Source: Actinoallomurus bryophytorum (GTDB taxonomy: Bacteria; Actinomycetota; Actinomycetes; Streptosporangiales; Streptosporangiaceae). From it: a DNA stretch of 64,000 bases. This document shows positions 1 through 64,000 of this stretch, piece after piece. Location: positions 930,001 through 994,000 of the forward strand of contig NZ_VFOZ01000002.1 in NCBI RefSeq assembly GCF_006716425.1, given 5' to 3'. Under the pieces are notes generated by a model. It was not told where the DNA came from and did no database searches. It worked only from the letters and a program-made list of their open reading frames with translations. Each line of letters opens with the position of its first letter. Position 1 is the stretch's first letter. Both the position numbers and the translations under genes were made by a program.

Positions 1-1
1 C

Positions 2-61
2 GGAGACGTGCTGATCGACACTATCGGGACCCTCAAGAACGGAGCGGTGAGCGCCCGATGA
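2..61 (+). CDS. C-terminal end of an upstream gene (partial)
   Basis: An open frame enters from the left edge and ends in TGA at 59-61. That stop overlaps the ATG of the next gene as ATGA, the usual sign of translational coupling. Only 19 residues are visible (ending NGAVSAR), too few to assign a family. Coupling to the dehydrogenase, DUF2088 and acyltransferase genes suggests it belongs to the same operon. Confidence 0.55.
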   Translation, partial: GDVLIDTIGTLKNGAVSAR

Positions 62-1254
62 TCCTCGCGCTCGAATACCACCGGTCGCCGGGCCGGTTCA
101 TCGCCGCTCGCAGCCTGACCGCCACCAAGCTCGGCGGGCGCATGAGCGGCATGATCGCCGGCAACGTCTCGCCGCTGCGCCTGATCAACCGCCAGGCGCC
201 CGAGCTGCCCGGCGAGGGCTGGACCCGGGTGACGCCACGGCTGTCCGGCATCTGCGGCTCCGACCTCGGGCTGCTGACCGGGCGTTCCTCCCCGTACCTG
301 TCCCCGATGACCTCGATGCCGTTCGTCCCCGGCCACGAGGTCGTCGGCGAGACCCAGGACGACCTGCCCGGCATGCCCAAGGGCACGCGGGTGGTCATGG
401 ACCCGGTGCTGTCCTGCGTCGCCCGCGGCACCCCGGAGTGCCGTTGGTGCGCGTCGGGCCATCAGAGCCGCTGTGACCACATCACCACCGGCCGCATCTC
501 GGCCGGCCTGCAGACCGGCAGCTGCGCCGACACCGGCGGCGGCTGGAGCCGGCAGTTCGTCGCGCACGCCAGCCAGCTGCACGCGGTGCCGGACGAGCTT
601 CCGGACGAGCGCGCGGTGCTGGCCGAGCCACTCGCCTGCGCGGTCCACTCGGTACGCCGCGTGAAGGTCGCGCCCGGTTCCACCGCAGTGATCATCGGGG
701 CGGGCACCGTCGGCCTGCTCACGCTGCTGGCGCTGCGCGAGCTCACCGAGGTCGGTGCGGTGTACGTCGTCGCCAAGCACGGTCACCAGCAGGAGAAGGC
801 CAAGGCCCTGGGCGCGACCGCGGTCATCGAGCCGCGCAAGGCGATCCGCGCGCTGCGGCGCGTCACGGCCGCGCGGATGCACACGCCCGAGATCGGCGGC
901 GACTTCCTGCTGGGCGGCGTCGACGTCGCCTTCGAGTGCACCGGCGGTTCGAGCGGCCTGGACACCTCGCTGCGGCTCGTACGCGCGGGTGGCACGGTCG
1001 TCGTGTCCGGCATGCCGAACGGCGGGGTCGACCTGACGCCTCTGTGGTACCGCGAGCTGGAGCTCGTCGGGGCCTACTGCTCCGGCGCCGACGGGGCGGA
1101 CTTCGCCGACGCCATCAGGCTCGCCGGCACCGCGCCCCTCGACGGTTACGTCGGTACGACCTATCCCCTCGCCCGCTGGCGCGAGGCCATCAACCACGCT
1201 GCCGATGCGGGACGTCTCGGCACCGTCAAAGTCGCCTTTGATCCGGCCCGTTAG
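58..1254 (+). CDS. Zinc-dependent alcohol dehydrogenase (MDR family)
   Basis: This 398-residue protein is a medium-chain dehydrogenase/reductase that should oxidise or reduce an alcohol/aldehyde with NAD(P). Visible features are the catalytic zinc ligands Cys66 (GICGSD) and His93-Glu94 (GHEVVGE), four closely spaced structural-zinc cysteines at 120, 128, 131 and 139, and the Rossmann GAGTVG at 214-219. The ATG at 58 overlaps the preceding stop. The next gene starts 11 bp after the stop behind AGGAAGG. The neighbours (a LarA-like protein and PlsC) suggest a cytoplasmic step in a lipid- or hydroxyacid-related pathway, but the substrate cannot be read from the sequence. Confidence 0.88.
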   Translation: MILALEYHRSPGRFIAARSLTATKLGGRMSGMIAGNVSPLRLINRQAPELPGEGWTRVTPRLSGICGSDLGLLTGRSSPYLSPMTSMPFVPGHEVVGETQDDLPGMPKGTRVVMDPVLSCVARGTPECRWCASGHQSRCDHITTGRISAGLQTGSCADTGGGWSRQFVAHASQLHAVPDELPDERAVLAEPLACAVHSVRRVKVAPGSTAVIIGAGTVGLLTLLALRELTEVGAVYVVAKHGHQQEKAKALGATAVIEPRKAIRALRRVTAARMHTPEIGGDFLLGGVDVAFECTGGSSGLDTSLRLVRAGGTVVVSGMPNGGVDLTPLWYRELELVGAYCSGADGADFADAIRLAGTAPLDGYVGTTYPLARWREAINHAADAGRLGTVKVAFDPAR

Positions 1255-1265
1255 GAAGGTTACGA

Positions 1266-2843
1266 GTGAGCAGACCAGGCTTCGTACTCGACGTGGATGA
1301 GCGGACTCCACCGCTGCTCATGCACCAGGGTGAGGGCTTCCGGCTGGAGCGGTTGCCGCTCGGGGCGAAGGTCATCTACCCGCCGGACTCCCTGCCCGGG
1401 ATCCGGAACGTCGACGCCGCCATCCGGCACGCGCTGCTCAACCCGCACGGCACCGAACCGCTCCCCGAGCTGCTGACGCCCGGGATGCGGCTGACCATCG
1501 TCTTCGACGACCTGTCGCTGCCGCTGCCACAGATGCAGACACCGGACGTACGCCAGCGCATCATCGAGCAGGTGCTCGAGATGGCCGCGGCCAAGGGCGT
1601 CGACGACGTGGAGCTGATCGCGGGCAACGCGCTGCACCGCCGGATGACCCCGGCCGAGCTGAGGCGCACCGTCGGTGACCGCGTCTTCCAGGCGTTCTTC
1701 CCCGAGCACCTGAAGAACCATGACGCGGAAGACCACGACAACCTCCTGCACATGGGCAAGACCAAGCACGGTGAGGACGTCGAGATCAACCGTCGGGCCG
1801 CCGAGAGCGACCTGATCGTCTACGTCAACATCACGCTCACCGCGATGAGCGGCGGGTCCAAGTCGGTCTCGGTCGGCCTGGCGAGCTACAAGAGCCTCAA
1901 GCACCACCACAACGTGCACACGCTTCGGCACTCGAACTCCTTCAACGACCCGCCGAACTCCGCGATGCACCACTCGTACGACCGGATGAAGGGCGTGATC
2001 GACGATCACGTCAAGGTCTTCACGGTCGAGACGACGGTCAACAACAACACGTTCCCCTCCTCGATGGGCTTCCTCAACAAGCGCGAGTGGGAGTGGAACG
2101 TCCGCGACCAGGCGTCCTACGTCGCGGTCAAGCGTGCCAACGAGCTGCTGCCGGCCAAGACCCGGCGCCGGATCTGGCAGTCGACCGCCGCGCCGTACGG
2201 GGTGACCGGCGTGCACGCCGGCGAGCAGTCCGAGGTGCACCCGCTGACGCTGGAGAACGTCCACCGCCAGCAGCTCACCGAGGTGAACGGCCAGTCCGAC
2301 GTGGCGATCTACGGGCTGCCCTACGTCTGCCCGTACAACGTCAACTCCGTGATGAACCCGATCCTGGTGATGTCGCTCGGGCTCGGCTACTTCTTCAACC
2401 TGTACAAGAACAAGCCGATCGTCCGGCAGGGCGGCGTGGCGATCTTCTACCACCCGGTGCCGAACGAGTTCCACCCGGTGCACCACCCGAGCTACATCGA
2501 CTTCTTCGAGGAGATCCTCACCGAGAGCACCGACCCGGTGCTGCTGGAGACCAAGTACGAGGAGCAGTTCGCCAACGACCCCTGGTACATCCAGCTCTAC
2601 CGGAACAGCTACGCCTACCACGGCGTGCACCCGTTCTACATGTGGTACTGGGGCGCTCACGCGCTGGAGCACCTGGGTGACGTGATCTTCGTGGGCGGCA
2701 ACCGGAAGACGACCTCCCGGATGGGCTTCCGCTCGGCCACGACTCTCGCGGACGCTCTGGAGATGGCCAAGGACACGGTCGGCTCCAGCCCGTCGATCAC
2801 CTACCAGCACGCCCCGCCGCTCACGCTGGCGGACGTGCGATGA
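1266..2843 (+). CDS. LarA N-terminal domain/DUF2088 family protein
   Basis: This 525-residue protein resembles the lactate racemase (LarA) fold, whose members bind a nickel-pincer nucleotide and racemise or epimerise 2-hydroxyacids. Visible matches are FDDLSLPLP near 80-88, where LarA has its DD-T-P loop, the histidine in GNALHRRM near 124, GGSKSVSVG at 196-204 with Lys199 where LarA carries the cofactor lysine, and a histidine run at 213-215. It is about 100 residues longer than classical LarA. The GTG start follows AGGAAGG by a few bases and the stop overlaps plsC. No larB/larC/larE cofactor genes are in view, so nickel-pincer use is an inference and a non-racemase role is possible. Confidence 0.72.
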   Translation: MSRPGFVLDVDERTPPLLMHQGEGFRLERLPLGAKVIYPPDSLPGIRNVDAAIRHALLNPHGTEPLPELLTPGMRLTIVFDDLSLPLPQMQTPDVRQRIIEQVLEMAAAKGVDDVELIAGNALHRRMTPAELRRTVGDRVFQAFFPEHLKNHDAEDHDNLLHMGKTKHGEDVEINRRAAESDLIVYVNITLTAMSGGSKSVSVGLASYKSLKHHHNVHTLRHSNSFNDPPNSAMHHSYDRMKGVIDDHVKVFTVETTVNNNTFPSSMGFLNKREWEWNVRDQASYVAVKRANELLPAKTRRRIWQSTAAPYGVTGVHAGEQSEVHPLTLENVHRQQLTEVNGQSDVAIYGLPYVCPYNVNSVMNPILVMSLGLGYFFNLYKNKPIVRQGGVAIFYHPVPNEFHPVHHPSYIDFFEEILTESTDPVLLETKYEEQFANDPWYIQLYRNSYAYHGVHPFYMWYWGAHALEHLGDVIFVGGNRKTTSRMGFRSATTLADALEMAKDTVGSSPSITYQHAPPLTLADVR

Positions 2844-3805
2844 GCCTCCGCAGGGAGGTCCGGCTGCTGCGTCATGGGCGGGACTGGCGGGGTCGCTCCA
2901 CGGTGCCGCAGTCGGCCGAGCCGCACATGATCGAGCAGGAGGGACGCGACTTCCCCACCGCCTGGGCACGTACGCGGGTGGCCGTGGCGGTCCGGTCCGG
3001 TCTGCGCCGTACGCTGCTCAAGCCGGTCGCGTTCCGCCAGACGACGCCGGTGATCGAGGGCACCGAATACCTCGACGGCGTGCGCGGACCGGTGGTGTTC
3101 GTGGCGAACCACTCCAGCCACCTGGACACCCCGCTGATCCTCGGCTCGCTGCCGGAGCGGTTCGCCGACCGCGTCGCGGTCGGCGCGGCGTCGGACTACT
3201 TCTTCGACGTCCGCTGGCGCGCGACACTGACGGCGATCTTCTTCAACGCGTTCCCGGTCGAGCGGTACGGCTCGCGACGGCTGCGCAGCCTCGCCCTGGA
3301 CCTCGTGGACGACGGGTGGAGCCTGCTGCTCTACCCCGAGGGCACGCGTTCCGAGGACGGCTGGATCAACCCGTTCAAGCTCGGCGCCGCGATGCTGTGC
3401 GTGACCAAGGGCATCCCGTGCGTGCCGATCGCACTGCGGGGTTCGTACGCCGCGATGCCGCGGGGACGCAACTGGCCTCAGCCGGGCAAGCCGCGCGTCA
3501 CCGTACGCTACGGCCGCCCGCTCGTCCCGGAGGAGGGCGAGGACGTACGCGCCTTCCGTGTGCGGATGGCCAAGGCGGTCAGCCAGCTCGCGGCCGAGGA
3601 GGATCTCGGCTGGTACGGCGCCCTGCGCGCCGCCGCCGACGACGCCCTCGAGCTGCCGGGCGGTGCCCGCCCGGTCCGCCCGGGCGCGCTCGCGAACCAG
3701 GACGGCGGGCAGAACGGGTCGGGCGACCAGGTGTCGCACTGGCGCCGCATCTGGGCGTCGACCCAGCCGCTGTCCGACAAGCGCCGCAAGGTCTGGCGCG
3801 ACTGA
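2840..3805 (+). CDS. 1-acyl-sn-glycerol-3-phosphate acyltransferase (PlsC family)
   Basis: This 321-residue membrane-associated acyltransferase should transfer an acyl chain to lysophosphatidate or a related acceptor. The catalytic HX4D box is NHSSHLD at 90-96, followed by FPVERYG and the acceptor-binding YPEGTR block, in the normal PlsC order. The ATG overlaps the upstream TGA (ATGA), so it is co-translated with the DUF2088 gene. A perfect 20-bp hairpin follows the stop and ends the operon. The roughly 65-residue N-terminal extension and basic C-terminal tail are longer than in minimal PlsC. The acceptor could be a lipid other than phosphatidate precursors. Confidence 0.85.
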   Translation: MSLRREVRLLRHGRDWRGRSTVPQSAEPHMIEQEGRDFPTAWARTRVAVAVRSGLRRTLLKPVAFRQTTPVIEGTEYLDGVRGPVVFVANHSSHLDTPLILGSLPERFADRVAVGAASDYFFDVRWRATLTAIFFNAFPVERYGSRRLRSLALDLVDDGWSLLLYPEGTRSEDGWINPFKLGAAMLCVTKGIPCVPIALRGSYAAMPRGRNWPQPGKPRVTVRYGRPLVPEEGEDVRAFRVRMAKAVSQLAAEEDLGWYGALRAAADDALELPGGARPVRPGALANQDGGQNGSGDQVSHWRRIWASTQPLSDKRRKVWRD

Positions 3806-3809
3806 CGCC

Positions 3810-3850
3810 GGAACGAGGGTGGCCTCCGCCGCGGAGGCCACCCTCGTTCC
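3810..3850. terminator. Rho-independent-type hairpin after plsC operon
   Basis: Two perfectly complementary 20-bp arms (3810-3829 and 3831-3850) start 4 bp after the acyltransferase stop. There is no long T-run, as is common in high-GC actinobacteria. It separates the first operon from the PNPOx-like gene. Confidence 0.8.
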
Positions 3851-3966
3851 GTTCATGGCCGCCGCGTGTTCCCGGCGGACACGGGGGCACGACCGGGCGA
3901 CGAGTCCTACACGACGCGTGAAGCGCGCGATCTGATCGGGCGCGGCCGGACAGGGGGACACCTGAC

Positions 3967-4440
3967 ATGGATGAGCCGCAGGACCGCCTCCCCGCCGAGC
4001 TGGTCCGGGCCTTGGGCGACGACGCGCTCGGTCCACCGGACCAGCCCGCGTTCCTGCTCGTCACGACCGACGAGGACGGGGGCCCGCGGATCAGCATGCT
4101 CAGCGTCGGTGAGCTGCTCGTCCACGACGAGCGGACCCTGCGGGTCGCGCTGTGGCCGGGTACCCGTACGGCCGGCAATCTCGGCCGCGGGGGCACCGCA
4201 CTCCTGGCCGCCGTCTCCCCCGGCTCGGTGACCTACGTGTGGACGCGCCCGGCCCGGCTGATCGTCCCGGAGGACGCCGGCCTGGAGTGCTTCGAGCTGA
4301 CGGCGACCGTCGCACGGGCGGACGCGCACGCGGGGATGCCGGTGACCAGCGGGATCACCTTCCGTGCCGAGGACCAGGAGCAGGCGGTGGCGTCCTGGCG
4401 GCGTCAGCGTGACCTACTCGCCGACGCCCGGCGAGAGTGA
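3967..4440 (+). CDS. Pyridoxamine 5'-phosphate oxidase-like split-barrel flavoprotein
   Basis: This 157-residue protein has the length and opening of PNPOx-like proteins, which bind FMN, F420 or haem. Near residue 20 it has the first strand typical of the fold (PAFLLVTTDEDGGPRISML), then a pattern of short strands with TAGNLGRGG near 63. The ATG at 3967 follows a G-rich Shine-Dalgarno stretch (AGGGGG) about 8 bp upstream. No catalytic residues can be named. It sits alone between the hairpin and the NmrA-like gene and may be co-transcribed with the latter. Function is limited to probable cofactor binding or redox activity. Confidence 0.65.
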   Translation: MDEPQDRLPAELVRALGDDALGPPDQPAFLLVTTDEDGGPRISMLSVGELLVHDERTLRVALWPGTRTAGNLGRGGTALLAAVSPGSVTYVWTRPARLIVPEDAGLECFELTATVARADAHAGMPVTSGITFRAEDQEQAVASWRRQRDLLADARRE

Positions 4441-4498
4441 GACGCTCACTCGCGGCGGCCTTCGAGAACGGCTCGCGCCGAAAGCCGGGAGGCCGACC

Positions 4499-5353
4499 GT
4501 GACGACGCTGGTGACCGGGGCGACCGGCCACATCGGCCGGCTCGTCGTCGACCGGCTCGTCGAGGCGGGCGAGGACGTACGGGCACTGACCCGCGACCCG
4601 GCGCGCGCTGCGTTCCCCGCGGGCGTCACGGTGGTACGGGGCGATCTCACCGAACCCGGCACACTCGCCGAGGCCTTCCACGGCGTCGAGCGGCTCTACC
4701 TGTTCCCGGTCCCCGCGACGGCGCACGCCGTGGTCGGGCTCGCCCGGCGCGCCGGCGTGCGCCGCGTCGCCGTCCTGTCCTCCGGTGCCGTCACCGGCGG
4801 CGCCGACACGGACTTCCATCGCCTCGTGGAGCGGGCCGCCGAGGAGTCCGGGCTGGAGTGGACGCACGTACGCGCGGGTGAGTTCGCGCTGAACATGCTC
4901 TGGCTGTGGGGGCCGCTGATCCGCGCCGAACGCGTCGTCTACGACCCGTTTCCCGATATCGGCCGGTACCCGACGCACGAGGCGGACATCGCCGACGTCG
5001 CCGCGACCGTGCTGCTCGAGGACGGCCACGCCGGCGCCGCGTACGACGTGACCGGACCGGACCCGATCGGCCACCGCGGCCAGATCCAGAGAATAGCGGC
5101 GGCCATCGGCGAGGACATCCGGCTCGTGGTCGTCGAACCCGAGGAGGCACGCGAGCGGTACCTCCGCCCGGGTGGCCTCGCCGCCGCCAACGCCAGGTTC
5201 CTCCTCGGGCTCGATGACGGCGACGAACCCCTGACCGTCCTGCCGTACGCGCCCCCGTCGGAGATGGGGCCCCCGACCGCCGAGGCCGTCACCGGCCGGC
5301 CGGGGCGCTCCTTCACTCAATGGGTACACGACCACGCCGACGACTTCCGCTGA
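4499..5353 (+). CDS. NmrA-like atypical SDR / NAD(P)-binding protein
   Basis: This 284-residue protein opens with LVTGATGHIG, the TGxTGxxG dinucleotide motif of atypical SDRs. It keeps the family's pattern of SSGAVTG and HEADIADV blocks but lacks the YxxxK catalytic pair, as in NmrA-type sensors and quinone reductases. The GTG at 4499 was chosen because GGGAGG (4487-4492) sits 6 bp upstream. The open frame runs back to 4364, but those upstream codons overlap the previous gene and have no ribosome site. It lies 58 bp after the PNPOx-like gene. A role in binding NAD(P)H or reducing small carbonyls or quinones is inferred. Confidence 0.8.
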   Translation: MTTLVTGATGHIGRLVVDRLVEAGEDVRALTRDPARAAFPAGVTVVRGDLTEPGTLAEAFHGVERLYLFPVPATAHAVVGLARRAGVRRVAVLSSGAVTGGADTDFHRLVERAAEESGLEWTHVRAGEFALNMLWLWGPLIRAERVVYDPFPDIGRYPTHEADIADVAATVLLEDGHAGAAYDVTGPDPIGHRGQIQRIAAAIGEDIRLVVVEPEEARERYLRPGGLAAANARFLLGLDDGDEPLTVLPYAPPSEMGPPTAEAVTGRPGRSFTQWVHDHADDFR

Positions 5354-5402
5354 GCCGCCGGCCATGCGCCTCGATCACGTGGCCGCGCCAGAGCCCGGCA
5401 CC

Positions 5403-6545
5403 TCAGGCCAGGCTGGTGCGCAGGCTCGTGACGCGGTTGCGCGCGGCGTCGAACGTCGTCTGGCTGAGCTGTCCGTTCCGCAGTGCGTTGGCCAGGCCGG
5501 TCAGTGCGTTCTTGCCGTTGGTGGGGCTCTCCCCGCACACGAGGAGCAGGTCCATTCCCGCCTTGGCGGCCGACACCGCGCGCTGTGCCGTCGTGCCGAA
5601 GTTGGACAGGCCGTTCGCGGTCAGGGAGTCGGTGATCGTGACTCCCTTGAAGCCGAGGCGGCCACGCAGCTCGTTCTGGATGATGGTCGAGGACAGGCCG
5701 GCCGGGAAGTCGGGGTCGAGTGCCGGGTAGGTGGCCCACGACAGCATGACGAGCTTGACGCCCGCGCTGATCGCCGGAGTGTACGGCGCCTCGTCCACGG
5801 AGCGCAGGGTGGAGGCGGAGGCGGTGAGCGTCACCGGCTTGGAGTCGGTGTTCTGGCTCGCGGTCGCCGACCCGAGGCCGGGGAAGTGCTTGGCGGCCGC
5901 CGCCACCTTGTACGCCTGCTGCGCCGTGATGAAGGCGCTGCCGAGCTGCCCGCAGACGGCCGGGTCCTTGCTGTAGGACCGCCCGTACTGGTCCTCGAAG
6001 TCGCCGGCGGTGCGGTACACGTCGAGGACCGGGGCGAGGTTGACGTTCATGCCGACGCTGGCGAGGAGCTGGCCGGCCACGTCGCCGGCGTCACTGGCGG
6101 CCGAGAGCGGGTCGGACGACTGGCCGATCTGCTTCTCCGACATCGTCGGGCCGCCCGGCAGCCGTCGCACCTGGCCGCCCTCCTGGTCGGTCATCAGCAG
6201 GAGCGGCGCGGTGACCGGGCTGGAGCGGTTGGCCGCCTTCAGGTCCTCGCACACCGAGTTGATCTGGTTCAGGCTGGAGATGTTGTCGCCGAAGAAGATG
6301 ACGCCGGCCGCTCTCCCGGCGGTGATCGCGTCGAATATGGCCTGCGGTACCGCCGTGCCCGAGTAGGAGTAGATGATCCGCTGCCCGGCCTGCTGCTCGG
6401 GGGTCAGGGTCGCCGCCGGTGCCACGCTTCGTACGGCGGCGCGCGCGGTGCCGGTCAGGCCGAGGGTGGCGAACGCGGCACCGGCGCCGGCGATCATCGC
6501 GGTGCGCCGGGTCATGGAGTTGTCGTTCATCGCGTGTGCGCGCAC
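5403..6545 (-). CDS. Secreted glycoside hydrolase family 3 protein (NagZ-like, altered acid/base loop)
   Basis: This 380-residue exported protein has a twin-arginine signal (MTRRTAMIAG at 11-20, Ala-rich to ALA/ARA near 36). GH3/beta-N-acetylhexosaminidase landmarks are DQEGG near 120, KHFPGLG at 219-225 and the nucleophile aspartate in TITDSL (Asp306). NagZ enzymes normally have an Asp-x-His dyad after KHFPG. Here the equivalent loop reads NTDSK, so the histidine appears to be replaced by Lys236. The substrate is probably a cell-wall or chitin-derived N-acetylhexosaminide, but activity may differ from NagZ. The start is GTG 6545 or ATG 6530. It lies 57 bp before a convergent gene. Confidence 0.85.
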   Translation of the reverse strand: MRAHAMNDNSMTRRTAMIAGAGAAFATLGLTGTARAAVRSVAPAATLTPEQQAGQRIIYSYSGTAVPQAIFDAITAGRAAGVIFFGDNISSLNQINSVCEDLKAANRSSPVTAPLLLMTDQEGGQVRRLPGGPTMSEKQIGQSSDPLSAASDAGDVAGQLLASVGMNVNLAPVLDVYRTAGDFEDQYGRSYSKDPAVCGQLGSAFITAQQAYKVAAAAKHFPGLGSATASQNTDSKPVTLTASASTLRSVDEAPYTPAISAGVKLVMLSWATYPALDPDFPAGLSSTIIQNELRGRLGFKGVTITDSLTANGLSNFGTTAQRAVSAAKAGMDLLLVCGESPTNGKNALTGLANALRNGQLSQTTFDAARNRVTSLRTSLA

Positions 6546-6680
6546 GGGCTCCGGTAATGGCGCCGGAGGGGATGCGCTGCCTCTCTTCCTCTGTGGTCTC
6601 GCCGCGGAGCGGCGGTGCGGGGGCCTCGGCTCACGCCGGGGGGAGAATGCCTCGGGCCGGACGGGTCCGGCGTCATGGGC

Positions 6681-7520
6681 TCAGCCGTTCGCCAGCGCCT
6701 GGACGCGCGAGTAGTCGCCGTTGAAGTAGTCCTGGTCACCGGGGAAGGTGCCCGCGTCGGCGAACTGCCAGATCGTCTGGAAGCCCCAGTTGTAGGGCAT
6801 CGGGCCGGGAGAGCCGTTGTAGTTGGCGAGCATCAGCGGGTTGGTGGAGGAGAAGTCGCCCGTGTTGCCGGTGCACTGGCTCCACCAGCTGGTCGCCGTG
6901 TAGATGACCGGCCAGCGGCTGGTCTTGGCGTGGTACTCGTTGCTGAAGGAGAGGATCCAGTTGACCATGCCGGAGGCGGACAGCCCGTAGCAGGCCGCGC
7001 CGTAGGGGTTCCACTCCATGTCGAGCATGCCGGGGAATGTCTTGCCGTCCCTGGACCACCCGCCGCCGTGCGCGACGAAGTAGTCGGCCTGGGCCGCGCC
7101 GGACGAGGTGTTCGGCGTCGCGAAGTGGTACGCGCCGTGGACGAGACCCGCGTTGTACGCGCCGGTGTACTGCTGGCTGAAGTACGGGTTCGTGTAGTTG
7201 GTCGACTCGGTCGCCTTGGAGTAGGCGAACCTGGCGCCGTTGGCGGCGACCGCCGACCAGCTGACGTTGCCCTGCCAGCTGCTGACGTCGAGGCCGGGGG
7301 TCTGCGCGACGGCCGGCCGGAGCAGCACCTTGCCGGAATCCGGCACATGCCTGGCCACCTGGGAGCCGAGCCAGTCCCGCTCCGGATGGGTTACGGGGTC
7401 GGCCGAGGCGCCGGCGGGCTGGGCGGCGGCGAAGAGCGCACCGCACACCACGGTCGCGACCGAAAGGGCTGCCAGGCGGGACTTACGCCCCGTCCGGGGA
7501 GAGCGTCTGAGTAGTGCCAC
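6681..7520 (-). CDS. Secreted GH25 lysozyme (N,O-diacetylmuramidase)
   Basis: This 279-residue protein should cleave the MurNAc-GlcNAc bond of peptidoglycan outside the cell. The GH25 landmarks are GLDVSSWQG (Asp78), SKATES, GAYHFA, the catalytic LDMEW (Asp167, Glu169) and a terminal IWQFAD. A signal peptide with a basic start and Ala-rich core ends near ASA at 40. GTG 7520 was chosen because GGAGGA lies 5 bp upstream. An ATG further up (7577) has no such site. It runs in the same direction as the GH3 gene and both could act in wall turnover. Confidence 0.9.
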   Translation of the reverse strand: MALLRRSPRTGRKSRLAALSVATVVCGALFAAAQPAGASADPVTHPERDWLGSQVARHVPDSGKVLLRPAVAQTPGLDVSSWQGNVSWSAVAANGARFAYSKATESTNYTNPYFSQQYTGAYNAGLVHGAYHFATPNTSSGAAQADYFVAHGGGWSRDGKTFPGMLDMEWNPYGAACYGLSASGMVNWILSFSNEYHAKTSRWPVIYTATSWWSQCTGNTGDFSSTNPLMLANYNGSPGPMPYNWGFQTIWQFADAGTFPGDQDYFNGDYSRVQALANG

Positions 7521-7589
7521 GTGATCCTCCAAGGAGGGGGAGACCTGGGGACTGTCGTGCACTCCGCGGCCGGACACTCGCGCGGCCGG

Positions 7590-7619
7590 TCACGTCGGCG
7601 GGATACGGCGGATGGGCAT
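7590..7619 (-). other. Possible 9-codon leader ORF upstream of lysozyme
   Basis: In the 366-bp gap upstream of the lysozyme an ATG at 7619 is preceded by GGAAGGAG and opens a frame encoding MPIRRIPPT before TGA. The same leader region contains an AT-rich block (a GATAAT-like sequence near 7690-7700) that could be the promoter. Nothing else gene-like is seen between 7521 and 7886. Whether the leader is translated is inference. Confidence 0.3.
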
Positions 7620-7886
7620 GGCTCCTTCCGGTCGTACACCACACCCGCTAGTACGTAGATATCTTGCGCGGCGGCTCAGGAAAAGGTGGAAAATTATCCC
7701 AACTATCCGGGTCGGGTTGGTAGTTCTCCCCCACGCCCCAGGTCAGCGGGGCCGGACCGCTCCCGAGGGCCGGTGAAATTGGCCGGATCCGGCAGCCTCC
7801 GGCGTGTCACACGGTGACGGCCTTATCCAGGCTGCGATGGAGAGGCGGGCCCGCGCCGACCGGGCGTACGGCGTGCCGGCGAAGTC

Positions 7887-8516
7887 TCAGCGAACTCCGC
7901 GGGGACGGAACTGGATGCTGATCCGCGGCCCCGCCGGGCGCGCGGTCTTGGGGATCGCGTGCTCCCAGGTGCGCTGGCAGCTGCCGCCCATGACGATGAG
8001 GTCGCCGTGGCCGAGGTCGTGGCGCAGCGCGTGGCCGCCGCCGCGCGGGCGGAGCAGCAGGCTGCGCGGGGCACCGACCGAGACGATCGCGACCATGGTG
8101 TCCTCGGTGCTACCGCGTCCGATGCGGTCACCGTGCCAGGCCACGCTGTCCGCGCCGTCGCGGTAGAGGCACAGTCCGGCCGTACGGAACGGCTCGCCGA
8201 GCTCGTCGGCGTAGTGCGCGCCGAGCGCCTCCCTGGCGGCGAGGAGGACGGGGTCGGGAAGCGCCTCGTCCTCGTCGTAGAACTTCAGGAGCCGCGGGAC
8301 GTCGACGACACGGTCGTACATGTGCCGCCTCTCCGCATGCCACGGCACGGTCTCGGCCAGCCGGTCGAAAAGGGTGTCGGAGCCGGTGAGCCAGCCCGGC
8401 CGCAGGTCGATCCAGGCTCCGCGGTCGAGGACCGTGCGCCGTACCGACGAGCCGAGCTCACCCAGGCCGACCTCGTCGGCACAGTCCAGCAGCGAGCCCT
8501 GGAGCGCAAGCGTCAT
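7887..8516 (-). CDS. AlkB-family 2-oxoglutarate/Fe(II) dioxygenase
   Basis: This 209-residue protein should remove alkyl lesions from nucleic acid bases by oxidative dealkylation, using 2-oxoglutarate, O2 and iron. The iron triad is His128 and Asp130 (WHGD) with His186 (WEHA). The two arginines of the family's RxxxxxR signature are Arg198 and Arg204. DRIGRGS and SVGAPR blocks fit bacterial AlkB homologues. Length is normal. The gene is monocistronic, with gaps on both sides. Confidence 0.9.
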   Translation of the reverse strand: MTLALQGSLLDCADEVGLGELGSSVRRTVLDRGAWIDLRPGWLTGSDTLFDRLAETVPWHAERRHMYDRVVDVPRLLKFYDEDEALPDPVLLAAREALGAHYADELGEPFRTAGLCLYRDGADSVAWHGDRIGRGSTEDTMVAIVSVGAPRSLLLRPRGGGHALRHDLGHGDLIVMGGSCQRTWEHAIPKTARPAGPRISIQFRPRGVR

Positions 8517-8589
8517 GGCACCAGTGTACGCCCCAGTTCAAACAGGTGTTCGAAGACCCATGGGCTCGCGCGACCACGGCCGGGGAACG

Positions 8590-9945
8590 TCAGTGGCGGC
8601 GCGACGCGGCGAGGACCAGTCCCGCGGTCGCCGCGCCGGTGGTGAGGAGGAAGGCGATCCGAAAGCTCGCGTAGTCCGGCGACGGGCCGAGCGTGAGCGT
8701 GAGCACCGCGACGGTGACCGCCCCGGAAAGGTACTGGGACGTGGTCAGCAGCGCACCCGCCGTGCTCTGGTGCGCGGACGGCACGTCGTGCGTGCCGATG
8801 ATGAACATCGACGTGTAGATGATCCCGTGCCCGAACCCGCTGAGGACCAGCCCCGGCAGCAGGTCGGCCGCGTACGAGTCACCGTGCAGGGTGACCGCGA
8901 GCCAGAGCAGGCCGGCCGTGGCGATGGCGAACCCCGTGACGAGGGCCGTGCCGGCGCCCAACCGGCGCACGGCCCGGCCCGCCGTGGTGCCGCCCGCGGT
9001 GACCATGACGGCCAGCGGGAGGAACGCGAGCCCCGCCTCGAACGGCGTGTACCCCTTCATGGACTGCAGGAGAAGAGTGAGCAGGTAGAACTCCGAACCG
9101 ACGCTCGCCATGTAGAGCGCCGTCGCCAGCGCACCGGAACGCAGCGAGCGCGTACGCCGCAGCACGTGCTCGATCAGTACGTTGCCGGAGACCCTCTCGT
9201 TGCGGACGAACCCCGCGAACAGCGCGAGGGCGGACCCGAGGCAGACCACGGTCGGCGCGGCCGCCCAGCCGCGGTCGGAGCCGAGCGTGAGCCCGAGGAC
9301 GAGCGTGAGGACGGTGCCCGTGCCGAGCACCGAGGCAAGCATCGGGATCCGGCCCGCCGGGACGTGCTCGCGTGCGGGGCCGACCCAGACCGCCGCACCC
9401 AGTGCGCACAGCAGCGTGAGCGGGACGTTGACGTAGAACGTTAGCCGCCACGACGCCGTCGTCAGCAGACCGCCGAGGATGGCGCCGGCGGCGAGCCCCG
9501 ACGCGCCGACCGATCCCCAGACGGCGAGCGCCCTGCTGCGTTCCGGCCCCGCGGGAAAGGTCGTGCCGATGAGACCGAGCACGGCCGGCTGGAGCAGGGC
9601 CGCGCCGAGCCCCTGGGCGGCGCGCGCCGCCAGGAGGACGGTGCCGTCCTGCGCCGCGCCGCCGACCGCGCTGGCGACCCCGAACATGATGATGGCGCCG
9701 ATGAAGAGACGCGCCGCCCCGACCCGGTCCGAGAGCCGCCCGCCGACGACGAGGAACCCGGCGAACAGCACCGCGTACGCGCTGATGACCCACTGGGCGA
9801 GCGCCGGCGCGAGGCCCAGGTCGCCGGCGATGCTGGGCAGGGCGATATAGATGATCGAGTAGTCGAGGGCGATGAGGAACTGGGCCAGGGACAGCACGGC
9901 CAGTGTGGCGGATCGGCGCTGGGTGACCGGCGCCGCCGCTGTCAT
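8590..9945 (-). CDS. MFS transporter, DHA2 (EmrB/QacA-type) family
   Basis: This 451-residue integral membrane protein probably exports drugs or metabolites by proton antiport. It starts with a helix containing LDYSIIYIALP, the DHA2 motif region, then GGRLSDRVGAARLF (motif A) and many further hydrophobic segments consistent with 12-14 helices. ATG 9945 was chosen because the upstream codons of the open frame (to 10191) read through the region facing the broken MerR gene and look non-coding. It diverges from the MerR pseudogene, and a palindromic MerR-type site lies in between, so it was probably the target of that regulator. Confidence 0.85.
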   Translation of the reverse strand: MTAAAPVTQRRSATLAVLSLAQFLIALDYSIIYIALPSIAGDLGLAPALAQWVISAYAVLFAGFLVVGGRLSDRVGAARLFIGAIIMFGVASAVGGAAQDGTVLLAARAAQGLGAALLQPAVLGLIGTTFPAGPERSRALAVWGSVGASGLAAGAILGGLLTTASWRLTFYVNVPLTLLCALGAAVWVGPAREHVPAGRIPMLASVLGTGTVLTLVLGLTLGSDRGWAAAPTVVCLGSALALFAGFVRNERVSGNVLIEHVLRRTRSLRSGALATALYMASVGSEFYLLTLLLQSMKGYTPFEAGLAFLPLAVMVTAGGTTAGRAVRRLGAGTALVTGFAIATAGLLWLAVTLHGDSYAADLLPGLVLSGFGHGIIYTSMFIIGTHDVPSAHQSTAGALLTTSQYLSGAVTVAVLTLTLGPSPDYASFRIAFLLTTGAATAGLVLAASRRH

Positions 9946-10122
9946 AACGCTCAAGAACGTCTCCGTCGCGGGGAGAGACAGGGATCCCGCCGAGGGTACG
10001 TGCGATGGACGACGATCGGTCGGCCGAGATGCCCGAGGGCACTCGCCCGGCCGGTTCCGGCCGACGTCCGCGCGCGACATGTCTGTCCTCCACGTGAGTG
10101 GAGGGCCCTGGTCGAACATTGA

Positions 10123-10132
10123 CACTAGTGTG
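10123..10132. promoter_or_regulatory. MerR-type operator (palindromic core)
   Basis: ACACTAGTGT is a perfect 10-bp palindrome inside TTGACACTAGTGTGAAGG. That resembles the long-spacer promoters bound by MerR proteins, where the dyad sits between -35 and -10. It lies 28 bp before the start of the broken MerR gene and faces the divergent MFS gene. The site is intact although the regulator is not. Confidence 0.5.
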
Positions 10133-10159
10133 AAGGCAAGCCGGGGGAGGAGCGCCGCC

Positions 10160-10520
10160 GTGAGGATCGGTGAGATGGCCGAGCGCACCAACGTCTCGAC
10201 GGACGCGCCTGCTGCACTACTACGAAGAACAGGGCCTGCTCGCCCCCGGGCGGACGCCGAACGGCTACCGCGGCTACCCCGAGCGTCTCCTCAACCGCAT
10301 CGTGTAGATCCGCGGCCTGCTGGACGCGGGCCTGACCACCAGGATCACCGGGCAGATCCTCCCCTACCTCGATGATCCTGCACGATCCACGTCACGGACG
10401 CGACCCCGGAACTCATCGCGGACCTCGAGCGCCATCGCGAGCGGATGGACTCGCGAATCCGCTGCCTTTCCAGGAACCGCGATGCCATCAGCGCCTACCT
10501 GGACGCCGGTGCGCGACCCC
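10160..10520 (+). pseudogene. Broken MerR-family transcriptional regulator
   Basis: A GTG at 10160, preceded by GGGGGAGG, opens VRIGEMAERTNVST, a typical MerR helix-turn-helix start. After a small insertion (an extra GACG near 10201) the expected continuation HYYEEQGLLAPGRTPNGYRG appears in another frame. That frame then meets TAG at 10305-10307, continues as IRGLLDAGLTTR, and shifts again near 10375 into MDSRIRCLSRNRDAISAYL, the usual C-terminal dimer helix. Two frameshifts and one stop mean no intact regulator can be made. Confidence 0.8.
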
Positions 10521-10544
10521 AGCCCAGGACCGCACCACCGGCAC

Positions 10545-10672
10545 CGATCTGTACCTCCGAGCTGAGAAGTCCGGGCCGCGTTCGCCTCCGATCTGCCCGC
10601 CGCCACCACCCGACTTATGGAGGTCAAGCAGCGCGTCGCCGACGAGGAGCGATGCCCTTCGATCGTGTGCCT
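10545..10672 (+). pseudogene. Alpha/beta-hydrolase fragment
   Basis: A short stretch reads LYLRAEK, then after an apparent one-base loss reads AAFASDLPAATTRLMEVKQR. This resembles the cap region of small alpha/beta-fold hydrolases (the FAADLPAATARLM pattern, from memory). No nucleophile elbow or start is present. It looks like the remains of a gene once next to the MerR regulator. Confidence 0.4.
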
Positions 10673-10804
10673 CAGCTCGCCGAGGTCAGCATTCAGGTCG
10701 TTCAGGAGCACGTTTGCAAGGCACGCTCTCAGCCGACAGAGACCGGCGGGAGCGTGAAGACCGAAACCCCCACAACGAGGGTTCCGCGCCGATGCCGACA
10801 CTGA

Positions 10805-10884
10805 GCGGGTGACGGGAATCGAACCCGCGCTATCAGCGGGGGAAGTCGGCACCGCCAACCGGTACCACTGACCTGCATCCCGTC
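10805..10884 (-). tRNA. Degenerate tRNA-Gly (pseudo-tRNA or att-site scar)
   Basis: On the minus strand, GCGGGTTCGATTCCCGT is a normal T-arm and is followed by CACCCGC, exactly the 3' half of an actinobacterial tRNA-Gly. The 5' part (GACGGGATG, GTCAGTGGTA) resembles tRNA-Gly with small insertions, and ACTTCCC lies where the UCC anticodon loop would be. The 5' end does not pair properly with the 3' acceptor strand. It is therefore best read as a decayed tRNA-Gly or an integration scar bordering the low-GC island. Confidence 0.55.
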
Positions 10885-11029
10885 AGCGACGGTAATCGCT
10901 CCAACCCTTACATACAATGTCGTGGCCGGCATCAAGGCAGGCGCGATCGCGGACCGCTTGATCCATGGATAGAGACAGGTCGATTTTAGTAAGTTGGACG
11001 CGGCAAGACGAGTAACGAGACCGCCATTG

Positions 11030-13312
11030 CTAAAAACCGGTCCAGTCGGCCAGTTGGCGGTACTCCGCGTTAGACCGTGGCGCCGCTCCGTTGCAGCACG
11101 TTTCCCGCGAAACCCGGCCCAGGTCATCAAAGTCGATGCCGATACCTGCGGTGCGAAGCACGCCGAACTCGCGGTCCACCGTGTTGCCAAAGATCAGAGG
11201 GTCATCCGAGCTAACGCTTACCGCCAGACCGTCCTGCTGCCAGCGGGCGATCGGCAGGTAGCGGGCCGACGGCAGGCCAGCTAGGCGCATGTTGGAGGTG
11301 GGGCAGGACTCGACCACGACGCCCGCTTCCCGGCCAGCCGCAAGCGTGCGGCGCAGTCCGGCGGCGACCGGTTCTTCATATCGTTCGCAGAATTGGCGGA
11401 AGCGTGACGCGAGGCCAGGACCTGCCGGCCGTTCCAGCCAATGCAGCGCCTTCGGTCCGCCGTGGGTCAAGAAGACGAGCGCGCGGCCGACTGGGCTCAT
11501 CCAGTCGGGGTGAAATGCCTTCAGGGCCGTTGGCGGGTCGTTGATCTGTGCAGCCAGACGCCTGGGCGTCTCACCCTGCAAGTGCAGTCGGTAACCGCCG
11601 ATATCGCGGCGCGCCAGCCACGCAGCCAGCAGGCTGTCCGAGTCCACGTCGTACATGGCTAGGCCCGACTCGCCCACTAGGTCGTCGAGGAGTTCGCGAG
11701 CGCCATTGGCGAAGTCGTCGCCGAGCGACAGATATGGTGCCACCTCTGAGAGCCAACAGAGGTCCTCAAGGACAGCCCGTCGGTGCAGCTCGCGTGGCCA
11801 GCGGGGGGCCACGAATTCAGCGACCGTCGCGTCCAGGGCAAGCCCATGACCGATTCGGTCGACCACTCGGTCTGGAAAGATCAGCTCGCCCACACTTCGG
11901 AGGCCCTGCATCCGCCAGAGGAACGATTCCCCGGCATGGCTGTTGGTCACCAGCCCGTGCGGCAGGGCACGTAGGTATTTTAGGAGTGGTACGAACACCC
12001 AATTCGGGGTGGTCAGTTCGTCACCGACAACGTCCACGGCAGTTAGCATGGACCGGACGGGCTCATGTTGCTCAAGCAGTCCCTCGATGGCGAGCGCCAA
12101 ATTCCAGTAACGCGCGAAGTCGTACAAGAGGTAGGGCGCTTGGGCAGATCCGGACCAGTCGCCCTGCCGGAGGAAGGTCATCGGGACCGACAAAGCACGA
12201 GCACGTTCGGCCACGGCCGCACTACGCGAGAAGCCGCTTAAATGGCTCCTAAGGCTACTCAAGATCTTCTTTTCGAGACTGGCGGGAGTCGAGAACGGTT
12301 GGACGGTCACTGACTTGCGGAACTCAGCCGAGGACACCCGTGGCGAGTGCATAACATTGTCTACCGCCCCAGCGAACGCGAGCCCCTTGAGTTCGCTGAT
12401 AGCACCGTCGCGTAGCAGTCCCATTTGCTCGAATCGGTCGACGAATATCGGCAATCCTTCGCCAGGACGTGCGCGCAGGAACCTCGTCAAATGTGTGCAT
12501 GCGATGATCAAACCGCTTAGAAGGTCGCCGTCCTCCAGCACCTCAGCGTCGGCGAATTCCTTAAGCTTGGCGCGGATCAGGTCGGCTGGTGAGTCGATCA
12601 CTGGCCAGTGCGGCGCGGCTTCCTCTAGGACCTCCCAGGTTAGCCCCGACACTGAGTCCGGCGAATCGGTAGGGTAACGCGAAACCGATAAGGCGAGTTC
12701 GGTCACCTCGCGCCAGTACCGCCCGACCCGGATCGATTCGAGGATCACCGGCTCGAGATCGATCAGCCCGCCGCTGCGGACGTAATTCAGGTAGATGATG
12801 GCGACGCGGATCCCGTAGATCAGCGCGGCAATTGCGAACGGCTGCCCCACACCGTCATGCGCCGAGAGTTCGCGCATTCCCTTGTCAGTGGTGCGGGCGT
12901 TAACGGTCAGGCCGAGCAAGGTGAGCAAACCCATCGACGCGCCCGAGTGCAGGTGCGAGTCGGCCAGATCGATGTCGAGCTCCGCAGGGTTAATCGCGCT
13001 GTTGTCGCTGCGGTCGGTGAGAAGCTCGAACGGGAACATAAAATCGAGGTCATACCGTTCGTAGTTGGTGGCGACCGCGCATAGCTTGAGATGGTTGTAC
13101 TCGGTGCTATCAAGCTGCTCGGCAATGCGGGTTGGCAGATCGTGTCCCACCCCGACCAGCTCGCCTCGGCCCATCCGAGCTAGTTCGAAATGGCTCCGAT
13201 CGGAGCCGTTCAGCAACGCCGCCTTGGCAAGTTCGTATCCACTGAGGCCGAGCCATTCGATTCGCTGCGCCATATGGGCCGCGAGGAACGCAGCGATCTG
13301 AGGGTCGGTCAT
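11030..13312 (-). CDS. rdrB: RADAR-type divergent adenosine deaminase (RdrB-like)
   Basis: This 760-residue protein carries the metal and catalytic landmarks of adenosine deaminases spread over an unusually long chain. They are HxH at 120-122 (SHLHSG), NSHAGES with His459 and Glu462, RIGHG with His489, SCPTSNMRL at 669-677 and SSDDP with Asp703-Asp704. In RADAR systems such a deaminase assembles with the RdrA ATPase and deaminates adenine nucleotides or RNA in infected cells. It is the last gene of a three-gene minus-strand operon, and its ATG overlaps the ATPase stop by 4 bp. Codon use is less G/C-biased than the surrounding chromosome, suggesting acquisition. A role outside defence cannot be excluded from sequence alone. 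Confidence 0.8.
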   Translation of the reverse strand: MTDPQIAAFLAAHMAQRIEWLGLSGYELAKAALLNGSDRSHFELARMGRGELVGVGHDLPTRIAEQLDSTEYNHLKLCAVATNYERYDLDFMFPFELLTDRSDNSAINPAELDIDLADSHLHSGASMGLLTLLGLTVNARTTDKGMRELSAHDGVGQPFAIAALIYGIRVAIIYLNYVRSGGLIDLEPVILESIRVGRYWREVTELALSVSRYPTDSPDSVSGLTWEVLEEAAPHWPVIDSPADLIRAKLKEFADAEVLEDGDLLSGLIIACTHLTRFLRARPGEGLPIFVDRFEQMGLLRDGAISELKGLAFAGAVDNVMHSPRVSSAEFRKSVTVQPFSTPASLEKKILSSLRSHLSGFSRSAAVAERARALSVPMTFLRQGDWSGSAQAPYLLYDFARYWNLALAIEGLLEQHEPVRSMLTAVDVVGDELTTPNWVFVPLLKYLRALPHGLVTNSHAGESFLWRMQGLRSVGELIFPDRVVDRIGHGLALDATVAEFVAPRWPRELHRRAVLEDLCWLSEVAPYLSLGDDFANGARELLDDLVGESGLAMYDVDSDSLLAAWLARRDIGGYRLHLQGETPRRLAAQINDPPTALKAFHPDWMSPVGRALVFLTHGGPKALHWLERPAGPGLASRFRQFCERYEEPVAAGLRRTLAAGREAGVVVESCPTSNMRLAGLPSARYLPIARWQQDGLAVSVSSDDPLIFGNTVDREFGVLRTAGIGIDFDDLGRVSRETCCNGAAPRSNAEYRQLADWTGF

Positions 13313-15642
13313 TGGCGGAGCTCCGCCATAATCGTGGAGATCAGTGCGAGGTTAGCGGTACCCGTGTCGTTGGCCCGCGCAGCGTACTCGTAATTGCCCC
13401 GCCTGTCGGTGATGTCGACGGACTCGCTTGTCGTCGCCCTGCCCAGCGCGCTGCGGGCACGGCGCTTGTCATAGTCACCGGTCAGCGGCTCTACAAGAGA
13501 GAGCAGTTCCTCGCTGACGTACTCCAACAGTTGCCGATAGCCGACCAGCCATAGACCATCATTGCCGGGGCGCTGCGGCGGGTTCATGTTTTTTGTGACC
13601 CGATCACGGAACAGCTGCCGCAGCTCCTCTAGGGCACGCGATGATCGCCCGCCTCGCGTCAGCGTGGCCGACCAGTTCGCGATGATCCACTTCAGCGGTT
13701 CTGATGCGATGAACAGCTCGTTGAAGCAGCGAGGCAGCGTCATCTCATACCAGTAGCAGAATGCTTTTCCGGGACTGTAGTCATCAAAAACCAGAGAGTT
13801 GCGCTTGAACTCGGCGACGTACTGCAGATATCGCACGCCTGCCCGATCGACCGCCTCGGCCAGCGTGGGCAGCGATGCCCCTGGTCCGATGTCCTCGCCA
13901 TCCAACCACATCGTGGTAACCAGGCCGATATAGTCGGTGATCAACCGCTCGTAGTTATTCCAGGCCGCCCAACTCTGCTGGGTGCGTAGTACGAGCGCGT
14001 TCCATGTCTTCTGCGAACGGCTCAGATATGTCGCACCATAGGAAATCGGGATGCTAAGAAAGAGATCGTCAGTGTCCTGCTGCAGGAGTTTGATCTCCTG
14101 GAGATAGCTGAAGTCGCTGACAATCAGATGAGCCGGGCCGGTCGGCCGCCGTGGCTGGAATGCGGAGAGTCGAAATAGGTCTTCGATAAACAAGGCGCTG
14201 GCCACATCGGCGAACGGAATTTCGACCGCACCGTTACCCGCCTGACCCTGACCGGGCCCGTCGCTGCCAACGTCACCGACCGGACCGCCAAACCGTCGCA
14301 GGCGAATTTTTCCAAGTGGCTCATCGATCGTATTTGTCCACATCCCTATTGGCCGCACCGATAGATTGAGTTTGGTCCAAGCCGCCGAGGCTTTAACAGA
14401 CACTGGCACCCCCTTGCGGGCCGACTCGACCGACTCGATGTCCAGGCGCACTCCGTATTCCGCATCCTGCGCAACAATATCGACGAAGTGCTTGAGCCAC
14501 GGTGAGATACTGGGTGTATCGTTGTTGCGCAGAGCCCGCACTAGCTGATCGGAGACCCGCCAAAGGTTCTGCAGCCGCCGCGGCGTCTCAGGCAGCCAGG
14601 AGATGCCAGTCACAGGTTCCTCTAAATGAGGGTCGGACGCCTGCGAGAGAAACGTGACGAGCTCCTCGGCCGTCCCGCCATTGGGATCGAGCCGCCGGAA
14701 GATTTCGAACAGCAGATCGGACAGCGGTACCGTCTCGCCGATAGGTGTGAAAGCCATTCGGCGCTCATAGCGGAGGTACGGCGGAGAGACAGTACGCGCC
14801 GGGCTAATCAGCTTGTCGATCTGCCGCACCGCCAGTCTTTCGGCGTGTGCGCCGGAGACCGAAACACCGAAGTCATGCACTAGGTCGGCAGTCAGATGCA
14901 CCCGCAAGTCGTCGCGGAACATGCAAACTACCGGCGCGACGCCTCCTACCGACAGGATGATTCGCAGGTCCTCCATGATTTCCCGGGTGCGCCGCGGCAC
15001 TAGATCACCGTCGTCGATCGGGATGACGACGATGGCGTCACGGTCACGATTGGCCACCTCGCGCAGGAGCCGCATCAGCGCGGCCACGCTAGGCACGAGG
15101 TTTTCCTGGAATGAGAGCAGACCCTCGCTGTCTAAGGCGTACTGAGTGAGCGAGGCAGTTCGGAGGGTGTTGGCGAGCACGGGCCGGCCGGTGGCCAGCA
15201 CCGCTGCGCGGAACGCCCGCTGGACCACGCTGGATACCTGGGTCACGTCGCTGGTCTTCTCGCCGCGCCCGTCCAGGCAGGCCTCGATCATCGTCCGGAC
15301 GTGGCTCACAATGATCGACAGCAGCGAGTCGGAGGCGCGGAACATTTCCGGCCGAATCAACGGCAGCACGATGTACTTCTGATCACTGAGGAGTTCAACG
15401 CACAGCGCCATGAGCAGCGTCGTCTTCCCGGAGCCCCGAGCGCCAGAGATGCCGACGACCGATTCGTCCTCGAGATTGGTCCCCCGGGCGAAGGCCGCCC
15501 TGACCGGATCATCGTCGATTTTGACCCGCCGCGGAGGGGTCACATCCCCGAGTAGGTCGCGCAGTGCCGACACCACGTCCCGGACGCCATCCGGAATTGC
15601 GGCGTCGCCCTCCATGAAGGCACGACTCGCATGCTCAGTCAC
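13309..15642 (-). CDS. rdrA: RADAR-type P-loop ATPase (RdrA-like)
   Basis: This protein of about 777 residues has a Walker A GARGSGKT about 65-75 residues from the start and a hydrophobic Walker B strand VVIPIDDGD about 140 residues later. A long C-terminal half of unrecognised folds follows. An ATPase of this size directly upstream of, and overlapping, an adenosine-deaminase-like gene is the RADAR rdrA-rdrB arrangement. There the ATPase is thought to sense infection and activate or load the deaminase. The start is uncertain: GTG 15663, GTG 15642 (8-bp overlap with the preceding stop, chosen here) or ATG 15615 are all in frame. GC content is lower than in neighbouring chromosomal genes. Confidence 0.75.
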   Translation of the reverse strand: MTEHASRAFMEGDAAIPDGVRDVVSALRDLLGDVTPPRRVKIDDDPVRAAFARGTNLEDESVVGISGARGSGKTTLLMALCVELLSDQKYIVLPLIRPEMFRASDSLLSIIVSHVRTMIEACLDGRGEKTSDVTQVSSVVQRAFRAAVLATGRPVLANTLRTASLTQYALDSEGLLSFQENLVPSVAALMRLLREVANRDRDAIVVIPIDDGDLVPRRTREIMEDLRIILSVGGVAPVVCMFRDDLRVHLTADLVHDFGVSVSGAHAERLAVRQIDKLISPARTVSPPYLRYERRMAFTPIGETVPLSDLLFEIFRRLDPNGGTAEELVTFLSQASDPHLEEPVTGISWLPETPRRLQNLWRVSDQLVRALRNNDTPSISPWLKHFVDIVAQDAEYGVRLDIESVESARKGVPVSVKASAAWTKLNLSVRPIGMWTNTIDEPLGKIRLRRFGGPVGDVGSDGPGQGQAGNGAVEIPFADVASALFIEDLFRLSAFQPRRPTGPAHLIVSDFSYLQEIKLLQQDTDDLFLSIPISYGATYLSRSQKTWNALVLRTQQSWAAWNNYERLITDYIGLVTTMWLDGEDIGPGASLPTLAEAVDRAGVRYLQYVAEFKRNSLVFDDYSPGKAFCYWYEMTLPRCFNELFIASEPLKWIIANWSATLTRGGRSSRALEELRQLFRDRVTKNMNPPQRPGNDGLWLVGYRQLLEYVSEELLSLVEPLTGDYDKRRARSALGRATTSESVDITDRRGNYEYAARANDTGTANLALISTIMAELRQ

Positions 15643-15940
15643 GGGCACCAGCTTCAATCGCACCGTTCAGACGCTCGATGATCAACTGATACTCCTCATG
15701 GACGACCTCGCGATAGTTGGGGGAGTTGTCGTCTAGCCAGCCGAGGGCGGCCCGCTCATCGTTCGCTGAGATATGCTTTTCGAACTGGGCTAGCTGTACC
15801 TGGGTCAGCTTGTTCGCGAGGCGTCTTCCGACCCGCAATTCGAGTGTGTTGTAAATGTCTTGTAGCGCCAAGCGGACTTGTTCTTCCGTCATGTTGACGA
15901 AGCCTGCGTCACTTAGCAGCTCGGGACTCAGCGTAATCAT
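15635..15940 (-). CDS. Small DUF5663-like protein, first gene of the RADAR-like operon
   Basis: This 101-residue acidic, helical protein has the pattern I associate with DUF5663: a start like LSPELLSDAGF, a central YNTLELRVGRRLANKL, then QFEKHI and a WLDDNSPNYREVV ending. ATG 15940 is preferred because AAGG lies 8 bp upstream. A GTG at 15946 is possible. It overlaps the ATPase gene and should be co-translated with it. The family has no function that I know of. RADAR loci sometimes carry accessory membrane genes, but this protein has no membrane segment. Its position suggests an accessory, chaperone or inhibitor subunit. Confidence 0.7.
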   Translation of the reverse strand: MITLSPELLSDAGFVNMTEEQVRLALQDIYNTLELRVGRRLANKLTQVQLAQFEKHISANDERAALGWLDDNSPNYREVVHEEYQLIIERLNGAIEAGARD

Positions 15941-16035
15941 GAACACTACCTTCGAAAGTTCCTATCGTGACGATCCAAGCCTCATCGGTCGATAGTCGTC
16001 GAACCAGAGGCATCAACGCTCCCCTGCCGGCAACG

Positions 16036-16051
16036 AGGAATAAATATTCCT
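16036..16051. promoter_or_regulatory. AT-rich dyad upstream of the RADAR-like operon
   Basis: AGGAATAAATATTCCT is a near-perfect inverted repeat (one mismatch) about 100 bp upstream of the first operon gene, in an otherwise G/C-rich region. It could be an operator or promoter element. The rest of 15941-16244 shows only short unsupported frames. Confidence 0.35.
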
Positions 16052-16244
16052 TTGAGAGGTAATACCTTCCGGCTTCGAGCTGCAGCCCAGAGGATCCTAG
16101 CTTTGGGACGCAAGAGAACCAGCAGCAGAGCATCATCAATTTTATCGACTACGATGCCATGCCCCCGTCCCATTTCTTCCCATCCCACTACATGCGTCGA
16201 TGTCGATCATTCGAGGCAATGGGAACACGTCTCCGCGAGACGTG

Positions 16245-16266
16245 CCATCCCTGAACTCAGGGATGG
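16245..16266. repeat. Perfect 10-bp hairpin
   Basis: CCATCCCTGA and TCAGGGATGG are perfect complements separated by two bases. The element lies between the RADAR-like operon and a gene remnant. It could be a terminator or the end hairpin of a lost IS200/IS605-type element, but no transposase is found beside it. Confidence 0.4.
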
Positions 16267-16381
16267 AAGAAATCCGCACATCAAACCGGCTGTCGCATAG
16301 CGAGGAGCGTTTCCATCCTGTCCGAAATGCCGATTAACGAACTGGCCGACCGGTATGCGGCAGCGAACGTCGACAAGGGAG

Positions 16382-16606
16382 CTATTGACAACTGACGCCC
16401 CACCCAATGCCGACGACCACCATTGTGGCAAGAGTCCAGCCCACGGCGATGAACAAGTAAGCGAGCCACTGGTAGATGCCGTGGGGTCGAAAACCTCTCC
16501 CGCCAAGGTCGGTGATCGACCAGAGGAGGTCGGGGGTGTAGACGAGGGCGTTGAATGCGATGCCTTGGCGGGCTCGACTGGGTGCGGCTGGTGGAGTCCC
16601 TAGATC
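16382..16606 (-). pseudogene. C-terminal remnant of a membrane protein
   Basis: A minus-strand frame without a usable start reads SRARQGIAFNALVYTPDLLW, then a Gly/Pro-rich turn, then a strong membrane helix (WLAYLFIAVGWTLATMVVVG) and a stop at 16382. The combination resembles the two-helix tail of large actinobacterial membrane-associated proteins. The frame stays open upstream to beyond 16680 but loses protein character there. In a neighbouring frame AVALLLTGTVI precedes another stop. I read this as the decayed 3' end of a gene at the island edge. Confidence 0.4.
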
Positions 16607-16901
16607 ACTGTTCCGGTGAGCAGAAGAGCCACCGCCTAGTAGGCCGTGATGCGTGTTTGTTGGTAGCCGCAGCCGACCGTAGCGTCCTGGACGCGGCCCT
16701 GAGTTCGGCGTACCAGGGCAGCGGCGCGCTATGGCGCATACGCCAGTTGCACCACGCGCGCTCCGGCTGTGTCGCCGACCCGCTCTACCGCCGTACGGCG
16801 TCGGGCCTCGCGTCTCCTTGAGCGCGCGCCGCCGGCTTTCGGCGACTTCTCCGTACGGCGCTTCGGGCGCCGCCTTTGGGGGTACTCTCCCGAATATCCA
16901 A

Positions 16902-16916
16902 TAGGAAGGTTTCCTA
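16902..16916. promoter_or_regulatory. TAGGAA-N3-TTCCTA dyad upstream of chitinase
   Basis: A perfect inverted repeat with 6-bp arms and a 3-bp spacer lies about 90 bp before the chitinase start. Similar GGAAA/TTTCC dyads are common before secreted chitinase-type genes in related actinomycetes (recalled, not searched). It is probably a regulator site or part of the promoter. Confidence 0.4.
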
Positions 16917-17006
16917 AGAGAAGCTTAAGAGACGCTTCCGCCCCCGGTTCGGTCCCCGCCAGGACTACGGCCGGTCCGTAAGTCATCCCCCCGAAGGAGA
17001 AACGAC

Positions 17007-18248
17007 ATGCGATGGAAGGCACGCATCGCCGGACGGCGGCGCAGGCTCGTCGCCGCCGCGGTCACCACGGCCACCGTTGCGCTCGGCACCGTCTCCGCGC
17101 TGAGCCTCGCCGGCCAGGCCGCCGCGGGTGAACCCGCCGCCGCCGCGGCGCTCGGCGGCAACTGGTACGGCGCGGCGCCGTACGTCATGCCGTTCGACAA
17201 CAGCCCGCCCGACCTCGGCCCGGTGATGAGCGCGACCGGGCAGAAGTCGTTCCAGCTCGCGTTCATCCTCGCCCCGAGCGGCGGTGGATGCAGCCCGACC
17301 TGGGACGGCACCCATCCGGTCTCCTCCGACACGCAGGCCGCGTCGGTGATCAACGGCATCCGGGCGGCCGGTGGTGACGTGACCGTCTCGATCGGCGGGT
17401 ACGGTGGCACGAAGCTCGGCCAGACCTGCGGCGACCCGTCCTCCACCGCCGCGGCGTACCAGCAGGTGATCACCAAGTACGGCCTCAAGGCGATCGACTT
17501 CGACCTCGAGGAGCCCGAGTACGAGAACGCGGCCGCGATCCACAACGAGATCGGCGCGGCGAAGATCCTCCAGCAGAACAACTCCGGCCTCTACGTCTCG
17601 GTCACCACGGCCGGTACGACCGGGGGCGAGGGCACCGGCTGGTTCGGGAAGCAGATGCTCGCCGAGGCCAAGAGCCAGGGCTTCACGCCCGCCAACTACG
17701 CGATCATGCCGTTCGACGGCGGGTTCGGCGGCTCGGCGGCGCAGATCAGCGCGCTGGAGGGCTTCCACTCCACGCTGATGAGCACGTTCGGCTGGAGCAG
17801 CGCCACCGCGTACGCGCGCGAGGGCGTCTCCCTGATGAACGGCCGGTCCGACACCGGGGAGTACTTCCGGCAGGCCGACTTCCAGGCCGTGCTGGACTAC
17901 GCCACCTCGCACGGCCTGTCCCGCTACACGTACTGGTCGGTCAACCGCGACCGGCAGTGCGGCACGCCCGACAACAACGGGCAGACCTCCGGCACCTGCT
18001 CGAGCGTCGCGCAGAGCGCCTGGGACTTCACCAAGTTCACCGCGAGGTTCGGCGGCGCCACCCCGCCTCCCCCGCCGACCGACCCTCCGGCGGGTACCTG
18101 CGCGGCGCCGGCGTGGAGCGCTTCCAGCGTCTACACCGGCGGCATGGAGGTCACCTACACGAAGCACACCTACAAGGCCAAGTGGTGGACCCAGGGCGAG
18201 ACGCCCGGCAAGGCCGACGTCTGGACCGACGAAGGACCGTGCAGCTGA
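17007..18248 (+). CDS. Secreted GH18 chitinase with C-terminal CBM5/12
   Basis: This 413-residue exported enzyme should hydrolyse chitin beta-1,4 bonds. A signal peptide spans about 1-40 (Arg-rich start, AGQAAA end). The GH18 domain shows the SIGG strand (128-131) and the DxDxE catalytic motif AIDFDLE with Asp164, Asp166 and Glu168. A Pro/Thr-rich linker (PPPPPTDPP) leads to a roughly 48-residue chitin-binding module with the aromatic core YKAKWWTQGETPG. The start is well defined by GAAGGAG 7 bp upstream. A strong hairpin follows the stop. Confidence 0.93.
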   Translation: MRWKARIAGRRRRLVAAAVTTATVALGTVSALSLAGQAAAGEPAAAAALGGNWYGAAPYVMPFDNSPPDLGPVMSATGQKSFQLAFILAPSGGGCSPTWDGTHPVSSDTQAASVINGIRAAGGDVTVSIGGYGGTKLGQTCGDPSSTAAAYQQVITKYGLKAIDFDLEEPEYENAAAIHNEIGAAKILQQNNSGLYVSVTTAGTTGGEGTGWFGKQMLAEAKSQGFTPANYAIMPFDGGFGGSAAQISALEGFHSTLMSTFGWSSATAYAREGVSLMNGRSDTGEYFRQADFQAVLDYATSHGLSRYTYWSVNRDRQCGTPDNNGQTSGTCSSVAQSAWDFTKFTARFGGATPPPPPTDPPAGTCAAPAWSASSVYTGGMEVTYTKHTYKAKWWTQGETPGKADVWTDEGPCS

Positions 18249-18264
18249 CCCGGCAGCGCGCGGC

Positions 18265-18299
18265 CGGCGGCCGGTGGGCGACTCGCCCGCCGGCCGCCG
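18265..18299 (+). terminator. Terminator hairpin after chitinase
   Basis: Two 17-bp arms (18265-18281 and 18283-18299) pair with a single G-T exception, beginning 17 bp after the chitinase stop and followed by CTTTC. Confidence 0.75.
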
Positions 18300-18370
18300 C
18301 TTTCGCATGCGGCGATAGGTTTGTGTGCTTTCATGCAGACGCCGCAGCATCGCGAACACCAGGAGTTCCT

Positions 18371-18583
18371 GTGACCATGCCCGAGGACGAAGCCGCCAAG
18401 ACGTTCCAGGAGTTCGACTACGACGGTGACGGCTACGTCACCGCCATGGAGTTCAAGCTCGCCATGACCGCCCGCCGCGAGCAGGTCACCGGCGACGAGA
18501 TCGACTCGATCTTCGGCCACGCGGACCAGGACAACGACGGCAAGATCAACCAGGCGGAGTTCACCAAGGCGTGGAACGCCTGA
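18371..18583 (+). CDS. EF-hand calcium-binding protein (calerythrin/calmodulin-like, small)
   Basis: This 70-residue cytoplasmic protein is made of two EF-hands. The loops are DYDGDGYVTAMEF and DQDNDGKINQAEF, each with the D-x-D-x-D/N-G spacing and the closing glutamate. It should bind two calcium ions and act as a buffer or switch. GTG 18371 is chosen because AGGAG ends 5 bp upstream. ATG 18377 is the alternative. A much longer upstream frame exists but overlaps the chitinase and is not coding. Small two-hand proteins like this are common in actinomycetes and their partners are mostly unknown. Confidence 0.88.
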   Translation: MTMPEDEAAKTFQEFDYDGDGYVTAMEFKLAMTARREQVTGDEIDSIFGHADQDNDGKINQAEFTKAWNA

Positions 18584-18603
18584 CGTACGGACCTGCCGCT
18601 GCT

Positions 18604-18630
18604 GCCGGGCGTGGCGCGACCACGCCCGGC
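18604..18630. terminator. Bidirectional terminator hairpin
   Basis: Perfect 11-bp arms (18604-18614 and 18620-18630) with a 5-base loop lie between the convergent EF-hand and DUF5010 genes. Confidence 0.75.
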
Positions 18631-18638
18631 CGCGGGGA

Positions 18639-20186
18639 TCAGTTCGTCCAGTAGTTGAGGTTGAGCGGGCCGCTCACGAACTCGACCCGCACGGTGTGGG
18701 TGCTGCCGGCGGCCAGGCTGAACGTGCCGGCGTTCACGGTCTGGTACGTCTGCCAGCCTCCGGTGTTCGGCAGGGTGACCGTCGGTCCGGCGACACCGTC
18801 GACGACGAACCGCAACTGCCGCCCGGCCTCGGTGGTGGCGACCCTCGCCTTGAGTGTCACCGAGCCCTGCAGCGGGATCTCCTGCCACTGCAGCCATTCA
18901 CCGCTCGCGATGCCGCCGACGTCCCAGCCACCGCCGGTGTCGGTCGTCTTCTCGACGTCGATGTCACCGTCGCGGTAGAGGTTCCACTGGTTTCCGGCCG
19001 TGGTGTCCTGGTAGCCGTCCGCCGACTCGGCCTGGACGCGCAGGTCGGCCGGGTACGGGTTCCGCGAGTACCGGCGCAGGATATTGATCATCTGGTTGGG
19101 GTAGTCGTACCGGCGCTGGTCGTAGGTCCCGGGCTCGGTCCGCCACATCGTGGCGTTCTCCTCCCAGTCGCTGAAGCCCTCGACCAGGGTCGCGTACGCG
19201 CCGGAGCCGGCCGTCTTCTGCAGGTTGCCCGCCAGGGTCTGACCGTGGTTCGCGTCGATGTTCATGTTCGTCGAGCCGCTGGCGAAGTGGAAGCCGGGCA
19301 CGGTCACGCCGTACGAGCGGCCGTTGAACGTCGTCATCGTCTCGCCGCCGGGCACCGGGAACCACGCGTGCACGCCGTCGACGACCGCGGCGCTGCTCGG
19401 GTCCTGCTGTGTCCAGGACTGGTCCGCGATGAGGTACGGGTCGACGTTGAACTCGGCCTTCGCCTTCTGCCGCATCGCGTTCACGAACTTGGTGATGTTG
19501 CCGTTGTCCTGGTCGCTGAAGGCGAAGTCGTTGAGCGACCACTCGTAGATGACCGGCCGTCCGTCGATCTTGAAACGCATGTTGTCCGGCACGGCCTGGA
19601 AGAACGCCCGCAGGTTGTTGTCCCACCAGTACTTGAGGCCGCCCTCGCCGGTGCCGTTCACGTCCCCGACGTCGAACGGCGGGCTGTACCCGCCGGCATT
19701 GTGCTTGTCGAGGTTCTTCTTGTCGGTCAGCGACGCCGGAGTGTCGTCCAGTGCGCTGATCTTGAGCCGGTCGGCGGCGCCGGCCCGGTTGATCGCCGCG
19801 ACCAGCCCGGCCAGCTTGCGGGTGTCGCCGCCGCCGTTGTACTGCTCCTTTCCGGGGATGTAGCCGCGGATCGTCGGCGCCACGAAGTCGACGCCCGCGG
19901 CCAGCAGTTCCTCGACGTAGTTGTCCCAGAACGCGTTCTCGTCCGAGGTCGCCTTGAACATCGGGATGCCGTAGACCGCATTGCCCTGGTTCTCGTACGG
20001 TCCGCCGTGCAGGGTCGTACCGGAGAAACCGAACGTCACCCCCAGGTATCCGGAGGTCGCGGCCGGTGCGCGCGCGGGCAGTGCCCCCGCTGGGGCCTGC
20101 GCGCCGGACGGCGCGAGCGGCACGACGGCGGCGACCGAGGCCACGGCCGCGGTCACGTACAAGGATGAGCGGCGTCTTCCGCGCAT
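18639..20186 (-). CDS. Secreted DUF5010-type glycosidase with C-terminal carbohydrate-binding module
   Basis: This 515-residue exported protein has an Arg-rich start (MRGRRRSSL) and a signal peptide ending in an Ala/Pro-rich stretch. The central roughly 330 residues resemble DUF5010 TIM-barrel proteins (APTIRGYIPGKEQ, HAWFPVPGG, SDWEEN), probably a glycoside hydrolase acting on extracellular polysaccharide. The last roughly 135 residues form a CBM6-like beta-sandwich (LQWQEIPLQGSVTL, LRFVVDG, ending LNLNYW). ATG 20186 follows AGAGGAA by 8 bp. Substrate is unknown; the neighbouring chitinase hints at amino-sugar polymers. Confidence 0.75.
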   Translation of the reverse strand: MRGRRRSSLYVTAAVASVAAVVPLAPSGAQAPAGALPARAPAATSGYLGVTFGFSGTTLHGGPYENQGNAVYGIPMFKATSDENAFWDNYVEELLAAGVDFVAPTIRGYIPGKEQYNGGGDTRKLAGLVAAINRAGAADRLKISALDDTPASLTDKKNLDKHNAGGYSPPFDVGDVNGTGEGGLKYWWDNNLRAFFQAVPDNMRFKIDGRPVIYEWSLNDFAFSDQDNGNITKFVNAMRQKAKAEFNVDPYLIADQSWTQQDPSSAAVVDGVHAWFPVPGGETMTTFNGRSYGVTVPGFHFASGSTNMNIDANHGQTLAGNLQKTAGSGAYATLVEGFSDWEENATMWRTEPGTYDQRRYDYPNQMINILRRYSRNPYPADLRVQAESADGYQDTTAGNQWNLYRDGDIDVEKTTDTGGGWDVGGIASGEWLQWQEIPLQGSVTLKARVATTEAGRQLRFVVDGVAGPTVTLPNTGGWQTYQTVNAGTFSLAAGSTHTVRVEFVSGPLNLNYWTN

Positions 20187-20261
20187 GAGTGATTCCTCTG
20201 GGGCTCGGAGGCGACCGCCCGGACCGCTGGCGGGCGATCCAGGCAGCATGATCACGGCATG

Positions 20262-20588
20262 CTAGTGGTCTTCGAGGGGGATCCACTTGTGCGACCAGGA
20301 GAGCACCGCGTCCAGGACCGGCTCCAGGTCGAGCCCCTTCGTCGTGAGGCGGTACTCGACCTGGACCGGCGAGGTGGGGAGCACCCGGCGCTCGACGAGC
20401 CCGTCGGCCTCGAGAGTCCGCAGCCGCTCCGCCAGCATGGTGTCGCTCACACCGGGGATGGCCGCCTTGATCTGGGCGTAGCGGTGCTGGTCGGTGAACA
20501 GGACACGGAGGATCGCCCCGGTCCAGCGCGCACCGATCAGCTCGATCGCGGCGTGAAACCGCGTGCAAACCGGGTGGATCTCGGGCAT
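20262..20588 (-). CDS. HxlR-family transcriptional regulator
   Basis: This 108-residue winged-helix protein opens with a cysteine near the N terminus (HPVCTRF), then WTGAILRVLF, RYAQIKAAIPGVSDTMLAERL (recognition helix) and YRLTTKGLDLEPVL, the standard HxlR order. HxlR/YodB-type regulators often sense quinones, aldehydes or thiol stress through the N-terminal cysteine. It is 10 bp downstream of an NADPH-dependent FMN reductase on the same strand, so it probably controls its own operon. Confidence 0.88.
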   Translation of the reverse strand: MPEIHPVCTRFHAAIELIGARWTGAILRVLFTDQHRYAQIKAAIPGVSDTMLAERLRTLEADGLVERRVLPTSPVQVEYRLTTKGLDLEPVLDAVLSWSHKWIPLEDH

Positions 20589-20598
20589 GACCTGCCTC

Positions 20599-21183
20599 TC
20601 AGTTCGCTCCGCCCTCGTCCGTGCGCAGCGGGCGGAGGGCCGCCTCGACTCGTGCCAGTTCCTCGAACATCGCCTTCGCGGAGGTGATCATCAAGTCGTT
20701 CGGGACGAAATTCTCCTCCTCGTCGATGTACTGGTGGACGAAGGGGATGGCGACCGCCTCGAAGACGGGGGTCATCCGGAGCGTGGTGAGAACCTGCTTG
20801 AGCATCTGGGCGGCGCGCAGGCCGCCACCGATGCCGCCGTAGCTGACCAGGCCGACCGGCTTGTACTTCCACTCGTTGTGCAGGTAGTCGATGGCGTTCT
20901 TGAGCGGCGCGGTGTAGCCGTAGTTGTACTCCGGCATGACGAAGACGAACGCGTCCGTTCCGCGGATCTTCGCGCTCCAGTCGAGCGTGTGCTGATGCGT
21001 GTACTGGCCGAGCCGCGGATGGTTGGGCTCATCCATGAACGGCAGGTTCAGCTCGGCGAGGTCGGTCAGCTCGATCTCGTCGAAGCCGGCGTGCTCCCGC
21101 GCCTGGGTGTCGGTCCACTGCCCGATCGGCAGTCCGAGCCGCCCGGGACGGGTGCTCGCGATGATGATCCCCAACTTGGCCAC
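20599..21183 (-). CDS. NADPH-dependent FMN reductase family (azo/quinone reductase-like)
   Basis: This 194-residue flavodoxin-like protein opens GIIIASTRPGRLG, the FMN phosphate loop, and contains PEYNYGYTAPLKNAID, the hallmark of YieF/ChrR-type quinone and azo reductases. It should reduce FMN, quinones or nitro/azo compounds with NADPH in the cytoplasm. GTG 21183 has GAGGAG 8 bp upstream. The longer frame to 21276 has no such site. It is paired with the HxlR gene, consistent with redox-stress control. Confidence 0.9.
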   Translation of the reverse strand: MAKLGIIIASTRPGRLGLPIGQWTDTQAREHAGFDEIELTDLAELNLPFMDEPNHPRLGQYTHQHTLDWSAKIRGTDAFVFVMPEYNYGYTAPLKNAIDYLHNEWKYKPVGLVSYGGIGGGLRAAQMLKQVLTTLRMTPVFEAVAIPFVHQYIDEEENFVPNDLMITSAKAMFEELARVEAALRPLRTDEGGAN

Positions 21184-21271
21184 GCTACGTCTCCTCGCTC
21201 TGTCGGCTCGGCGGCTCCGCGAGCGGGCCGAGCCCAGCGGGTCCGCCTCACGGCGAACCCAGGTTTCCTGA

Positions 21272-23437
<2,166 letters not shown>

Positions 23438-23449
23438 GCGGCCTGCGCG

Positions 23450-24049
23450 TCAGGTGAGCTCGCCGATGAGGACCTCGACGGCCCGTACGTACGCGTCGTG
23501 GTCGAGGTCCGCGTCCCACGCGGTCTGCAGAGCCAGCCCCTGGTAGATCGCGATGAGCACCCGGATGAGGCCGTCGGGAGGCAGGTCCGCACGCAGGTCG
23601 CCGCGTTCCTGGGCGGCGCGGATCAGCCCGGTGAGGACCTCACGGGGTGCGTCCACCCCCTCGCGGGCCACGGCCTGGACCCGCGGCGAGCGCAGCGCCT
23701 CGGCCCAGATCTGCACCCCCAGCCGCGTCCGGTCCCGCTCCGCGGGCTCGGCGAGCGAGCGCAGCAGGCCGAGGTAGCCGGACGCGACGTCGCCGAGCGC
23801 TCCGGGGGCGCGTACGTCGGTATGCAGCAGCTGCTCGGCCCGGCGCTCCTGCCACTGGCCCGCGATCGCGGCGACCATGTCCTCCTTGTCCGCGAAGTAG
23901 CGGTAGACCAGACCGGGGCTGAGGCCGGACTCCGCGGCGATGTCCTGGATGGTCGTGCGGTGGAACCCGGCACGGGCGAAGCACCGGGCGGCGCCGTCGA
24001 GGATCTCCTGGCGCCGTGCCCGCAGGTGCTCGTCGCTGACCTTGGGCAC
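23450..24049 (-). CDS. TetR-family transcriptional regulator
   Basis: This 199-residue repressor has an N-terminal helix-turn-helix (ARCFARAGFHRTTIQDIAAE, then SGLSPGLVYRYFADKEDM) followed by a helical ligand domain of normal TetR size. It begins immediately after the stop of the upstream methyltransferase on the same strand, so both are co-transcribed. Its likely targets are that methyltransferase operon and possibly the convergent MFS exporter. Confidence 0.9.
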   Translation of the reverse strand: MPKVSDEHLRARRQEILDGAARCFARAGFHRTTIQDIAAESGLSPGLVYRYFADKEDMVAAIAGQWQERRAEQLLHTDVRAPGALGDVASGYLGLLRSLAEPAERDRTRLGVQIWAEALRSPRVQAVAREGVDAPREVLTGLIRAAQERGDLRADLPPDGLIRVLIAIYQGLALQTAWDADLDHDAYVRAVEVLIGELT

Positions 24050-24928
24050 CTACTCCACCTCCGCCTGGGCGATCCGGTAGAAGGGCGCGGCCGGTTCGTG
24101 CCGGCCGAGCGGTCCGAGGTACTCCTCGGCGGCCTGCCGCGCCGAGCGGTCGACGGTCAGCCTCATCCCCCGCTCCGCGAGGTGGCCGGGGAGCTCGTCC
24201 GGGACGAAGCCGAAGGTGAAAGGTTCACCGGCGGCACGGACCGTGGCGGCCCATTCGGCCAACCCGTCGAAGTCGCCGGTGCCATCGAGCGCCCTCCGGT
24301 CCATGTAGGTGAAGATGATCTGGCTTCCGGGTGCCGTCGCCGAGGTGAGCGCGGCGAACGTGGCGTCGACGGACCGCGCGTCGAGGTAGTTCGTCACGCC
24401 CTCCCAGACCACCGCCGTACGCTCGCGGCGCAGCCCGGCCTGCCGCAGCACGAGAGCCAGGTCCGCGTCGCTCAGGTCGGCGGGCACGAAACGGACGTGG
24501 CCGCGCCGGTCCGCGGGCACGGCCCGGCCGACCAGCCGGCGTTTCAGCGCCTGGGTCGCCGGGTGGTCGACCTCGAAGACGGCCGCCGAGCGCATGCCCG
24601 CGAGCCGGAAGGCGCGACTGTCATAGCCCGCGCCGAGCAGCACCACCTGCTGGACGCCGTCGGCCAGCGCGGCGTCCAGCAGGTCGTCGATGAGCCGGGT
24701 CCGCACCACCGCCGACGCCCGCGGCCCCGCGGGCCAGCGCCGGTCGATGAAGCGCTCGATCCGCCCGCCGACGCCCGGCAGCCGCGCGAACGCCACCACC
24801 AGCCGGTAGCCGGGCCCCAGCGCCGCCGCGGCGTACGGATCGTCGAACAGGCGCCGGCCGTGCCGCACCGACTCCAGCGCACGGAAGAGCGCGACATGTC
24901 GCGCCGTCCGGCTCGGTCTGTTCCGCAT
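24050..24928 (-). CDS. SAM-dependent methyltransferase, PPM/TIGR00027 type
   Basis: This 292-residue protein has the order expected of leucine-carboxyl-methyltransferase-like enzymes: TARHVALFRALES at the N terminus, LIDDLLDAALADGVQQVVLLG with GAGYDSRAFRL (SAM loop), FEVDHPATQ, and VVWEGVTNYL. It should transfer a methyl group to a carboxylate or small metabolite. In actinomycetes these are mostly uncharacterised and often sit in secondary-metabolite loci. An AT-rich stretch upstream (24940-24962) is a probable promoter. Confidence 0.85.
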   Translation of the reverse strand: MRNRPSRTARHVALFRALESVRHGRRLFDDPYAAAALGPGYRLVVAFARLPGVGGRIERFIDRRWPAGPRASAVVRTRLIDDLLDAALADGVQQVVLLGAGYDSRAFRLAGMRSAAVFEVDHPATQALKRRLVGRAVPADRRGHVRFVPADLSDADLALVLRQAGLRRERTAVVWEGVTNYLDARSVDATFAALTSATAPGSQIIFTYMDRRALDGTGDFDGLAEWAATVRAAGEPFTFGFVPDELPGHLAERGMRLTVDRSARQAAEEYLGPLGRHEPAAPFYRIAQAEVE

Positions 24929-24978
24929 GCGGAGAATAATAGTGAACGAACATTTATTTTTTAAGTGTCAGTGCTCGG

Positions 24979-26385
24979 TCACGGGCGTACGTCGATCAGG
25001 TCGACCTCCATCAGGTCGGCGAGCGCGCGCAGGTCGGTGATGCGGTGGCCGGTGCCGAGTGCCCAGTGGTGGGAGATGCCGGTCGCGCTCCACAGGTCGG
25101 TCCACTCCCCCGGGTCCATGCCGAAGTCGACGCGGGAGGTGGTGTTGCCGATGCGCAGGTGCGGCCCATCGACGACCTCGCCCTCCGAGGCCACGAACGC
25201 GTACCGGCCGTCGCGGTCCTGACGCAGGCCGAACGCGGTGACCGGTCCGTGCTTGACGTCGAACTCGACCGAGACGCCGTACCCGCGCTTGCCGTGGTAG
25301 ACGCCGAGCCCGCGCAGCAGCGGCCGCCCGTCGCTGATGGCCAGGTGCGCCGGGCCGTCGTGGCCCATTTCGACGTGGCCGCGCTGGAAGTCCAGCGCCT
25401 GGAACTCGGTGAACGACCCGCCCGCGCCCAGCCGGTCCATGATCAGCATGGCCAGCGAGGTGCGCAGCTCGTACTCCCCCACGGCGGGGACGCCGCGCGC
25501 GGTCAGCAGAGAACCGCCGAGGATCATGCCCGCGCCCAGCCGTTCGTGGACCTCCCCGTCCAGGCCGCGGTGGTAGTAGGCGAGGCTGTCCAGGCCGAAG
25601 TCCTCGACGAGGCGGTCCAGTCCGACCGCGACGCGTGCCGCCCAGTCGAAGTCATCGTCGTTCACCGACTCGTCCAGCGAGAAGACGTCCGTGGCCTCCT
25701 TCTTCTTGGCCGCGGCCTCGGCGTCGGTGACCTTCTCGACGCGTACGCGCAGGTCGTCGAATTCCACGACCTCCATGTGACCACCGAAGTTGGCCGACAC
25801 GAGGGTCAGATCGGTCGAGACGTCGAGCATCCCGGGATACAGGTGGCCCATGAGGCCGTGCCGCCCCCGCCGCAACGCCCCGCGCACTCCGGCCGCGCGC
25901 ACCCAGCGGCCGATCTTCGCCCAGGCGCGCTCGTCCTCCAGGTAGCCCGACACGGAACGGAACGGGATGCCGCAGCGCAGGAAGGCGTTGGCCATCTCGG
26001 GCAGCGGGCAGGCGCCGCAGTACGCCAGCCACTGCCCGGTGTCGAACGTCTCGTGCTCCATCGTCTCGGTCGGCTGCAGGTTGATCAGCAGGACCGGCGC
26101 GCCGCTGCGCTGCGCGATGGGCACGAGCATCGTCGCGGTCATGTACGTCGTGAGGAACCCGACGATGATGTCGCAGCCCGCCGCCCGCAGCTTCTCGGCC
26201 GCGACGGCCGCCTCCTGCGCGTCGGAGACGAACCCGGCGTCGACGACCTCGGCGCCGAGCCCACGCATCCGTTCCGACACGCGTTCGGCGGAGCGCCGGA
26301 GCTGCGGCAGCAGGTCGGGGAACTGCGGCCAGTAGGCCCCGAGCCCACCGGCGACCAGCCCCACGCGTACTCCGGTATCGGTCAT
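24979..26385 (-). CDS. L-arabinose/L-fucose isomerase-like protein
   Basis: This 468-residue protein resembles AraA-type aldose-ketose isomerases. It has an N-terminal sugar-isomerase fold (VGLVAGGLGAYWPQF), a middle VGFLTTYMTATM and LLINLQPTET, and C-terminal metal-site candidates in VEMGHDGP and SHHWALGTGH. It is the last gene of the rhamnose operon, 69 bp after the rhamnosidase and behind a hairpin. A dedicated rhamnose isomerase (RhaI) is already present, so this one may handle arabinose, fucose or a related 6-deoxy sugar released from the same glycans. Length is close to AraA. Confidence 0.7.
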   Translation of the reverse strand: MTDTGVRVGLVAGGLGAYWPQFPDLLPQLRRSAERVSERMRGLGAEVVDAGFVSDAQEAAVAAEKLRAAGCDIIVGFLTTYMTATMLVPIAQRSGAPVLLINLQPTETMEHETFDTGQWLAYCGACPLPEMANAFLRCGIPFRSVSGYLEDERAWAKIGRWVRAAGVRGALRRGRHGLMGHLYPGMLDVSTDLTLVSANFGGHMEVVEFDDLRVRVEKVTDAEAAAKKKEATDVFSLDESVNDDDFDWAARVAVGLDRLVEDFGLDSLAYYHRGLDGEVHERLGAGMILGGSLLTARGVPAVGEYELRTSLAMLIMDRLGAGGSFTEFQALDFQRGHVEMGHDGPAHLAISDGRPLLRGLGVYHGKRGYGVSVEFDVKHGPVTAFGLRQDRDGRYAFVASEGEVVDGPHLRIGNTTSRVDFGMDPGEWTDLWSATGISHHWALGTGHRITDLRALADLMEVDLIDVRP

Positions 26386-26411
26386 GTCCTCACTCCGTTT
26401 CGTTCGGTGAC

Positions 26412-26448
26412 GGCGGGCCCGCGCCCGGCCGGATTCCGCGGGCCCGCC
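26412..26448 (-). terminator. Hairpin between rhamnosidase and isomerase-like gene
   Basis: Perfect 12-bp arms (26412-26423 and 26437-26448) lie directly downstream of the rhamnosidase stop. It may attenuate transcription into the isomerase-like gene. Confidence 0.6.
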
Positions 26449-26454
26449 GCCGGT

Positions 26455-29400
26455 CTAGGTGCCCGGGGCGCTGAAGTGCCAGTGCCCCGAGCCGATGGTG
26501 AACACGGCGGCGCCGTCGCGCAGGTGCACGAACCGCGCGCCGTCCTGGGCCACGCTGCCTCCGCTGCGGTCCGGCACCCGTACCTCGGCGGTGCTGTTGA
26601 CCGGCACGTCCACGTCGAGCGTGAACCTCCCGCCGGTCGTGGACCAGCGGCTGCTGACGCGGCCGTAGTCGGTCTGGTAGCTCGCCGACGCCCAGCGCAC
26701 CTTCCCGCCGGGCCGCGGCTGGATGACGACGCGCTGGTAGCCGGGCGAGGCGGGAGCGATGCCGGCGATGTTGGTGTACATCCAGTCGCCGACCGAGCCG
26801 AGCCCGTAGTGGTTGAAGGAGTTCATGCCCGGGTCGTTGAACGTGCCGTCGGTCCTGATGCCGTCCCAGCGCTCCCAGATCGTGGTCGCGCCTTTGCCGA
26901 TCTCATAGCCCCACGAGGGGAACGTCGTCTGCTCCAGGATCTGGTACGCGACGTCGTTGTGGCCGGTCCTCGTCAGCGTCGGCAGTAGCTCGCCGGTGCC
27001 GAGGAACCCGGTGGTGAGGTGCCCGCCGTGAGCGGCGATGTTGGCCACCAGCTTATTCGCGGCGGGCGTGACCTGGGCATCCGGCAGCAGGTTGTCCGAC
27101 AGCGCGAGCACGTAGGCCGTCTGGCTGCCGCCGCCGACCGTTCCGTCCGATTTCACGTACTTCGCGTCGAACGCGTCGCGGATCTGACCCCACAGCGTGC
27201 GGTACGTCGCCGCGGCGTCGTGGTCGCCGATGCCGTCCGCCATCTGCGCGACCAGGTCGACCGAGTGGGCGAAGTAGGCCGTGCCGATGAGGTCGAGCGG
27301 GGTGTCGTCGCCGACGTTGAGCCAGTCGCCGTAGCCCTGCGCGGGACGGATCAGGCCGGTGCTGTGCGCCTTGAGGTAGTCGATCCACTTGCGCATCGCC
27401 GGATAGCGGTCCCGTACGACCTGGAGGTCGCCGTACCGCTGCCACAGCGTGAACGGGATGATCACGCCCGCGTCGCCCCAGCCGGCCGTGCCCGAGCCCG
27501 CGGAGACGGCCGGGGCGACGTCGGTGAACGCCCCGTCGGCCGTCTGGGCGTCGGCCAGGTCGGTGGTGAACTTGGCCAGGAACGCGTCGGCGTCCATGTT
27601 GAACGTCGAGGTCGGCGCGAACGCCCCGATGTCGCCCGTCCAGCCGAGCCGTTCGTCGCGTTGCGGGCAGTCGGTGGGAACGCTGAAGAAGTTGCCCTTC
27701 TGCCCCCACACGATGTTGTGCTGGATCTGGTTGACCAGCGGGTCGGAGGTGGTGAGCGTGCCGTTCGGCGGCGCGTCCGCGTGCGCGACGACACCGTCGA
27801 CGGACGCGAGGGACGGCGTGCCCGGATAGCCGGTGACCTCGACGTACCGGTAGCCGCGGTAGGTGAACCGCGGTTCGTACGTCTCGGTGCCGCCGCCCTT
27901 CAGCGTGTAGCGGTCGGTGTCGACGGCGCCACGCAGGTTGGCGGTGTAGAGGGTGCCGTCCGGATTGAGCACCTCGCCGTTGCGCAGGGTCACGGTGGTG
28001 CCGGCCGGGCCGGACACGTGCAGCCGGTTCCAGCCGACCATGTTCTGGCCGAGATCGAAGATGTAGGTGCCCGGCTTGGGCTGGGTCATCTTCACGGCGT
28101 GCAGGACGGTGTCGACGCGTACCGGCGGGCCGGCCTGCGCCACGAGGTTGGGCGTCGCGGTGCCGAGCTTGGCCGTGGTCCAGCCGCCGTCGTCGTAGCC
28201 GGGAGCGTCCCAGCCGGCCCGTTCGTTACGCGCGTCGTAGGTCTCGCCCTGGTAGATGTCGGAGGAGGTGAGCGGGCTGGCCGCGGTCTTCCACGTGCCG
28301 TCGGTGCCGACGGTCTGGGACGTGCCGTCGGTGTAGTCGACGCGGAGCTGCCCGAGGAACCACGGCTGCTGCCCGTACACGTGGGTGCCGGCGAAGCCGA
28401 TGTTCCCGGCGTACCAGCCGGGCGCGAGCAGCGCCCCGATCGCGTTGCCGCCCTGCCGCAGCATCGAGGTCACGTCATAGGTCTGGTACTGGACCCGCTT
28501 GTTGTAGTCGGTCCAGCCCGGGGTGAAGTCGTCGTCGCCGACGCGGGCGCCGTTGATGTGCGCCTCGTACAGGCCCAGCGCGGAGACGTACAGGCGGGCC
28601 GCGGCGACCGGCTTGGTCACCTGGAACCCGCGGCGCAGGTACGGCACCGGCGGCGACGGCTGGGCGACCTGGTCGGCCCACGGACCCGAGCCGTACGCGG
28701 CGGCGTCCTTGGCGGCGGGCCAGGAGGAGTCGTCGAAGCCCGGCTGCTCCCAGCCGTCCGGCGCGGTCTGGGCGGCCTTGAAGGAGCCGTCGGTGACGAG
28801 GTCGAGCGGCGCGGCGCCGGAGCGTTCGACTTGGAGCCGGCCGATGACCCCGGCCGGGCTCTCGGTGGTGTTGACCGCCTCGATCGCGATGGTGTTGGTG
28901 CCGGGGCGCAGTGCCGACGTCACGTCGGCGAGCTGCCCCTGTTTCCAGGAGTCGGTGACCTGCGGGGACGCGGAGACGCGCTTGCCGTTGACGTACAGCG
29001 TGAAACCGTCGTCGGCGGTCAGCGTGAACTGCGCGCCGGTGATCGCGCCGGCGCCCAGGTCGACGGTACGGCGGAAGTAGCGGGTCGAGACGGGCTCACC
29101 GGCGGTGGGGTCGCCCTCGGGGTACCAGATCCAGTGGGCACCGGACAGGCTCGGTGTCGTGGCGGGGCTGCCGATCCACGACGCCGTCCAGTCCTGCGCG
29201 GCCAGGCCGGTCTCGAAGGTGGACGCCTTGCTCCAGGCCGAGGGCCTGGCCTGGCCGTCCCACACGCGGACGCGCCAGTAGTACCGGGTCTGCGACCGTG
29301 GCGCCGGGCCGCCGTACGGGACGTCGACCGACTGGGCACCGGCGACCCGGCCGCTGTCCCAGACGTCGGCGCGGCCGCTGTTCAGGTGCGCACGGGTGGC

Positions 29401-29637
29401 GGCGACCTGGACCTGGTAGGCGGTCTGGGCCTGCCCGCGTACGGCCGAGGCGAGCCGCCAGCCGAGGCCGGGCCGGGTCACGTCGGTGCCGAGCGGGTCG
29501 GACGCACGCGCGGTCGTCGTCGCCAACACACGCAGGCGCGAGGCCGCGGCGGCGGACGCCGGTCGTGCGGTGAGACCGCAGGTGATGAGGAGGGCCATTA
29601 ACACGACGAGGGAGAGGACGGGGCGGGGCGCTCGCAT
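26455..29637 (-). CDS. Secreted GH78 alpha-L-rhamnosidase
   Basis: This 1060-residue exported enzyme should release terminal L-rhamnose from plant or microbial glycosides. After a signal peptide (VLMALLITCGLTARPASA) come the usual GH78 modules: an Ig-like N-terminal domain, a beta-sandwich with YLRRGFQV and ARLYVSALGLYEAHING, the (alpha/alpha)6 barrel with PTDCPQRDERLGWTGD near 650 and the acidic TTIWERWDG near 920, and a C-terminal beta-sandwich. It lies within the rhamnose operon, 81 bp after the aldolase gene, so release and catabolism are coregulated. Confidence 0.95.
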   Translation of the reverse strand: MRAPRPVLSLVVLMALLITCGLTARPASAAAASRLRVLATTTARASDPLGTDVTRPGLGWRLASAVRGQAQTAYQVQVAATRAHLNSGRADVWDSGRVAGAQSVDVPYGGPAPRSQTRYYWRVRVWDGQARPSAWSKASTFETGLAAQDWTASWIGSPATTPSLSGAHWIWYPEGDPTAGEPVSTRYFRRTVDLGAGAITGAQFTLTADDGFTLYVNGKRVSASPQVTDSWKQGQLADVTSALRPGTNTIAIEAVNTTESPAGVIGRLQVERSGAAPLDLVTDGSFKAAQTAPDGWEQPGFDDSSWPAAKDAAAYGSGPWADQVAQPSPPVPYLRRGFQVTKPVAAARLYVSALGLYEAHINGARVGDDDFTPGWTDYNKRVQYQTYDVTSMLRQGGNAIGALLAPGWYAGNIGFAGTHVYGQQPWFLGQLRVDYTDGTSQTVGTDGTWKTAASPLTSSDIYQGETYDARNERAGWDAPGYDDGGWTTAKLGTATPNLVAQAGPPVRVDTVLHAVKMTQPKPGTYIFDLGQNMVGWNRLHVSGPAGTTVTLRNGEVLNPDGTLYTANLRGAVDTDRYTLKGGGTETYEPRFTYRGYRYVEVTGYPGTPSLASVDGVVAHADAPPNGTLTTSDPLVNQIQHNIVWGQKGNFFSVPTDCPQRDERLGWTGDIGAFAPTSTFNMDADAFLAKFTTDLADAQTADGAFTDVAPAVSAGSGTAGWGDAGVIIPFTLWQRYGDLQVVRDRYPAMRKWIDYLKAHSTGLIRPAQGYGDWLNVGDDTPLDLIGTAYFAHSVDLVAQMADGIGDHDAAATYRTLWGQIRDAFDAKYVKSDGTVGGGSQTAYVLALSDNLLPDAQVTPAANKLVANIAAHGGHLTTGFLGTGELLPTLTRTGHNDVAYQILEQTTFPSWGYEIGKGATTIWERWDGIRTDGTFNDPGMNSFNHYGLGSVGDWMYTNIAGIAPASPGYQRVVIQPRPGGKVRWASASYQTDYGRVSSRWSTTGGRFTLDVDVPVNSTAEVRVPDRSGGSVAQDGARFVHLRDGAAVFTIGSGHWHFSAPGT

Positions 29638-29718
29638 CGGGTGATCCCTTCTGGCGGTGGCCGCCGTCGGGGCGCGGGGCCGGCCGGTGCGGAGGGAGGC
29701 CGGCCCGGCGCTCGACGG

Positions 29719-31758
29719 TCAGCGGAGGAAGGCGGCCGCCACCCCCGCGTCCACGGGAATGTGCAGGCCTGTTGTGTGGGTCAGGTCCGCGCCGGTGAGG
29801 GCGAAGACGGCGTTCGCGACGTGCTCGGGGAGCACCTCACGCTTCAGGAGGGTGCGCTGGGCGTAGAACTCGCCCAGTTTCTCCTCGGGTACGCCGTAGA
29901 CGGCGGCGCGCTTGGCGCCCCAGCCTCCGGCGAAGATGCCCGATCCGCGTACGACGCCGTCCGGGTTGACGCCGTTGACGCGGATGCCGTGCTCGCCCAG
30001 TTCGGCGGCGAGCAGGCGTACCTGGTGCGCCTGGTCGGCCTTTGCCGCGCCGTACGCGACGTTGGCCGGCCCGGCGAAGACGGAGTTCTTCGAGGCGATG
30101 TAGACGATGTCGCCGCCCATGGCCTGTTCGACCATGACGCGCGCGGTCTCACGGGAGACGAGGAAGGACCCGCGTGCCATCACGTCGTGCTGCAGGTCCC
30201 AGTCGCCTGCCGACGTCTCCAGCAGTGGCCGGGACAGGGACAGGCCGGCGTTGTTGACCACGAGGTCGACGCCGCCGAAGGCCAGCACCGCCTGCCGGAT
30301 CGCCGCGGCCACCTGCGCCTCGTCGGTGACGTCGGCGGCGACCGCGACGGCGACGTCGGCGGCGCGGAACGCTCCGGCGCCCAGCTCCGCGGCGACCTTC
30401 TCGGCCGCGGCGACGTCCCGGTCGGCGATGACGACGCAGGCGCCCTCGGCGGCCAGGCGCCGCGCGATGGCCGCGCCGATGCCCGAACCGCCGCCGGTCA
30501 CGAACGCGACACGGGTGGCGAGGGCCTTCGGCTTCGGCATGCGGGCGAGCTTGGCCTCCTCCAGCTCCCAGTACTCGATGCGGAACTTCTCCGCCTCAGG
30601 GATGGGGGCGTAGGAGGAGAGCGCCTCGGCGCCGCGCATCACGTTGATCGCGTTGAGGTAGAACTCGGCGGCCACACGCGCGGTCTGCTTGTCCTTGCCG
30701 AACGCGAACATGCCGACACCGGGCACGAGCACGATGGCCGGGTCCGCGCCGCGCATCGGCGGGCTGTCCTGTCCGGCGTACCGCTCGTAGTAGGCGCGGT
30801 AGTCCTGCCGGTACGCCTCGTGCAGCTCACGCAGCCGCGCCCGTACGTCGTCCAGGGGGGTGTCCGGCGGCAGGTCGAGGACGAGGGGCCGGACCTTGGT
30901 GCGCAGGAAGTGGTCCGGGCAGGAGGTGCCGAGCGCGGCCAGCCGCGGGTGTTCGGCACGGGACAGGAAGTCGAGCACCTCGGGCGCGTCGGTGTAGTGG
31001 CCGACCTGCGGCCTGTCCGTCGAGGCGAGGCCTCTGACCAGGGGGAACAGAGCGGCGGCCCGCGCGTGCCGCTCGGCCTCCGGCAGCGGTTCGTGGACCA
31101 CCGGGCCGAACGGCTCGGGCCGGCCGTTCGCCTCGATGTACGCCTCGGCGGTACGGATGATCTCCAGGGAGTTCGCCTGGCACTCGGCGCTGGTGTCGCC
31201 CCAGGCCGTGATGCCGTGGCCGCCGAGGATGACGCCGACGGCCTGCGGGTTGGCCTTCCTGACCGCGGCGATGTCCAGGCCGAGCTGGAAACCGGGCCGC
31301 CGCCAGGGCACCCACACGACCCGGTCGCCGAAGACGCGCCGGGTCAGCTCCTCGCCGTCCGCGGAGGTCGCGACGGCGATGCCGGAGTCGGGGTGCAGGT
31401 GGTCGACGTGCGCCGCCTCCACCAGGCCGTGCATCGCGGTGTCGATGGAGGGTGCGGCGCCGCCTTTGCCGTGCAGGCAGAAGTCGAACGCGGCGACCAT
31501 CTCGTCCTCGCGCTCGACGCCCGGGTACACGTCCACGAGCGCGCGCAGCCGGTCGAGGCGCAGCACGGCCAGGCCGGCGGCCTTCAGCGTGCCGAGGTCA
31601 CCGCCGGAGCCCTTCACCCACATCAGCTCGACAGGTGAGGCCGTGACGGGGTCGGTCTCGACGGCCTTGGCCGAGGTGTTGCCGCCCGCGTAGTTGGTGT
31701 TGCGGGGGTCCGATCCCAGCGTGTGGGACCGGTTGAGGAGATCGTCCACCGTGCTCAT
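29719..31758 (-). CDS. rhaD: Bifunctional rhamnulose-1-phosphate aldolase / L-lactaldehyde dehydrogenase (SDR)
   Basis: This 679-residue fusion has a class II aldolase part at residues about 1-400, with a VDHLHPDSG metal histidine pair and GGHGITAWGD. A complete SDR part (VTGGGSGIGAAIARRL near 418, VNNAGLS, and YGAAK near 562) makes up the rest. Together they cleave L-rhamnulose-1-phosphate to DHAP and L-lactaldehyde and oxidise the aldehyde to lactate. The ATG at 31758 overlaps the rhaI stop by one base (TGATG). An ATG at 31770 is less likely. The fusion is typical of actinobacterial and some other RhaI-type rhamnose clusters. Confidence 0.93.
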   Translation of the reverse strand: MSTVDDLLNRSHTLGSDPRNTNYAGGNTSAKAVETDPVTASPVELMWVKGSGGDLGTLKAAGLAVLRLDRLRALVDVYPGVEREDEMVAAFDFCLHGKGGAAPSIDTAMHGLVEAAHVDHLHPDSGIAVATSADGEELTRRVFGDRVVWVPWRRPGFQLGLDIAAVRKANPQAVGVILGGHGITAWGDTSAECQANSLEIIRTAEAYIEANGRPEPFGPVVHEPLPEAERHARAAALFPLVRGLASTDRPQVGHYTDAPEVLDFLSRAEHPRLAALGTSCPDHFLRTKVRPLVLDLPPDTPLDDVRARLRELHEAYRQDYRAYYERYAGQDSPPMRGADPAIVLVPGVGMFAFGKDKQTARVAAEFYLNAINVMRGAEALSSYAPIPEAEKFRIEYWELEEAKLARMPKPKALATRVAFVTGGGSGIGAAIARRLAAEGACVVIADRDVAAAEKVAAELGAGAFRAADVAVAVAADVTDEAQVAAAIRQAVLAFGGVDLVVNNAGLSLSRPLLETSAGDWDLQHDVMARGSFLVSRETARVMVEQAMGGDIVYIASKNSVFAGPANVAYGAAKADQAHQVRLLAAELGEHGIRVNGVNPDGVVRGSGIFAGGWGAKRAAVYGVPEEKLGEFYAQRTLLKREVLPEHVANAVFALTGADLTHTTGLHIPVDAGVAAAFLR

Positions 31759-32945
31759 CAGGCGCCCCACCCGGCGGCCTGGCCGTCCTTGCGCTCGTCG
31801 CTGACCCGCTCGAAGTAGCCGGATCGCTTGTAGGCGGCGACCGGGTCCGGGTCCAGGCCCATCTCCTCGCGCAGCTCGCCGAGCAGCGGGCGTACGTCGG
31901 TGTTGTAGGCGTCCATCAGCACCGCGTTGGCGCCGAGCACGTCACCGGAGTTCTGGGCCGCGCGCAATGCCTCGACGTCGACGAGCAGGGCCTTGGCCGT
32001 GGCCTCCTGCACGTTCATCACCGAGCGGATCTGTCCGTGGATCTTCGGCTCGATGTTGTGGCACTGGTCGAGCATGAAGGCCACGTGCTCGCCGTAGCCG
32101 CCGCCCTGGACGACCTCGTGCATGATGCGGAACAGCTGGAAGGGGTCGGCCGCGCCGACCATCAGGTCGTCGTCGGCGTAGAAGCGCGAGTTGAAGTCGA
32201 ACGCGCCGAGCTTGTTCTCCCGCAGCAGGGAGGCCACGATGAACTCGATGTTGGTGCCCGGCGCGTGGTGCCCGGTGTCCACGACGACCTGTGCCTTGGG
32301 GCCGAGGCGCATGCAGTGCGCGTACGCGGTGCCCCAGTCCGGCACGTCCATGGTGTAGAACGCCGGCTCGAAGAGCTTGTACTCCAGCAGGAACCGCTGA
32401 TCGTCGCCCAGCCGCTCGTACACGACGGCCAGGGCCTCGGCGAGCCGGTCCTGACGGGCCCGGATGTCGTCCTGGCCCGGGTAGTTGGTGCCGTCGGAGA
32501 ACCACAGCTTCAGGTCGCGTGAGCCGGTCGCGTCCATGATGTCGACGCAGTCCAGCAGGTGGCGCAGCGCCTTCTTGCGGATGGCGGGGTCGGGGTTGGT
32601 GACGCTGCCGAGCATGTAGTCGTCGTCCTGGAACACGTTCGAGTTGATCGCCCCGAGACCGACGCCGCGGTCGCGGGCGTGCGCGGCCAGGGCCGCGTAG
32701 TCATCGACCCGGTCCCAGGGGATGTGCAGCGCCACGGTCGGCGCGACGCCGGTGAACCGGTGCACCTGGGCCGCGTCGTCGATCTTCTCCTCAGGCGTGC
32801 GCGGCACGCCCTGCTGGGCGAACACCTTGAAGCGGGTGCCCGAGTTGCCGTACGCCCATGACGGCGTCTCGATGTGCTGTGTGCGCAGTGCCGCCTTCAC
32901 GGCCTTTGTGTCGGTCACGAGAATCCCCGATTCTTGCGAGCTCAT
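31758..32945 (-). CDS. rhaI: L-rhamnose isomerase (RhaI type)
   Basis: This 395-residue enzyme converts L-rhamnose to L-rhamnulose using a divalent metal. The RhaI landmarks are VALHIPWDRVDDY, LKLWFSDGTNYPGQDD, DTGHHAPGTNIEF and FDFNSRFYADDDLMVG, where the Glu/Asp/His residues ligate metal. It is of the Pseudomonas/Streptomyces RhaI family, not enteric RhaA. The ATG at 32945 overlaps the rhaM stop by 4 bp. Confidence 0.95.
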   Translation of the reverse strand: MSSQESGILVTDTKAVKAALRTQHIETPSWAYGNSGTRFKVFAQQGVPRTPEEKIDDAAQVHRFTGVAPTVALHIPWDRVDDYAALAAHARDRGVGLGAINSNVFQDDDYMLGSVTNPDPAIRKKALRHLLDCVDIMDATGSRDLKLWFSDGTNYPGQDDIRARQDRLAEALAVVYERLGDDQRFLLEYKLFEPAFYTMDVPDWGTAYAHCMRLGPKAQVVVDTGHHAPGTNIEFIVASLLRENKLGAFDFNSRFYADDDLMVGAADPFQLFRIMHEVVQGGGYGEHVAFMLDQCHNIEPKIHGQIRSVMNVQEATAKALLVDVEALRAAQNSGDVLGANAVLMDAYNTDVRPLLGELREEMGLDPDPVAAYKRSGYFERVSDERKDGQAAGWGA

Positions 32946-33259
32946 GCCAGGTGGAAAATTTCGGCGAGCGGCACCATGCCCTCATCGGGTCGACCCTCGA
33001 GGTCCTCGAAGAAGGGCGCCATTTCCGCCTGCCAGCGGGCGTTCACCTCGGTGCGCTCCATGGCCGCCTGTGCCGCCTGGAAGTCATCGGTCTCCAGGTA
33101 GCCGACGAGCAGGCCGTCGTCGCGCAGGAAGAGGGAGTAGTTGTGCCAGCCCGTCTCGCGCAGCGCCGCCCGCATGTCCGCCCAGACGGCCTCATGACGC
33201 CGGCGGTACTCCTCCAGCCGGTCGGTGCGGACCTTCAGCAGGAAGCAGACGCGCTGCAC
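32942..33259 (-). CDS. rhaM: L-rhamnose mutarotase
   Basis: This 105-residue dimeric alpha/beta-barrel protein interconverts alpha- and beta-rhamnopyranose. The RhaM pattern is clear: VCFLLKVRTDRLEEYRRRH, a central NYSLFLRDDGLLVGYLE, and WQAEMAPFFED near the end. GTG 33259 follows AAGGAG by 6 bp and gives the normal family length. A longer frame to 33508 overlaps rhaS antisense-like sequence and is not real. Confidence 0.95.
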   Translation of the reverse strand: MQRVCFLLKVRTDRLEEYRRRHEAVWADMRAALRETGWHNYSLFLRDDGLLVGYLETDDFQAAQAAMERTEVNARWQAEMAPFFEDLEGRPDEGMVPLAEIFHLA

Positions 33260-33323
33260 GGGGGGCTCCTTGTCGGTGCGGACGATGGCGGAGCCGCGCC
33301 CGTGCGGCCCCGCCCCGCCTCGC

Positions 33324-34394
33324 TCAGAAGTGGAAGTTGTCGATGTTGTTCTTGTCGAAGACGGTCGGCGGGCCGAGGATGACCTCGCCGTCCGCGCCGA
33401 TGGTCCGCTCTCCGAGCCGGCCGGCCTTGAACTTCTCGCCCTGGGCCCCGGTGATCTGCCCGGAGGCGAGGGCCGCCGCGGCGTACGAGGCGAGGTAGCC
33501 GAGGTCACCCGGGTTCCAAAGCTCGAACTTGCTCACGGTGCCGTCCTTGACGAACTTGCGCATCTGGTTCGGCGTGCCCAGTCCGGAGACCTGGACCTTG
33601 CCCTTGTACTTGGAGGCGGAGACGTACCGCGCCGCGGCGGCGATGCCGACCGTGGTCGGGGCGATGATGCCCTTCAGGTCCGGATACGCCTGGAGCAGAC
33701 CCTGTGTCTGCTGGAAGGACTTCTGGTCGTCGTCGTCGCCGTAGGCGACCTTGACGAGCTGGATGCCGGCGTACTCCGGCTTCTTCAGCTCGTCCTTCAT
33801 GAAGCCGATCCAGGTGTTCTGGTTGGTGGCGTTGGCGGTCGCGGACAGGATCGCGATCTTGCCCTTGCCGCCGATCAGGTCCGAGATCACCTTGATCTCG
33901 CTGCGCCCGATCTCCTCAGAGCTCGCCTGGTTGATGAAGACGTCGCGGCACTCCTTGGCGGCGTCGGAGTCGTACGTGACGACGGCGATCTTGCGGGACA
34001 TGGCCTGCTTGAGCGGGCCGCACACCGCGTTGGGGTCGTTGGCCGCGATGAGGATCGCGTCCTGCTGCTGCTGGATCAGCGTGTTCAGGTAGGAGATCTG
34101 GGACGAGGCGGAGGCGTCGGACGGGCCGACCTCCTTGGCCGTGCCGCCGTACTCCTTGGCGCCGGCGATGCCGGCCTTGTCGACGATCGTCTCGTACGGG
34201 TTGTTGACCTGCTTCGGCAGGAACGCGACCTTGAGGCCCTTCTTGATCGGCGCGTTCGGGTTCGCCTTCGCACCGCTCGTCGCGGCTGCTCCGTTGTCGC
34301 CGGACGATGACTTCTTGGTGGTACCACCGCATGCGGCGGCACCGACGGCCAGTGCGGCCACGAGTGCCACGGCCGCCATTGGACGTTTGAGCAT
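33324..34394 (-). CDS. rhaS: Rhamnose ABC transporter substrate-binding lipoprotein
   Basis: This 356-residue periplasmic-binding-protein-like lipoprotein has a lipobox ending VGAAAC at residue 22 and then a Ser/Gly-rich tether. The mature part has the type I sugar-binding fold (LKVAFLPKQVNNPYE, AANDPNAVC, VVTYDSDA). ATG 34394 has GGGAG 5 bp upstream. It should capture L-rhamnose on the outer face of the membrane and deliver it to the two permeases encoded upstream. Confidence 0.92.
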   Translation of the reverse strand: MLKRPMAAVALVAALAVGAAACGGTTKKSSSGDNGAAATSGAKANPNAPIKKGLKVAFLPKQVNNPYETIVDKAGIAGAKEYGGTAKEVGPSDASASSQISYLNTLIQQQQDAILIAANDPNAVCGPLKQAMSRKIAVVTYDSDAAKECRDVFINQASSEEIGRSEIKVISDLIGGKGKIAILSATANATNQNTWIGFMKDELKKPEYAGIQLVKVAYGDDDDQKSFQQTQGLLQAYPDLKGIIAPTTVGIAAAARYVSASKYKGKVQVSGLGTPNQMRKFVKDGTVSKFELWNPGDLGYLASYAAAALASGQITGAQGEKFKAGRLGERTIGADGEVILGPPTVFDKNNIDNFHF

Positions 34395-34412
34395 TTCAAC
34401 TCCCTTTTTCAT

Positions 34413-35447
34413 TCACTGGGATGAGGCGGAGATGGACCCGCGGGGATGTCGGCGTGCCTCGCGTACTCCCGCGATGATGCGCGGCGTCAGCACCGAGACG
34501 ATGAGGAGCAGACCCGTGACGATCGACTGGATCTCGGTCGCGACGTCACGGAGCATGAGCAGGTTGCGGAGCAGGCCGATCAGCAGGACACCCGCGACGA
34601 CGCCCCCGAGGGTGCCGCGACCGCCGTCGAAGTCGACGCCGCCGAGGAGCACGGCCGCGATCACGGCCAGCTCCAGCCCGAGACCGTTGTCGGCGCGGGC
34701 ACTTCCGTAACGCAACGTGTAGATCGCTCCGGCGAAGGCCGAGACCACGCCGGAGACGACGAAGAGCAGGAGCTTGATGCGCTTCACCCGGATCCCCGCG
34801 AAGAACGCGGCCTCCTCCTGCGCGCCGGTCGCGAAGATCGCCCGGCCCGCCCCGGTCGCGTGCAGCACGACCGCGGTGACGATCGCGGCCACGATGAACA
34901 GCGCGAACGGATACGGGATCGGGGTGCCCGGAACGGTCTTCGTGGCCAGGTCCGCGTAGTTCTGCGGGAACTGGGCCACCGCCTTGGTCCCGAGCACGAC
35001 GTAGGCGAGCCCGCGGTAGAGCGTCAGCGTGCCGATCGTGACGGCCAGCGACGGCAGCCCGAGCCGGGTGACGAGCAGTCCGTTGACCAGCCCCGCGATC
35101 GCGCCGACGATGATCAGGAGCGGAATGATCGTCTCGATCGCCCAGCCGGCGTCCCACAGGGCGCCGAGCAGGGCGCTCGACAGGCCCAGCACCGAGGCCA
35201 CCGACAGGTCCACCTCGGCGGCGACGACCAGCAGGGTCATCGGCAGCGCGATCAGCGCGATCTCGCTGAGGTCATCGAGGGCGAAGGACAGGTTGTCGCT
35301 GGTGGCGAAGTCGGGCGTGCCGAGGGCGCCACCGGCGAACACCACGATCAGCAGTGCGGTGACGATGACGTCCCAGCGGACCAGCCGGGTCACGGGGTTC
35401 GGCAGAGCACCGGGGGAGCTCGTCTTCACGGGTGCGTCAGGCGCCAT
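34413..35447 (-). CDS. rhaQ: Rhamnose ABC transporter permease (second)
   Basis: This 344-residue membrane protein of the ribose/rhamnose permease family has about 8-10 helices. The family signature includes EVDLSVASVLGL, GRAIFATGAQEEAAFFAGI and GGVDFDGGRGTL. The ATG at 35447 overlaps the end of the preceding permease by 11 bp, with AAGGAGGA upstream. It forms the channel heterodimer with RhaP. Confidence 0.9.
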   Translation of the reverse strand: MAPDAPVKTSSPGALPNPVTRLVRWDVIVTALLIVVFAGGALGTPDFATSDNLSFALDDLSEIALIALPMTLLVVAAEVDLSVASVLGLSSALLGALWDAGWAIETIIPLLIIVGAIAGLVNGLLVTRLGLPSLAVTIGTLTLYRGLAYVVLGTKAVAQFPQNYADLATKTVPGTPIPYPFALFIVAAIVTAVVLHATGAGRAIFATGAQEEAAFFAGIRVKRIKLLLFVVSGVVSAFAGAIYTLRYGSARADNGLGLELAVIAAVLLGGVDFDGGRGTLGGVVAGVLLIGLLRNLLMLRDVATEIQSIVTGLLLIVSVLTPRIIAGVREARRHPRGSISASSQ

Positions 35448-36477
35448 GACGGACGTTCCTCCTTCGCAGCGCGCGGGTGACGCGCAGGCTGAGCAGGCGG
35501 TCGACACTGATGGCCAGGAGCAGCAGGAGGCCGGAGATGGCGTCCTGCCAGAAGGAGTTGACCTTCAGCACCACCAGGACGCTGCCGATCGTGGTGAGCA
35601 GCAGGGCGCCGAGCGCGGCGCCGTAGACGGTGCCGAGCCCGCCGACGATGGCGACGCCGCCGACCACGACCGCGGCGACCACGCGCAGCTCCCAGCCGTG
35701 CGCCGCGTCCGCCACGACGGTCCCGAACCGGGCCAGCCACAGCACCCCGGCCAGGCCCGCGAGGATCCCGCTGCAGGCGTACGCGGTCAGGATCCGCCGG
35801 CGGATGGACAGGCCCGCGAGCCGGGCCGCGTCGGGGTTCGAGCCGATCGCGTAGAACTCACGGCCGGACGGATAGGAGCGCAGGTAGTACCCGACGGCCA
35901 GCATGACCACGACGGTGATCAGCGGCAGGTACGGGATGCCCAGGACGCTGCCGCTGCCGAGCTCCAGCAGGGAGTTCGGAACGTCGGCGGCGTTGATCTG
36001 CTGCCCGTGCGCCCAGTAGTAGTCCAGGCCCTGGATGACGTACAGCGTGCCGAGGGTGACCACCAGCGCCGGGACGCGGAAGAAGCTGACCAGCACCCCG
36101 TTCACCAGGCCGCAGACCGCGCCGATCGCCATTCCCAGGATCAGCACGAGGACGATGTTGCGGTCGTGGCCGAGGACGAACTTGCCCGAGGCGAACGCGA
36201 CGAGGCCCACCACCGAGCCGACCGACAGGTCGATGTTGCGGGTGATGACGACCATCGTCTGCCCGACCGCGAGCAGCGCGAGGATCGAGGCGTTCAGGAA
36301 GATGTCCTTGACGCCCTGCTGGGACAGGAACGAGGAGTTGGCCGCGGTCGTCACGACGACGAGCACGATCAGCGCGGCGAGGATGCTCAGCTCACGTGCG
36401 CGCAGGACGGTGTCGACGAGCCGGCGCCCGCCGCCGCCGGTCTCGGCGCCGGCCTCGGTCGTGGTGATCGTCGCCAT
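35437..36477 (-). CDS. rhaP: Rhamnose ABC transporter permease (first)
   Basis: This 346-residue permease has the family pattern ITRNIDLSVGSVVGL, FRVPALVVTLGTLYVIQG, EFYAIGSNPDAARLAGL and GGVAIVGGLGTVYGAAL. The ATG at 36477 overlaps the ATPase stop (TAATG). An open frame continues far upstream antisense to no gene and across the ATPase, but only this part has membrane-protein composition. It pairs with RhaQ. Confidence 0.9.
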   Translation of the reverse strand: MATITTTEAGAETGGGGRRLVDTVLRARELSILAALIVLVVVTTAANSSFLSQQGVKDIFLNASILALLAVGQTMVVITRNIDLSVGSVVGLVAFASGKFVLGHDRNIVLVLILGMAIGAVCGLVNGVLVSFFRVPALVVTLGTLYVIQGLDYYWAHGQQINAADVPNSLLELGSGSVLGIPYLPLITVVVMLAVGYYLRSYPSGREFYAIGSNPDAARLAGLSIRRRILTAYACSGILAGLAGVLWLARFGTVVADAAHGWELRVVAAVVVGGVAIVGGLGTVYGAALGALLLTTIGSVLVVLKVNSFWQDAISGLLLLLAISVDRLLSLRVTRALRRRNVRHGA

Positions 36478-37988
36478 TACGCGGCCTCCCGCCGGTTGCG
36501 GCCGGTCGCGGCGGCCACCACGGTCTCCTCGGTGGCCTCGTCCCGCGGGATCTCGGCGGCGAGCCGCCCCTCGTACATGACGAGCACCCGGTCGGCCATG
36601 CCCAGCACCTCGGGGAGGTCGGAGGAGATCATCAGGACCGCCAGGCCGTCGGCCGCCAGCTCCGACAGGAGCCGGTGCACCTCCGCCTTGGTGCCGACGT
36701 CGATCCCCCGTGTCGGCTCGTCCACGATCAGCACGGTCGGCTCGGTGGAGAGCCACTTGGCGAGTACGACCTTCTGCTGGTTGCCGCCGGACAGCACGCC
36801 GACCGCGTCGCTCAGGCGTGCGTACTTCAGCTGGAGCCGGATCGCCCAGTCGGCGGCACGGTCCCGCTCGGCGCGGCGGGAGACGAGCGGGCCACGGCGA
36901 AGTGCGCGAAGGGTGGTCAGGCCGATGTTGCGTTCGATCGAACCGTCCATGACCAGGCCCTGCTGGCGCCGGTCCTCCGGTACGAGAGCGATCCCCGCCG
37001 ACATCGCCGCGGTGGGACTGCCACCGGGCAGCCGCCGGCCGCCCACCGTGACCGAGCCCGCGTCGTAGCGGTCGACGCCGAAGACGGCGCGTACCACCTC
37101 GCTGCGGCCGGCCCCGACCAGCCCGGCGAGGGCGACGATCTCCCCCGTGCGCACCTCGAACGACACGTCGGTGAAGACGCCCTCGCGGGTCAGCCGCTCG
37201 ACCTTCAGGACGGCCTCGCCGACGGTCGTGTCCTGCTTGGGGTAGAGCGTGTCGAGCTCGCGGCCGACCATCCGCTGGACCAGGTCGTCGGGTGTGATGC
37301 CCTGGAGTTCCTCGGTCGCGATGAGCCGGCCGTCGCGCAGCGTCGTCACCCGCTGGCACAGCTCGAAGATCTCTTCCAGCCGGTGCGAGATGAACAGCAG
37401 CGCGCAGCCCTGCTCGCGCAGCGTGCGTGCGACGGTGAACAGCCGCGCGACCTCGTTCCCGGACAGCGCGGCGGTCGGCTCGTCCATGACCAGCACCCGG
37501 GCGTCGCGGGACAGGGCCTTGGCGATCTCGACGATCTGCTGGTCGGCGATGGACAGGCCGCGCGCGGGCCGGTCCGGGTCCAGGGAGACGCCGAGGCGCT
37601 CGAACAGCGCCGCGGTCTGCGCCCTCAGCGCCCGGCGGTCGATCCGGCCGAGGCCGGCGCGTGGCTGGCGGCCCATGAAGATGTTCTCCGCGACCGAGAG
37701 GTCGGGGAACAACGTCGGCTCCTGGTAGATGACGGCAACGCCGGCGTGCTGCGCGTCGCCGGGCCCGCGGAAGTCGCGTGGGCTCCCGTCGAGCAGGACC
37801 TGGCCCTCGTCCGGCCGGTGCACGCCCGCCAGGATCTTGACCAGCGTGGACTTGCCCGCGCCGTTCTCGCCGGCGAGCGCATGGATCTCTCCGCCGCGCA
37901 GGTCGATCGAGACGTCCTGGAGTGCCCGCACCGCGCCGAACGCCATGCTGACGCGTTCGAGCGCGAGGATCGGAGGCGACTCACTCAT
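36477..37988 (-). CDS. rhaT: Rhamnose ABC transporter ATP-binding protein
   Basis: This 503-residue double ATPase of the CUT2 sugar family powers rhamnose import. The first domain has Walker [10 protein letters not shown], signature LSIADQQ and Walker [10 protein letters not shown]. The second has the usual degenerate Walker A GLVGAGRS, signature LSGGNQQK and [12 protein letters not shown] 37988 follows GGAG by 7 bp. It is the first gene of the long minus-strand rhamnose operon and faces the LacI-type gene across a 273-bp divergent promoter region. Confidence 0.93.
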
Positions 37989-38014
37989 GCTTCGCTCCAC
38001 GGAAGGTGAACGAT

Positions 38015-38030
38015 GTAAAAACGTTTTAAC
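38015..38030. promoter_or_regulatory. LacI-type operator next to the rhaT start
   Basis: GTAAAAACGTTTTAAC is a 16-bp inverted repeat with one mismatched pair around a central CG, the hallmark of LacI-family sites. It lies 27 bp upstream of the rhaT ATG, placed to block the operon promoter. A related site is at 38194. Confidence 0.7.
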
Positions 38031-38193
38031 GAGATTGACCCGGGACGCTAGGTCTGACCGCCGGATACGTCAAGAGGGCGAAACGACCGGCTTCTGCCGC
38101 CACCCGCCGTGATCATGCCTCTGATCTGCAAGATTGCGACTCGGATAACGAGACGGTCACTCTCTGGGCGATCTTGAAGTCCGGATGCGCCCG

Positions 38194-38209
38194 GTTGACA
38201 CGTTTTAAT
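38194..38209. promoter_or_regulatory. Second LacI-type operator half-match near regulator promoter
   Basis: GTTGACACGTTTTAAT shares the ACGTTTTAA half with the site at 38015. It contains TTGACA (38195-38200), a good -35 for the plus-strand regulator/kinase transcript. The site is 53 bp before the LacI gene and suggests autoregulation. Confidence 0.55.
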
Positions 38210-38261
38210 TAGCGCGCCAAAGTGAACGCCACTTGCAGGGTAAGAGAGGCGCGGCAGAGCG

Positions 38262-39260
38262 ATGGTCACCGTGGGTATCAAGGAGGTCGCGCAGCGGGCG
38301 GGCGTGTCCCCGGGCACCGTCTCGAACGTGCTGAACCGGCCGGAGCGCGTGGCCGCCGCGACGCGTTCGCGGGTCGAGCAGGCCATCCGCGAGCTCGGCT
38401 TCGTACGCAACGGCTCGGCCTCGACCCTGCGGGCCGGCCAGAGCCGTGCCGTCGGGCTCGTCGTCCTGGACGTGGGCAACCCGTTCTTCGTCGAGGTCGC
38501 GCGCGGTGTCGAGGACGTCGTCAGCGACCGCGACCACGCCGTCATCCTCTGCAACTCGGGCGAGTCACCGGAGAAGGAGTCCCGCAACCTGCGGGTGCTG
38601 GCCGAGCAGCGGGTACGCGGCGTGCTCATCACTCCGGCGGCGGACGACACCTCCGACCTGCTGCGGCTGCGCGACCGTGGAGTCGCGGTGGTGCTCGTGG
38701 ACCACCCCGCCTCGGGTGACATCTGCTCGGTCGCCGTGGACGACGTGGCCGGCGGCGAGCTCGCGGTGCGTCACCTCATCGAGGGCGGCGCCCGGCGCAT
38801 AGCCTTCGTGAGCGGCCCGCGGGCGATCCGCCAGTGCAGTGACCGGCGCCGCGGCGCCGTGCGCGCGCTGGAGTCGGCGGGGCTGCCCGCCGAGAGCCTG
38901 GCCGACATCGTGGTCCCCGAGATGACCGCGCAGGGCGGAAGGCTGGCCGGCCGGACGCTGCTGGATGAGGGATTGCCGGACGCCGTCTTCTGCGCGAACG
39001 ACCTGCTCGCGCTGGGTGTCCTCCGCGTCCTGTCGCAGGCAGGGGTGCGCGTCCCGAAGGACGTCACCCTCATCGGCTACGACGACATCGAGTTCAGCTC
39101 GGCCGCCGCCGTACCCCTCAGCTCGGTCCGCCAGCCGACCTACCAGCTCGGCAAAATCGCCACGGAGCTGCTCCTGGACGAGTGCGACGACCCCGAGGGG
39201 CACGCGCACCAGCAGATCATGTTCCAGCCCGAGCTGGTCGTCCGCGAGTCGAGCGGCTGA
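38262..39260 (+). CDS. LacI-family transcriptional regulator of rhamnose genes
   Basis: This 332-residue protein has an N-terminal LacI helix-turn-helix (IKEVAQRAGVSPGTVSNVLN with hinge RPERVAAATR) and a type I periplasmic-like sensor domain (RAVGLVVLDVGNPFF, FCANDLLALGVLR, LIGYDDIEFS). It is coupled to rhamnulokinase with one base between stop and start. The ligand is probably rhamnose or rhamnulose(-1-P). It should repress both divergent units through the dyads at 38015 and 38194. Confidence 0.9.
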   Translation: MVTVGIKEVAQRAGVSPGTVSNVLNRPERVAAATRSRVEQAIRELGFVRNGSASTLRAGQSRAVGLVVLDVGNPFFVEVARGVEDVVSDRDHAVILCNSGESPEKESRNLRVLAEQRVRGVLITPAADDTSDLLRLRDRGVAVVLVDHPASGDICSVAVDDVAGGELAVRHLIEGGARRIAFVSGPRAIRQCSDRRRGAVRALESAGLPAESLADIVVPEMTAQGGRLAGRTLLDEGLPDAVFCANDLLALGVLRVLSQAGVRVPKDVTLIGYDDIEFSSAAAVPLSSVRQPTYQLGKIATELLLDECDDPEGHAHQQIMFQPELVVRESSG

Positions 39261-39261
39261 G

Positions 39262-40683
39262 ATGGGGTCCTACGCCGCGGTGGATCTCGGTGCCTCCAGC
39301 GGCCGGGTGATGCTCGCCCAGCTGAGCGAGGACCGGCTGACGCTGCACGAGGCGCACCGGTTCGCCAACCGGCCCGTACGCGTGGCCGGCACGCTGTACT
39401 GGGACATCCTCGGCCTGTACCGCGAGATCCTCGACGGCTTGCGAAGCGCCGGGGGCGCCGACTCGATCGGCATCGACTCGTGGGCCGTGGACTACGGGCT
39501 GCTGGACTCCTCCGGCGCGCTCATCGGCAACCCCGTGCACTACCGCGACAGCCGTACGGACGGCGTCATGGAGCGGGTCGTCGGCCAGATCGGCGCGGAC
39601 ACGCTGTACGACGTCGGCGGCCTGCAGTTCCTGCCGTTCAACACGGTCTACCAGCTGGTGGCCTCGGCCCCTCCCCCGCGGGCACGGACGCTGCTGATGA
39701 TCCCCGATCTGCTCACGTACTGGCTCACCGGTGAGACCGGCGCCGAGGTGACCAACGCCTCGACCACCGGCCTGTACGACGTCCGCGCCGGCGAGTGGGC
39801 GTACCCGCTCATCGAGCGGCTCGGCCTGTCACGCCGGCTCTTCACGCCCCTGCGACGGCCGGGCACCACCGCCGGAACCCTGCGCCCCGAGGTCGCCGCC
39901 GAGACCGGGCTGCCGTCGTCGCTGCCGGTCACGGCGGTGGGCTCGCACGACACGGCCTCGGCGGTCTTCGCGGTCCCCGCCTCGGACGACCGTTTCGGGT
40001 ACGTCTCGTGCGGCACCTGGTCGCTCGCCGGCGTGGAGCTCACCGCCCCGGTGCTGACCGCCGAGAGCCGCAGGTCCGGGTTCACCAACGAGGTCGGCGT
40101 CGACGGCACCATCCGCTACCTGCGCAACATCATGGGCCTGTGGCTGCTGCAGGAGTCGCTGCGCACCTGGGGGGCCGAGGAGTCCCTGCCCTCGCTGCTC
40201 GCCGCCGCGGCGGACGCCCCGCCGTTCGCCGCGCTCGTGGACCCCGGCGACCAGGAGTTCCTGGCACCCGGCGACATGCCCGCGCGGATCGCCGCCCACT
40301 GTGAGCGGACCGGCCAGCGGCCGCCCGCGGACCGGGCGGCGACGGTCCGCTGCATCATCGAAAGCCTCGCGATCGGCCATCGCGCGGCGATACGGGAGGC
40401 GGCGCGGCTGTCCGGGCGCGCGGTCGACGTCGTGCACGTCGTCGGCGGTGGCGCGCGCAACGCCCTGCTGTGCCGGTTGACCGCCGACGCGTGCGGCCTG
40501 CCGGTGGTGGCCGGCCCGGTCGAGGCGACCGCGATCGGCAACGCGCTGGTCCAGGCACGCGCCCACGGCTTCACCGGCGACCCGCGCGACCTCGTACGAC
40601 GCACCCAGGACCTGACCGTCTACCGGCCGAGCGGGGACGATGCCGCGTGGGACCGCGCGGCGTCGCGCATCGGGCTGAGCTAG
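39262..40683 (+). CDS. rhaB: L-rhamnulokinase (FGGY family)
   Basis: This 473-residue sugar kinase phosphorylates L-rhamnulose at O1 with ATP. It opens with the phosphate-binding AAVDLGASSGRVM and has DSWAVDYGLLD, HYRDSRTDG, LQFLPFNTVYQL, the catalytic-Asp block VGSHDTASAV and the C-terminal ATP block VVGGGARNALLCRL. ATG 39262 immediately follows the regulator stop. A longer upstream frame overlaps the regulator and is not used. Confidence 0.95.
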   Translation: MGSYAAVDLGASSGRVMLAQLSEDRLTLHEAHRFANRPVRVAGTLYWDILGLYREILDGLRSAGGADSIGIDSWAVDYGLLDSSGALIGNPVHYRDSRTDGVMERVVGQIGADTLYDVGGLQFLPFNTVYQLVASAPPPRARTLLMIPDLLTYWLTGETGAEVTNASTTGLYDVRAGEWAYPLIERLGLSRRLFTPLRRPGTTAGTLRPEVAAETGLPSSLPVTAVGSHDTASAVFAVPASDDRFGYVSCGTWSLAGVELTAPVLTAESRRSGFTNEVGVDGTIRYLRNIMGLWLLQESLRTWGAEESLPSLLAAAADAPPFAALVDPGDQEFLAPGDMPARIAAHCERTGQRPPADRAATVRCIIESLAIGHRAAIREAARLSGRAVDVVHVVGGGARNALLCRLTADACGLPVVAGPVEATAIGNALVQARAHGFTGDPRDLVRRTQDLTVYRPSGDDAAWDRAASRIGLS

Positions 40684-40717
40684 GCCCACCCTCGGCGACC
40701 AGGGCCGCGCGACTCCG

Positions 40718-41749
40718 TCACGACTTCCAGGCGGGCATGACGTCGAACGGGGTGGCGATCTTGGCAGGGTCGCGTTCGACGAGGTCGCCGTGGACGTCGT
40801 CGACGAAGGCCGCGTCGATGCGGGCCATGACGTCCGGGTCGAGCTTCCGGCCCGCGGCGGCGGTGTTCTCGCGCAGCTGTTCGGGGCGGGAGGCGCCGAC
40901 GATGGCGCTGGAGACGCCGGGGTTCTGCAGCACCCACGCGACGGCGAGCTGGGCGAGCGTGAGGCCGGCCTCGTCGGCGACCGGGCGCAGGCGTTGCACG
41001 GCGGACAGCACCGAGTCGCCGAGATAGCGGCCGACGAAGCGGGAACCGCGGGCGTCCGTGGCGCGACTCTGCTCAGGTGCCTTCCCCTGAGGCAGGTACT
41101 TGCCGGTCAACGTGCCCTGGGCGACCGGCGAGAAGACGATCTGCGCCAGGCCCAGGCGTTCGCTGGTGGGCAGGACCTCCTTCTCGATGACCCGCCAGAG
41201 CATGGAGTACTGCGGCTGGTTGGAGACCAGCGAGACTCCCAGCTCGGCCGCGAGGGCGGCGGCGGCCTCGATCTGGGCCGGACGCCACTCGGAGACTCCG
41301 AGGTAGAGGACCTTTCCCTGCCTCACCAGGTCGGCGAAGGCCGTCATCGTCTCTTCCAGCGGCGTCTCGTCGTCGTAGCGGTGCGCCTGGTAGAGGTCGA
41401 CGTAGTCGGTGCCGAGGTTGCGCAGGGAGGTGTGGCAGCTCTCCATGATGTGCTTGCGGGACAGCCCGCGGTCGTTCGGCCCGGGGCCGGAGGGCAGGCA
41501 GACCTTGGTGAGGATCTCCACCGACCCCCTGCGTACGCCGGACAGCGCGGCCCCGAGAACACGTTCCGCGGCGCCGTAGTCGGGGCTGCCGTAGACGTCC
41601 GCGGTGTCGAACGTGGTGATCCCCTCGTCCAGAGCCGCGGCCACGCACCGGCGCGCGTTCTCCGCCGCCTCACTGGAGTGGGTGAGCCAGTTGCCGTAGG
41701 TGATCGCGCTGACGGTCAGGCCGCCGGCGCCGAGCCTGCGATAGTCCAT
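40718..41749 (-). CDS. Aldo/keto reductase
   Basis: This 343-residue (alpha/beta)8 NADPH oxidoreductase has the AKR landmarks: TFDTADVYGSPDYG with the catalytic Asp/Tyr, EILTKVCLP with Lys, YQAHRYDDETP with His, and SAIVGASRPEQL for cofactor binding. It resembles the Kv-beta/YghZ-like branch. ATG 41749 is chosen because the longer frame to 41845 reads into the divergent promoter region. Convergent with rhaB, it may reduce lactaldehyde, but other carbonyls are equally possible. Confidence 0.88.
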   Translation of the reverse strand: MDYRRLGAGGLTVSAITYGNWLTHSSEAAENARRCVAAALDEGITTFDTADVYGSPDYGAAERVLGAALSGVRRGSVEILTKVCLPSGPGPNDRGLSRKHIMESCHTSLRNLGTDYVDLYQAHRYDDETPLEETMTAFADLVRQGKVLYLGVSEWRPAQIEAAAALAAELGVSLVSNQPQYSMLWRVIEKEVLPTSERLGLAQIVFSPVAQGTLTGKYLPQGKAPEQSRATDARGSRFVGRYLGDSVLSAVQRLRPVADEAGLTLAQLAVAWVLQNPGVSSAIVGASRPEQLRENTAAAGRKLDPDVMARIDAAFVDDVHGDLVERDPAKIATPFDVMPAWKS

Positions 41750-41903
41750 AGGCGCCCACGCTAACGGCACACGTGTCCCGGAAGTACTCGCCCGTACCAG
41801 GAGCATCGCGAGCGATCGGACCTTAGGTAGATCTTTTACGATCACGACGTTTGTCGCGTAAATTCCCTACACTTTGCTCACCTGCACGGTTATGGTGCCT
41901 GGC

Positions 41904-42674
41904 ATGCGTTTTGTCCCCTTCGTCCTGGTTCTTGCTGCGTTGATCGTGGGCATCCCCTCCCTCGCCTCCGCCATCACCAACGGCACCCCCGACGGTGAGA
42001 GCCACCCGGCCGTGGGTGCGCTGGTCGGCACCAAGGCGTTCCCGGACGGCACGTGGTCCTACTGCACCGGCACCCTCATCTCACCGACCGTCTTCCTGAC
42101 CGCGGCGCACTGCGGCGACGCCGGGCAGAAGACCGCGATGGTCTCCTTCTCGAGCCGCTACCAGCTCGGTGCGGGCGTCTACGTCGGCCGCTACGAGACC
42201 GACCCGCTGTACAGCGCCAAGTCCGAACTCCACGACATCGCGGTGGTCGTCTTCAACACCCCGATCCCGGGCATCAAGCCCGCCCGGCTGCCGACGGCGG
42301 GCATGCTCGACCAGCTCCAGTCCAACGGCACCCTCGCGACGTCGGCCTTCACCCCGGTCGGGTACGGCTCGGTGACGCCGACCGACCACGGGCGGGCGTT
42401 CCACTACTCCGATATCCGCCGCCGTACGTCCATCTCCTACGGCGCCCTCACCGGAAGCTGGCTCAAGCTGTCGGAGAACTCCGCGAAGAAGGACGGGGGC
42501 ACCTGCTACGGCGACTCGGGCGGCCCGAACTTCCTCGGCGGCCCGACCTCGGACCTGCTCGTGGCCACCACGATCAGCGGGGACGACGACGTCTGCAAGG
42601 CGACCAACCTGGACTACCGGCTGGACACCGAGGCGGCCCGCACGTTCCTCGGAAAGTACGTCACCCTGCCCTGA
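41904..42674 (+). CDS. Secreted trypsin-like serine protease (S1)
   Basis: This 256-residue exported protease has the triad His in LTAAHC, Asp in LHDIAVVVF and Ser in YGDSGGP. The signal peptide ends IPSLASA and is followed at once by ITNGTPDG, which aligns with the IVGG N terminus of active trypsins. There is thus almost no pro-region and signal cleavage alone could yield the active form. In-frame ATGs at 41874 and 41892 would lengthen only the leader. Confidence 0.88.
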   Translation: MRFVPFVLVLAALIVGIPSLASAITNGTPDGESHPAVGALVGTKAFPDGTWSYCTGTLISPTVFLTAAHCGDAGQKTAMVSFSSRYQLGAGVYVGRYETDPLYSAKSELHDIAVVVFNTPIPGIKPARLPTAGMLDQLQSNGTLATSAFTPVGYGSVTPTDHGRAFHYSDIRRRTSISYGALTGSWLKLSENSAKKDGGTCYGDSGGPNFLGGPTSDLLVATTISGDDDVCKATNLDYRLDTEAARTFLGKYVTLP

Positions 42675-42718
42675 CCGTCTGGTGAACTTCGCCCCGTCGG
42701 GGACGCCAGTGCACGATC

Positions 42719-43399
42719 ATGGTTCAGGTGGCTCCTATCGTGGTCCTGATCTTCATCGGCGTGGCCGTGGCCCTCCTGACCGCCCTCGTCGTGGCGGCCC
42801 GGAACGGAGCCATCAGGGCCGAACGACACAAGAGGGACACCCTCTACGCCTGGACGATGACCAACGGCTGGCAGATGCACGAGGGCGACGTCAACACCTC
42901 GTGGCGGCAGCGGCTTTCCGGCCTGCGGCAATTCGGCATCCGCCGGATCGTCTTCTCCACCGTCCACGGCCTGCCGGTCACGGTCGCCGACTGCCACTAC
43001 ACGACGGAGAGCACCGACGGCGAAGGCCGCTCCACCAGCCAGCGCGTGAACCTGTCGGTCTTCGTGGCGCGGCTGCCCGGCGGATGGCCCGACATCGAGG
43101 TCCGCAACCGCCGCATGGGCTCGCGGTTCATGCGAGCACTGGGACGCCAGTCGCCGGTCGAGATCGGGCACGCGGAGTTCGACCGGCGGTTCAAGGTGGT
43201 GACGGCGGACCCGCGAGCGGCACACGTCCTGCTCTCCCCAGCACTCGTCGACGCCCACCTCCGGAATCAGGCGCCGCCGTGGAGTCTCCGCGGCGGCGAA
43301 CTGATGACCATCGAACAGGGCCGCCTGACCATCGAGCGGATCGGTCCGGGGGTCCAGCGGCTCGGCTGGCTCGCCGAGGCACTCGGCTACCGGGCCTGA
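42719..43399 (+). CDS. Membrane-anchored protein of unknown function
   Basis: This 226-residue protein has one strong N-terminal helix (VAPIVVLIFIGVAVALLTAL) and a soluble domain of about 190 residues rich in strands (RRIVFSTVHGLPVTVADCHY, VEIGHAEFDRRFKVVTADP). I recognise no characterised family; the layout matches conserved actinobacterial hypothetical proteins. It starts 44 bp after the protease stop on the same strand. A surface or membrane-bound role is inferred only from the helix. Confidence 0.7.
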   Translation: MVQVAPIVVLIFIGVAVALLTALVVAARNGAIRAERHKRDTLYAWTMTNGWQMHEGDVNTSWRQRLSGLRQFGIRRIVFSTVHGLPVTVADCHYTTESTDGEGRSTSQRVNLSVFVARLPGGWPDIEVRNRRMGSRFMRALGRQSPVEIGHAEFDRRFKVVTADPRAAHVLLSPALVDAHLRNQAPPWSLRGGELMTIEQGRLTIERIGPGVQRLGWLAEALGYRA

Positions 43400-43406
43400 C
43401 CTCCGG

Positions 43407-44699
43407 TCACGCGGGCGGCGTGAAGGTGCAGGGCAGTCGCTTGTAGCCGTTGATGAAGCCGGACAGCAGGCGGTCGGGCTCACCGGCCGTACGGATGTCC
43501 GGCACCCGGGTGAACAGCTCCTTGAGCATGATGGTGATCTCGCGGCGGGCGAGGTTGGCACCGAGGCAGAAGTGCGGACCCGGGCCGCCGAAGCCGACGT
43601 GCGGGTTGGGGTCGCGGGTGATGTCGAAGACGTCCGGCCGGTCGAAGACGGTCTCGTCGCGGTTGGCCGAGTTGTAGAACAGCAGCACCTTGTCGCCGGT
43701 CTTGTAGGTGTGCCCGTTCATCTCGTGGTCGCGGGTGACGTTCCGGCGCATGTAGATGACCGGCGTGGCGTAGCGGACGATCTCCTCGACGGCGCCGCCG
43801 ATCCGGCCGTCGAAGTCCTCGAGCAGCAGGCGCCGCTGCTCCGGGAAGTCGGTGAACAGCTTCAGCGCGTGGCTGAGCGCCGTACGCGTCGTCTCGTTGC
43901 CCGCCACCACGAGCAGCAGGAAGAACGACCCGAGCTCCCGCGTGGTGAGCCGCTCACCGTCCAGGTTGGCGTTGACGAGGGCCGAGGTCAGGTCGTCGGT
44001 CGGGTTCTTCATCCGCTCGCGGCCCAGGCCGGCGGCGAGACGGTGCAGGTCACGCGCCGCCCAGACGATCTTGAAGAGGGCGCGTGCCATGCCGAGCCGG
44101 CTCGGGCTGTCCGCGTCGACGCCGGTGTACTCGGCGTCGGAGTTGCCGAGGATGACGTTGGTCCGCGCGATGACCCGCGCGTAGTCGCGTTCGGGGATGC
44201 CGAGCATGTCGCAGATGATCTCGACCGGCAGCCGTACCGCCACCTTCTCGACGAAGTCCCCCGGGCCTGAGGCGATCAGCTCGTCGACGATGCGCGTCGC
44301 GCGCCGCCGTACGTCGTCCTCGGTCTTGGCCAGCATCCTCGGCGTGAAGGCGCGAGAGACGATCCGGCGGATCTTGGCGTGCCGCGGGTCGTCCATGTTG
44401 ATCAGCGAGCCGAAGAACGGCCCCATGTACGCGGGCAGGTCCGGGATCGTGGTCGCGCTGGGCTCACTGCTGAAGACGTCCTGGTGACGGCTCGCCTCGC
44501 TCACGTCGGCATGCCGCACGAGCGCCCAGTAGCCCTTGCCCGAGCGGACGAGCGGCACCGACACTTCGCCGAAGAACGCGGGTTGCCCCTGGTCGCGCAG
44601 CACCTTGAAGGCGGCCATCCGCTCATCCAGGGGACGCGCCCAGAACTCCATCGGGGACAGGTCGATGCCCCGGACACCGGGAGCCGAGTCAGTCGCCAT
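43407..44699 (-). CDS. Cytochrome P450 (CYP124/125-like)
   Basis: This 430-residue haem monooxygenase has the I-helix VVAGNETTR, the K-helix EEIVRY (ExxR), and the haem loop GFGGPGPHFCLGANLAR with the cysteine near 377. The N-terminal FWARPLDERMAAF and INMDDPRHAKIR match P450s of the CYP124/125/142 group, which hydroxylate lipid or steroid side chains. ATG 44699 is preferred; ATG 44723 is the alternative. It follows the M64 peptidase on the same strand. No ferredoxin gene is adjacent, so electrons must come from elsewhere. Confidence 0.9.
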   Translation of the reverse strand: MATDSAPGVRGIDLSPMEFWARPLDERMAAFKVLRDQGQPAFFGEVSVPLVRSGKGYWALVRHADVSEASRHQDVFSSEPSATTIPDLPAYMGPFFGSLINMDDPRHAKIRRIVSRAFTPRMLAKTEDDVRRRATRIVDELIASGPGDFVEKVAVRLPVEIICDMLGIPERDYARVIARTNVILGNSDAEYTGVDADSPSRLGMARALFKIVWAARDLHRLAAGLGRERMKNPTDDLTSALVNANLDGERLTTRELGSFFLLLVVAGNETTRTALSHALKLFTDFPEQRRLLLEDFDGRIGGAVEEIVRYATPVIYMRRNVTRDHEMNGHTYKTGDKVLLFYNSANRDETVFDRPDVFDITRDPNPHVGFGGPGPHFCLGANLARREITIMLKELFTRVPDIRTAGEPDRLLSGFINGYKRLPCTFTPPA

Positions 44700-44781
44700 A
44701 CCCGCACCGCCCCATCCCGACATAAGTGACCAGTTACATCAAACCACACTCGGGTCACGGCCGAAAAGAAGAGGGTAGCGG

Positions 44782-46632
44782 CTACTTGCTCCCTGGAGTT
44801 CCGACCCGCCCTGGGCTTCTGTGGCGCAGGACGACGGTGATGCTCTGGGTCTCGCCGATGTTGCCGGCGGCGTCGACGGCGCGGTACTCGATCGTGTGCC
44901 TGCCGTAGCCCGGCGTCATTTCGTCCCAGGGTGTGGCGCGCGCGGGCCGGCCCAGCTTGCCGTAGACCAGATGGTCGATCTCGGTGCCCAGCGGCGTGAA
45001 GACGAACGGCGCGGCCGGGTCGTCCGGCCAGCCGAAGTAGCGGAACCATCCGTCGCCGTCGACCTGGAACTCGGCCAGTGCGGGGCCGCCGGAGTCGCGC
45101 GGGGTCAGCCTCATGGTGAACCGCTCGTCGAAGACGTACTCCCCGCCGGTGACCGCGGCGGGCCGGGAGAGTTCGTAGGAGACCTCGGGGCGCTGCGCGT
45201 CGACCTTCCAGCTCAGCGTCTTCGCGCCGGTCCGCGCGGTGACCGTGTGCGTGCCCGCGTCGAGGTGGAACGGTGCCAGGGCGAGGTCACCGCCCCTGCC
45301 CGCGACCGGACGGCCGTCGAGGCGCCAGTGCACGACCGGCACCGACCGCGTGGGATGGGTCGTCTCGGCGTAGATCACGTCGTCGGCACCGACATCGGTG
45401 CTCTCCGGCGTGGTGTCGCCGAACACCACCGGCGTCGCGGCCTCCGGCGTACGTACGCGCGTGTCGACCGTCCACGTACGGGTCTGGGTCAGGGCGGCCG
45501 AGGACCTGATCGCCGGGTCGCGGACGAAGCCGGTCGGGTCGGTGACCTCTCCTGTGAGCGTGTGCCGGCCGGGCGCGGGACGGAGCCGGGCGAGGTCGAG
45601 GTACGGCCGGGCGCCCGCCTTCCGGCCGTCGAGCCGCCACGTGATCCGCAGCCGATGGTCGACCGGATGCATCGTCTCCAGCCAGACGACGCGGTCGGCG
45701 CCGATCGGTGCCCCGTCCGGAGTGCTCGCCTGGATGAGGCTCACCTTCGCGGAGATGGCCTGGGTCATGCGCTCGCGCGCGACCTGGTCGTACGCGTACC
45801 CGAGCGTCTTCATCATCGAGTGCTCGCTGGGCCGCCAGACGCCCTTCGTGGCGTACATCCCGCCTTCGTAGCGGCCGATCTCGCCGCCGGAGGTGCTCGG
45901 CTCTCCCAGCCAGCGCCACCACTTGCGGTGCTGCTCGCGCATCTCCCGCCCGGTCAGCACGGTGTGCTGGATCGAGTCCGGTTCGGACCCGGCGTACGCG
46001 CCGCCGGGCACGCCGCGGCGGTAGTAGTCGTACTCGTCCTGGAGTCCGCCGAGGGTGTGGCCCAGCTCGTGCGGCATGATCAGCGACGCCATGGCGTTGC
46101 CACCCGAGGCGGTCGCGTACGTGCCGCCGGTGCCGCCGTAGGTCGTGCTGTTGGCGAGCGCGACGATCTGGCGGTCGGCGGCGCCGGGAACCAGGTCGGC
46201 GTACGCCTCGGCGGCCTTCGCGTTCACGACCAGCCGGCGCCGCATGTCCTCACGGTCGCAGCCGTCCCAGAACGCCATGCCCAGCGGCGTCCGGCGTATC
46301 TTGTCGCCCGGCTCGGGATCACAGCTCACCCCGGACTCCCCCGAGGTGATCTCGACGCGGTAGACGTTGAGGTAGCTGCGGTAGGACTTCCAGGGCTCGA
46401 ACGCGAACAGCATCGCGAGCTGGTCCGCGACGTCGCGCCGGAACTTGGGCATGTCGGCGGCGGTGTAACCGTCGCCGAGCAGGATGAGGTTGAACCGCTT
46501 GGCCGGATCCCCCGTCACCTGCAGGGGAACGACCCGCGCGGCGACCTCGGCGCGCGCCGGTGCCCCGGCCAGGACGGGCAGCAGGAACGCGGCCGCGACG
46601 GCGCGTCTCGGGGCTGATCCGCGGGAGACCAT
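44782..46632 (-). CDS. Secreted peptidase, M64 (IgA peptidase-like) family
   Basis: This 616-residue exported zinc peptidase has a short signal peptide (Arg-rich start, APARA). The N-terminal catalytic part has FNLILLGDGYTA and the zinc motif HELGHTLGGLQDEYD near 187. The remaining roughly 300 residues are repeated Ig-like segments with Asp/Gly-rich turns (RVVWLETMHPVDH and DDVIYAETTHPTR are similar). Its natural substrate is unknown. It begins 3 bp after the stop of the VOC gene, so they are co-transcribed. Confidence 0.88.
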   Translation of the reverse strand: MVSRGSAPRRAVAAAFLLPVLAGAPARAEVAARVVPLQVTGDPAKRFNLILLGDGYTAADMPKFRRDVADQLAMLFAFEPWKSYRSYLNVYRVEITSGESGVSCDPEPGDKIRRTPLGMAFWDGCDREDMRRRLVVNAKAAEAYADLVPGAADRQIVALANSTTYGGTGGTYATASGGNAMASLIMPHELGHTLGGLQDEYDYYRRGVPGGAYAGSEPDSIQHTVLTGREMREQHRKWWRWLGEPSTSGGEIGRYEGGMYATKGVWRPSEHSMMKTLGYAYDQVARERMTQAISAKVSLIQASTPDGAPIGADRVVWLETMHPVDHRLRITWRLDGRKAGARPYLDLARLRPAPGRHTLTGEVTDPTGFVRDPAIRSSAALTQTRTWTVDTRVRTPEAATPVVFGDTTPESTDVGADDVIYAETTHPTRSVPVVHWRLDGRPVAGRGGDLALAPFHLDAGTHTVTARTGAKTLSWKVDAQRPEVSYELSRPAAVTGGEYVFDERFTMRLTPRDSGGPALAEFQVDGDGWFRYFGWPDDPAAPFVFTPLGTEIDHLVYGKLGRPARATPWDEMTPGYGRHTIEYRAVDAAGNIGETQSITVVLRHRSPGRVGTPGSK

Positions 46633-46635
46633 CGG

Positions 46636-47058
46636 TTAAGGGGCGAACAGCTGCGACTCGTCGCGGAACGCCTTGAACTCCAGCGCGTTGCCGGCCGGGT
46701 CACGCAGGAACATCGTCCACTGCTCCCCCGGCTCGCCCTCGAACCTCAGGTACGGCTCGATCACGAACTCCGTACCGGCGTCGCGCAGCCGTCCCGCCAG
46801 CTCATGGAACTCATCGGGAGTCAGGATGAGCCCGAAGTGCGGCACGGGAACGTCACGCCCGTCGACCGGGTTGCTCTGCGACCGCTCCGCCACGGAGGGC
46901 ACCTGGTGCGTGACCACCTGGTGCCCGTAGAAGTTCCAGTCCACCCAAGCCTCGGAGGAACGCCCCTCGTCCAGACCGAGCACGCCACCGTAGAACCCGC
47001 GGGCACGGTCGAGGTCGTCCACCGGTATCGCCAGGTGGAAACCGGGACGTGCAGTCAT
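46636..47058 (-). CDS. VOC-family protein (glyoxalase/bleomycin-resistance-like)
   Basis: This 140-residue protein has two beta-alpha-beta-beta-beta halves: [20 protein letters not shown], then [15 protein letters not shown] and the end [15 protein letters not shown] with the metal-binding glutamate. ATG 47058 has GGAGAG upstream. The longer frame to 47187 is not supported. It may be a ring-cleavage dioxygenase, lyase or resistance protein; no substrate can be assigned. Confidence 0.85.
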
Positions 47059-47437
47059 CGGAAACTCTCCTTCACCAGGGGCAACGGCCTCACACTCGCC
47101 GATACACGCCCCGATGTCGAGCCGACCGGCCGCCGGCCGGGAAGCCCGCACGGGCACCGGCGGGCCGGCCGTCGAGGACGCTCTCACGCGGAGCCGGTCA
47201 GACGTCCGCGCCGGAGCTGAGCCAGCGACGCCAGCTCACCCGTTTGACGCCACGCACCGGTACGGCCGCTCGAGCGCTGCGACGATGGGCAGCCTGTCAT
47301 CCCCGGCATGCTCGTGCCACCCGGTTTCGCCCCGCGGCGATGATGCCACGTCCCCTCGCCGGAGGCGCTCCAGAGATCGCGGTAGGTCGCTCTGTGTCGC
47401 CCCGCGTAAGGTCGGTGGGGCGACCGGAGGGAGATCG

Positions 47438-48019
47438 ATGGAGGACGTCTTCGGCGACAGCCGGATCATGGCCATTCTGCGCGGGCTGCCCGAACGCGAG
47501 ACGGTCGAGCTGGCCGTGCGGGCGTGGGATCTCGGGATCCGGCTGGTCGAGGTGCCGGTGCAGACGCCCGATGCCCTGCCCTCCCTGCGGGCGGTGGTCG
47601 CCGCCGGGCGTGAGCGGGGGCTTCCCGTCGGCGCCGGAACGGTGATCTCGCTGGAGCAGGTACGCGAGGTCGCGGCGGCCGGTGCCGCGTTCACCGTGGC
47701 ACCCGGCTTCGACCCGGCCATCGCCACCGCCTCGGCCGGCATGGGCCTGCCGCACCTGCCGGGCGTGGCCACCCCGGGCGAGATCCAGGCCGCGCTGCGA
47801 CACGGCCTGACCTGGCTCAAGGCGTTCCCCGCGAGCGCCTTGGGCACGGCGTGGTTCACCGCGATGCGCGGACCGTTCCCCCAGATCAACCTGGTGGCCA
47901 CCGGCGGCCTGGACGCACGCACCGCCCCGGACTACCTCGCCGCGGGCGCCCGCGTGGTGGCGGTCGGCTCCGCCCTCGCCGACGCCGAACAGGTCGGCCT
48001 GCTGTCGAAGCTGTGCTGA
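47438..48019 (+). CDS. KDPG/KDPGal-type aldolase (Eda family)
   Basis: This 193-residue class I aldolase should split 2-keto-3-deoxy-6-phospho-sugar acids into pyruvate and glyceraldehyde-3-phosphate. Landmarks are IMAILRGL, RLVEVPVQTP with the catalytic Glu position, GAGTVIS, PHLPGVATPGEI and the Schiff-base lysine in WLKAFPAS. ATG 47438 is preceded by GGAGGG. The frame upstream to 47114 is non-coding. It ends 8 bp before the tRNA-Phe-like repeat that marks the left border of the integrated segment. Confidence 0.85.
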   Translation: MEDVFGDSRIMAILRGLPERETVELAVRAWDLGIRLVEVPVQTPDALPSLRAVVAAGRERGLPVGAGTVISLEQVREVAAAGAAFTVAPGFDPAIATASAGMGLPHLPGVATPGEIQAALRHGLTWLKAFPASALGTAWFTAMRGPFPQINLVATGGLDARTAPDYLAAGARVVAVGSALADAEQVGLLSKLC

Positions 48020-48026
48020 CCGTAGG

Positions 48027-48070
48027 CCTGAAAAGCGGAAGGTCGGCGGTTCGACCCCGCCCCTGCCCAC
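48027..48070 (+). repeat. attL-like direct repeat: 3' half of tRNA-Phe (copy 1)
   Basis: Forty-four bases read anticodon loop CTGAAAA, the 3' anticodon stem, variable loop, T-arm GGCGGTTCGACCCCGCC and acceptor CCTGCCC plus ACC, exactly the 3' half of a tRNA-Phe. There is no 5' half. An identical copy lies at 53227-53270. Confidence 0.85.
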
Positions 48071-48088
48071 CACCTCTGAACAGCCAAG

Positions 48089-48121
48089 ACGCCCCGGAGC
48101 CATCAGGCCCGGGGCGTTTTT
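48089..48121 (+). terminator. Rho-independent terminator after tRNA-Phe half (copy 1)
   Basis: An 8-bp stem CGCCCCGG/CCGGGGCG with an 11-base loop is followed by six T residues, placed as a tRNA terminator. Confidence 0.8.
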
Positions 48122-48144
48122 GACGGCAACGGTGACGGCAACCG

Positions 48145-48771
48145 CTACCGCAGTTCGTCTTCTGAGCAGTGGGGAATGTTGGGTCGCGACATGCCTGGGA
48201 TGACATGCACGTCCGCTTGGGAGACCCAGCCCCCATCACCATCCAGCCAGTACCAGAGGCCCTTCCCCTGTAGTTCGACGTAGCAGCGGACCCATACGGT
48301 TGTGCCGCCGAGGATGGCGCCGTGCGCGTAGCCGGGTGACCCACCAGGCCCATCTGCAGGCCGAAGGATTTGGGGGTCATGGCCATTCGCCGATAGCGCA
48401 TGACTGCCCTCATCGGTCCTAGAGGGGTCAAACCATTGGTGATAAGTGAAGGCTCCTACGGGGATGGCACTGGCGAGGGTCAGCGCAAGCCATAGTGCGT
48501 TGACCTTCTTCTTCAACGACCGAGCCTCTGCGGCCCGCGTCGCTAACGCAACCACGCAAGTGATCGCGGAGCCAGCCAGGAACATCACGAACCAGGGGAC
48601 GTGGGCGATCCCCACGACAGCAGCGACTCCGGAGGATGCGACGCCGATGCTGAGCAGGATCAAGTCCGTGTGTGTCCATAGGCCGACGCTCGATTTCCGC
48701 CTGACGGGCCGTATGCCCTTGGCGTTGGTCTCATCGCTCTTGGAAGGCACAGCGTCATCCATCTCGGTCAT
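48145..48771 (-). CDS. Integral membrane protein of unknown function
   Basis: This 208-residue protein has a basic N-terminal cytoplasmic part and three hydrophobic helices (LILLSIGVASSGVAAVVGI, WFVMFLAGSAITCVVAL, ALWLALTLASAIPVGAF). An external tail of about 90 residues follows, with Gly/Trp-rich strands (GLWYWLDGDGGW). I recognise no family. It is inside the tRNA-Phe-flanked segment, downstream of an integrase remnant, so it is probably cargo of a mobile element. Only a terminator and no clear ribosome site precede the ATG. Confidence 0.55.
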   Translation of the reverse strand: MTEMDDAVPSKSDETNAKGIRPVRRKSSVGLWTHTDLILLSIGVASSGVAAVVGIAHVPWFVMFLAGSAITCVVALATRAAEARSLKKKVNALWLALTLASAIPVGAFTYHQWFDPSRTDEGSHALSANGHDPQILRPADGPGGSPGYAHGAILGGTTVWVRCYVELQGKGLWYWLDGDGGWVSQADVHVIPGMSRPNIPHCSEDELR

Positions 48772-48775
48772 TAGA

Positions 48776-48812
48776 CGAGGATGCCCCGGGATCGGATTCC
48801 GGGGCATCCTCG
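48776..48812 (-). terminator. Perfect 14-bp hairpin after integrase remnant
   Basis: Arms 48776-48789 and 48799-48812 are fully complementary. They follow the integrase stop and precede the membrane protein gene. Confidence 0.75.
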
Positions 48813-48826
48813 TTGGTCTTGCTGTT

Positions 48827-48938
48827 CTAACTCAGTGCGTCTCCTAGCTTCTCGGCTGCCTTCCGTTTCTCGTCGAGTGCGGCGTGTGCGTAGATGGTCA
48901 TCGTGACTCCGATGTCGCTGTGGCCGACGATGTCCCTT
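48827..48938 (-). pseudogene. C-terminal remnant of a tyrosine site-specific integrase (A)
   Basis: The minus strand reads DIVGHSDIGVTMTIYAHA, then a basic helix ending in a stop. This is the GHS...Y end of phage-type tyrosine recombinases, including the nucleophile tyrosine in IYAH. Homology breaks off abruptly at about 48938, where an IS110 fragment begins on the other strand. Only about 36 residues remain, so it cannot be active. Confidence 0.8.
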
Positions 48939-49262
48939 CATCCGCGAGATCGGCGCCATGCTCGAACGCGGCCCGACCGCCGGACAACTCGCAGCCGAAG
49001 TCGGCACGGCACCCGTCACCCGAGCCAGCGGAAAGGTTCCATACGGTCGGGTTCCGACACGCCGCCAACCGGCCCGCGCGCAAAGCCCTGACAATCCCTG
49101 GGTCGCCGACCTCTACCACGCGCTCGCAACCGCGGCAAACGCCACCCACAAACGGTCCGCATCCTCGGTCGCGGCTGGCTCCGCGTCATGCACACCTGCT
49201 TCCGCAACGGCACGCCCTACGAACCCGCCGTCCACACCAGGCATGCCACCACGACTGCTTGA
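48939..49262 (+). pseudogene. IS110-family transposase C-terminal remnant
   Basis: Fragments in different frames read LAAEVGTAPVTRASGK, FRHAANRPARKALT and, near the end, GKRHPQTVRILGRGWLRVMH with CFRNGTPYEP before a stop. This order is that of the C-terminal (transposase_20 and following) region of IS110-type DEDD transposases. At least two frameshifts and loss of the N terminus make it inactive. Confidence 0.75.
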
Positions 49263-49407
49263 GTGCTGCTGCGGCGCTTCCGGTCCTCGCTTCGCTGCGG
49301 TCCGGGTCACCTTGCCACCGAATACCCAACTGCCCGACAGGCCGGGCACTACTACGCTGATCTACGGCTAGATCATCAACCAGCCGACGGCATTGGAGCC
49401 TGGCGTG

Positions 49408-49800
49408 GATGAGCCCACTCTCCTGCGGAATCAACTAGCGCAGGGACCACGGCCGACAGGGCAGGCATCGCCTGGTTTGAAGCTCTAGCCGACAACGAGC
49501 AATTCAACGCACTGCGCAAACTCGCAGACTTCTTTCTCCAAGCCGGCGCAACCGGCCAAGACGCGCAAGACAGCATCCTCAGAGCCGGCATCCGCCCTAC
49601 CCACACTCCCGCCGTGCTGATCACGCGCGGAACATTGCGGTCAGGTTGGCAAGATCACGAACCTGCCACCATACGAACGAACCAAGGCGTTCACACTCCT
49701 GATCGCCTTGTTCAGCATCGCCGACGAAAGACGGCGCACGCACTTGTGCGCCCGACAGTGCAGCCATGCCTGGCACCACCTCGAAAACACGGCCAGTTGA
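49408..49800 (+). pseudogene. DUF5958-family gene, frameshifted
   Basis: A conserved pattern GIAWFEALADNEQF, KLADFFLQAGATGQDAQDSI, RAGIRPTHTPAVLITRG and then, in a shifted frame, ITNLPPYERTKAFTLLIALF and CSHAWHHLENTAS matches DUF5958 proteins as I know them. Frame changes lie near 49460 and 49650. The family's function is unknown and it often sits in accessory regions. Confidence 0.6.
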
Positions 49801-50099
49801 CTCAGGGAACTGCCGCGCGGCTCCCCGACCTGCCTGGCGGTCTGCGTCCGCTTCGCGGCAGAGACGCGATCGACGAGGAGTGACAGGCCCTGGCCCGCAC
49901 GCCGGACAGGGATGACCCCGGGGTACGGCCAGGAGGAACGTCCGGCGGTGCAGCCAGTGCGCTGCCCGGCTGCCCGAGGGCCGCAGGCGGTCGCGCCGGT
50001 ACTGCACGGCCTGCCGAGTCGGACGATGTTGCGAAGGCGCCCGCCCGTGTTCTGGCAGTGGCTGCTGTCCGGCTTCGCCGCCCCGCCGACCGAAGCTAC
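49801..50099. other. No gene recognised
   Basis: This 299-bp stretch between the DUF5958 remnant and the end of the ArsR-type gene shows only frames without recognisable motifs or ribosome sites. Confidence 0.5.
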
Positions 50100-51185
50100 T
50101 CAGCGTAGTACGGCCGCCAGCAGGTCGGCTCCCAGCGCCGTCAGATCGGGCAGATTGAGGGTGTAACGGACGTAACGACCGTGCCGCCGGGCCGTGAGCA
50201 GGCCCGCGCGGCGCAGGGCAGCGAGGTGGCGGGAAACCTCCGGGGGCGAAAGTTCCCAGGCATGGGCCAGCTCACCGGTGGTGTGCGGGCCGCGGGCCAG
50301 GGTGCGCAGCAGCCGCAGCCGTACCGGATGCGCGAGTGCCTCCAGCCGTAGCGTGACCGTTTCCAGCGATACCGGCTCCGGTGGACTCGGCTTGGCGACG
50401 GGGTACTGCACCACCGGCCGCCGCCCGGGCGCGTGGATCGCCACCAGGTGCGGGCGACCGAAGACGCTGGGGAGGAAGGTGACCCCGGTACCGTGGGCGG
50501 CGGTCGCATTGTCCTGCAGCTTGTCCACGATGATGCAGCTGCCGTCCGGCGCCAGGGTCACGGCGCTGGAGACCGACGCGAGTGCCGCCCCGATGCCGTG
50601 GTGCCTCAGCAGGTCGTTCTTCAGGCGCAGGTCGGTGGCGAGTTGCACGGCGACGCCCGTCCAGGCGGCGTCGAAGAAGGCCTCCGCGCACTGTTCGAGG
50701 GTGTGACGCACCCGCGCCCGTACGACGGCCGGGTCCGCGAGCAGCCGTTCCGCGAAGGCCTCTTGGAGCGCGCCGCGGGCCTGGGCCAGGTCCAGGGCCC
50801 GCTCGCGCGCCGTAGCGTCGGCGAGCGGCGACGGCGCGGCGAAGTGGACCCGGTTGCTGCCGCACGTGGTGACGAGTGCGGCGGTCACATAGGTTTCATC
50901 GTCGATCCGGTCCACATCGTCCAACTCCTCGGCGAGGGTCGGCCGGGGACGAGCGGGGACCAGGAAGTCGGCTCGTGAGGAACGCCACAGGAACTCCGCC
51001 TCCCTGAGCCGCCCGGCCAGCTCCGGCCGCAGCCCAGCCCAGACGTCCCCGGCCCAGCCAGCGAGCTGCGGGTGATGCCCGGGTTCGGCCAGCACATGCA
51101 GCATTGCGGTCAGCTCGGCCAGCGGGGAGGCGGCGAACCGCAGTCGCTCGGACGGCAGGCCGCTGATGTCGATCCTCAACGTCAT
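50100..51185 (-). CDS. ArsR-type winged-helix regulator with DUF5937 N-terminal domain
   Basis: This 361-residue protein has a long N-terminal region (about 1-270, opening LRIDISGLPSERLRFAASPL and resembling DUF5937) and a C-terminal winged helix: RLEALAHPVRLRLLRTLARG, TTGELAHAWELSPPEVSRHL and TARRHGRYVRYTL. It should bind DNA and sense an unknown ligand through the N-terminal domain. It diverges from an MFS gene, with a clear dyad between them, so it probably represses that exporter. This pair is the only intact cargo with an evident logic inside the tRNA-Phe-flanked segment. Confidence 0.8.
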   Translation of the reverse strand: MTLRIDISGLPSERLRFAASPLAELTAMLHVLAEPGHHPQLAGWAGDVWAGLRPELAGRLREAEFLWRSSRADFLVPARPRPTLAEELDDVDRIDDETYVTAALVTTCGSNRVHFAAPSPLADATARERALDLAQARGALQEAFAERLLADPAVVRARVRHTLEQCAEAFFDAAWTGVAVQLATDLRLKNDLLRHHGIGAALASVSSAVTLAPDGSCIIVDKLQDNATAAHGTGVTFLPSVFGRPHLVAIHAPGRRPVVQYPVAKPSPPEPVSLETVTLRLEALAHPVRLRLLRTLARGPHTTGELAHAWELSPPEVSRHLAALRRAGLLTARRHGRYVRYTLNLPDLTALGADLLAAVLR

Positions 51186-51226
51186 CCCCTCATCATCGCT
51201 GGTCGGATGGCCGACGACCGCGTCGC

Positions 51227-51243
51227 TTGACGGTATCCGTCAA
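51227..51243. promoter_or_regulatory. Operator dyad between ArsR-type regulator and MFS gene
   Basis: TTGACGG-TAT-CCGTCAA is a perfect inverted repeat with 7-bp arms, 41 bp upstream of each divergent gene start. The left arm also contains a TTGACG -35-like sequence. Confidence 0.65.
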
Positions 51244-51284
51244 CCGACGTGCCCAGCCCGGCGGCCGAACGCACCGTTGACGCC

Positions 51285-52526
51285 ATGGCAACCACCACCA
51301 AGATCCAGCCCCGCGCCCTCGTCCGTGCCTCCGGAGGCCCCCGCTATGCCGTCGCCCTGGCCGTGGACGCGCTCGGCACCGGCTTGCTGCGGCCCTTTCT
51401 GCTGCTCTACGGGGTGACGGTGCTGAGCCTGTCCGCGTCGGCCACAGGCATCGCCATGACGGTCGGCGCCGTCATGGGTCTGGTGTGCATGCCCGCGGTC
51501 GGCCGATGGCTGGACCGGGGCGCACGCAGCACGGTCGTGGCGGCGTCGATGCTGGTGCGGGTGCTGGGCGTGGCGCTGCTGCTGGCCACCCCGGCGGGAC
51601 ACGTCTGGCTGTTCGCGACGGCGGCGCTCTTCCTCGGCATCGGCAACCAGGCATGGCCGGCCGCCCACGCAGCCCTCGTGGCCACGGTCGCCCACGGCCG
51701 CGAACGCGACACCGCTCTCGCGGGAGGCCGCGCCCTGCGCAACGCCGGCCTGGGCGCGGGCGCGATCCTCGCCACCGCGTGCCTGGCGGGCGGCACCACC
51801 GCACTGCAGGCGCTGGCAGCCGTCACCGGGCTCGCCTATCTCGCTGCGGCAGCCTTGGCGTGGTCGGTCCACGTGCACGCTCATCCGGCCGCTACCCCGG
51901 CCAAGGGCAGGGACGACGGGCCCGCACCCTCGATGCGCGCGCTGTTGGCCGCCAACGTGGTCTACGCCTTCTGCCTCAACGTCACCGAAATCGCGGTCCC
52001 TCTGGTCCTGGTGACACAGTTGCACACATCCCCGGTGTGGTCGGCAGCCATCTTCGTGGCCAACACGGTGCTGGTGGTCACCCTGCAGGTACCGGTCACC
52101 GTCCTGATGTCCCGCTTCTCCCGGCGGACCGTGCTGGCTCTCGCCGGCGTGGTACTCACCGCTTCCTACCTCGGCTTCCTCGCGGCCACCTCGCTGGGAC
52201 ACGGCTGGGGTGCCCCGGCCATCGCCACGGTGGCCGTGGTCTGCACCATCGGCGAGATCATCTATGCAGGCAGCGCCACCGCGTTCGTCACCGCCCTCGC
52301 CCCGGCCCACGTCCTGGGACGCGCCCTCGCCCGCTTCCAGCTCTCCACGGGCTTCGGCCTGGCCGCCTCCCCAGCGGTCATCACCGCTCTCGCCTCCCAC
52401 GGCTCGGCCATCCTCTGGGGCAGCCTCGCCGCTGCGACGCTCATCTCCGCCTCCGCCGTTGCCACCGAGAAGGATCAAAGAACGCGGCTCAGCGGTTGTT
52501 GCCGCCGGGCGCGAGCAGGCTCGTGA
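51285..52526 (+). CDS. MFS transporter (DHA1-like)
   Basis: This 413-residue protein of about 12 helices probably expels a small compound. The N-terminal half has DALGTGLLRPFLLLYGV and MPAVGRWLDRGARS (motif A); the second half has NVTEIAVPLVLV. ATG 51285 is preferred over 51249. The last roughly 20 residues (EKDQRTRLSGCCRRARAGS) are hydrophilic and come from sequence antisense to an integrase pseudogene, so the true 3' end may have been replaced when the two were joined near 52485. Divergent from its presumed ArsR-type repressor. Confidence 0.82.
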   Translation: MATTTKIQPRALVRASGGPRYAVALAVDALGTGLLRPFLLLYGVTVLSLSASATGIAMTVGAVMGLVCMPAVGRWLDRGARSTVVAASMLVRVLGVALLLATPAGHVWLFATAALFLGIGNQAWPAAHAALVATVAHGRERDTALAGGRALRNAGLGAGAILATACLAGGTTALQALAAVTGLAYLAAAALAWSVHVHAHPAATPAKGRDDGPAPSMRALLAANVVYAFCLNVTEIAVPLVLVTQLHTSPVWSAAIFVANTVLVVTLQVPVTVLMSRFSRRTVLALAGVVLTASYLGFLAATSLGHGWGAPAIATVAVVCTIGEIIYAGSATAFVTALAPAHVLGRALARFQLSTGFGLAASPAVITALASHGSAILWGSLAAATLISASAVATEKDQRTRLSGCCRRARAGS

Positions 52527-52955
52527 GCTCGGCGATCGCCTCGGGGAGACGGCTTGAAGTAGCGGCGGACGTTCTCCGGCTTCTAGTGCCGGGATATCGC
52601 CATCAGCATCAACAGCGAGGCGCCCTGTTCGCCGAGATAGGTCAGGGCGGAGTGACGGTACTCATGCAGGCCCCACAGCCCGTCCCGGGCCCGCGCACGG
52701 CTGTGTGCTCGTCGAGCAGCGCGCGAGCCTGTCCGTACGACTGGCGGGCCAACCTGGTGTCTGGGCAGACGTCGCGGGGGGCGGACGACCTTGCTCGGCC
52801 CCGGGTCGGCGGTGGGTGACGAACACAGGCCCGCGCATGCGGCCCTTCAGCAGACGGGACAGCAGCCGGACGGTGCCGGCATCCCATTACACGGGCTCCA
52901 GCACGTAGTCCTCGCGAGCCTGGCCCCGGCGGCGGGTTTTGGTCCGGGCGCCCTT
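52489..52955 (-). pseudogene. Tyrosine integrase C-terminal pseudogene (B)
   Basis: The minus strand shows REDYVLEPV, stop, [76 protein letters not shown], stop, KPENVRRYFKPSP, then EAIAELTSLLAPG after a one-base shift. The HxYRH box, histidine SRH and tyrosine RRY are the R-H-Y elements of a tyrosine recombinase. Two in-frame stops and at least two frameshifts inactivate it. It is unrelated in detail to remnant A. Confidence 0.75.
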
Positions 52956-53104
52956 ACTGGATATCGAACAGGTCCACCCGCCGGGAACGTGACCGCTCGG
53001 GCTCCAGTGGACTGGTCGTCGCGTCCGGTAGCGAGGTGTAGAAGGTCATGCGCCCAAGCGTCCGCACGCTGACTTGCGGGTCGCATGACGTGCCGGCCCA
53101 CGGC

Positions 53105-53241
53105 GAATGCACATGCGGCCTGACGACAACGTTGACGACTACGTCCCCTTCCATCGGCTCACATGGGCACACGTCGACCACCGTCTGACCTCGGCTCGGA
53201 TGCTGCGAGCAGGGCTGATGTCACTTCTGAAAAGCGGAAGG
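53105..53241 (+). repeat. Element-end repeat, copy 1
   Basis: About 137 bp ending in the first bases of the tRNA-Phe half match 54798-54922 closely, including CTCACATGGGCACAC, CACCGTCTGACCTCGGC and CTTCTGAAAAGCGGAAGG. Copy 1 has an 11-bp extra segment. It appears to be a conserved end of an integrated element abutting its att site. Confidence 0.75.
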
Positions 53242-53270
53242 TCGGCGGTTCGACCCCGCCCCTGCCCACC
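53227..53270 (+). repeat. attR-like direct repeat: 3' half of tRNA-Phe (copy 2)
   Basis: Identical over 44 bases to 48027-48070, and exactly 5,200 bp from it. It differs only in flanking sequence and has no 5' tRNA half. It marks the right border of the integrated segment. Confidence 0.85.
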
Positions 53271-53285
53271 GCCAAAGATCAGCGA

Positions 53286-53326
53286 AAACAGCGCCCGACC
53301 TACATGAACAGGTCCGGGCGCTGTTT
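53286..53326 (+). terminator. Terminator after tRNA-Phe half (copy 2)
   Basis: Perfect 12-bp arms AAACAGCGCCCG (53286-53297) and CGGGCGCTGTTT (53315-53326) with a 17-base loop. The sequence differs from the terminator after copy 1. The next 300 bases hold no recognisable gene. Confidence 0.75.
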
Positions 53327-53636
53327 GCTTTCTGTCCGGCTGTGTACGGCCGTGACCGGGTGGCGGCGGGTGACTGTGCCAAATACGTGCCGAAGCCCTG
53401 GCCTCAATGAGCTGCCTCGATGTGCTTGTGGGCAACAGGCTCGGAGCGACCTGGGGTGGGCGCGATGGTGATGGCGGCGAAGCCAGCAGTCCGGAGCTGG
53501 TCACGGTAGACGGAAGTGACGTTCCCGAGGCACAGCCGACCTGTTGCTCTGCCGCCCCCTTACCGCAGCCGATGTGCAGTGCCGCTGTCGACCGGCCGCG
53601 ACACTGCACCCGTTGGTGGCCCACGCCGTCCGGGCC

Positions 53637-53830
53637 TTACGAGAGTGGGCCGGCCGGGGGTGTCGTGATGTATGGACGCCCGGCAACCACTTCAGGCCCG
53701 GTCCAGCGGATGAGTTGCTCGCACACCAGCCGGACGCCGAGCGCCGAGACCATGCCCGTGGCGATCGAGATGGGGATGCCCAGCCAGGGCGGCGACCGCG
53801 CAGCGGATTCAGGGCGCAGGCTGGTCTCGG
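53637..53830 (-). pseudogene. Possible small membrane-protein remnant
   Basis: A minus-strand frame without ATG at its head reads PPWLGIPISIATGMVSALG, RLVCEQLIRWTGPEVVAG and YITTPPAGPLS before a stop. This is protein-like composition with one hydrophobic segment. It overlaps the end of the upstream gene in another frame, as a coupled downstream gene would. Its start may be lost by mutation. Confidence 0.3.
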
Positions 53831-54255
53831 CTCCAGATTTGAACGCCCCGCGGAAGGTCCTCGATGCCGCCGCCTTCGGGGATCATGCCCCAGAGGAAGG
53901 GGATCAGGTACTGAGGTGGTTCGCCCAGGAGCGCGACAAGGTCGTCCTCAGTAATGGTGAGGGTGAATCCTGAGCCCGTTCGCCCCGAGTCCCATCCTTG
54001 TTCGATGGCCCGTCGGATGCAGCCACTGACGAGAACGGGACGGATTGCGATCGTTCGCTCTCCCAGCCAGTTGTCTGGCCGGGCGCAAGGGAGTGTCACC
54101 ATAAGAACGCTCACCGGCTCCTCGGCGCGCTCAACGGCGAAGGTGAGAGGGGCCCAGTTGTTGCCCTGGCTGTAGGTCGGCTTGTGTCTGACTAGCCAGC
54201 GGTAGACGGTGCCGTCGACGGCGATGGACCGTGAGCCCTTCTTGGGCATCGCCAT
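53809..54255 (-). CDS. Conserved actinobacterial hypothetical protein
   Basis: This 148-residue soluble protein opens MPKKGSRSIAVDGTVYRWLV and contains PTYSQGNNWAPLTFAVE, VTLPCARPDNWLGE and IRPVLVSGCIRRAIEQGWD, a pattern I recall from uncharacterised actinobacterial proteins. ATG 54255 (or 54249) gives the normal start; upstream codons to 54585 look non-coding. It lies outside the 5.2-kb repeat pair but before the third repeat, so it may be cargo of a second element. Function is unknown. Confidence 0.6.
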   Translation of the reverse strand: MAMPKKGSRSIAVDGTVYRWLVRHKPTYSQGNNWAPLTFAVERAEEPVSVLMVTLPCARPDNWLGERTIAIRPVLVSGCIRRAIEQGWDSGRTGSGFTLTITEDDLVALLGEPPQYLIPFLWGMIPEGGGIEDLPRGVQIWSRDQPAP

Positions 54256-54797
54256 GGCCGCCTCCGTGCTTGCTGTTGTTCCGGCGCTGTTCCGTGGGGG
54301 CACCACAATCAGCGAGGAGTGATGCGAGACGACCGAAAGTGTAATCGCTGCATATCCACGGTTTACAGGGTCCAAACCAAGGTGCTTGGCTCGGTACTGC
54401 ACCTGGGAACGGCGATTTCTCTCTCGGGCGCGCTGAAAAGAAGCAAGGGGGCTTCCGCGAAGGGAGCACCCGCACCTGCGGCCTCTCCTGATGCGCGCGG
54501 AGATGCGCAAGTTCCTTGAATCGAGCCGGCTGCCCGGTGGCTGGCAGATTGGCGGAGACTGCCGACTCATGGGACAGCCGCACATCGTCCATGCGGAGCA
54601 CGATCTGGAGATGCGATTCCTCAGAGAGAGGAGGCGCGCCTATCCAGGCGGCGTCCCCGGGGCAGGGAAGAACCGCGCCTGACACGAGCGGTGGACCGGC
54701 CCATCACTGGACTTCGACCTCCCATCGCCCCATCTCCGCGTCGTCCTAACCGACCGCACCCTGACTCGCGGATCCCGCGACGAGCCGGGCCTATGGG
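54256..54797. other. Gene-poor stretch
   Basis: This 542-bp region contains only short frames (for example 54491-54682, plus strand, 63 codons, RFLRERRRAYPGG) without a family match. It probably holds decayed element DNA. Confidence 0.4.
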
Positions 54798-54922
54798 GAA
54801 CGCGCATGCGACCTGACGACAACGTCGCCTTCCAGCGGCTCACATGGGCACACATCGATCACCGTCTGACCTCGGCAGGAGCGCTGCGACCAGGGCCGAT
54901 GTCGCTTCTGAAAAGCGGAAGG
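54798..54922 (+). repeat. Element-end repeat, copy 2, with truncated att core
   Basis: It matches 53105-53241 up to and including CTTCTGAAAAGCGGAAGG, then diverges at 54923. Only the first 16 bases of the tRNA-Phe half remain. It looks like the border of a second, partly deleted integration at the same site. Confidence 0.7.
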
Positions 54923-55025
54923 CCTGCCAGCAGCTCGAAAAGTCCAGCCTCGGTGAGGATCCCGCAGCGAAACACCAGGTCACCGTGCGAAACCGAGGTT
55001 TCGAGCCCAACAGGTGCGCAAGAGG

Positions 55026-55814
55026 TCAAAGGGTGGTGACCATGCCGCCGTCGATGAGCACGTCGGTTCCGGTGATGTTGCCGACGGTGCCGGAGGCGAG
55101 GAGCAGCACGAGTTCGGCGACTTCACCGGGGCGGGTGAACCGTTCAGTCGGGGTTCCGGCGACCGCTGCGGCCTTCACAGCGGCCGGGTCGACCGCTTGT
55201 GCCCGTCCTACGGTTTCAGCGACGCCGCCCTGGCCGAGCCATAGAGCGGTTTCGACCGGCCCGGGGCTGACGGTGTTGACCCGGACCCCGCGTGGTCCGA
55301 GTTCCTTCGACAAGGATTTGCAGAAGCTCCGCAATGCCGCCTTGGCCGCGCTGTAGTCGATCACGCCGGGATCAGGCAGCGAGGCGTTGACCGAACAGAC
55401 GGTCACGATGGTGGACGGGGCCCGCTCGAGTAGGTGGGGTACGGCCGCGCGGGTCGCGCGTACGGCGGATAGGAGGTTCACCTCCAGTGCCCACTGCCAG
55501 TCCTCGTCTGTGACGCTGAGGAATCCTCCGGTGCGGGGGTGGACTCCGCCGACGTTGTTGACGAGCACGTCCACCCCGCCGAAGCGGGCCACCGCCTCGT
55601 CCACGAGGGCCTGGCATCCCGATGTGGTGGTGAGGTCGCCCAGGACGATGGCGACGTCACCCTGGTCGGCGAGGCCGCTGAGGCCGGCGGAGTTCTCCCG
55701 CGCTCCCGCCGCGACGCGGGCTCCCTCCCGGATCATGCCTTGCGCCACCGCGAGCCCGATTCCTTTGCTGGCGCCCGTGATGACGGTGGCCTTGCCGGCG
55801 AGGTCGAGGTTCAC
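55026..55814 (-). CDS. Short-chain dehydrogenase/reductase (classical SDR)
   Basis: This 262-residue NAD(P)-dependent oxidoreductase has VITGASKGIGLAVAQ (cofactor loop), NNVGGV, the catalytic serine in TVCSVNASL, YSAAKAALRSF with Tyr and Lys, and SPGPVETALW. GTG 55814 overlaps the stop of the upstream hydrolase as GTGA, so the two are coupled. Upstream codons of the long frame (to 56747) are antisense or shifted hydrolase sequence and not used. Substrate unknown; hydrolase plus SDR suggests a two-step conversion of an ester or carbonyl. Confidence 0.9.
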   Translation of the reverse strand: MNLDLAGKATVITGASKGIGLAVAQGMIREGARVAAGARENSAGLSGLADQGDVAIVLGDLTTTSGCQALVDEAVARFGGVDVLVNNVGGVHPRTGGFLSVTDEDWQWALEVNLLSAVRATRAAVPHLLERAPSTIVTVCSVNASLPDPGVIDYSAAKAALRSFCKSLSKELGPRGVRVNTVSPGPVETALWLGQGGVAETVGRAQAVDPAAVKAAAVAGTPTERFTRPGEVAELVLLLASGTVGNITGTDVLIDGGMVTTL

Positions 55815-56602
55815 AGCGACTGCCCGTGCAGCCAGGTCAGGCACGCGTCCGCGACCTCGCGCCAGCCGGAATCTATGGTCAGCGAGTGGGATCGGTCGTC
55901 GAACTTCACAATGTCGGTGACGGCCTCGGAGTGGCGGTACTGCTTCAGCGTCGAGCGGGTGACCGATTCCGGGACGGTGTGGTCCTTGCCGCCGGTGATC
56001 AGCAGCAGTGGTCCGCGGTTCTCGTTGCCCGTGGCGACCTTCGCCGGCGAGTGCGGGTTGAAGTTGGCGGACGCCGCCTCGAACAGCGGGCGTCCCGGCG
56101 CCGGAATCGTCCAGTGCTCGTACAGCTCCTGGGACTCCTTCTCCGACACGGCGTTGGCGAAGGCGAACCGGAACTGCTCCGCGGTCAGGGAGACCGCGCG
56201 GTTCTTGTTGGCCGGGTTCTTGAACACCGGCAGCGTCGCCTTCAGCGCCGACAGCGGCACCGGCAGGACGCCCTTGATCTGCGCCGCGTCGATCGCGATG
56301 GCCGCGACGGCCCGGTCCTGCCCGAGCAGCTTCTGCGCGATCATCCCGCCGAACGAGTGGCCGATCAGGACGGGCGGCGACGGCAGCCCATCGATGATGC
56401 GGGCGAAGTGCTCGGTGACATCGTCGATGCCGTGGCCCGCGATCGCCTCGGGATCGGCCCGGGACGCCTCGACGGTGTCGCCGTCGCCGGGCCAGCCCGG
56501 GGCATGCGGCTCGTACCCGGCGTCGCGGAACAGGTGCGTCCAGGGCTCCCATGAGGTGGCATGGAGCCACAGGCCGTGGATGAAGAGTACGGGCGTCGCC
56601 AT
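55811..56602 (-). CDS. Alpha/beta-fold hydrolase
   Basis: This 263-residue enzyme has VLFIHGLWLHATSW (oxyanion strand), the nucleophile elbow GHSFGG, an acid in GGKDHTVP and the histidine in DDRSHSLTID, the complete triad in order. Likely an esterase or lipase-like enzyme of the cytoplasm. It heads a two-gene unit with the SDR and lies 141 bp downstream of the LAL regulator gene on the same strand, which may control it. Confidence 0.9.
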   Translation of the reverse strand: MATPVLFIHGLWLHATSWEPWTHLFRDAGYEPHAPGWPGDGDTVEASRADPEAIAGHGIDDVTEHFARIIDGLPSPPVLIGHSFGGMIAQKLLGQDRAVAAIAIDAAQIKGVLPVPLSALKATLPVFKNPANKNRAVSLTAEQFRFAFANAVSEKESQELYEHWTIPAPGRPLFEAASANFNPHSPAKVATGNENRGPLLLITGGKDHTVPESVTRSTLKQYRHSEAVTDIVKFDDRSHSLTIDSGWREVADACLTWLHGQSL

Positions 56603-56743
56603 GGTTCGGTCCTTTCGTCGCTGCGCCCGGCTCGTTGGAGCCGAACTGCGGGACCGACCCTAGGGAGATTCGGCTCGCGCGGCTTCTGTCGCCGGTTGGG
56701 TCGCGTGGCGGGGCAGGGCGTGACGACATCCGGCCGGCTAGCG

Positions 56744-59521
56744 TCACATGACTGAATCTGATCCCGGCGTCCGCGGACCGGCGCGGCCGTTCAGCGCGGC
56801 GCCCAGTTGCGCACGCGAGGTGATGCCGAGCTTGGGGAAGATGCGGTAGAGGTGGGAGCTGATCGTACGGTGGGACAGGTACAGGCGCTGCGCGATTTCT
56901 CGGTTTGACAGGCCTTGTGCGGCGAGCTGGGCGATCTGGGCTTCTTGCGGCGACAGCAGCTCACTCGGGTCGGCAGTCGGCTGCCATCCCCCTTCCCCGG
57001 TCGCGCGAAGCTCCTGGTCGGCCTGTTCGGCCCAGGCGCGGGCACCCAGCGCGTCGAAGGTGGCGCGGGCGGCTCGCAGCGGGACGCGGGATTCGACGAC
57101 GCGGCGATGCCGTCGCAACCACGAGCCATAGGCCAGTTCCGCGCGGGCCCGATGCCACGGCAGCCGGCGACCGCCGCCGTCGAGGGCACTGCGGAACAGC
57201 GCCTCGGCAGCCGTGTCGTCGGCCAGTACCGCGCGGGAGTACTCCAAGGCGATCCTGGCCGCAGGCGAGGGATCGTCGCCGGTGATGCGCTCGATCGTGG
57301 CCAGCAGGGCACGCCCGTCGTCCTGGCGACCGGTGTGTACGGCGGCGTCGGCCAGGTAGCCCAGCGCCCACACCTGCTGGACGCGCTGAAAAGCCGGGTC
57401 CCCCGGATCGAACACGCGCCGCAGATGCTCGTACGCCTGCTCGTAGCGGGCCGCGCTCAGCTCGGTCAGGCCACGGGCGAGCTGAACACCGGCGAGCAGG
57501 GAGGACGTGGCAACCGGCGTACGGAACGCGACCCGCTCGGCGTCAGCGAGCAATGCCGCGTCCGAGTCGCGGCTGCCGTGGACCGCGCCGAGGGCGGCGA
57601 TCGCGATCCGGGCCGTCGCGGCCCAGAGGGTCTGGCCGGTCTCATCGGCCAGTCGCATCGCCTCGTCGGCCGAGCGTGCGAGATCGAAAGCGCCGAGGTA
57701 GAACGCGGCCCAGGCTCGTATGGCGAGGGCCTCGGCGAGCAAGCTCAACCGGCCCTGCGAGCGCAGCGTCTCAACCGGGGTGGACAGGAATCCGACCGCG
57801 CGGGCGAAGTCGCCCGTGCAGAACGCGGCGATACCGAGCAGGCCGGCCGCTTGCGGACGGCCGTCCGCATCGGCAGGCCACGGGGCGAGGTGGCCGATGA
57901 CGAACGGCCCGCGCTCGTGGGATTCGGCAAGCGCGCAGATGGCCAGCAGGCGGGGGTCGTCGTCCGGCAGCGACGCCTGCTGTGCCGCGAGGACGATCTC
58001 GTGGCGGACGTCCGCTCCAGGATCGCTCCACCACACCCGCCGTGCGGCGCCGACCAGAAGCTGTACGGCAAGGTCGGAATCATCGGTGTGCAGGGCCTGC
58101 CCGGCCAGGCTGATCAGTCTCCGCACCTCCGCGGGCTCACTTGAGGAGCCGTCATCGAAGACGCCCTCGAGCCACGCCAGCCGTGACTGATCCCGAGGCC
58201 GAAGCACCATCCCGGCGACCTGGCCTTTGATCTGCTCGACCTGGCTGAGGCGGCCCAGCTCGAACGCGATCTCAGCCGCGCTGAGCAGGCGCGCCCCTCG
58301 CATCGACGAATCCGGGCTGAGCGCCGCCGCTCGCCGTAGCCACGCCACGGCCGACACCAGGGCGCCGCGCCGTACCGCGTTGCGGGCGGCCCGCTCAAGG
58401 TCGGCGGCGACCTGTTCGTCGGCCGTCGTGATCGACGACGCCCGATGCCACGCGGCCCGATCCGGATGCGGGCCCGCCAGGACCTGGGCCAGAGCGGCGT
58501 GGCCCGACTGCCGTAGCGCGAGCGGTGCCGCCTGCCGCAGCGCCGAACGAACGAGGGGATGCCGGAAGTGGGCGGATACGCCGTCAGAGATCAACAGGCC
58601 CTCGTCGAGTGCCGGCTGGCCGGCTTCCAGGCCGACTTCGGCACCCGCGACGATGCTCGCCGCGGCCAGCATCTCAGCCAGGTCCGCGCCGTCGTCCAGC
58701 GCGGCCACCATCAGCAGCATCCGTGTCACGGCAGGCAGGTGCTCGGCCCGGGACACGAACGCGCGCTCCAGCCGGGTGGTCATCGGCAGATCCTCGGACA
58801 GCTCGGTCCAGCCGAACCGGCCGGACCCCATGGCCACCGGGAACTCGAGCAACGCCAGCGGGTTACCCCCCGCCTCCCGCAGCACACGTTCGCGCAGCAC
58901 CGGCGTCAGCTCCGGCGCGGACTCGTCGACCAGCACCGATGCCGAGGGCTCGTCGATGCCGGTGACGGGCACCCATTCCATCGAGGGGTCATCCCTGATC
59001 ATCTTCGATCCGGCTCGCACCGAGGCCAGCAGCATGACCCGCTCGCCCTCGATGCGCCGGGCAACGAACGCCGCGACATCGACCGACGGCTCGTCCATCC
59101 ACTGCAGGTCGTCCAGCGACAGCAGAACGGGCGCCTGCCGGGCTGTGTCCACCACGAGCTCCAGCACGGCGAGCGCGATGAGAAACGGGTCCGGCGCGGC
59201 CACGTCGCTCATGCCGAATCCCGACAACAACGCATCCTTCTGGCGCGCCGGCAGATGGACGCTGCGGGACAAGATCGGCCTTAGCACCTGATGAAGGCTC
59301 GCGAAGGGCAGGTGCGTCTCCGACTCACTCCCCCGCGCGGTCAGCACCGTGAACCCCCGCGCCCGAGCCTCACCGACGACAGCGGCCTGGAGAGCGCTCT
59401 TGCCCACGCCGGCCTCTCCCACCAGACCGATCGCGCGGCCCCGCACATCAATGCCGTCCAGCCGATCGCAGAGACCGCCAAGCTCCTCGTCACGGCCGAG
59501 CAGTGATTTCCCGCCTGTCAC
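56744..59521 (-). CDS. LuxR-family regulator with N-terminal AAA/STAND ATPase (LAL type)
   Basis: This 925-residue regulator starts with LLGRDEELGGL and Walker A GEAGVGKSALQ (35-45), then the Walker B region VLLSLDDLQWMDEPS. A long helical, TPR-like middle follows, and a C-terminal LuxR helix-turn-helix (LLSPQEAQIAQLAAQGLSNR, then IAQRLYLSHRTISSHLYRIF). LAL proteins bind ATP and an inducer and activate pathway genes. The downstream hydrolase/SDR pair on the same strand is its probable target. Length is typical. Confidence 0.92.
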   Translation of the reverse strand: MTGGKSLLGRDEELGGLCDRLDGIDVRGRAIGLVGEAGVGKSALQAAVVGEARARGFTVLTARGSESETHLPFASLHQVLRPILSRSVHLPARQKDALLSGFGMSDVAAPDPFLIALAVLELVVDTARQAPVLLSLDDLQWMDEPSVDVAAFVARRIEGERVMLLASVRAGSKMIRDDPSMEWVPVTGIDEPSASVLVDESAPELTPVLRERVLREAGGNPLALLEFPVAMGSGRFGWTELSEDLPMTTRLERAFVSRAEHLPAVTRMLLMVAALDDGADLAEMLAAASIVAGAEVGLEAGQPALDEGLLISDGVSAHFRHPLVRSALRQAAPLALRQSGHAALAQVLAGPHPDRAAWHRASSITTADEQVAADLERAARNAVRRGALVSAVAWLRRAAALSPDSSMRGARLLSAAEIAFELGRLSQVEQIKGQVAGMVLRPRDQSRLAWLEGVFDDGSSSEPAEVRRLISLAGQALHTDDSDLAVQLLVGAARRVWWSDPGADVRHEIVLAAQQASLPDDDPRLLAICALAESHERGPFVIGHLAPWPADADGRPQAAGLLGIAAFCTGDFARAVGFLSTPVETLRSQGRLSLLAEALAIRAWAAFYLGAFDLARSADEAMRLADETGQTLWAATARIAIAALGAVHGSRDSDAALLADAERVAFRTPVATSSLLAGVQLARGLTELSAARYEQAYEHLRRVFDPGDPAFQRVQQVWALGYLADAAVHTGRQDDGRALLATIERITGDDPSPAARIALEYSRAVLADDTAAEALFRSALDGGGRRLPWHRARAELAYGSWLRRHRRVVESRVPLRAARATFDALGARAWAEQADQELRATGEGGWQPTADPSELLSPQEAQIAQLAAQGLSNREIAQRLYLSHRTISSHLYRIFPKLGITSRAQLGAALNGRAGPRTPGSDSVM

Positions 59522-59635
59522 CGCTCCAGCATGACGGGTAAAACGCGGACCGGGTACCGGCCGGCGGGGCTCCCGAGTCGAGCAGCTCAGCGGCGACCGC
59601 GACGGGTATCAGCGGTCACGAGGTGGATTTCGGCC

Positions 59636-60760
59636 TCAGGACAGTTTCGCTTCGGGGGCGAAGGCGGGCAGCTTGTCAAGACTGCTGCGCACGGCCTCGG
59701 CGCCGTACTCGAACATCTGCCGTTCGTAGTCGTCGACCGCGGCGAGCAGATCCCGACGGCGTTCGCCGGCCTCGATCAGGCGGCGGCGCAGTAGGTCGGC
59801 ATCGCGCAGCGCGGTGTTCGCGCCGTTGCCGCCGGTCGGGGAGGTGGCGTGGATCGCGTCGCCGAGCAGCGTGACCGGGCCGGACGCCCAGCGCTCACCG
59901 GGCTTGACCACCCGGATGGACAGCAGCGTGCTGTTGTCCGGGTCGGCCTGCTCGATCAGCGCGCGCAGCTCCGGGTGCCAGCCTTCCATCCTGGACAGCA
60001 CGGCGTCCTGCGCGGTCAGGTCCTCCAGCGAGCCGTTCGGCGGCAGGATCATGGCCCAGCGCACGTAGTCGCCGATGTCGGGCAGTGTGACTTCGGGGGC
60101 CAGTTGCTCGGCGGCCTGCTTCGGCGGGGTACGGAAGCGCATCGCGCCGAGCAGCAGGCTGACGCCGCCGTCCGTGATCTTCGAGCCGTAGGCCTTGGAC
60201 AGGCCGGCGAACTCATCGGTCAGCGGGGTGCGGCCGATGACGAACCGGACGCCGGTGTCGGTCGGGGTGGTCTGCGGCGACAACACCCCGCGGACCGCGG
60301 AGGTGATGCCGTCCGCGCCGACGAGCAGGTCGGCGGTGGCCGGGTCGCGGCGGGCGAACCGGGCTTGGACATTGCCGTCGGCCAGCACGTCGTAGCCGGT
60401 CAGCGCGGCATCGGTGTGCACGGTGAGGCCGGTCAGCAACAGGTGTCGCAGCACCTGCCGGTCGACCACGATGCCGGTCCGGCCCGCGCCGAGCCTGCCG
60501 ATCTCGTTCAGCCGCGGGTCCAGGATCAGATGCTCGGCGGAGGCGTCCATGACGATCTCGTCCAGCAGCGGGTGCCAGCGCGTCGGCAGGCAGTCGCGCA
60601 CCGCCTGGAAACCGATCTGGTTCAGCACGAGCCGGTAGCCCTGGAACCGTGCGCCGATCCCCGGGTCGCGCTCGAACACCTCGGCCTCGATTCCGGCACC
60701 ACGCAGACCCTGCGCGAGAGCCAGACCTCCCAGACCGGCTCCGACAACGGAAACTCGCAT
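59636..60760 (-). CDS. FAD-dependent monooxygenase (TetX/PHBH-like)
   Basis: This 374-residue flavoprotein has the GxGxxG dinucleotide loop VVGAGLGGLALAQGL, a DG region (LVGADGITSAVRG) and the second FAD motif TLLGDAIHATSPTGG. It should hydroxylate an aromatic or polyketide substrate with NAD(P)H and O2; TetX-like antibiotic inactivation is possible. ATG 60760 follows a GGGGGTG site. It is divergent from a TetR gene with two strong dyads in the 98-bp gap, so it is probably induced by the TetR ligand. Confidence 0.88.
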   Translation of the reverse strand: MRVSVVGAGLGGLALAQGLRGAGIEAEVFERDPGIGARFQGYRLVLNQIGFQAVRDCLPTRWHPLLDEIVMDASAEHLILDPRLNEIGRLGAGRTGIVVDRQVLRHLLLTGLTVHTDAALTGYDVLADGNVQARFARRDPATADLLVGADGITSAVRGVLSPQTTPTDTGVRFVIGRTPLTDEFAGLSKAYGSKITDGGVSLLLGAMRFRTPPKQAAEQLAPEVTLPDIGDYVRWAMILPPNGSLEDLTAQDAVLSRMEGWHPELRALIEQADPDNSTLLSIRVVKPGERWASGPVTLLGDAIHATSPTGGNGANTALRDADLLRRRLIEAGERRRDLLAAVDDYERQMFEYGAEAVRSSLDKLPAFAPEAKLS

Positions 60761-60783
60761 CACACACCCCCGGGACATCGATA

Positions 60784-60796
60784 CGAACTTAGTTCG
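60784..60796. promoter_or_regulatory. Small dyad next to monooxygenase start
   Basis: CGAACT-T-AGTTCG is a perfect 6-bp palindrome with one central base, 24 bp upstream of the monooxygenase ATG. It shares GAACTTAG with the larger dyad beside it. Confidence 0.65.
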
Positions 60797-60804
60797 TTCC
60801 TTGA

Positions 60805-60837
60805 CGATCTAAGTTCTACCTCAACGAACTTAGATCG
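60805..60837. promoter_or_regulatory. TetR operator: 12-bp perfect inverted repeat
   Basis: CGATCTAAGTTC (60805-60816) and GAACTTAGATCG (60826-60837) are exact complements separated by 9 bases. They sit between the monooxygenase and the TetR gene. The right arm ends 8 bp before the TATAGT -10 of the regulator. Confidence 0.8.
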
Positions 60838-60858
60838 TGTCAAGTTATAGTGGCGGGC

Positions 60859-61590
60859 ATGTCCGCCGATCCCCGCCAACGCCGCGCAGCTCGCCACGCC
60901 GAACCCGCAGCGGAGGCCGCCGCGTCGGCACCACGCAAGAAGCCGATCACCGTCGAACGGATCACCGACGCCGCCCTCGAAGTCGTCGCCACCGAGGGGT
61001 ATGACGCGCTGACCATCCGCCGGGTCGCCGCCGTGCTCGGCACCGGTCCGTCGTCGCTGTACGCGCACATCGTCAACAAGGCCGACATCGACGACCTGTT
61101 GATCGGGCGGTTGTGCTCGAAGCTGGTACTGCCCAAGCCCGATCCGGCGCGGTGGCGTGAGCAGATCCGAGACGTGTGTGCCCAGATCCGCGACCAGTAC
61201 CTGAGGTACCCGGGCATCTCCCGGGCCGCGCTCGCGATGGTCCCGACCAACCTGGAAACCCTGCGGGTGAACGAGGGGATGCTCGCCATCCTGCTCGCCG
61301 GGGGCATCCAGCCGCAGACCGCGGCCTGGGCCGTCGACGCCCTGTCGCTCTACGTCGCCGGCTACGCGCTGGAGACCTCCATGGTCCAGCAGCGGCGGAA
61401 AGACCCGGACGCGACCTGGGTCCTGACCCAGGACCAACTGGTCGACCGCTTCAACGCCCTGCCCCCGGCCGCCTTCCCCAACACCAGGCGGTACGCGGCC
61501 GAACTCACCTCCGGCACCGGACACCAGCGCTTCGACTTCGCCCTCGCGCTACTCATCGACAACCTCGCCCCGCAGGCACCACCCGCCTGA
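60859..61590 (+). CDS. TetR-family regulator (TetR_C type)
   Basis: This 243-residue repressor has an N-terminal helix-turn-helix (ITDAALEVVATEGYDALTIR and GTGPSSLYAHIVNKADIDDL) and a long ligand domain as in TetR_C-type regulators. A TATAGT -10 at 60846-60851 lies 7 bp before ATG 60859, so the message may be leaderless; GTG 60850 overlaps that -10 and is unlikely. Divergent from the FAD monooxygenase, it should repress both through the dyads in between. Confidence 0.88.
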   Translation: MSADPRQRRAARHAEPAAEAAASAPRKKPITVERITDAALEVVATEGYDALTIRRVAAVLGTGPSSLYAHIVNKADIDDLLIGRLCSKLVLPKPDPARWREQIRDVCAQIRDQYLRYPGISRAALAMVPTNLETLRVNEGMLAILLAGGIQPQTAAWAVDALSLYVAGYALETSMVQQRRKDPDATWVLTQDQLVDRFNALPPAAFPNTRRYAAELTSGTGHQRFDFALALLIDNLAPQAPPA

Positions 61591-61666
61591 TCACGGTGAG
61601 CGGTGAGCCGGCTCGGGAAAGTCGCGGCTTCTCCTGCCCGGGCCGGAGCGATAGGGCGGCGTGGCT

Positions 61667-62263
61667 CTAGGAGAGAACGGAGTCCAGGCGGCAGACGGTG
61701 GCTATCTCCGGCATCAACTCCGAGAACGGCGATGGACGTACGGCCTGCTGCATGAGGGTGCCGAGCAGGTAGGAGAACAACGCGTGGGCTCGTGCGGGTG
61801 GGTCGTCGACCGGGATGTCGGCCAGCAGGTCCCGAAGGACTCCGATCATCATTTGGTGCATTCGATCGATCGGCTCGAGACGAGCCTTCTGCCCCACGTC
61901 CACCCAGTAGCTGAACCACAGGAACGCTGCCTTCGGCCGCTCCGCGAAGATCTCTAGATACGTCCGAACGGCGGCCCAGAAGCGGTCGATGGGCTGCTCG
62001 TGCTGGTTCGCCGCCTGGCCGATGCGATCGAGACACCCGCTCATATGACGTGCCATCGCGCCGTCGATGATCTCGTCCATGTCATCGAAGTAGTAGTGGA
62101 TCGCACTCTTCGTCAGGGGGCTGGCATCTGCCACGGTTCGCGCGGTACAGGCGGCCAGACCGTCACGGGCGAGGACCTCCGTGGCGGCTTCGATGATCTG
62201 TTCCTGCTTGGCTCGCTGGTTCGGCGACCACCGCCTCGCCCGGTTCTCCGTGGATGACCCCAT
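61667..62263 (-). CDS. TetR-family regulator
   Basis: This 198-residue repressor has the helix-turn-helix IIEAATEVLARDGLAACTAR, then SPLTKSAIHYYFDDMDEII, and a helical ligand domain. Two tandem dyads lie in the gap between it and the divergent VOC/LLM genes. They are probably its own operators and repress both sides. Confidence 0.9.
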   Translation of the reverse strand: MGSSTENRARRWSPNQRAKQEQIIEAATEVLARDGLAACTARTVADASPLTKSAIHYYFDDMDEIIDGAMARHMSGCLDRIGQAANQHEQPIDRFWAAVRTYLEIFAERPKAAFLWFSYWVDVGQKARLEPIDRMHQMMIGVLRDLLADIPVDDPPARAHALFSYLLGTLMQQAVRPSPFSELMPEIATVCRLDSVLS

Positions 62264-62294
62264 GAGGGGGAGCGTACTCGCTCATTGCGCGATC

Positions 62295-62329
62295 AGGACG
62301 GTTGTCCTAACCTTCAGGACGCGTGTCCT
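62295..62329. promoter_or_regulatory. Two tandem TetR operators
   Basis: AGGAC-GGTT-GTCCT (62295-62308) and AGGAC-GCGT-GTCCT (62316-62329) are two perfect dyads, each followed by AA. Their centres are 21 bp apart, two helical turns, so two dimers can bind one face of the DNA. Confidence 0.8.
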
Positions 62330-62365
62330 AAGCCAGGCGCGCCGCCACGAGAGGAGAGGGTGATC

Positions 62366-62740
62366 GTGACCCCACCATTCGTCTTCATGGATCTACGGAC
62401 CGCCGATGTCGGGGCGTCGCGGCGCTTCTACACCGAGCTGTTCGACTGGACGGTCGCCGACGTCCCGGCCGGGCCCGCGGCGGTCCCGATGTTCGTTGAC
62501 ACCGACGGCCCGTGGGGAGGCTTCACCGAGCTCGCGGGGGACGATGACCGGCGGCCACAGTGGATCCCGTACGCGACGGTGACCGGGCTGGAGGACACGA
62601 CGAAGCGTGCGATACGGCTCGGTGCGAGCATCGTCCGGCCGAGGGTGGACCTCCCCGTCGGCTCGGTGATCGTCATCCAGGACCCGGCAGGCGCCACGAT
62701 CGCCCTGTGGGAGCCCGCGGCCCCCAGCAGCACCTCATGA
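62366..62740 (+). CDS. VOC-family protein
   Basis: This 124-residue glyoxalase-like protein has FVFMDLRTADVGASRRFYTE at the start and IVIQDPAGATIALWEP at the end, one VOC module pair. GTG 62366 lies 9 bp after AGGAG; GTG 62360 is too close. Its stop overlaps the next ATG (ATGA), so it is co-translated with the LLM oxidoreductase. The substrate is unknown. Confidence 0.82.
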   Translation: MTPPFVFMDLRTADVGASRRFYTELFDWTVADVPAGPAAVPMFVDTDGPWGGFTELAGDDDRRPQWIPYATVTGLEDTTKRAIRLGASIVRPRVDLPVGSVIVIQDPAGATIALWEPAAPSSTS

Positions 62741-63750
62741 CGTCCCGCCCCGGTTACTCCTGTGCACTACCGGGGACGGCCGACGTCGTCGAGAAGGCCA
62801 AGCTCGCCGAGCGACTCGGTTACCGCCGCGTCTGGCTGTTCGACTCGCCGGCCCTTCACGGTGACATGTGGGTGGCGCTTGCGCGCATCGCCGCCGGGAC
62901 CGACCGGATCGGGCTCGCCACGGGTGTGGCCGTACCCGGTCTGCGTCACCCGATGGCCACCGCATCGGCCATCGGCTCCGTTCATGAACTCGCGCCCGGC
63001 CGCCTCGTCGTCGCCTTCGGGACCGGCTTCACGGCCCGGCACACGCTGGGGATGAAGCCCATCAGCTGGGCTGCCCTCACCTGCCACGTCCGGCAGGTAC
63101 GAGCGCTGCTGGACGGCGAAGTCGTCGATATCGACGGCGAGCCATGTCAGATGATGCAGTCGGCCGGCTCTGGGCCCCCGCGTCCGATCAACGTGCCTCT
63201 GTGGGTGGCGGCCTCGGGCCCGAAAGGAATCGGAGCGGCCCGAGAACTCAACGTGCCGGGCGTCGTGATGACCAGCATCCCGCCGCAGAGCGACCATGGA
63301 TCCGCCGACCCGTGGACGGAGCGCGCGTTGCTGAGGTTCGGCACCGTCCTACGCCCAGGCGAGGACCACACCAGCTCTCGTGTCATCGAGGCCGCCGGCC
63401 CCGGTTACGCCAGTATCGTTCACGCCGTGTGGCAGAACGCGAGCAACGCGGTCGATGCCCTGCCCGGCGGCAGGGCCTGGCGCGCCTCGATCGAAGCCGA
63501 ACGCCCCGAGGGCCACCGCCACCTGGTCGTCCACCAGGGTCATCTTTCCCAGCTGACCGAACGCGACCGCGGCGTCGTGGCCGCCGCCGGACCGGGAATT
63601 CTGGAACCGGGCTGGACGGGTGACGCCGCGTCCACCGCCGCCCGGTTCGAGGAGGCCGGCGCCGATGGAGTGACCGAGATCGTGTACGTCCCGGCAGGCC
63701 CGGACATTCCTGGTGAGCTCACGGCGTTCGCCGCGGCGGCCAACTCGTAA
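62737..63750 (+). CDS. LLM-class flavin/F420-dependent oxidoreductase
   Basis: This 337-residue luciferase-like TIM-barrel protein has AERLGYRRVWLFDSPAL, IAAGTDRIGLATGV, SVHELAPGRLVVAFGTGF and PLWVAASGPKGI, the ordered LLM landmarks. It uses FMN or coenzyme F420; the actinomycete setting makes F420 likely. The frame upstream to 62560 overlaps the VOC gene and is not used. The VOC-LLM unit is controlled by the divergent TetR. Confidence 0.9.
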   Translation: MTSRPGYSCALPGTADVVEKAKLAERLGYRRVWLFDSPALHGDMWVALARIAAGTDRIGLATGVAVPGLRHPMATASAIGSVHELAPGRLVVAFGTGFTARHTLGMKPISWAALTCHVRQVRALLDGEVVDIDGEPCQMMQSAGSGPPRPINVPLWVAASGPKGIGAARELNVPGVVMTSIPPQSDHGSADPWTERALLRFGTVLRPGEDHTSSRVIEAAGPGYASIVHAVWQNASNAVDALPGGRAWRASIEAERPEGHRHLVVHQGHLSQLTERDRGVVAAAGPGILEPGWTGDAASTAARFEEAGADGVTEIVYVPAGPDIPGELTAFAAAANS

Positions 63751-63838
63751 CCCGGCGCTGTACGGCAAGACCGATGTACGGACGAGCAGGCTTTCCGCCA
63801 CCGTGTCCTTCTCCAGAGACCGGCCTCGTTCCGGTGGG

Positions 63839-64000
63839 TCAGGCCTTGGCACGCTCCTGCTTGAGGCGGAGCTCATCTTGGCGGACCCGGGTCTGGATGG
63901 TCTGCTCGCGTTCCAGCCAGCCGGGCCTTTCGGCCTTCAAGGTCTCGATCTCGGCGGTGGTCAGAGGGCCGGTGATGTCGGCGCGGGCCAGGCCCGAGAT
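63839..64000 (-). CDS. C-terminal part of a DUF5997-family protein (partial)
   Basis: The frame enters from the right edge and ends at TGA 63839-63841. The visible 53 residues contain ISGLARADITGPLTTAEIET, PGWLEREQTIQTRVRQ and a basic KQERAKA tail, the pattern of DUF5997 C termini. The family is common in actinobacteria and of unknown function. The start lies outside the window. Confidence 0.65.
   Translation of the reverse strand: MSGLARADITGPLTTAEIETLKAERPGWLEREQTIQTRVRQDELRLKQERAKA

Follow-up and report, generated by a model that had tools for sequence, protein, structure and literature searches.

The window, by which we mean the whole 64,000-nucleotide stretch of DNA analysed, is actinobacterial with 70% G+C and belongs to contig C2 of a 9.47-Mb genome. 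Three overlapping ORFs on its minus strand form an operon in the order DUF5663, RdrA-like and RdrB-like. The features of the locus are as follows.

15635-15940, minus strand: DUF5663 gene, ATG start, 101 amino acids (aa), first gene of the operon
13309-15663, minus strand: gene of the RdrA-like AAA+ ATPase, GTG start, 784 aa
11030-13312, minus strand: gene of the RdrB-like adenosine deaminase, 760 aa
10300-16990: low-G+C island around the operon, G+C about 0.55-0.66 versus 0.70-0.73 in the flanks
10803-10828, minus strand: 26-bp copy of the tRNA-Gly(CCC) 3' end, exact 26-mer match

An in-frame GTG at 15946 is a possible alternative start of the DUF5663 gene (103 aa), and the ATPase may start at a downstream GTG at 15642 instead of the GTG at 15663, which gives the 777 residues reported in an earlier note on this DNA. 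According to the GTG chosen, the DUF5663 and ATPase genes overlap by 29 or 8 bp, and the ATPase and deaminase genes overlap by 4 bp. The ORF coordinates confirmed the three overlapping minus-strand genes of the earlier note, and all of its motifs (GARGSGKT, IDDGD, SHLHSG, SHAGES, RIGHG, SSDDP) were found. Its assignment of the small gene to DUF5663 agrees with the Pfam match of the 101-aa protein (PF18908, 60 bits, E 3.4e-16, gathering cut-off 23.7 bits). The deaminase matches A_deaminase (59 bits, E 5.6e-16) and the ATPase matches P-loop NTPase models. The GC3 values of the trio are 0.68-0.74, compared with 0.90-0.95 in host and neighbour genes. The ORFs are not due to chance, since the frames are long and open despite the atypical GC3 and two other genomes carry the trio as well. 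Within the island, a frameshifted stretch on the plus strand (10300-10500), beside an MFS gene, resembles by eye the remains of a transcriptional regulator.

The deaminase was aligned with seven plasmid-borne RdrBs as the reference set. The zinc tetrad (H120, H122, H459, and H489), the catalytic E462 and the Asp pair (D703 and D704) are invariant in this alignment, so that the zinc site, the loss of which would have counted against the earlier note, is intact. The first five residues correspond to H152, H154, H498, H530, and E501 of E. coli RdrB, which are its zinc tetrad and catalytic Glu (PMC9994260). They lie in the motifs SHLHSG at 119, SHAGES around H459 and RIGHG at 486, and the Asp pair lies in SSDDP. 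Comparison of the deaminase with the seven RdrBs by hhalign gave a probability of 99.3 and an E-value of 7e-21 over residues 265-724. Both long inserts of the RdrB type are present, with 339 residues separating HxH from HAGE and about 180 separating GH from CPTSN, and the RdrB medians of the HxH-HAGE and GH-PTSN inserts are 384 and 187 residues, respectively. In the ordinary adenosine deaminase (ADA) compared, both stretches are far shorter and the GH-CPTSN one is below 30 residues. The identity to the RdrBs is 17-21%, while one canonical RdrB shares 19-32% with the other six. Judged by profile, residues and insert spacing, the deaminase is RdrB-like.

On the NCBIfam models (NF041743/NF041744), whose equivalog cut-offs are 600 bits for RdrA and 800 bits for RdrB, the ATPase and the deaminase of the window score 25.3 and 42.8 bits, respectively. 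The RADAR proteins of Pantoea plasmid pPAT9B05 (locus L010, 1377-6640) score 127.8 bits for RdrA and 114.6 bits for RdrB, and over the 118 aa compared, this RdrB shares 94% identity with that of E. coli. Because the Pantoea pair falls far below the cut-offs, these turn away bona fide RADAR proteins and do not discriminate RADAR from other systems.

The ATPase contains the Walker A motif GARGSGKT at 74 and IDDGD at 216. Aligned with 24 RdrAs (25 sequences in all), it shares R76, G77, G79, K80, D217, D218, and D220 with every one of them, and G74, P105, K284, and R362 with nearly all. Therefore, the catalytic set of an AAA+ protein is kept, comprising Walker A (R76-K80), Walker B (D217, D218, and D220) and R362 at the position of the sensor-2 Arg. 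The identity to RdrAs is 14-17%, and the hhalign match to RdrA (probability 96, E 4e-9) spans the AAA+ domain only. The AAA+ core is modelled well by AlphaFold, with three long helices (114-131, 138-166, and 172-203) between the strands 97-99 and 211-216 (Walker B). This is the position of the RdrA crown, a helical insertion following strands 2 and 3 that docks on RdrB (PMC9994260). The C-terminal half is helical in the model, with pLDDT below 50 over much of 402-784. In a Foldseek search the best 20 matches were all RdrA chains (E 5e-10 to 4e-5; next protein 7e-3) and VIA-align gave Z of 22.9 to RdrA versus 12.8 to BrxC, the best non-RdrA protein, a ranking that may be favoured by the RdrAs contained in the input alignment of the model. 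Profile and predicted structure support the ATPase as a relative of RdrA. Matches to PifA and mad8 were dismissed as generic P-loop matches. The view of the earlier note that the locus is a RADAR variant is in agreement with the RdrB relation by profile and the RdrA relation by profile and structure.

Relatives of this pair are sparse. With the deaminase as query, none was found beyond ordinary ADAs in 396 genomes of the phylum and 299 of the family, and the RdrB model found nothing but ordinary ADAs in 395 genomes of the class. A pattern scan of GTDB with the single deaminase sequence gave no match, and no relatives were found by tblastn against plasmids (deaminase and ATPase queries), by tblastn against phages (ATPase and DUF5663 queries) or in IMG/VR scans. 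A 763-aa frame in genome G452 looked like a relative but was rejected, being an ordinary adenosine deaminase whose frame happens to stay open upstream. When GTDB was scanned with the alignment of the deaminase and the RdrBs, 80 loci were returned. The best one, L020, carries the trio in the order of the window, with identities of 43% (DUF5663), 34% (RdrA-like), and 35% (RdrB-like). A third locus, L110 in genome G1047, was found in the family search with a profile of the two deaminases; its trio has the same order, overlaps of 4 bp each, and identities of 21%, 26%, and 29%, respectively. The DUF5663 Pfam scores are 53.1 bits for L020 and 22.3 bits for L110 (E 2e-4), the latter just under the cut-off of 23.7. 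The operon is thus conserved in the three loci found, all actinobacterial, with big proteins of 752-784 aa that are only 25-35% identical, and the small gene that the earlier note expected in related loci is present in both of the closest ones. An HMM of two DUF5663 proteins found no DUF5663-like ORF in 86 other RADAR loci, where it should be considered that some of the 87 RADAR loci are cut off upstream and that a very divergent DUF5663 could escape the HMM.

The record of L020 (JASDDH010000007.1) is labelled Planococcus sp. (Bacillota), yet its G+C content is 65%. It is placed in the same family as G1047, with which its infC shares 80% identity; the record is probably mislabelled. An ADP-ribosylglycohydrolase gene and a weak TY-Chap2 match are located near the trio of L020, whose surroundings are possibly a defence island.

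A tree of 90 deaminases groups the proteins of the window, L020 and L110 in a single branch (SH-aLRT 100), separate from 81 RdrBs and near the ordinary ADAs on long branches. Given these long branches, the clade may lie inside canonical RdrB or be its sister. Other RdrB-like proteins on long branches, from Lysobacterales (L062), Lamprocystis (L097), Myxococcota (L085), Planctomycetota (L028), Alphaproteobacteria (L041), and Armatimonadia (L094), may represent other RADAR variants.

The trios of L020 and L110 show the same atypical GC3 contrast with their neighbours as that of the window. The L110 trio is located between infC and sseB-hisA. The gap between infC and sseB is about 0.6 kb in relatives and 5.6 kb in L110, where it is filled by the trio alone, and the three genes therefore move as one self-contained unit. 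In the window, the 26-bp copy of tRNA-Gly(CCC) is part of a decayed tRNA-like stretch (10803-10893, minus strand) some 200 bp beyond the stop codon of the deaminase gene, and this stretch resembles an att site or integration scar. The exact 26-mer is also found at the intact tRNA-Gly(CCC) (C1:3597566) and in a partial copy, a 3' half, 17.9 kb downstream of it (C1:3615467); the interval between the two resembles an integrated element. Horizontal acquisition of the operon of the window is probable and forms part of the reading given below.

Proteins with RdrA- and RdrB-like folds could also have another job, in nucleotide or nucleoside signalling, in metabolism or on a different substrate, and the 17-21% identity to the tested RADARs as well as the deep separate branch are compatible with a function other than anti-phage defence. 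However, the patchy distribution, the insertion as an isolated three-gene cargo, the atypical composition of the trio, and a conserved catalytic site together with an AAA+ partner bearing a crown are all typical of RADAR. We consider such a non-defence role to be improbable.

The DUF5663 protein of the window is acidic (pI 4.7) and soluble by prediction, with no transmembrane-like stretch. Its AF2 model consists of five helices (pLDDT 75), for which no PDB fold match with E below 1 was found. Among 395 Actinomycetes genomes the domain occurs in 4, and among 286 genomes drawn from the phylum it occurs in that of the window only; owing to this rarity, a chance linkage is implausible. In E. coli, C. 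rodentium, and S. suis, RADAR works with two genes (PMC9994260), and DUF5663 might accordingly be a hitch-hiking neighbour of an ordinary two-gene system. This is very improbable for a domain that is so rare and yet heads all three loci of the clade, overlaps rdrA and persists across identities of 21-43%. In agreement with the earlier note, which knew of no report linking DUF5663 to RADAR, no mention of DUF5663 was found in the literature searched, including papers on RADAR, RdrA and RdrB.

A P-loop NTPase is the fusion partner or neighbour of DUF5663 in every actinobacterial case seen. The cases other than the trio are the following.

L105: stand-alone DUF5663 gene overlapping the end of the gene of a 1004-aa GLGGIGKT-TPR protein (NACHT/STAND-like by eye)
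L106, 9232-13479, minus strand: DUF5663 at the C-terminus of a 1415-aa HerA/TrwB-like NTPase
L107 (G838:C3:4101000-4119500), 7600-13326, minus strand: 1908-aa trypsin-NACHT-DUF5663-TPR protein
L111 (Rhodococcus ruber plasmid pYYL1.1), 6589-9267: stand-alone DUF5663 directly after a DUF87/HerA-like NTPase

A DUF4760 gene adjoins the fusion gene of L106, and in L107 the domain lies inside a predicted conflict-type NTPase. The occurrence of HerA and DUF5663 in both fused and split forms suggests that DUF5663 has the NTPase as its physical partner. The main rival explanation is that DUF5663 is an antitoxin-like inhibitor or chaperone of the deaminase, silencing it in uninfected cells. It is small, acidic and helical, its gene comes first in translation, in coupling with the operon, and a silencer would be useful because overexpression of RdrB in E. 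coli without phage led to ITP accumulation and toxicity (PMC9994260). Elsewhere in actinobacteria, however, DUF5663 is found with NTPases but no deaminase (NACHT-TPR, trypsin-NACHT-TPR, and HerA), which points to the NTPase as its partner, and we regard a silencer of the deaminase as rather unlikely.

Our preferred reading, to which we assign a probability of about 0.72, is that the operon encodes a compact anti-phage system of the RADAR type, acquired by horizontal transfer and deeply diverged, with the three conserved genes DUF5663-rdrA-rdrB. In the characterised RADAR, RdrA rings dock on the RdrB shell via the crown, and (d)ATP is converted to (d)ITP during infection (PMC9994260). The earlier note had described the activity of RADAR as adenine deamination, which is to be read as mainly that of the mononucleotides (d)ATP (PMC9994260). 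Both the catalytic and the crown features are retained in the proteins of the window, which makes an identical chemistry and assembly most likely. By analogy with the characterised system, in which an RdrA heptamer and an RdrB dodecamer assemble, the RdrA-like AAA+ protein would form a ring and dock via its helical crown on a multimeric RdrB-like deaminase. When phage infection is sensed, the deaminase would turn ATP and dATP into ITP and dITP, which would poison the nucleotide pool and stop the growth of the phage and probably of the cell. Judging from its genomic context, the most likely target of the DUF5663 protein is the ATPase, to whose ring it would be bound as an adaptor or regulator, and the protein may either couple the infection signal to RdrA or keep RdrA inactive until infection. 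A further-reaching idea, which we put forward tentatively and at less than even odds, is that DUF5663 is a shared sensor/adaptor that plugs into RADAR-like, NACHT-TPR, trypsin-NACHT-TPR and HerA-type machines, all of them NTPase-centred immune machines of actinobacteria that are otherwise unrelated, and that in the RADAR branch it is the missing trigger-recognition subunit.

The new element is a RADAR branch of actinobacteria with DUF5663 as a putative third subunit, unreported in the literature searched. The trigger of RADAR was stated as an open limitation (PMC9994260), and a branch whose small third subunit looks obligate gives a handle on its regulation. If DUF5663 is the trigger-recognition subunit, the activation signal of RdrA could be found through it. 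The domain also gains a testable class of partners, namely P-loop NTPases of defence-like systems. As the branch is matched weakly by the NCBIfam cut-offs and PADLOC scores, RADAR is probably under-counted in actinobacteria.

Several known systems share features with the operon. Cad1 (PMC11645235), which converts ATP to ITP, is a large defence enzyme of the ADA fold and resembles the deaminase in this respect. No CARF domain was detected in the deaminase, and the CARF-ADA model of PADLOC matched its ADA C-terminal part only (18.6 bits). Effector-associated domains (EADs) of NTPase-centred conflict systems, which are defined by homotypic pairwise coupling (PMC7159879), are, like DUF5663, small, helical and non-enzymatic, and occur in actinobacteria both as stand-alone proteins (for DUF5663, the window, L105, and R. 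ruber) and fused to NTPases (L106 and L107). The genomes of the window and of L020 each have a single DUF5663 copy, leaving no second copy for homotypic pairing, and the assignment as an EAD was rejected even though DUF5663 has an adaptor-like architecture.

In some RADAR variants only, a SLATT/Csx27 membrane accessory is present (PMC11676413), and these have a small third gene beside rdrAB as in the window. In contrast to this accessory, DUF5663 is soluble, helical and acidic, and it precedes rdrA, whereas the SLATT gene follows rdrB in L013. No membrane-protein gene was found in the three DUF5663 operons, so in gene content DUF5663 does stand in place of the membrane accessory, as the earlier note had proposed. 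Compared with RADAR in general, the clade is actinobacterial and compact (752-784 aa versus mostly 800-1100 aa), its operon is led by DUF5663, it forms a deep branch of its own, and its identities are 17-21% for the deaminase and 14-17% for the ATPase. The common features are the sparse distribution, the G.RG.GKT Walker A motif with the extra Arg, the IDD.D Walker B motif, the sensor-2 Arg, the crown-like insertion, and, in the deaminase, the zinc tetrad, the catalytic Glu, the DD motif, and both large inserts. The order of the ATPase followed by the deaminase is the same in E. coli, C. rodentium, S. suis, L020, L110, and the window.

Follow-up and report, generated by a model that had tools for sequence, protein, structure and literature searches.

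Why does a repeat that includes part of a tRNA-Phe gene stand here behind an unrelated sugar-metabolism gene, that of an aldolase, when elements of this type sit behind tRNA-Phe in related bacteria? The question arises in the window, by which we mean the whole 64,000-nucleotide stretch of the Actinoallomurus bryophytorum genome that was analysed. The locus probably represents a tandem of two related integrative elements, both decayed, at an ectopic site outside any tRNA gene.

Repeated att ends, arm motif and cargo

Local alignment of 53000-53300 with 54700-55000 returned a genuine repeat, in which 53053-53241 and 54745-54922 share 152 identical positions against 24 mismatches and 15 gap columns, for a score of 187. 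This bears out the original prediction of some 125-137 bp of repeat at 80-90% identity, the repeat being slightly longer. A separate repeat search of the window paired 53133-53246 with 54814-54927 (87%) and 53095-53132 with 54788-54825 (84%). Chance similarity can be dismissed with near certainty as the source: against the real score of 187, the best of 1,000 dinucleotide-preserving shuffles of the second stretch reached 32, the P-arm sequence recurs in other genomes, and no evidence in favour of chance was found.

The repeat consists of P-arm and att core, and its copies match the right ends of two worn tandem units, a and b (Table 1). The window contains three cores, at 48028 and 53227 with the entire tRNA-Phe 3' half and at 54908 with 15 bases. 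From left to right, the island comprises the aldolase gene, core 1 (starting 8 bases past the aldolase stop), a motif pair, unit a, a P-arm with a motif pair, core 2, unit b, a P-arm with one motif, core 3, an IS end and an SDR gene. The tandem arrangement of two related elements, the tRNA-Phe-type att cores and the cargo between them, all part of the original prediction, are upheld. Among the matches listed, the P-arm of unit a is 78.5% identical over 470 bp to an att region of another genome (G001), with the match spanning the core.

Table 1 Features of the island, in window coordinates
Feature	Position	Strand	Evidence or remark
KDPG/KHG aldolase (eda-like), full length, left flank	47438..48019	+	Pfam PF01081 1.6e-38; homologues align over 1-193
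Unit a	48028-53226		5199 bp
att core 1, tRNA-Phe 3' half, unit a left end	48028..48071	+	No tRNA 5' half or P-arm before it
Paired motif TGACGGCAAC, putative arm sites	48121..48143	+	+93 and +105 of core 1; motif search
220-aa ORF, membrane-like by eye, unit a cargo	48145..48807	-	No family match (Pfam, NCBIfam)
Relic, ~35 C-terminal codons, tRNA-Phe-associated tyrosine integrase	48833..48940	-	91% over 35 aa to G003 fragment
DUF5937 + ArsR-type HTH regulator, unit a cargo	50100..51185	-	PF19361 1e-113, PF01022 9.7e-13
MFS transporter, unit a cargo, divergent from the DUF5937-ArsR regulator	51249..52526	+	PF07690 3e-28
P-arm, unit a right end	52957..53226	+	Last 174 bp repeated at 54745-54907
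Paired motif, TGACGACAAC and TGACGACTAC (one mismatch)	53121..53143	+	-106 and -94 of core 2; motif search
Unit b	53227-54907		1681 bp
att core 2, full tRNA-Phe 3' half, unit a/b junction	53227..53270	+	
ORF, unit b cargo, 148 aa from Met at 54255	53809..54255	-	258 aa from first Met
P-arm, unit b right end, second repeat copy	54745..54907	+	Local alignment
Motif TGACGACAACG	54814..54824	+	-94 of core 3; motif search
att core 3, 15 bp only	54908..54922	+	Alignment
IS end, terminal ~90 bp	54928..55015		Alignment with L144; ends of other copies
SDR oxidoreductase, part of longer open frame, right flank	55026..55598	-	PF13561 5.6e-40 for 55029-55598

The cores open with the tRNA-Phe anticodon loop CTGAAAA, which in the tRNA is flanked by TCCGC and GCGGA; from this layout, the loop may be the overlap of recombination and the stem halves the core-binding sites. 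The 15-mer core occurs 27 times in eight genomes of the genus (its backward control, 0 times). By our reading of the flanks, an intact tRNA-Phe gene contains 7 of these copies, a P-arm precedes 17 (of which two are diverged or partial), and left junctions that are not a tRNA account for the other 3.

Copies of TGACGRCAAC, 12 bp apart, stand at about -106/-94 and +93/+105 of cores and are putative arm-type sites. In unit a, each core is accompanied by such a pair, and a single copy carries a mismatch; unit b begins with a full core lacking the motif and ends with a P-arm, one motif and the 15-bp core. In 26 stretches totalling 366 kb, 42 of 49 occurrences fall within -112 to -88 or +88 to +110 of one of 67 cores; the motif was chosen after viewing these ends, and the 42 are not independent because the copies share descent. 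None is on the other strand, and 300 shuffled motifs gave a mean of 0.62 occurrences, with at most 3 near cores. A core-near motif is present in only 14 of the 26 stretches. The link between motif and integrase is weak, because of four arrays with an open integrase one (G057) has the motif and three (G013, G132 and G157) lack it. At L242 5903 (G108, reverse-complement coordinates) the motif pair lies at -40/-28 of the core, not -106/-94, as if 66 core-adjacent bp had been lost; at L154 5175-5249 (G004:C367) a tRNA-Phe call by ARAGORN looks false and composed of arm plus tRNA half, since a P-arm precedes the core.

The integrase of unit a is lost apart from the C-terminal relic, which is 86% identical to the G057 integrase; a genome search gave 83% over 36 codons with one TGA inside. 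Related open integrases of one family (65-90% identical) lie in the tRNA-Phe arrays of the four genomes named above, all of other genera than the source; that of G057 occupies an open frame of 459 codons. Apart from the relic, the search of the source genome found only integrases 32-47% identical, and none able to serve unit b. A minus-strand frame at 52586-52846 looks, by eye, like the C-terminal box of a further tyrosine recombinase; it has no Pfam match and was not counted as a cognate integrase. A Pfam scan of seven frames of units a and b returned no rep or tra match.

The ORF of unit b (frame 53809-54585) has no match in Pfam (E <= 0.01) or NCBIfam (E <= 0.001), and the label 'conserved hypothetical' given to it earlier is fair for its C-terminal half, where relatives were found. 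These occur in 12 of 72,556 records of a plasmid collection (10 of the 12 from Streptomyces), none reaching 80% query coverage; one tRNA-Phe unit from a different genus (L251, G057) also has a match, at 41% over 109 aa. In 24 kb at a relative in Nonomuraea gerenzanensis there is neither a tRNA-Phe core nor a tRNA.

The insertion site

The place is not a tRNA-Phe gene, a point on which the original prediction needs correction. ARAGORN calls no tRNA in the window; a search for RNA families gave two matches, both far below gathering scores. The intact tRNA-Phe that was found belongs to contig C1 in this 9.47-Mb assembly, beside tRNA-Asp and tRNA-Glu and with further cores downstream. The island is therefore not a tRNA-Phe integrative element in place.

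Compared with shuffles, the DNA left of core 1 contains neither a tRNA 5' half (shuffle fraction 0.364) nor a P-arm (0.092). Two more left junctions of this kind are present in the genus, at G006:C30:150380 (0.528 and 0.232) and G002:C33:270624 (0.186 and 0.218), and all three start at the identical base, the first of CTGAAAA. This shared start fits site-specific insertion at secondary sites.

An integrase need not have been involved if the island were a copied or translocated piece of the C1 tRNA-Phe array, moved by homologous recombination between repeats. The att ends of that array are indeed close to those of the island (92% over 171 bp around the core). However, neither a protein search nor a comparison of unit interiors matched any cargo of unit a or b in the 30 kb of C1 covered, and at all three non-tRNA left junctions found the break falls on the core's first base, a count that is one-sided because breakpoints within the core would escape the search. 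We consider such a transfer unlikely.

A still more improbable reading places the start of the array further left. At G000:C2:828714-828757 (L009), 149 kb to the left of the island, there is a tRNA-Phe 3' half in degenerate form, 84% identical over 44 bp; were it the first tRNA-Phe site, the 149 kb between would form one giant island. Against this, the DNA upstream of 828714 resembles a tRNA no better than shuffled sequence does (fraction 0.494), and there is no P-arm ahead of 48028. A tRNA pseudogene before 48028 or before 828714 was rejected on the same comparison, the upstream DNA being no better than shuffles.

No empty site was found: the seven other genomes of the genus have no close homologue of the aldolase (best 43% identity), and the right flank as one stretch is absent from them. 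A tblastn search with the window proteins found no neighbour pattern in common with the window near aldolase homologues in the genus, in 100 genomes or in the named genomes (61 loci). For the island at G002:C33, the left flank is present in seven genomes, and the DNA right of G002:C13, its guessed other end, is not adjacent there; the left flank of the island at G006:C30 was found in its own genome only.

Under tandem insertion at a secondary site, a tyrosine integrase of the tRNA-Phe-associated family would cut at CTGAAAA and place a first circle behind the aldolase gene. This insertion would leave, at its left end, a complete tRNA half into which the second element could integrate by accretion. 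Later decay of the integrase genes would have turned the units into CIME-like relics, one with a regulator/MFS pair and the other with a small hypothetical gene.

The third core and the IS end

The second repeat copy does end inside the tRNA half, as had been noted; 15 bases are kept (54908-54922, CTGAAAAGCGGAAGG), not 16. Immediately beyond lies a feature that the original prediction had missed: the 15-bp core is followed by the last 90 bp or so of an IS. DNA from 54928 onwards matches the terminal part of the IS, whose end maps near 55013, about 12 bp before the SDR stop. The ORFs of two other IS copies match transposase-type HTH models in Pfam, with only HTH_32 on the L144 ORF reaching the cut-off.

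Most likely, the tRNA half past the third core was lost in a deletion that also took the body of the neighbouring IS; a deletion joining core to IS is the simplest reading. The earlier proposal of a partly deleted outer element was thus half right. DNA is missing, but it lies beyond unit b and is not the outer unit's own end, because unit b ends on the right in the third core and still has its P-arm.

Alternatively, the third core may never have been truncated: an element could have integrated at a secondary site whose natural sequence already matched the core over about 15 bp, making this its original right end, with no tRNA half ever present. All three non-tRNA left junctions begin exactly at CTGAAAA, as a recombinase would leave them, and short cores recur, with 17, 17 and 22 bp kept at other right junctions (G002:C13, G140 and G007). 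We take this for a real possibility, albeit with the balance tilted against it: equal base use would predict about 0.02 chance matches of 15 bp in 9.5 Mb, the island on its right runs into the interior of an IS end instead of a clean flank, and the short core of G007 lies at the tRNA-Phe locus itself, where the tRNA half must once have existed. The 17-bp core of G140 (L244 15214) lies inside an array, with another unit after it.

Arrays in the family and known systems

The 17-mer core is present in 313 of 341 genomes of the family, with up to seven copies in some. There are at least 42 intervals between cores, leaving out one pair 202 kb apart (G045), cores on separate contigs and decayed cores; 19 of the 42 listed are below 3 kb, the shortest being 777 bp and the longest 18.5 kb. 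Cargo is shared between different positions: unit 4 of G001 is 90% identical over 860 bp to unit 1 of the non-tRNA island at G006:C30, unit 1 of G007 is 88.8% identical over 785 bp to unit 1 of G108, from another genus, and unit 2 of G000:C1 is 97% identical over 2339 bp to the stretch past the last G001 core. Common descent of the arrays with rearrangement may account for this sharing. A PIN/Phd toxin-antitoxin pair makes up a whole 1.1-kb unit in G007:C1 (L150 6740-7470), a unit 91% identical over 689 bp to the stretch past the last core in G002:C9. Tandem tRNA-Phe cores, many 0.8-4 kb apart and with few integrase genes or fragments seen, occur across the family, for example at G108:C40:190028-208237 (L242, L243), G140:C22 (L244) and G001:C3 (L147).

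The tRNA-Phe 3' half might act in this family as the joint of mobile cassette arrays, an idea that we regard as doubtful. Short units without an integrase (down to 0.8 kb) would retain their att ends, and passing elements would supply the tRNA-Phe integrases that move them in trans, both at tRNA-Phe and occasionally elsewhere. Such cut-out and re-insertion would be similar to that of integrons, with a different recombination site. The island itself is not an integron gene cassette array: its att site is a tRNA 3' half, not an attC with an IntI-type integrase, and the related integrases are Phage_integrase proteins with a SAM-like N-domain that score 22-31 bits against an integron-integrase cut-off of 265. 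Among titles and abstract openings, we recognised nothing equivalent on short units bounded by tRNA sequence or on islands at tRNA-Phe for this family, which leaves their absence from the literature unproven.

Tycheposons, of another phylum, are cargo-bearing tRNA-associated elements and are likened here by description only. The AICEs pSE211 and pMEA100 use tRNA-Phe and are full plasmid-like elements; they have a tyrosine integrase and possibly the same target as the island, again by description only. The island is not an AICE, which would have an integrase, rep and a tra module between its att sites: the integrase is a relic, and the scanned frames gave no rep or tra match. As excerpted, earlier accounts report AICE accretion at tRNA-Arg in Streptomyces (PMC9513070) and tandem AICEs in Frankia and S. 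avermitilis, with tRNA remnants as sites (PMC3218068). These systems likewise combine actinomycete att sites in a tRNA 3' half with the clustering of multiple elements plus a remnant at a single site; the island differs in its tRNA, its shorter units and the lack of rep/tra matches in the scanned ORFs.

Accretion followed by decay is an established kind of mechanism. The excerpted text of PMC5704250 describes accretion by successive site-specific integration and decay to CIMEs, which lack integration genes and keep their att sites. Units a and b resemble these in being stacked, in retaining att sites at both ends and in having lost their integration genes, of which only the C-terminal relic is left; they differ in their non-tRNA place and in the length of one unit, only 1.7 kb, for which the genome search turned up no integrase fit to serve it. 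What is unusual is the location away from a tRNA gene, together with units that are short and carry no integrase. The island is one more case of integrative-element accretion and decay, and its value lies in clear boundaries, within which arms, cores and the integrase relic are legible; it points to short att-bounded units across the family, which could reveal whether cargo lacking an integrase is mobile in trans at a tRNA gene.
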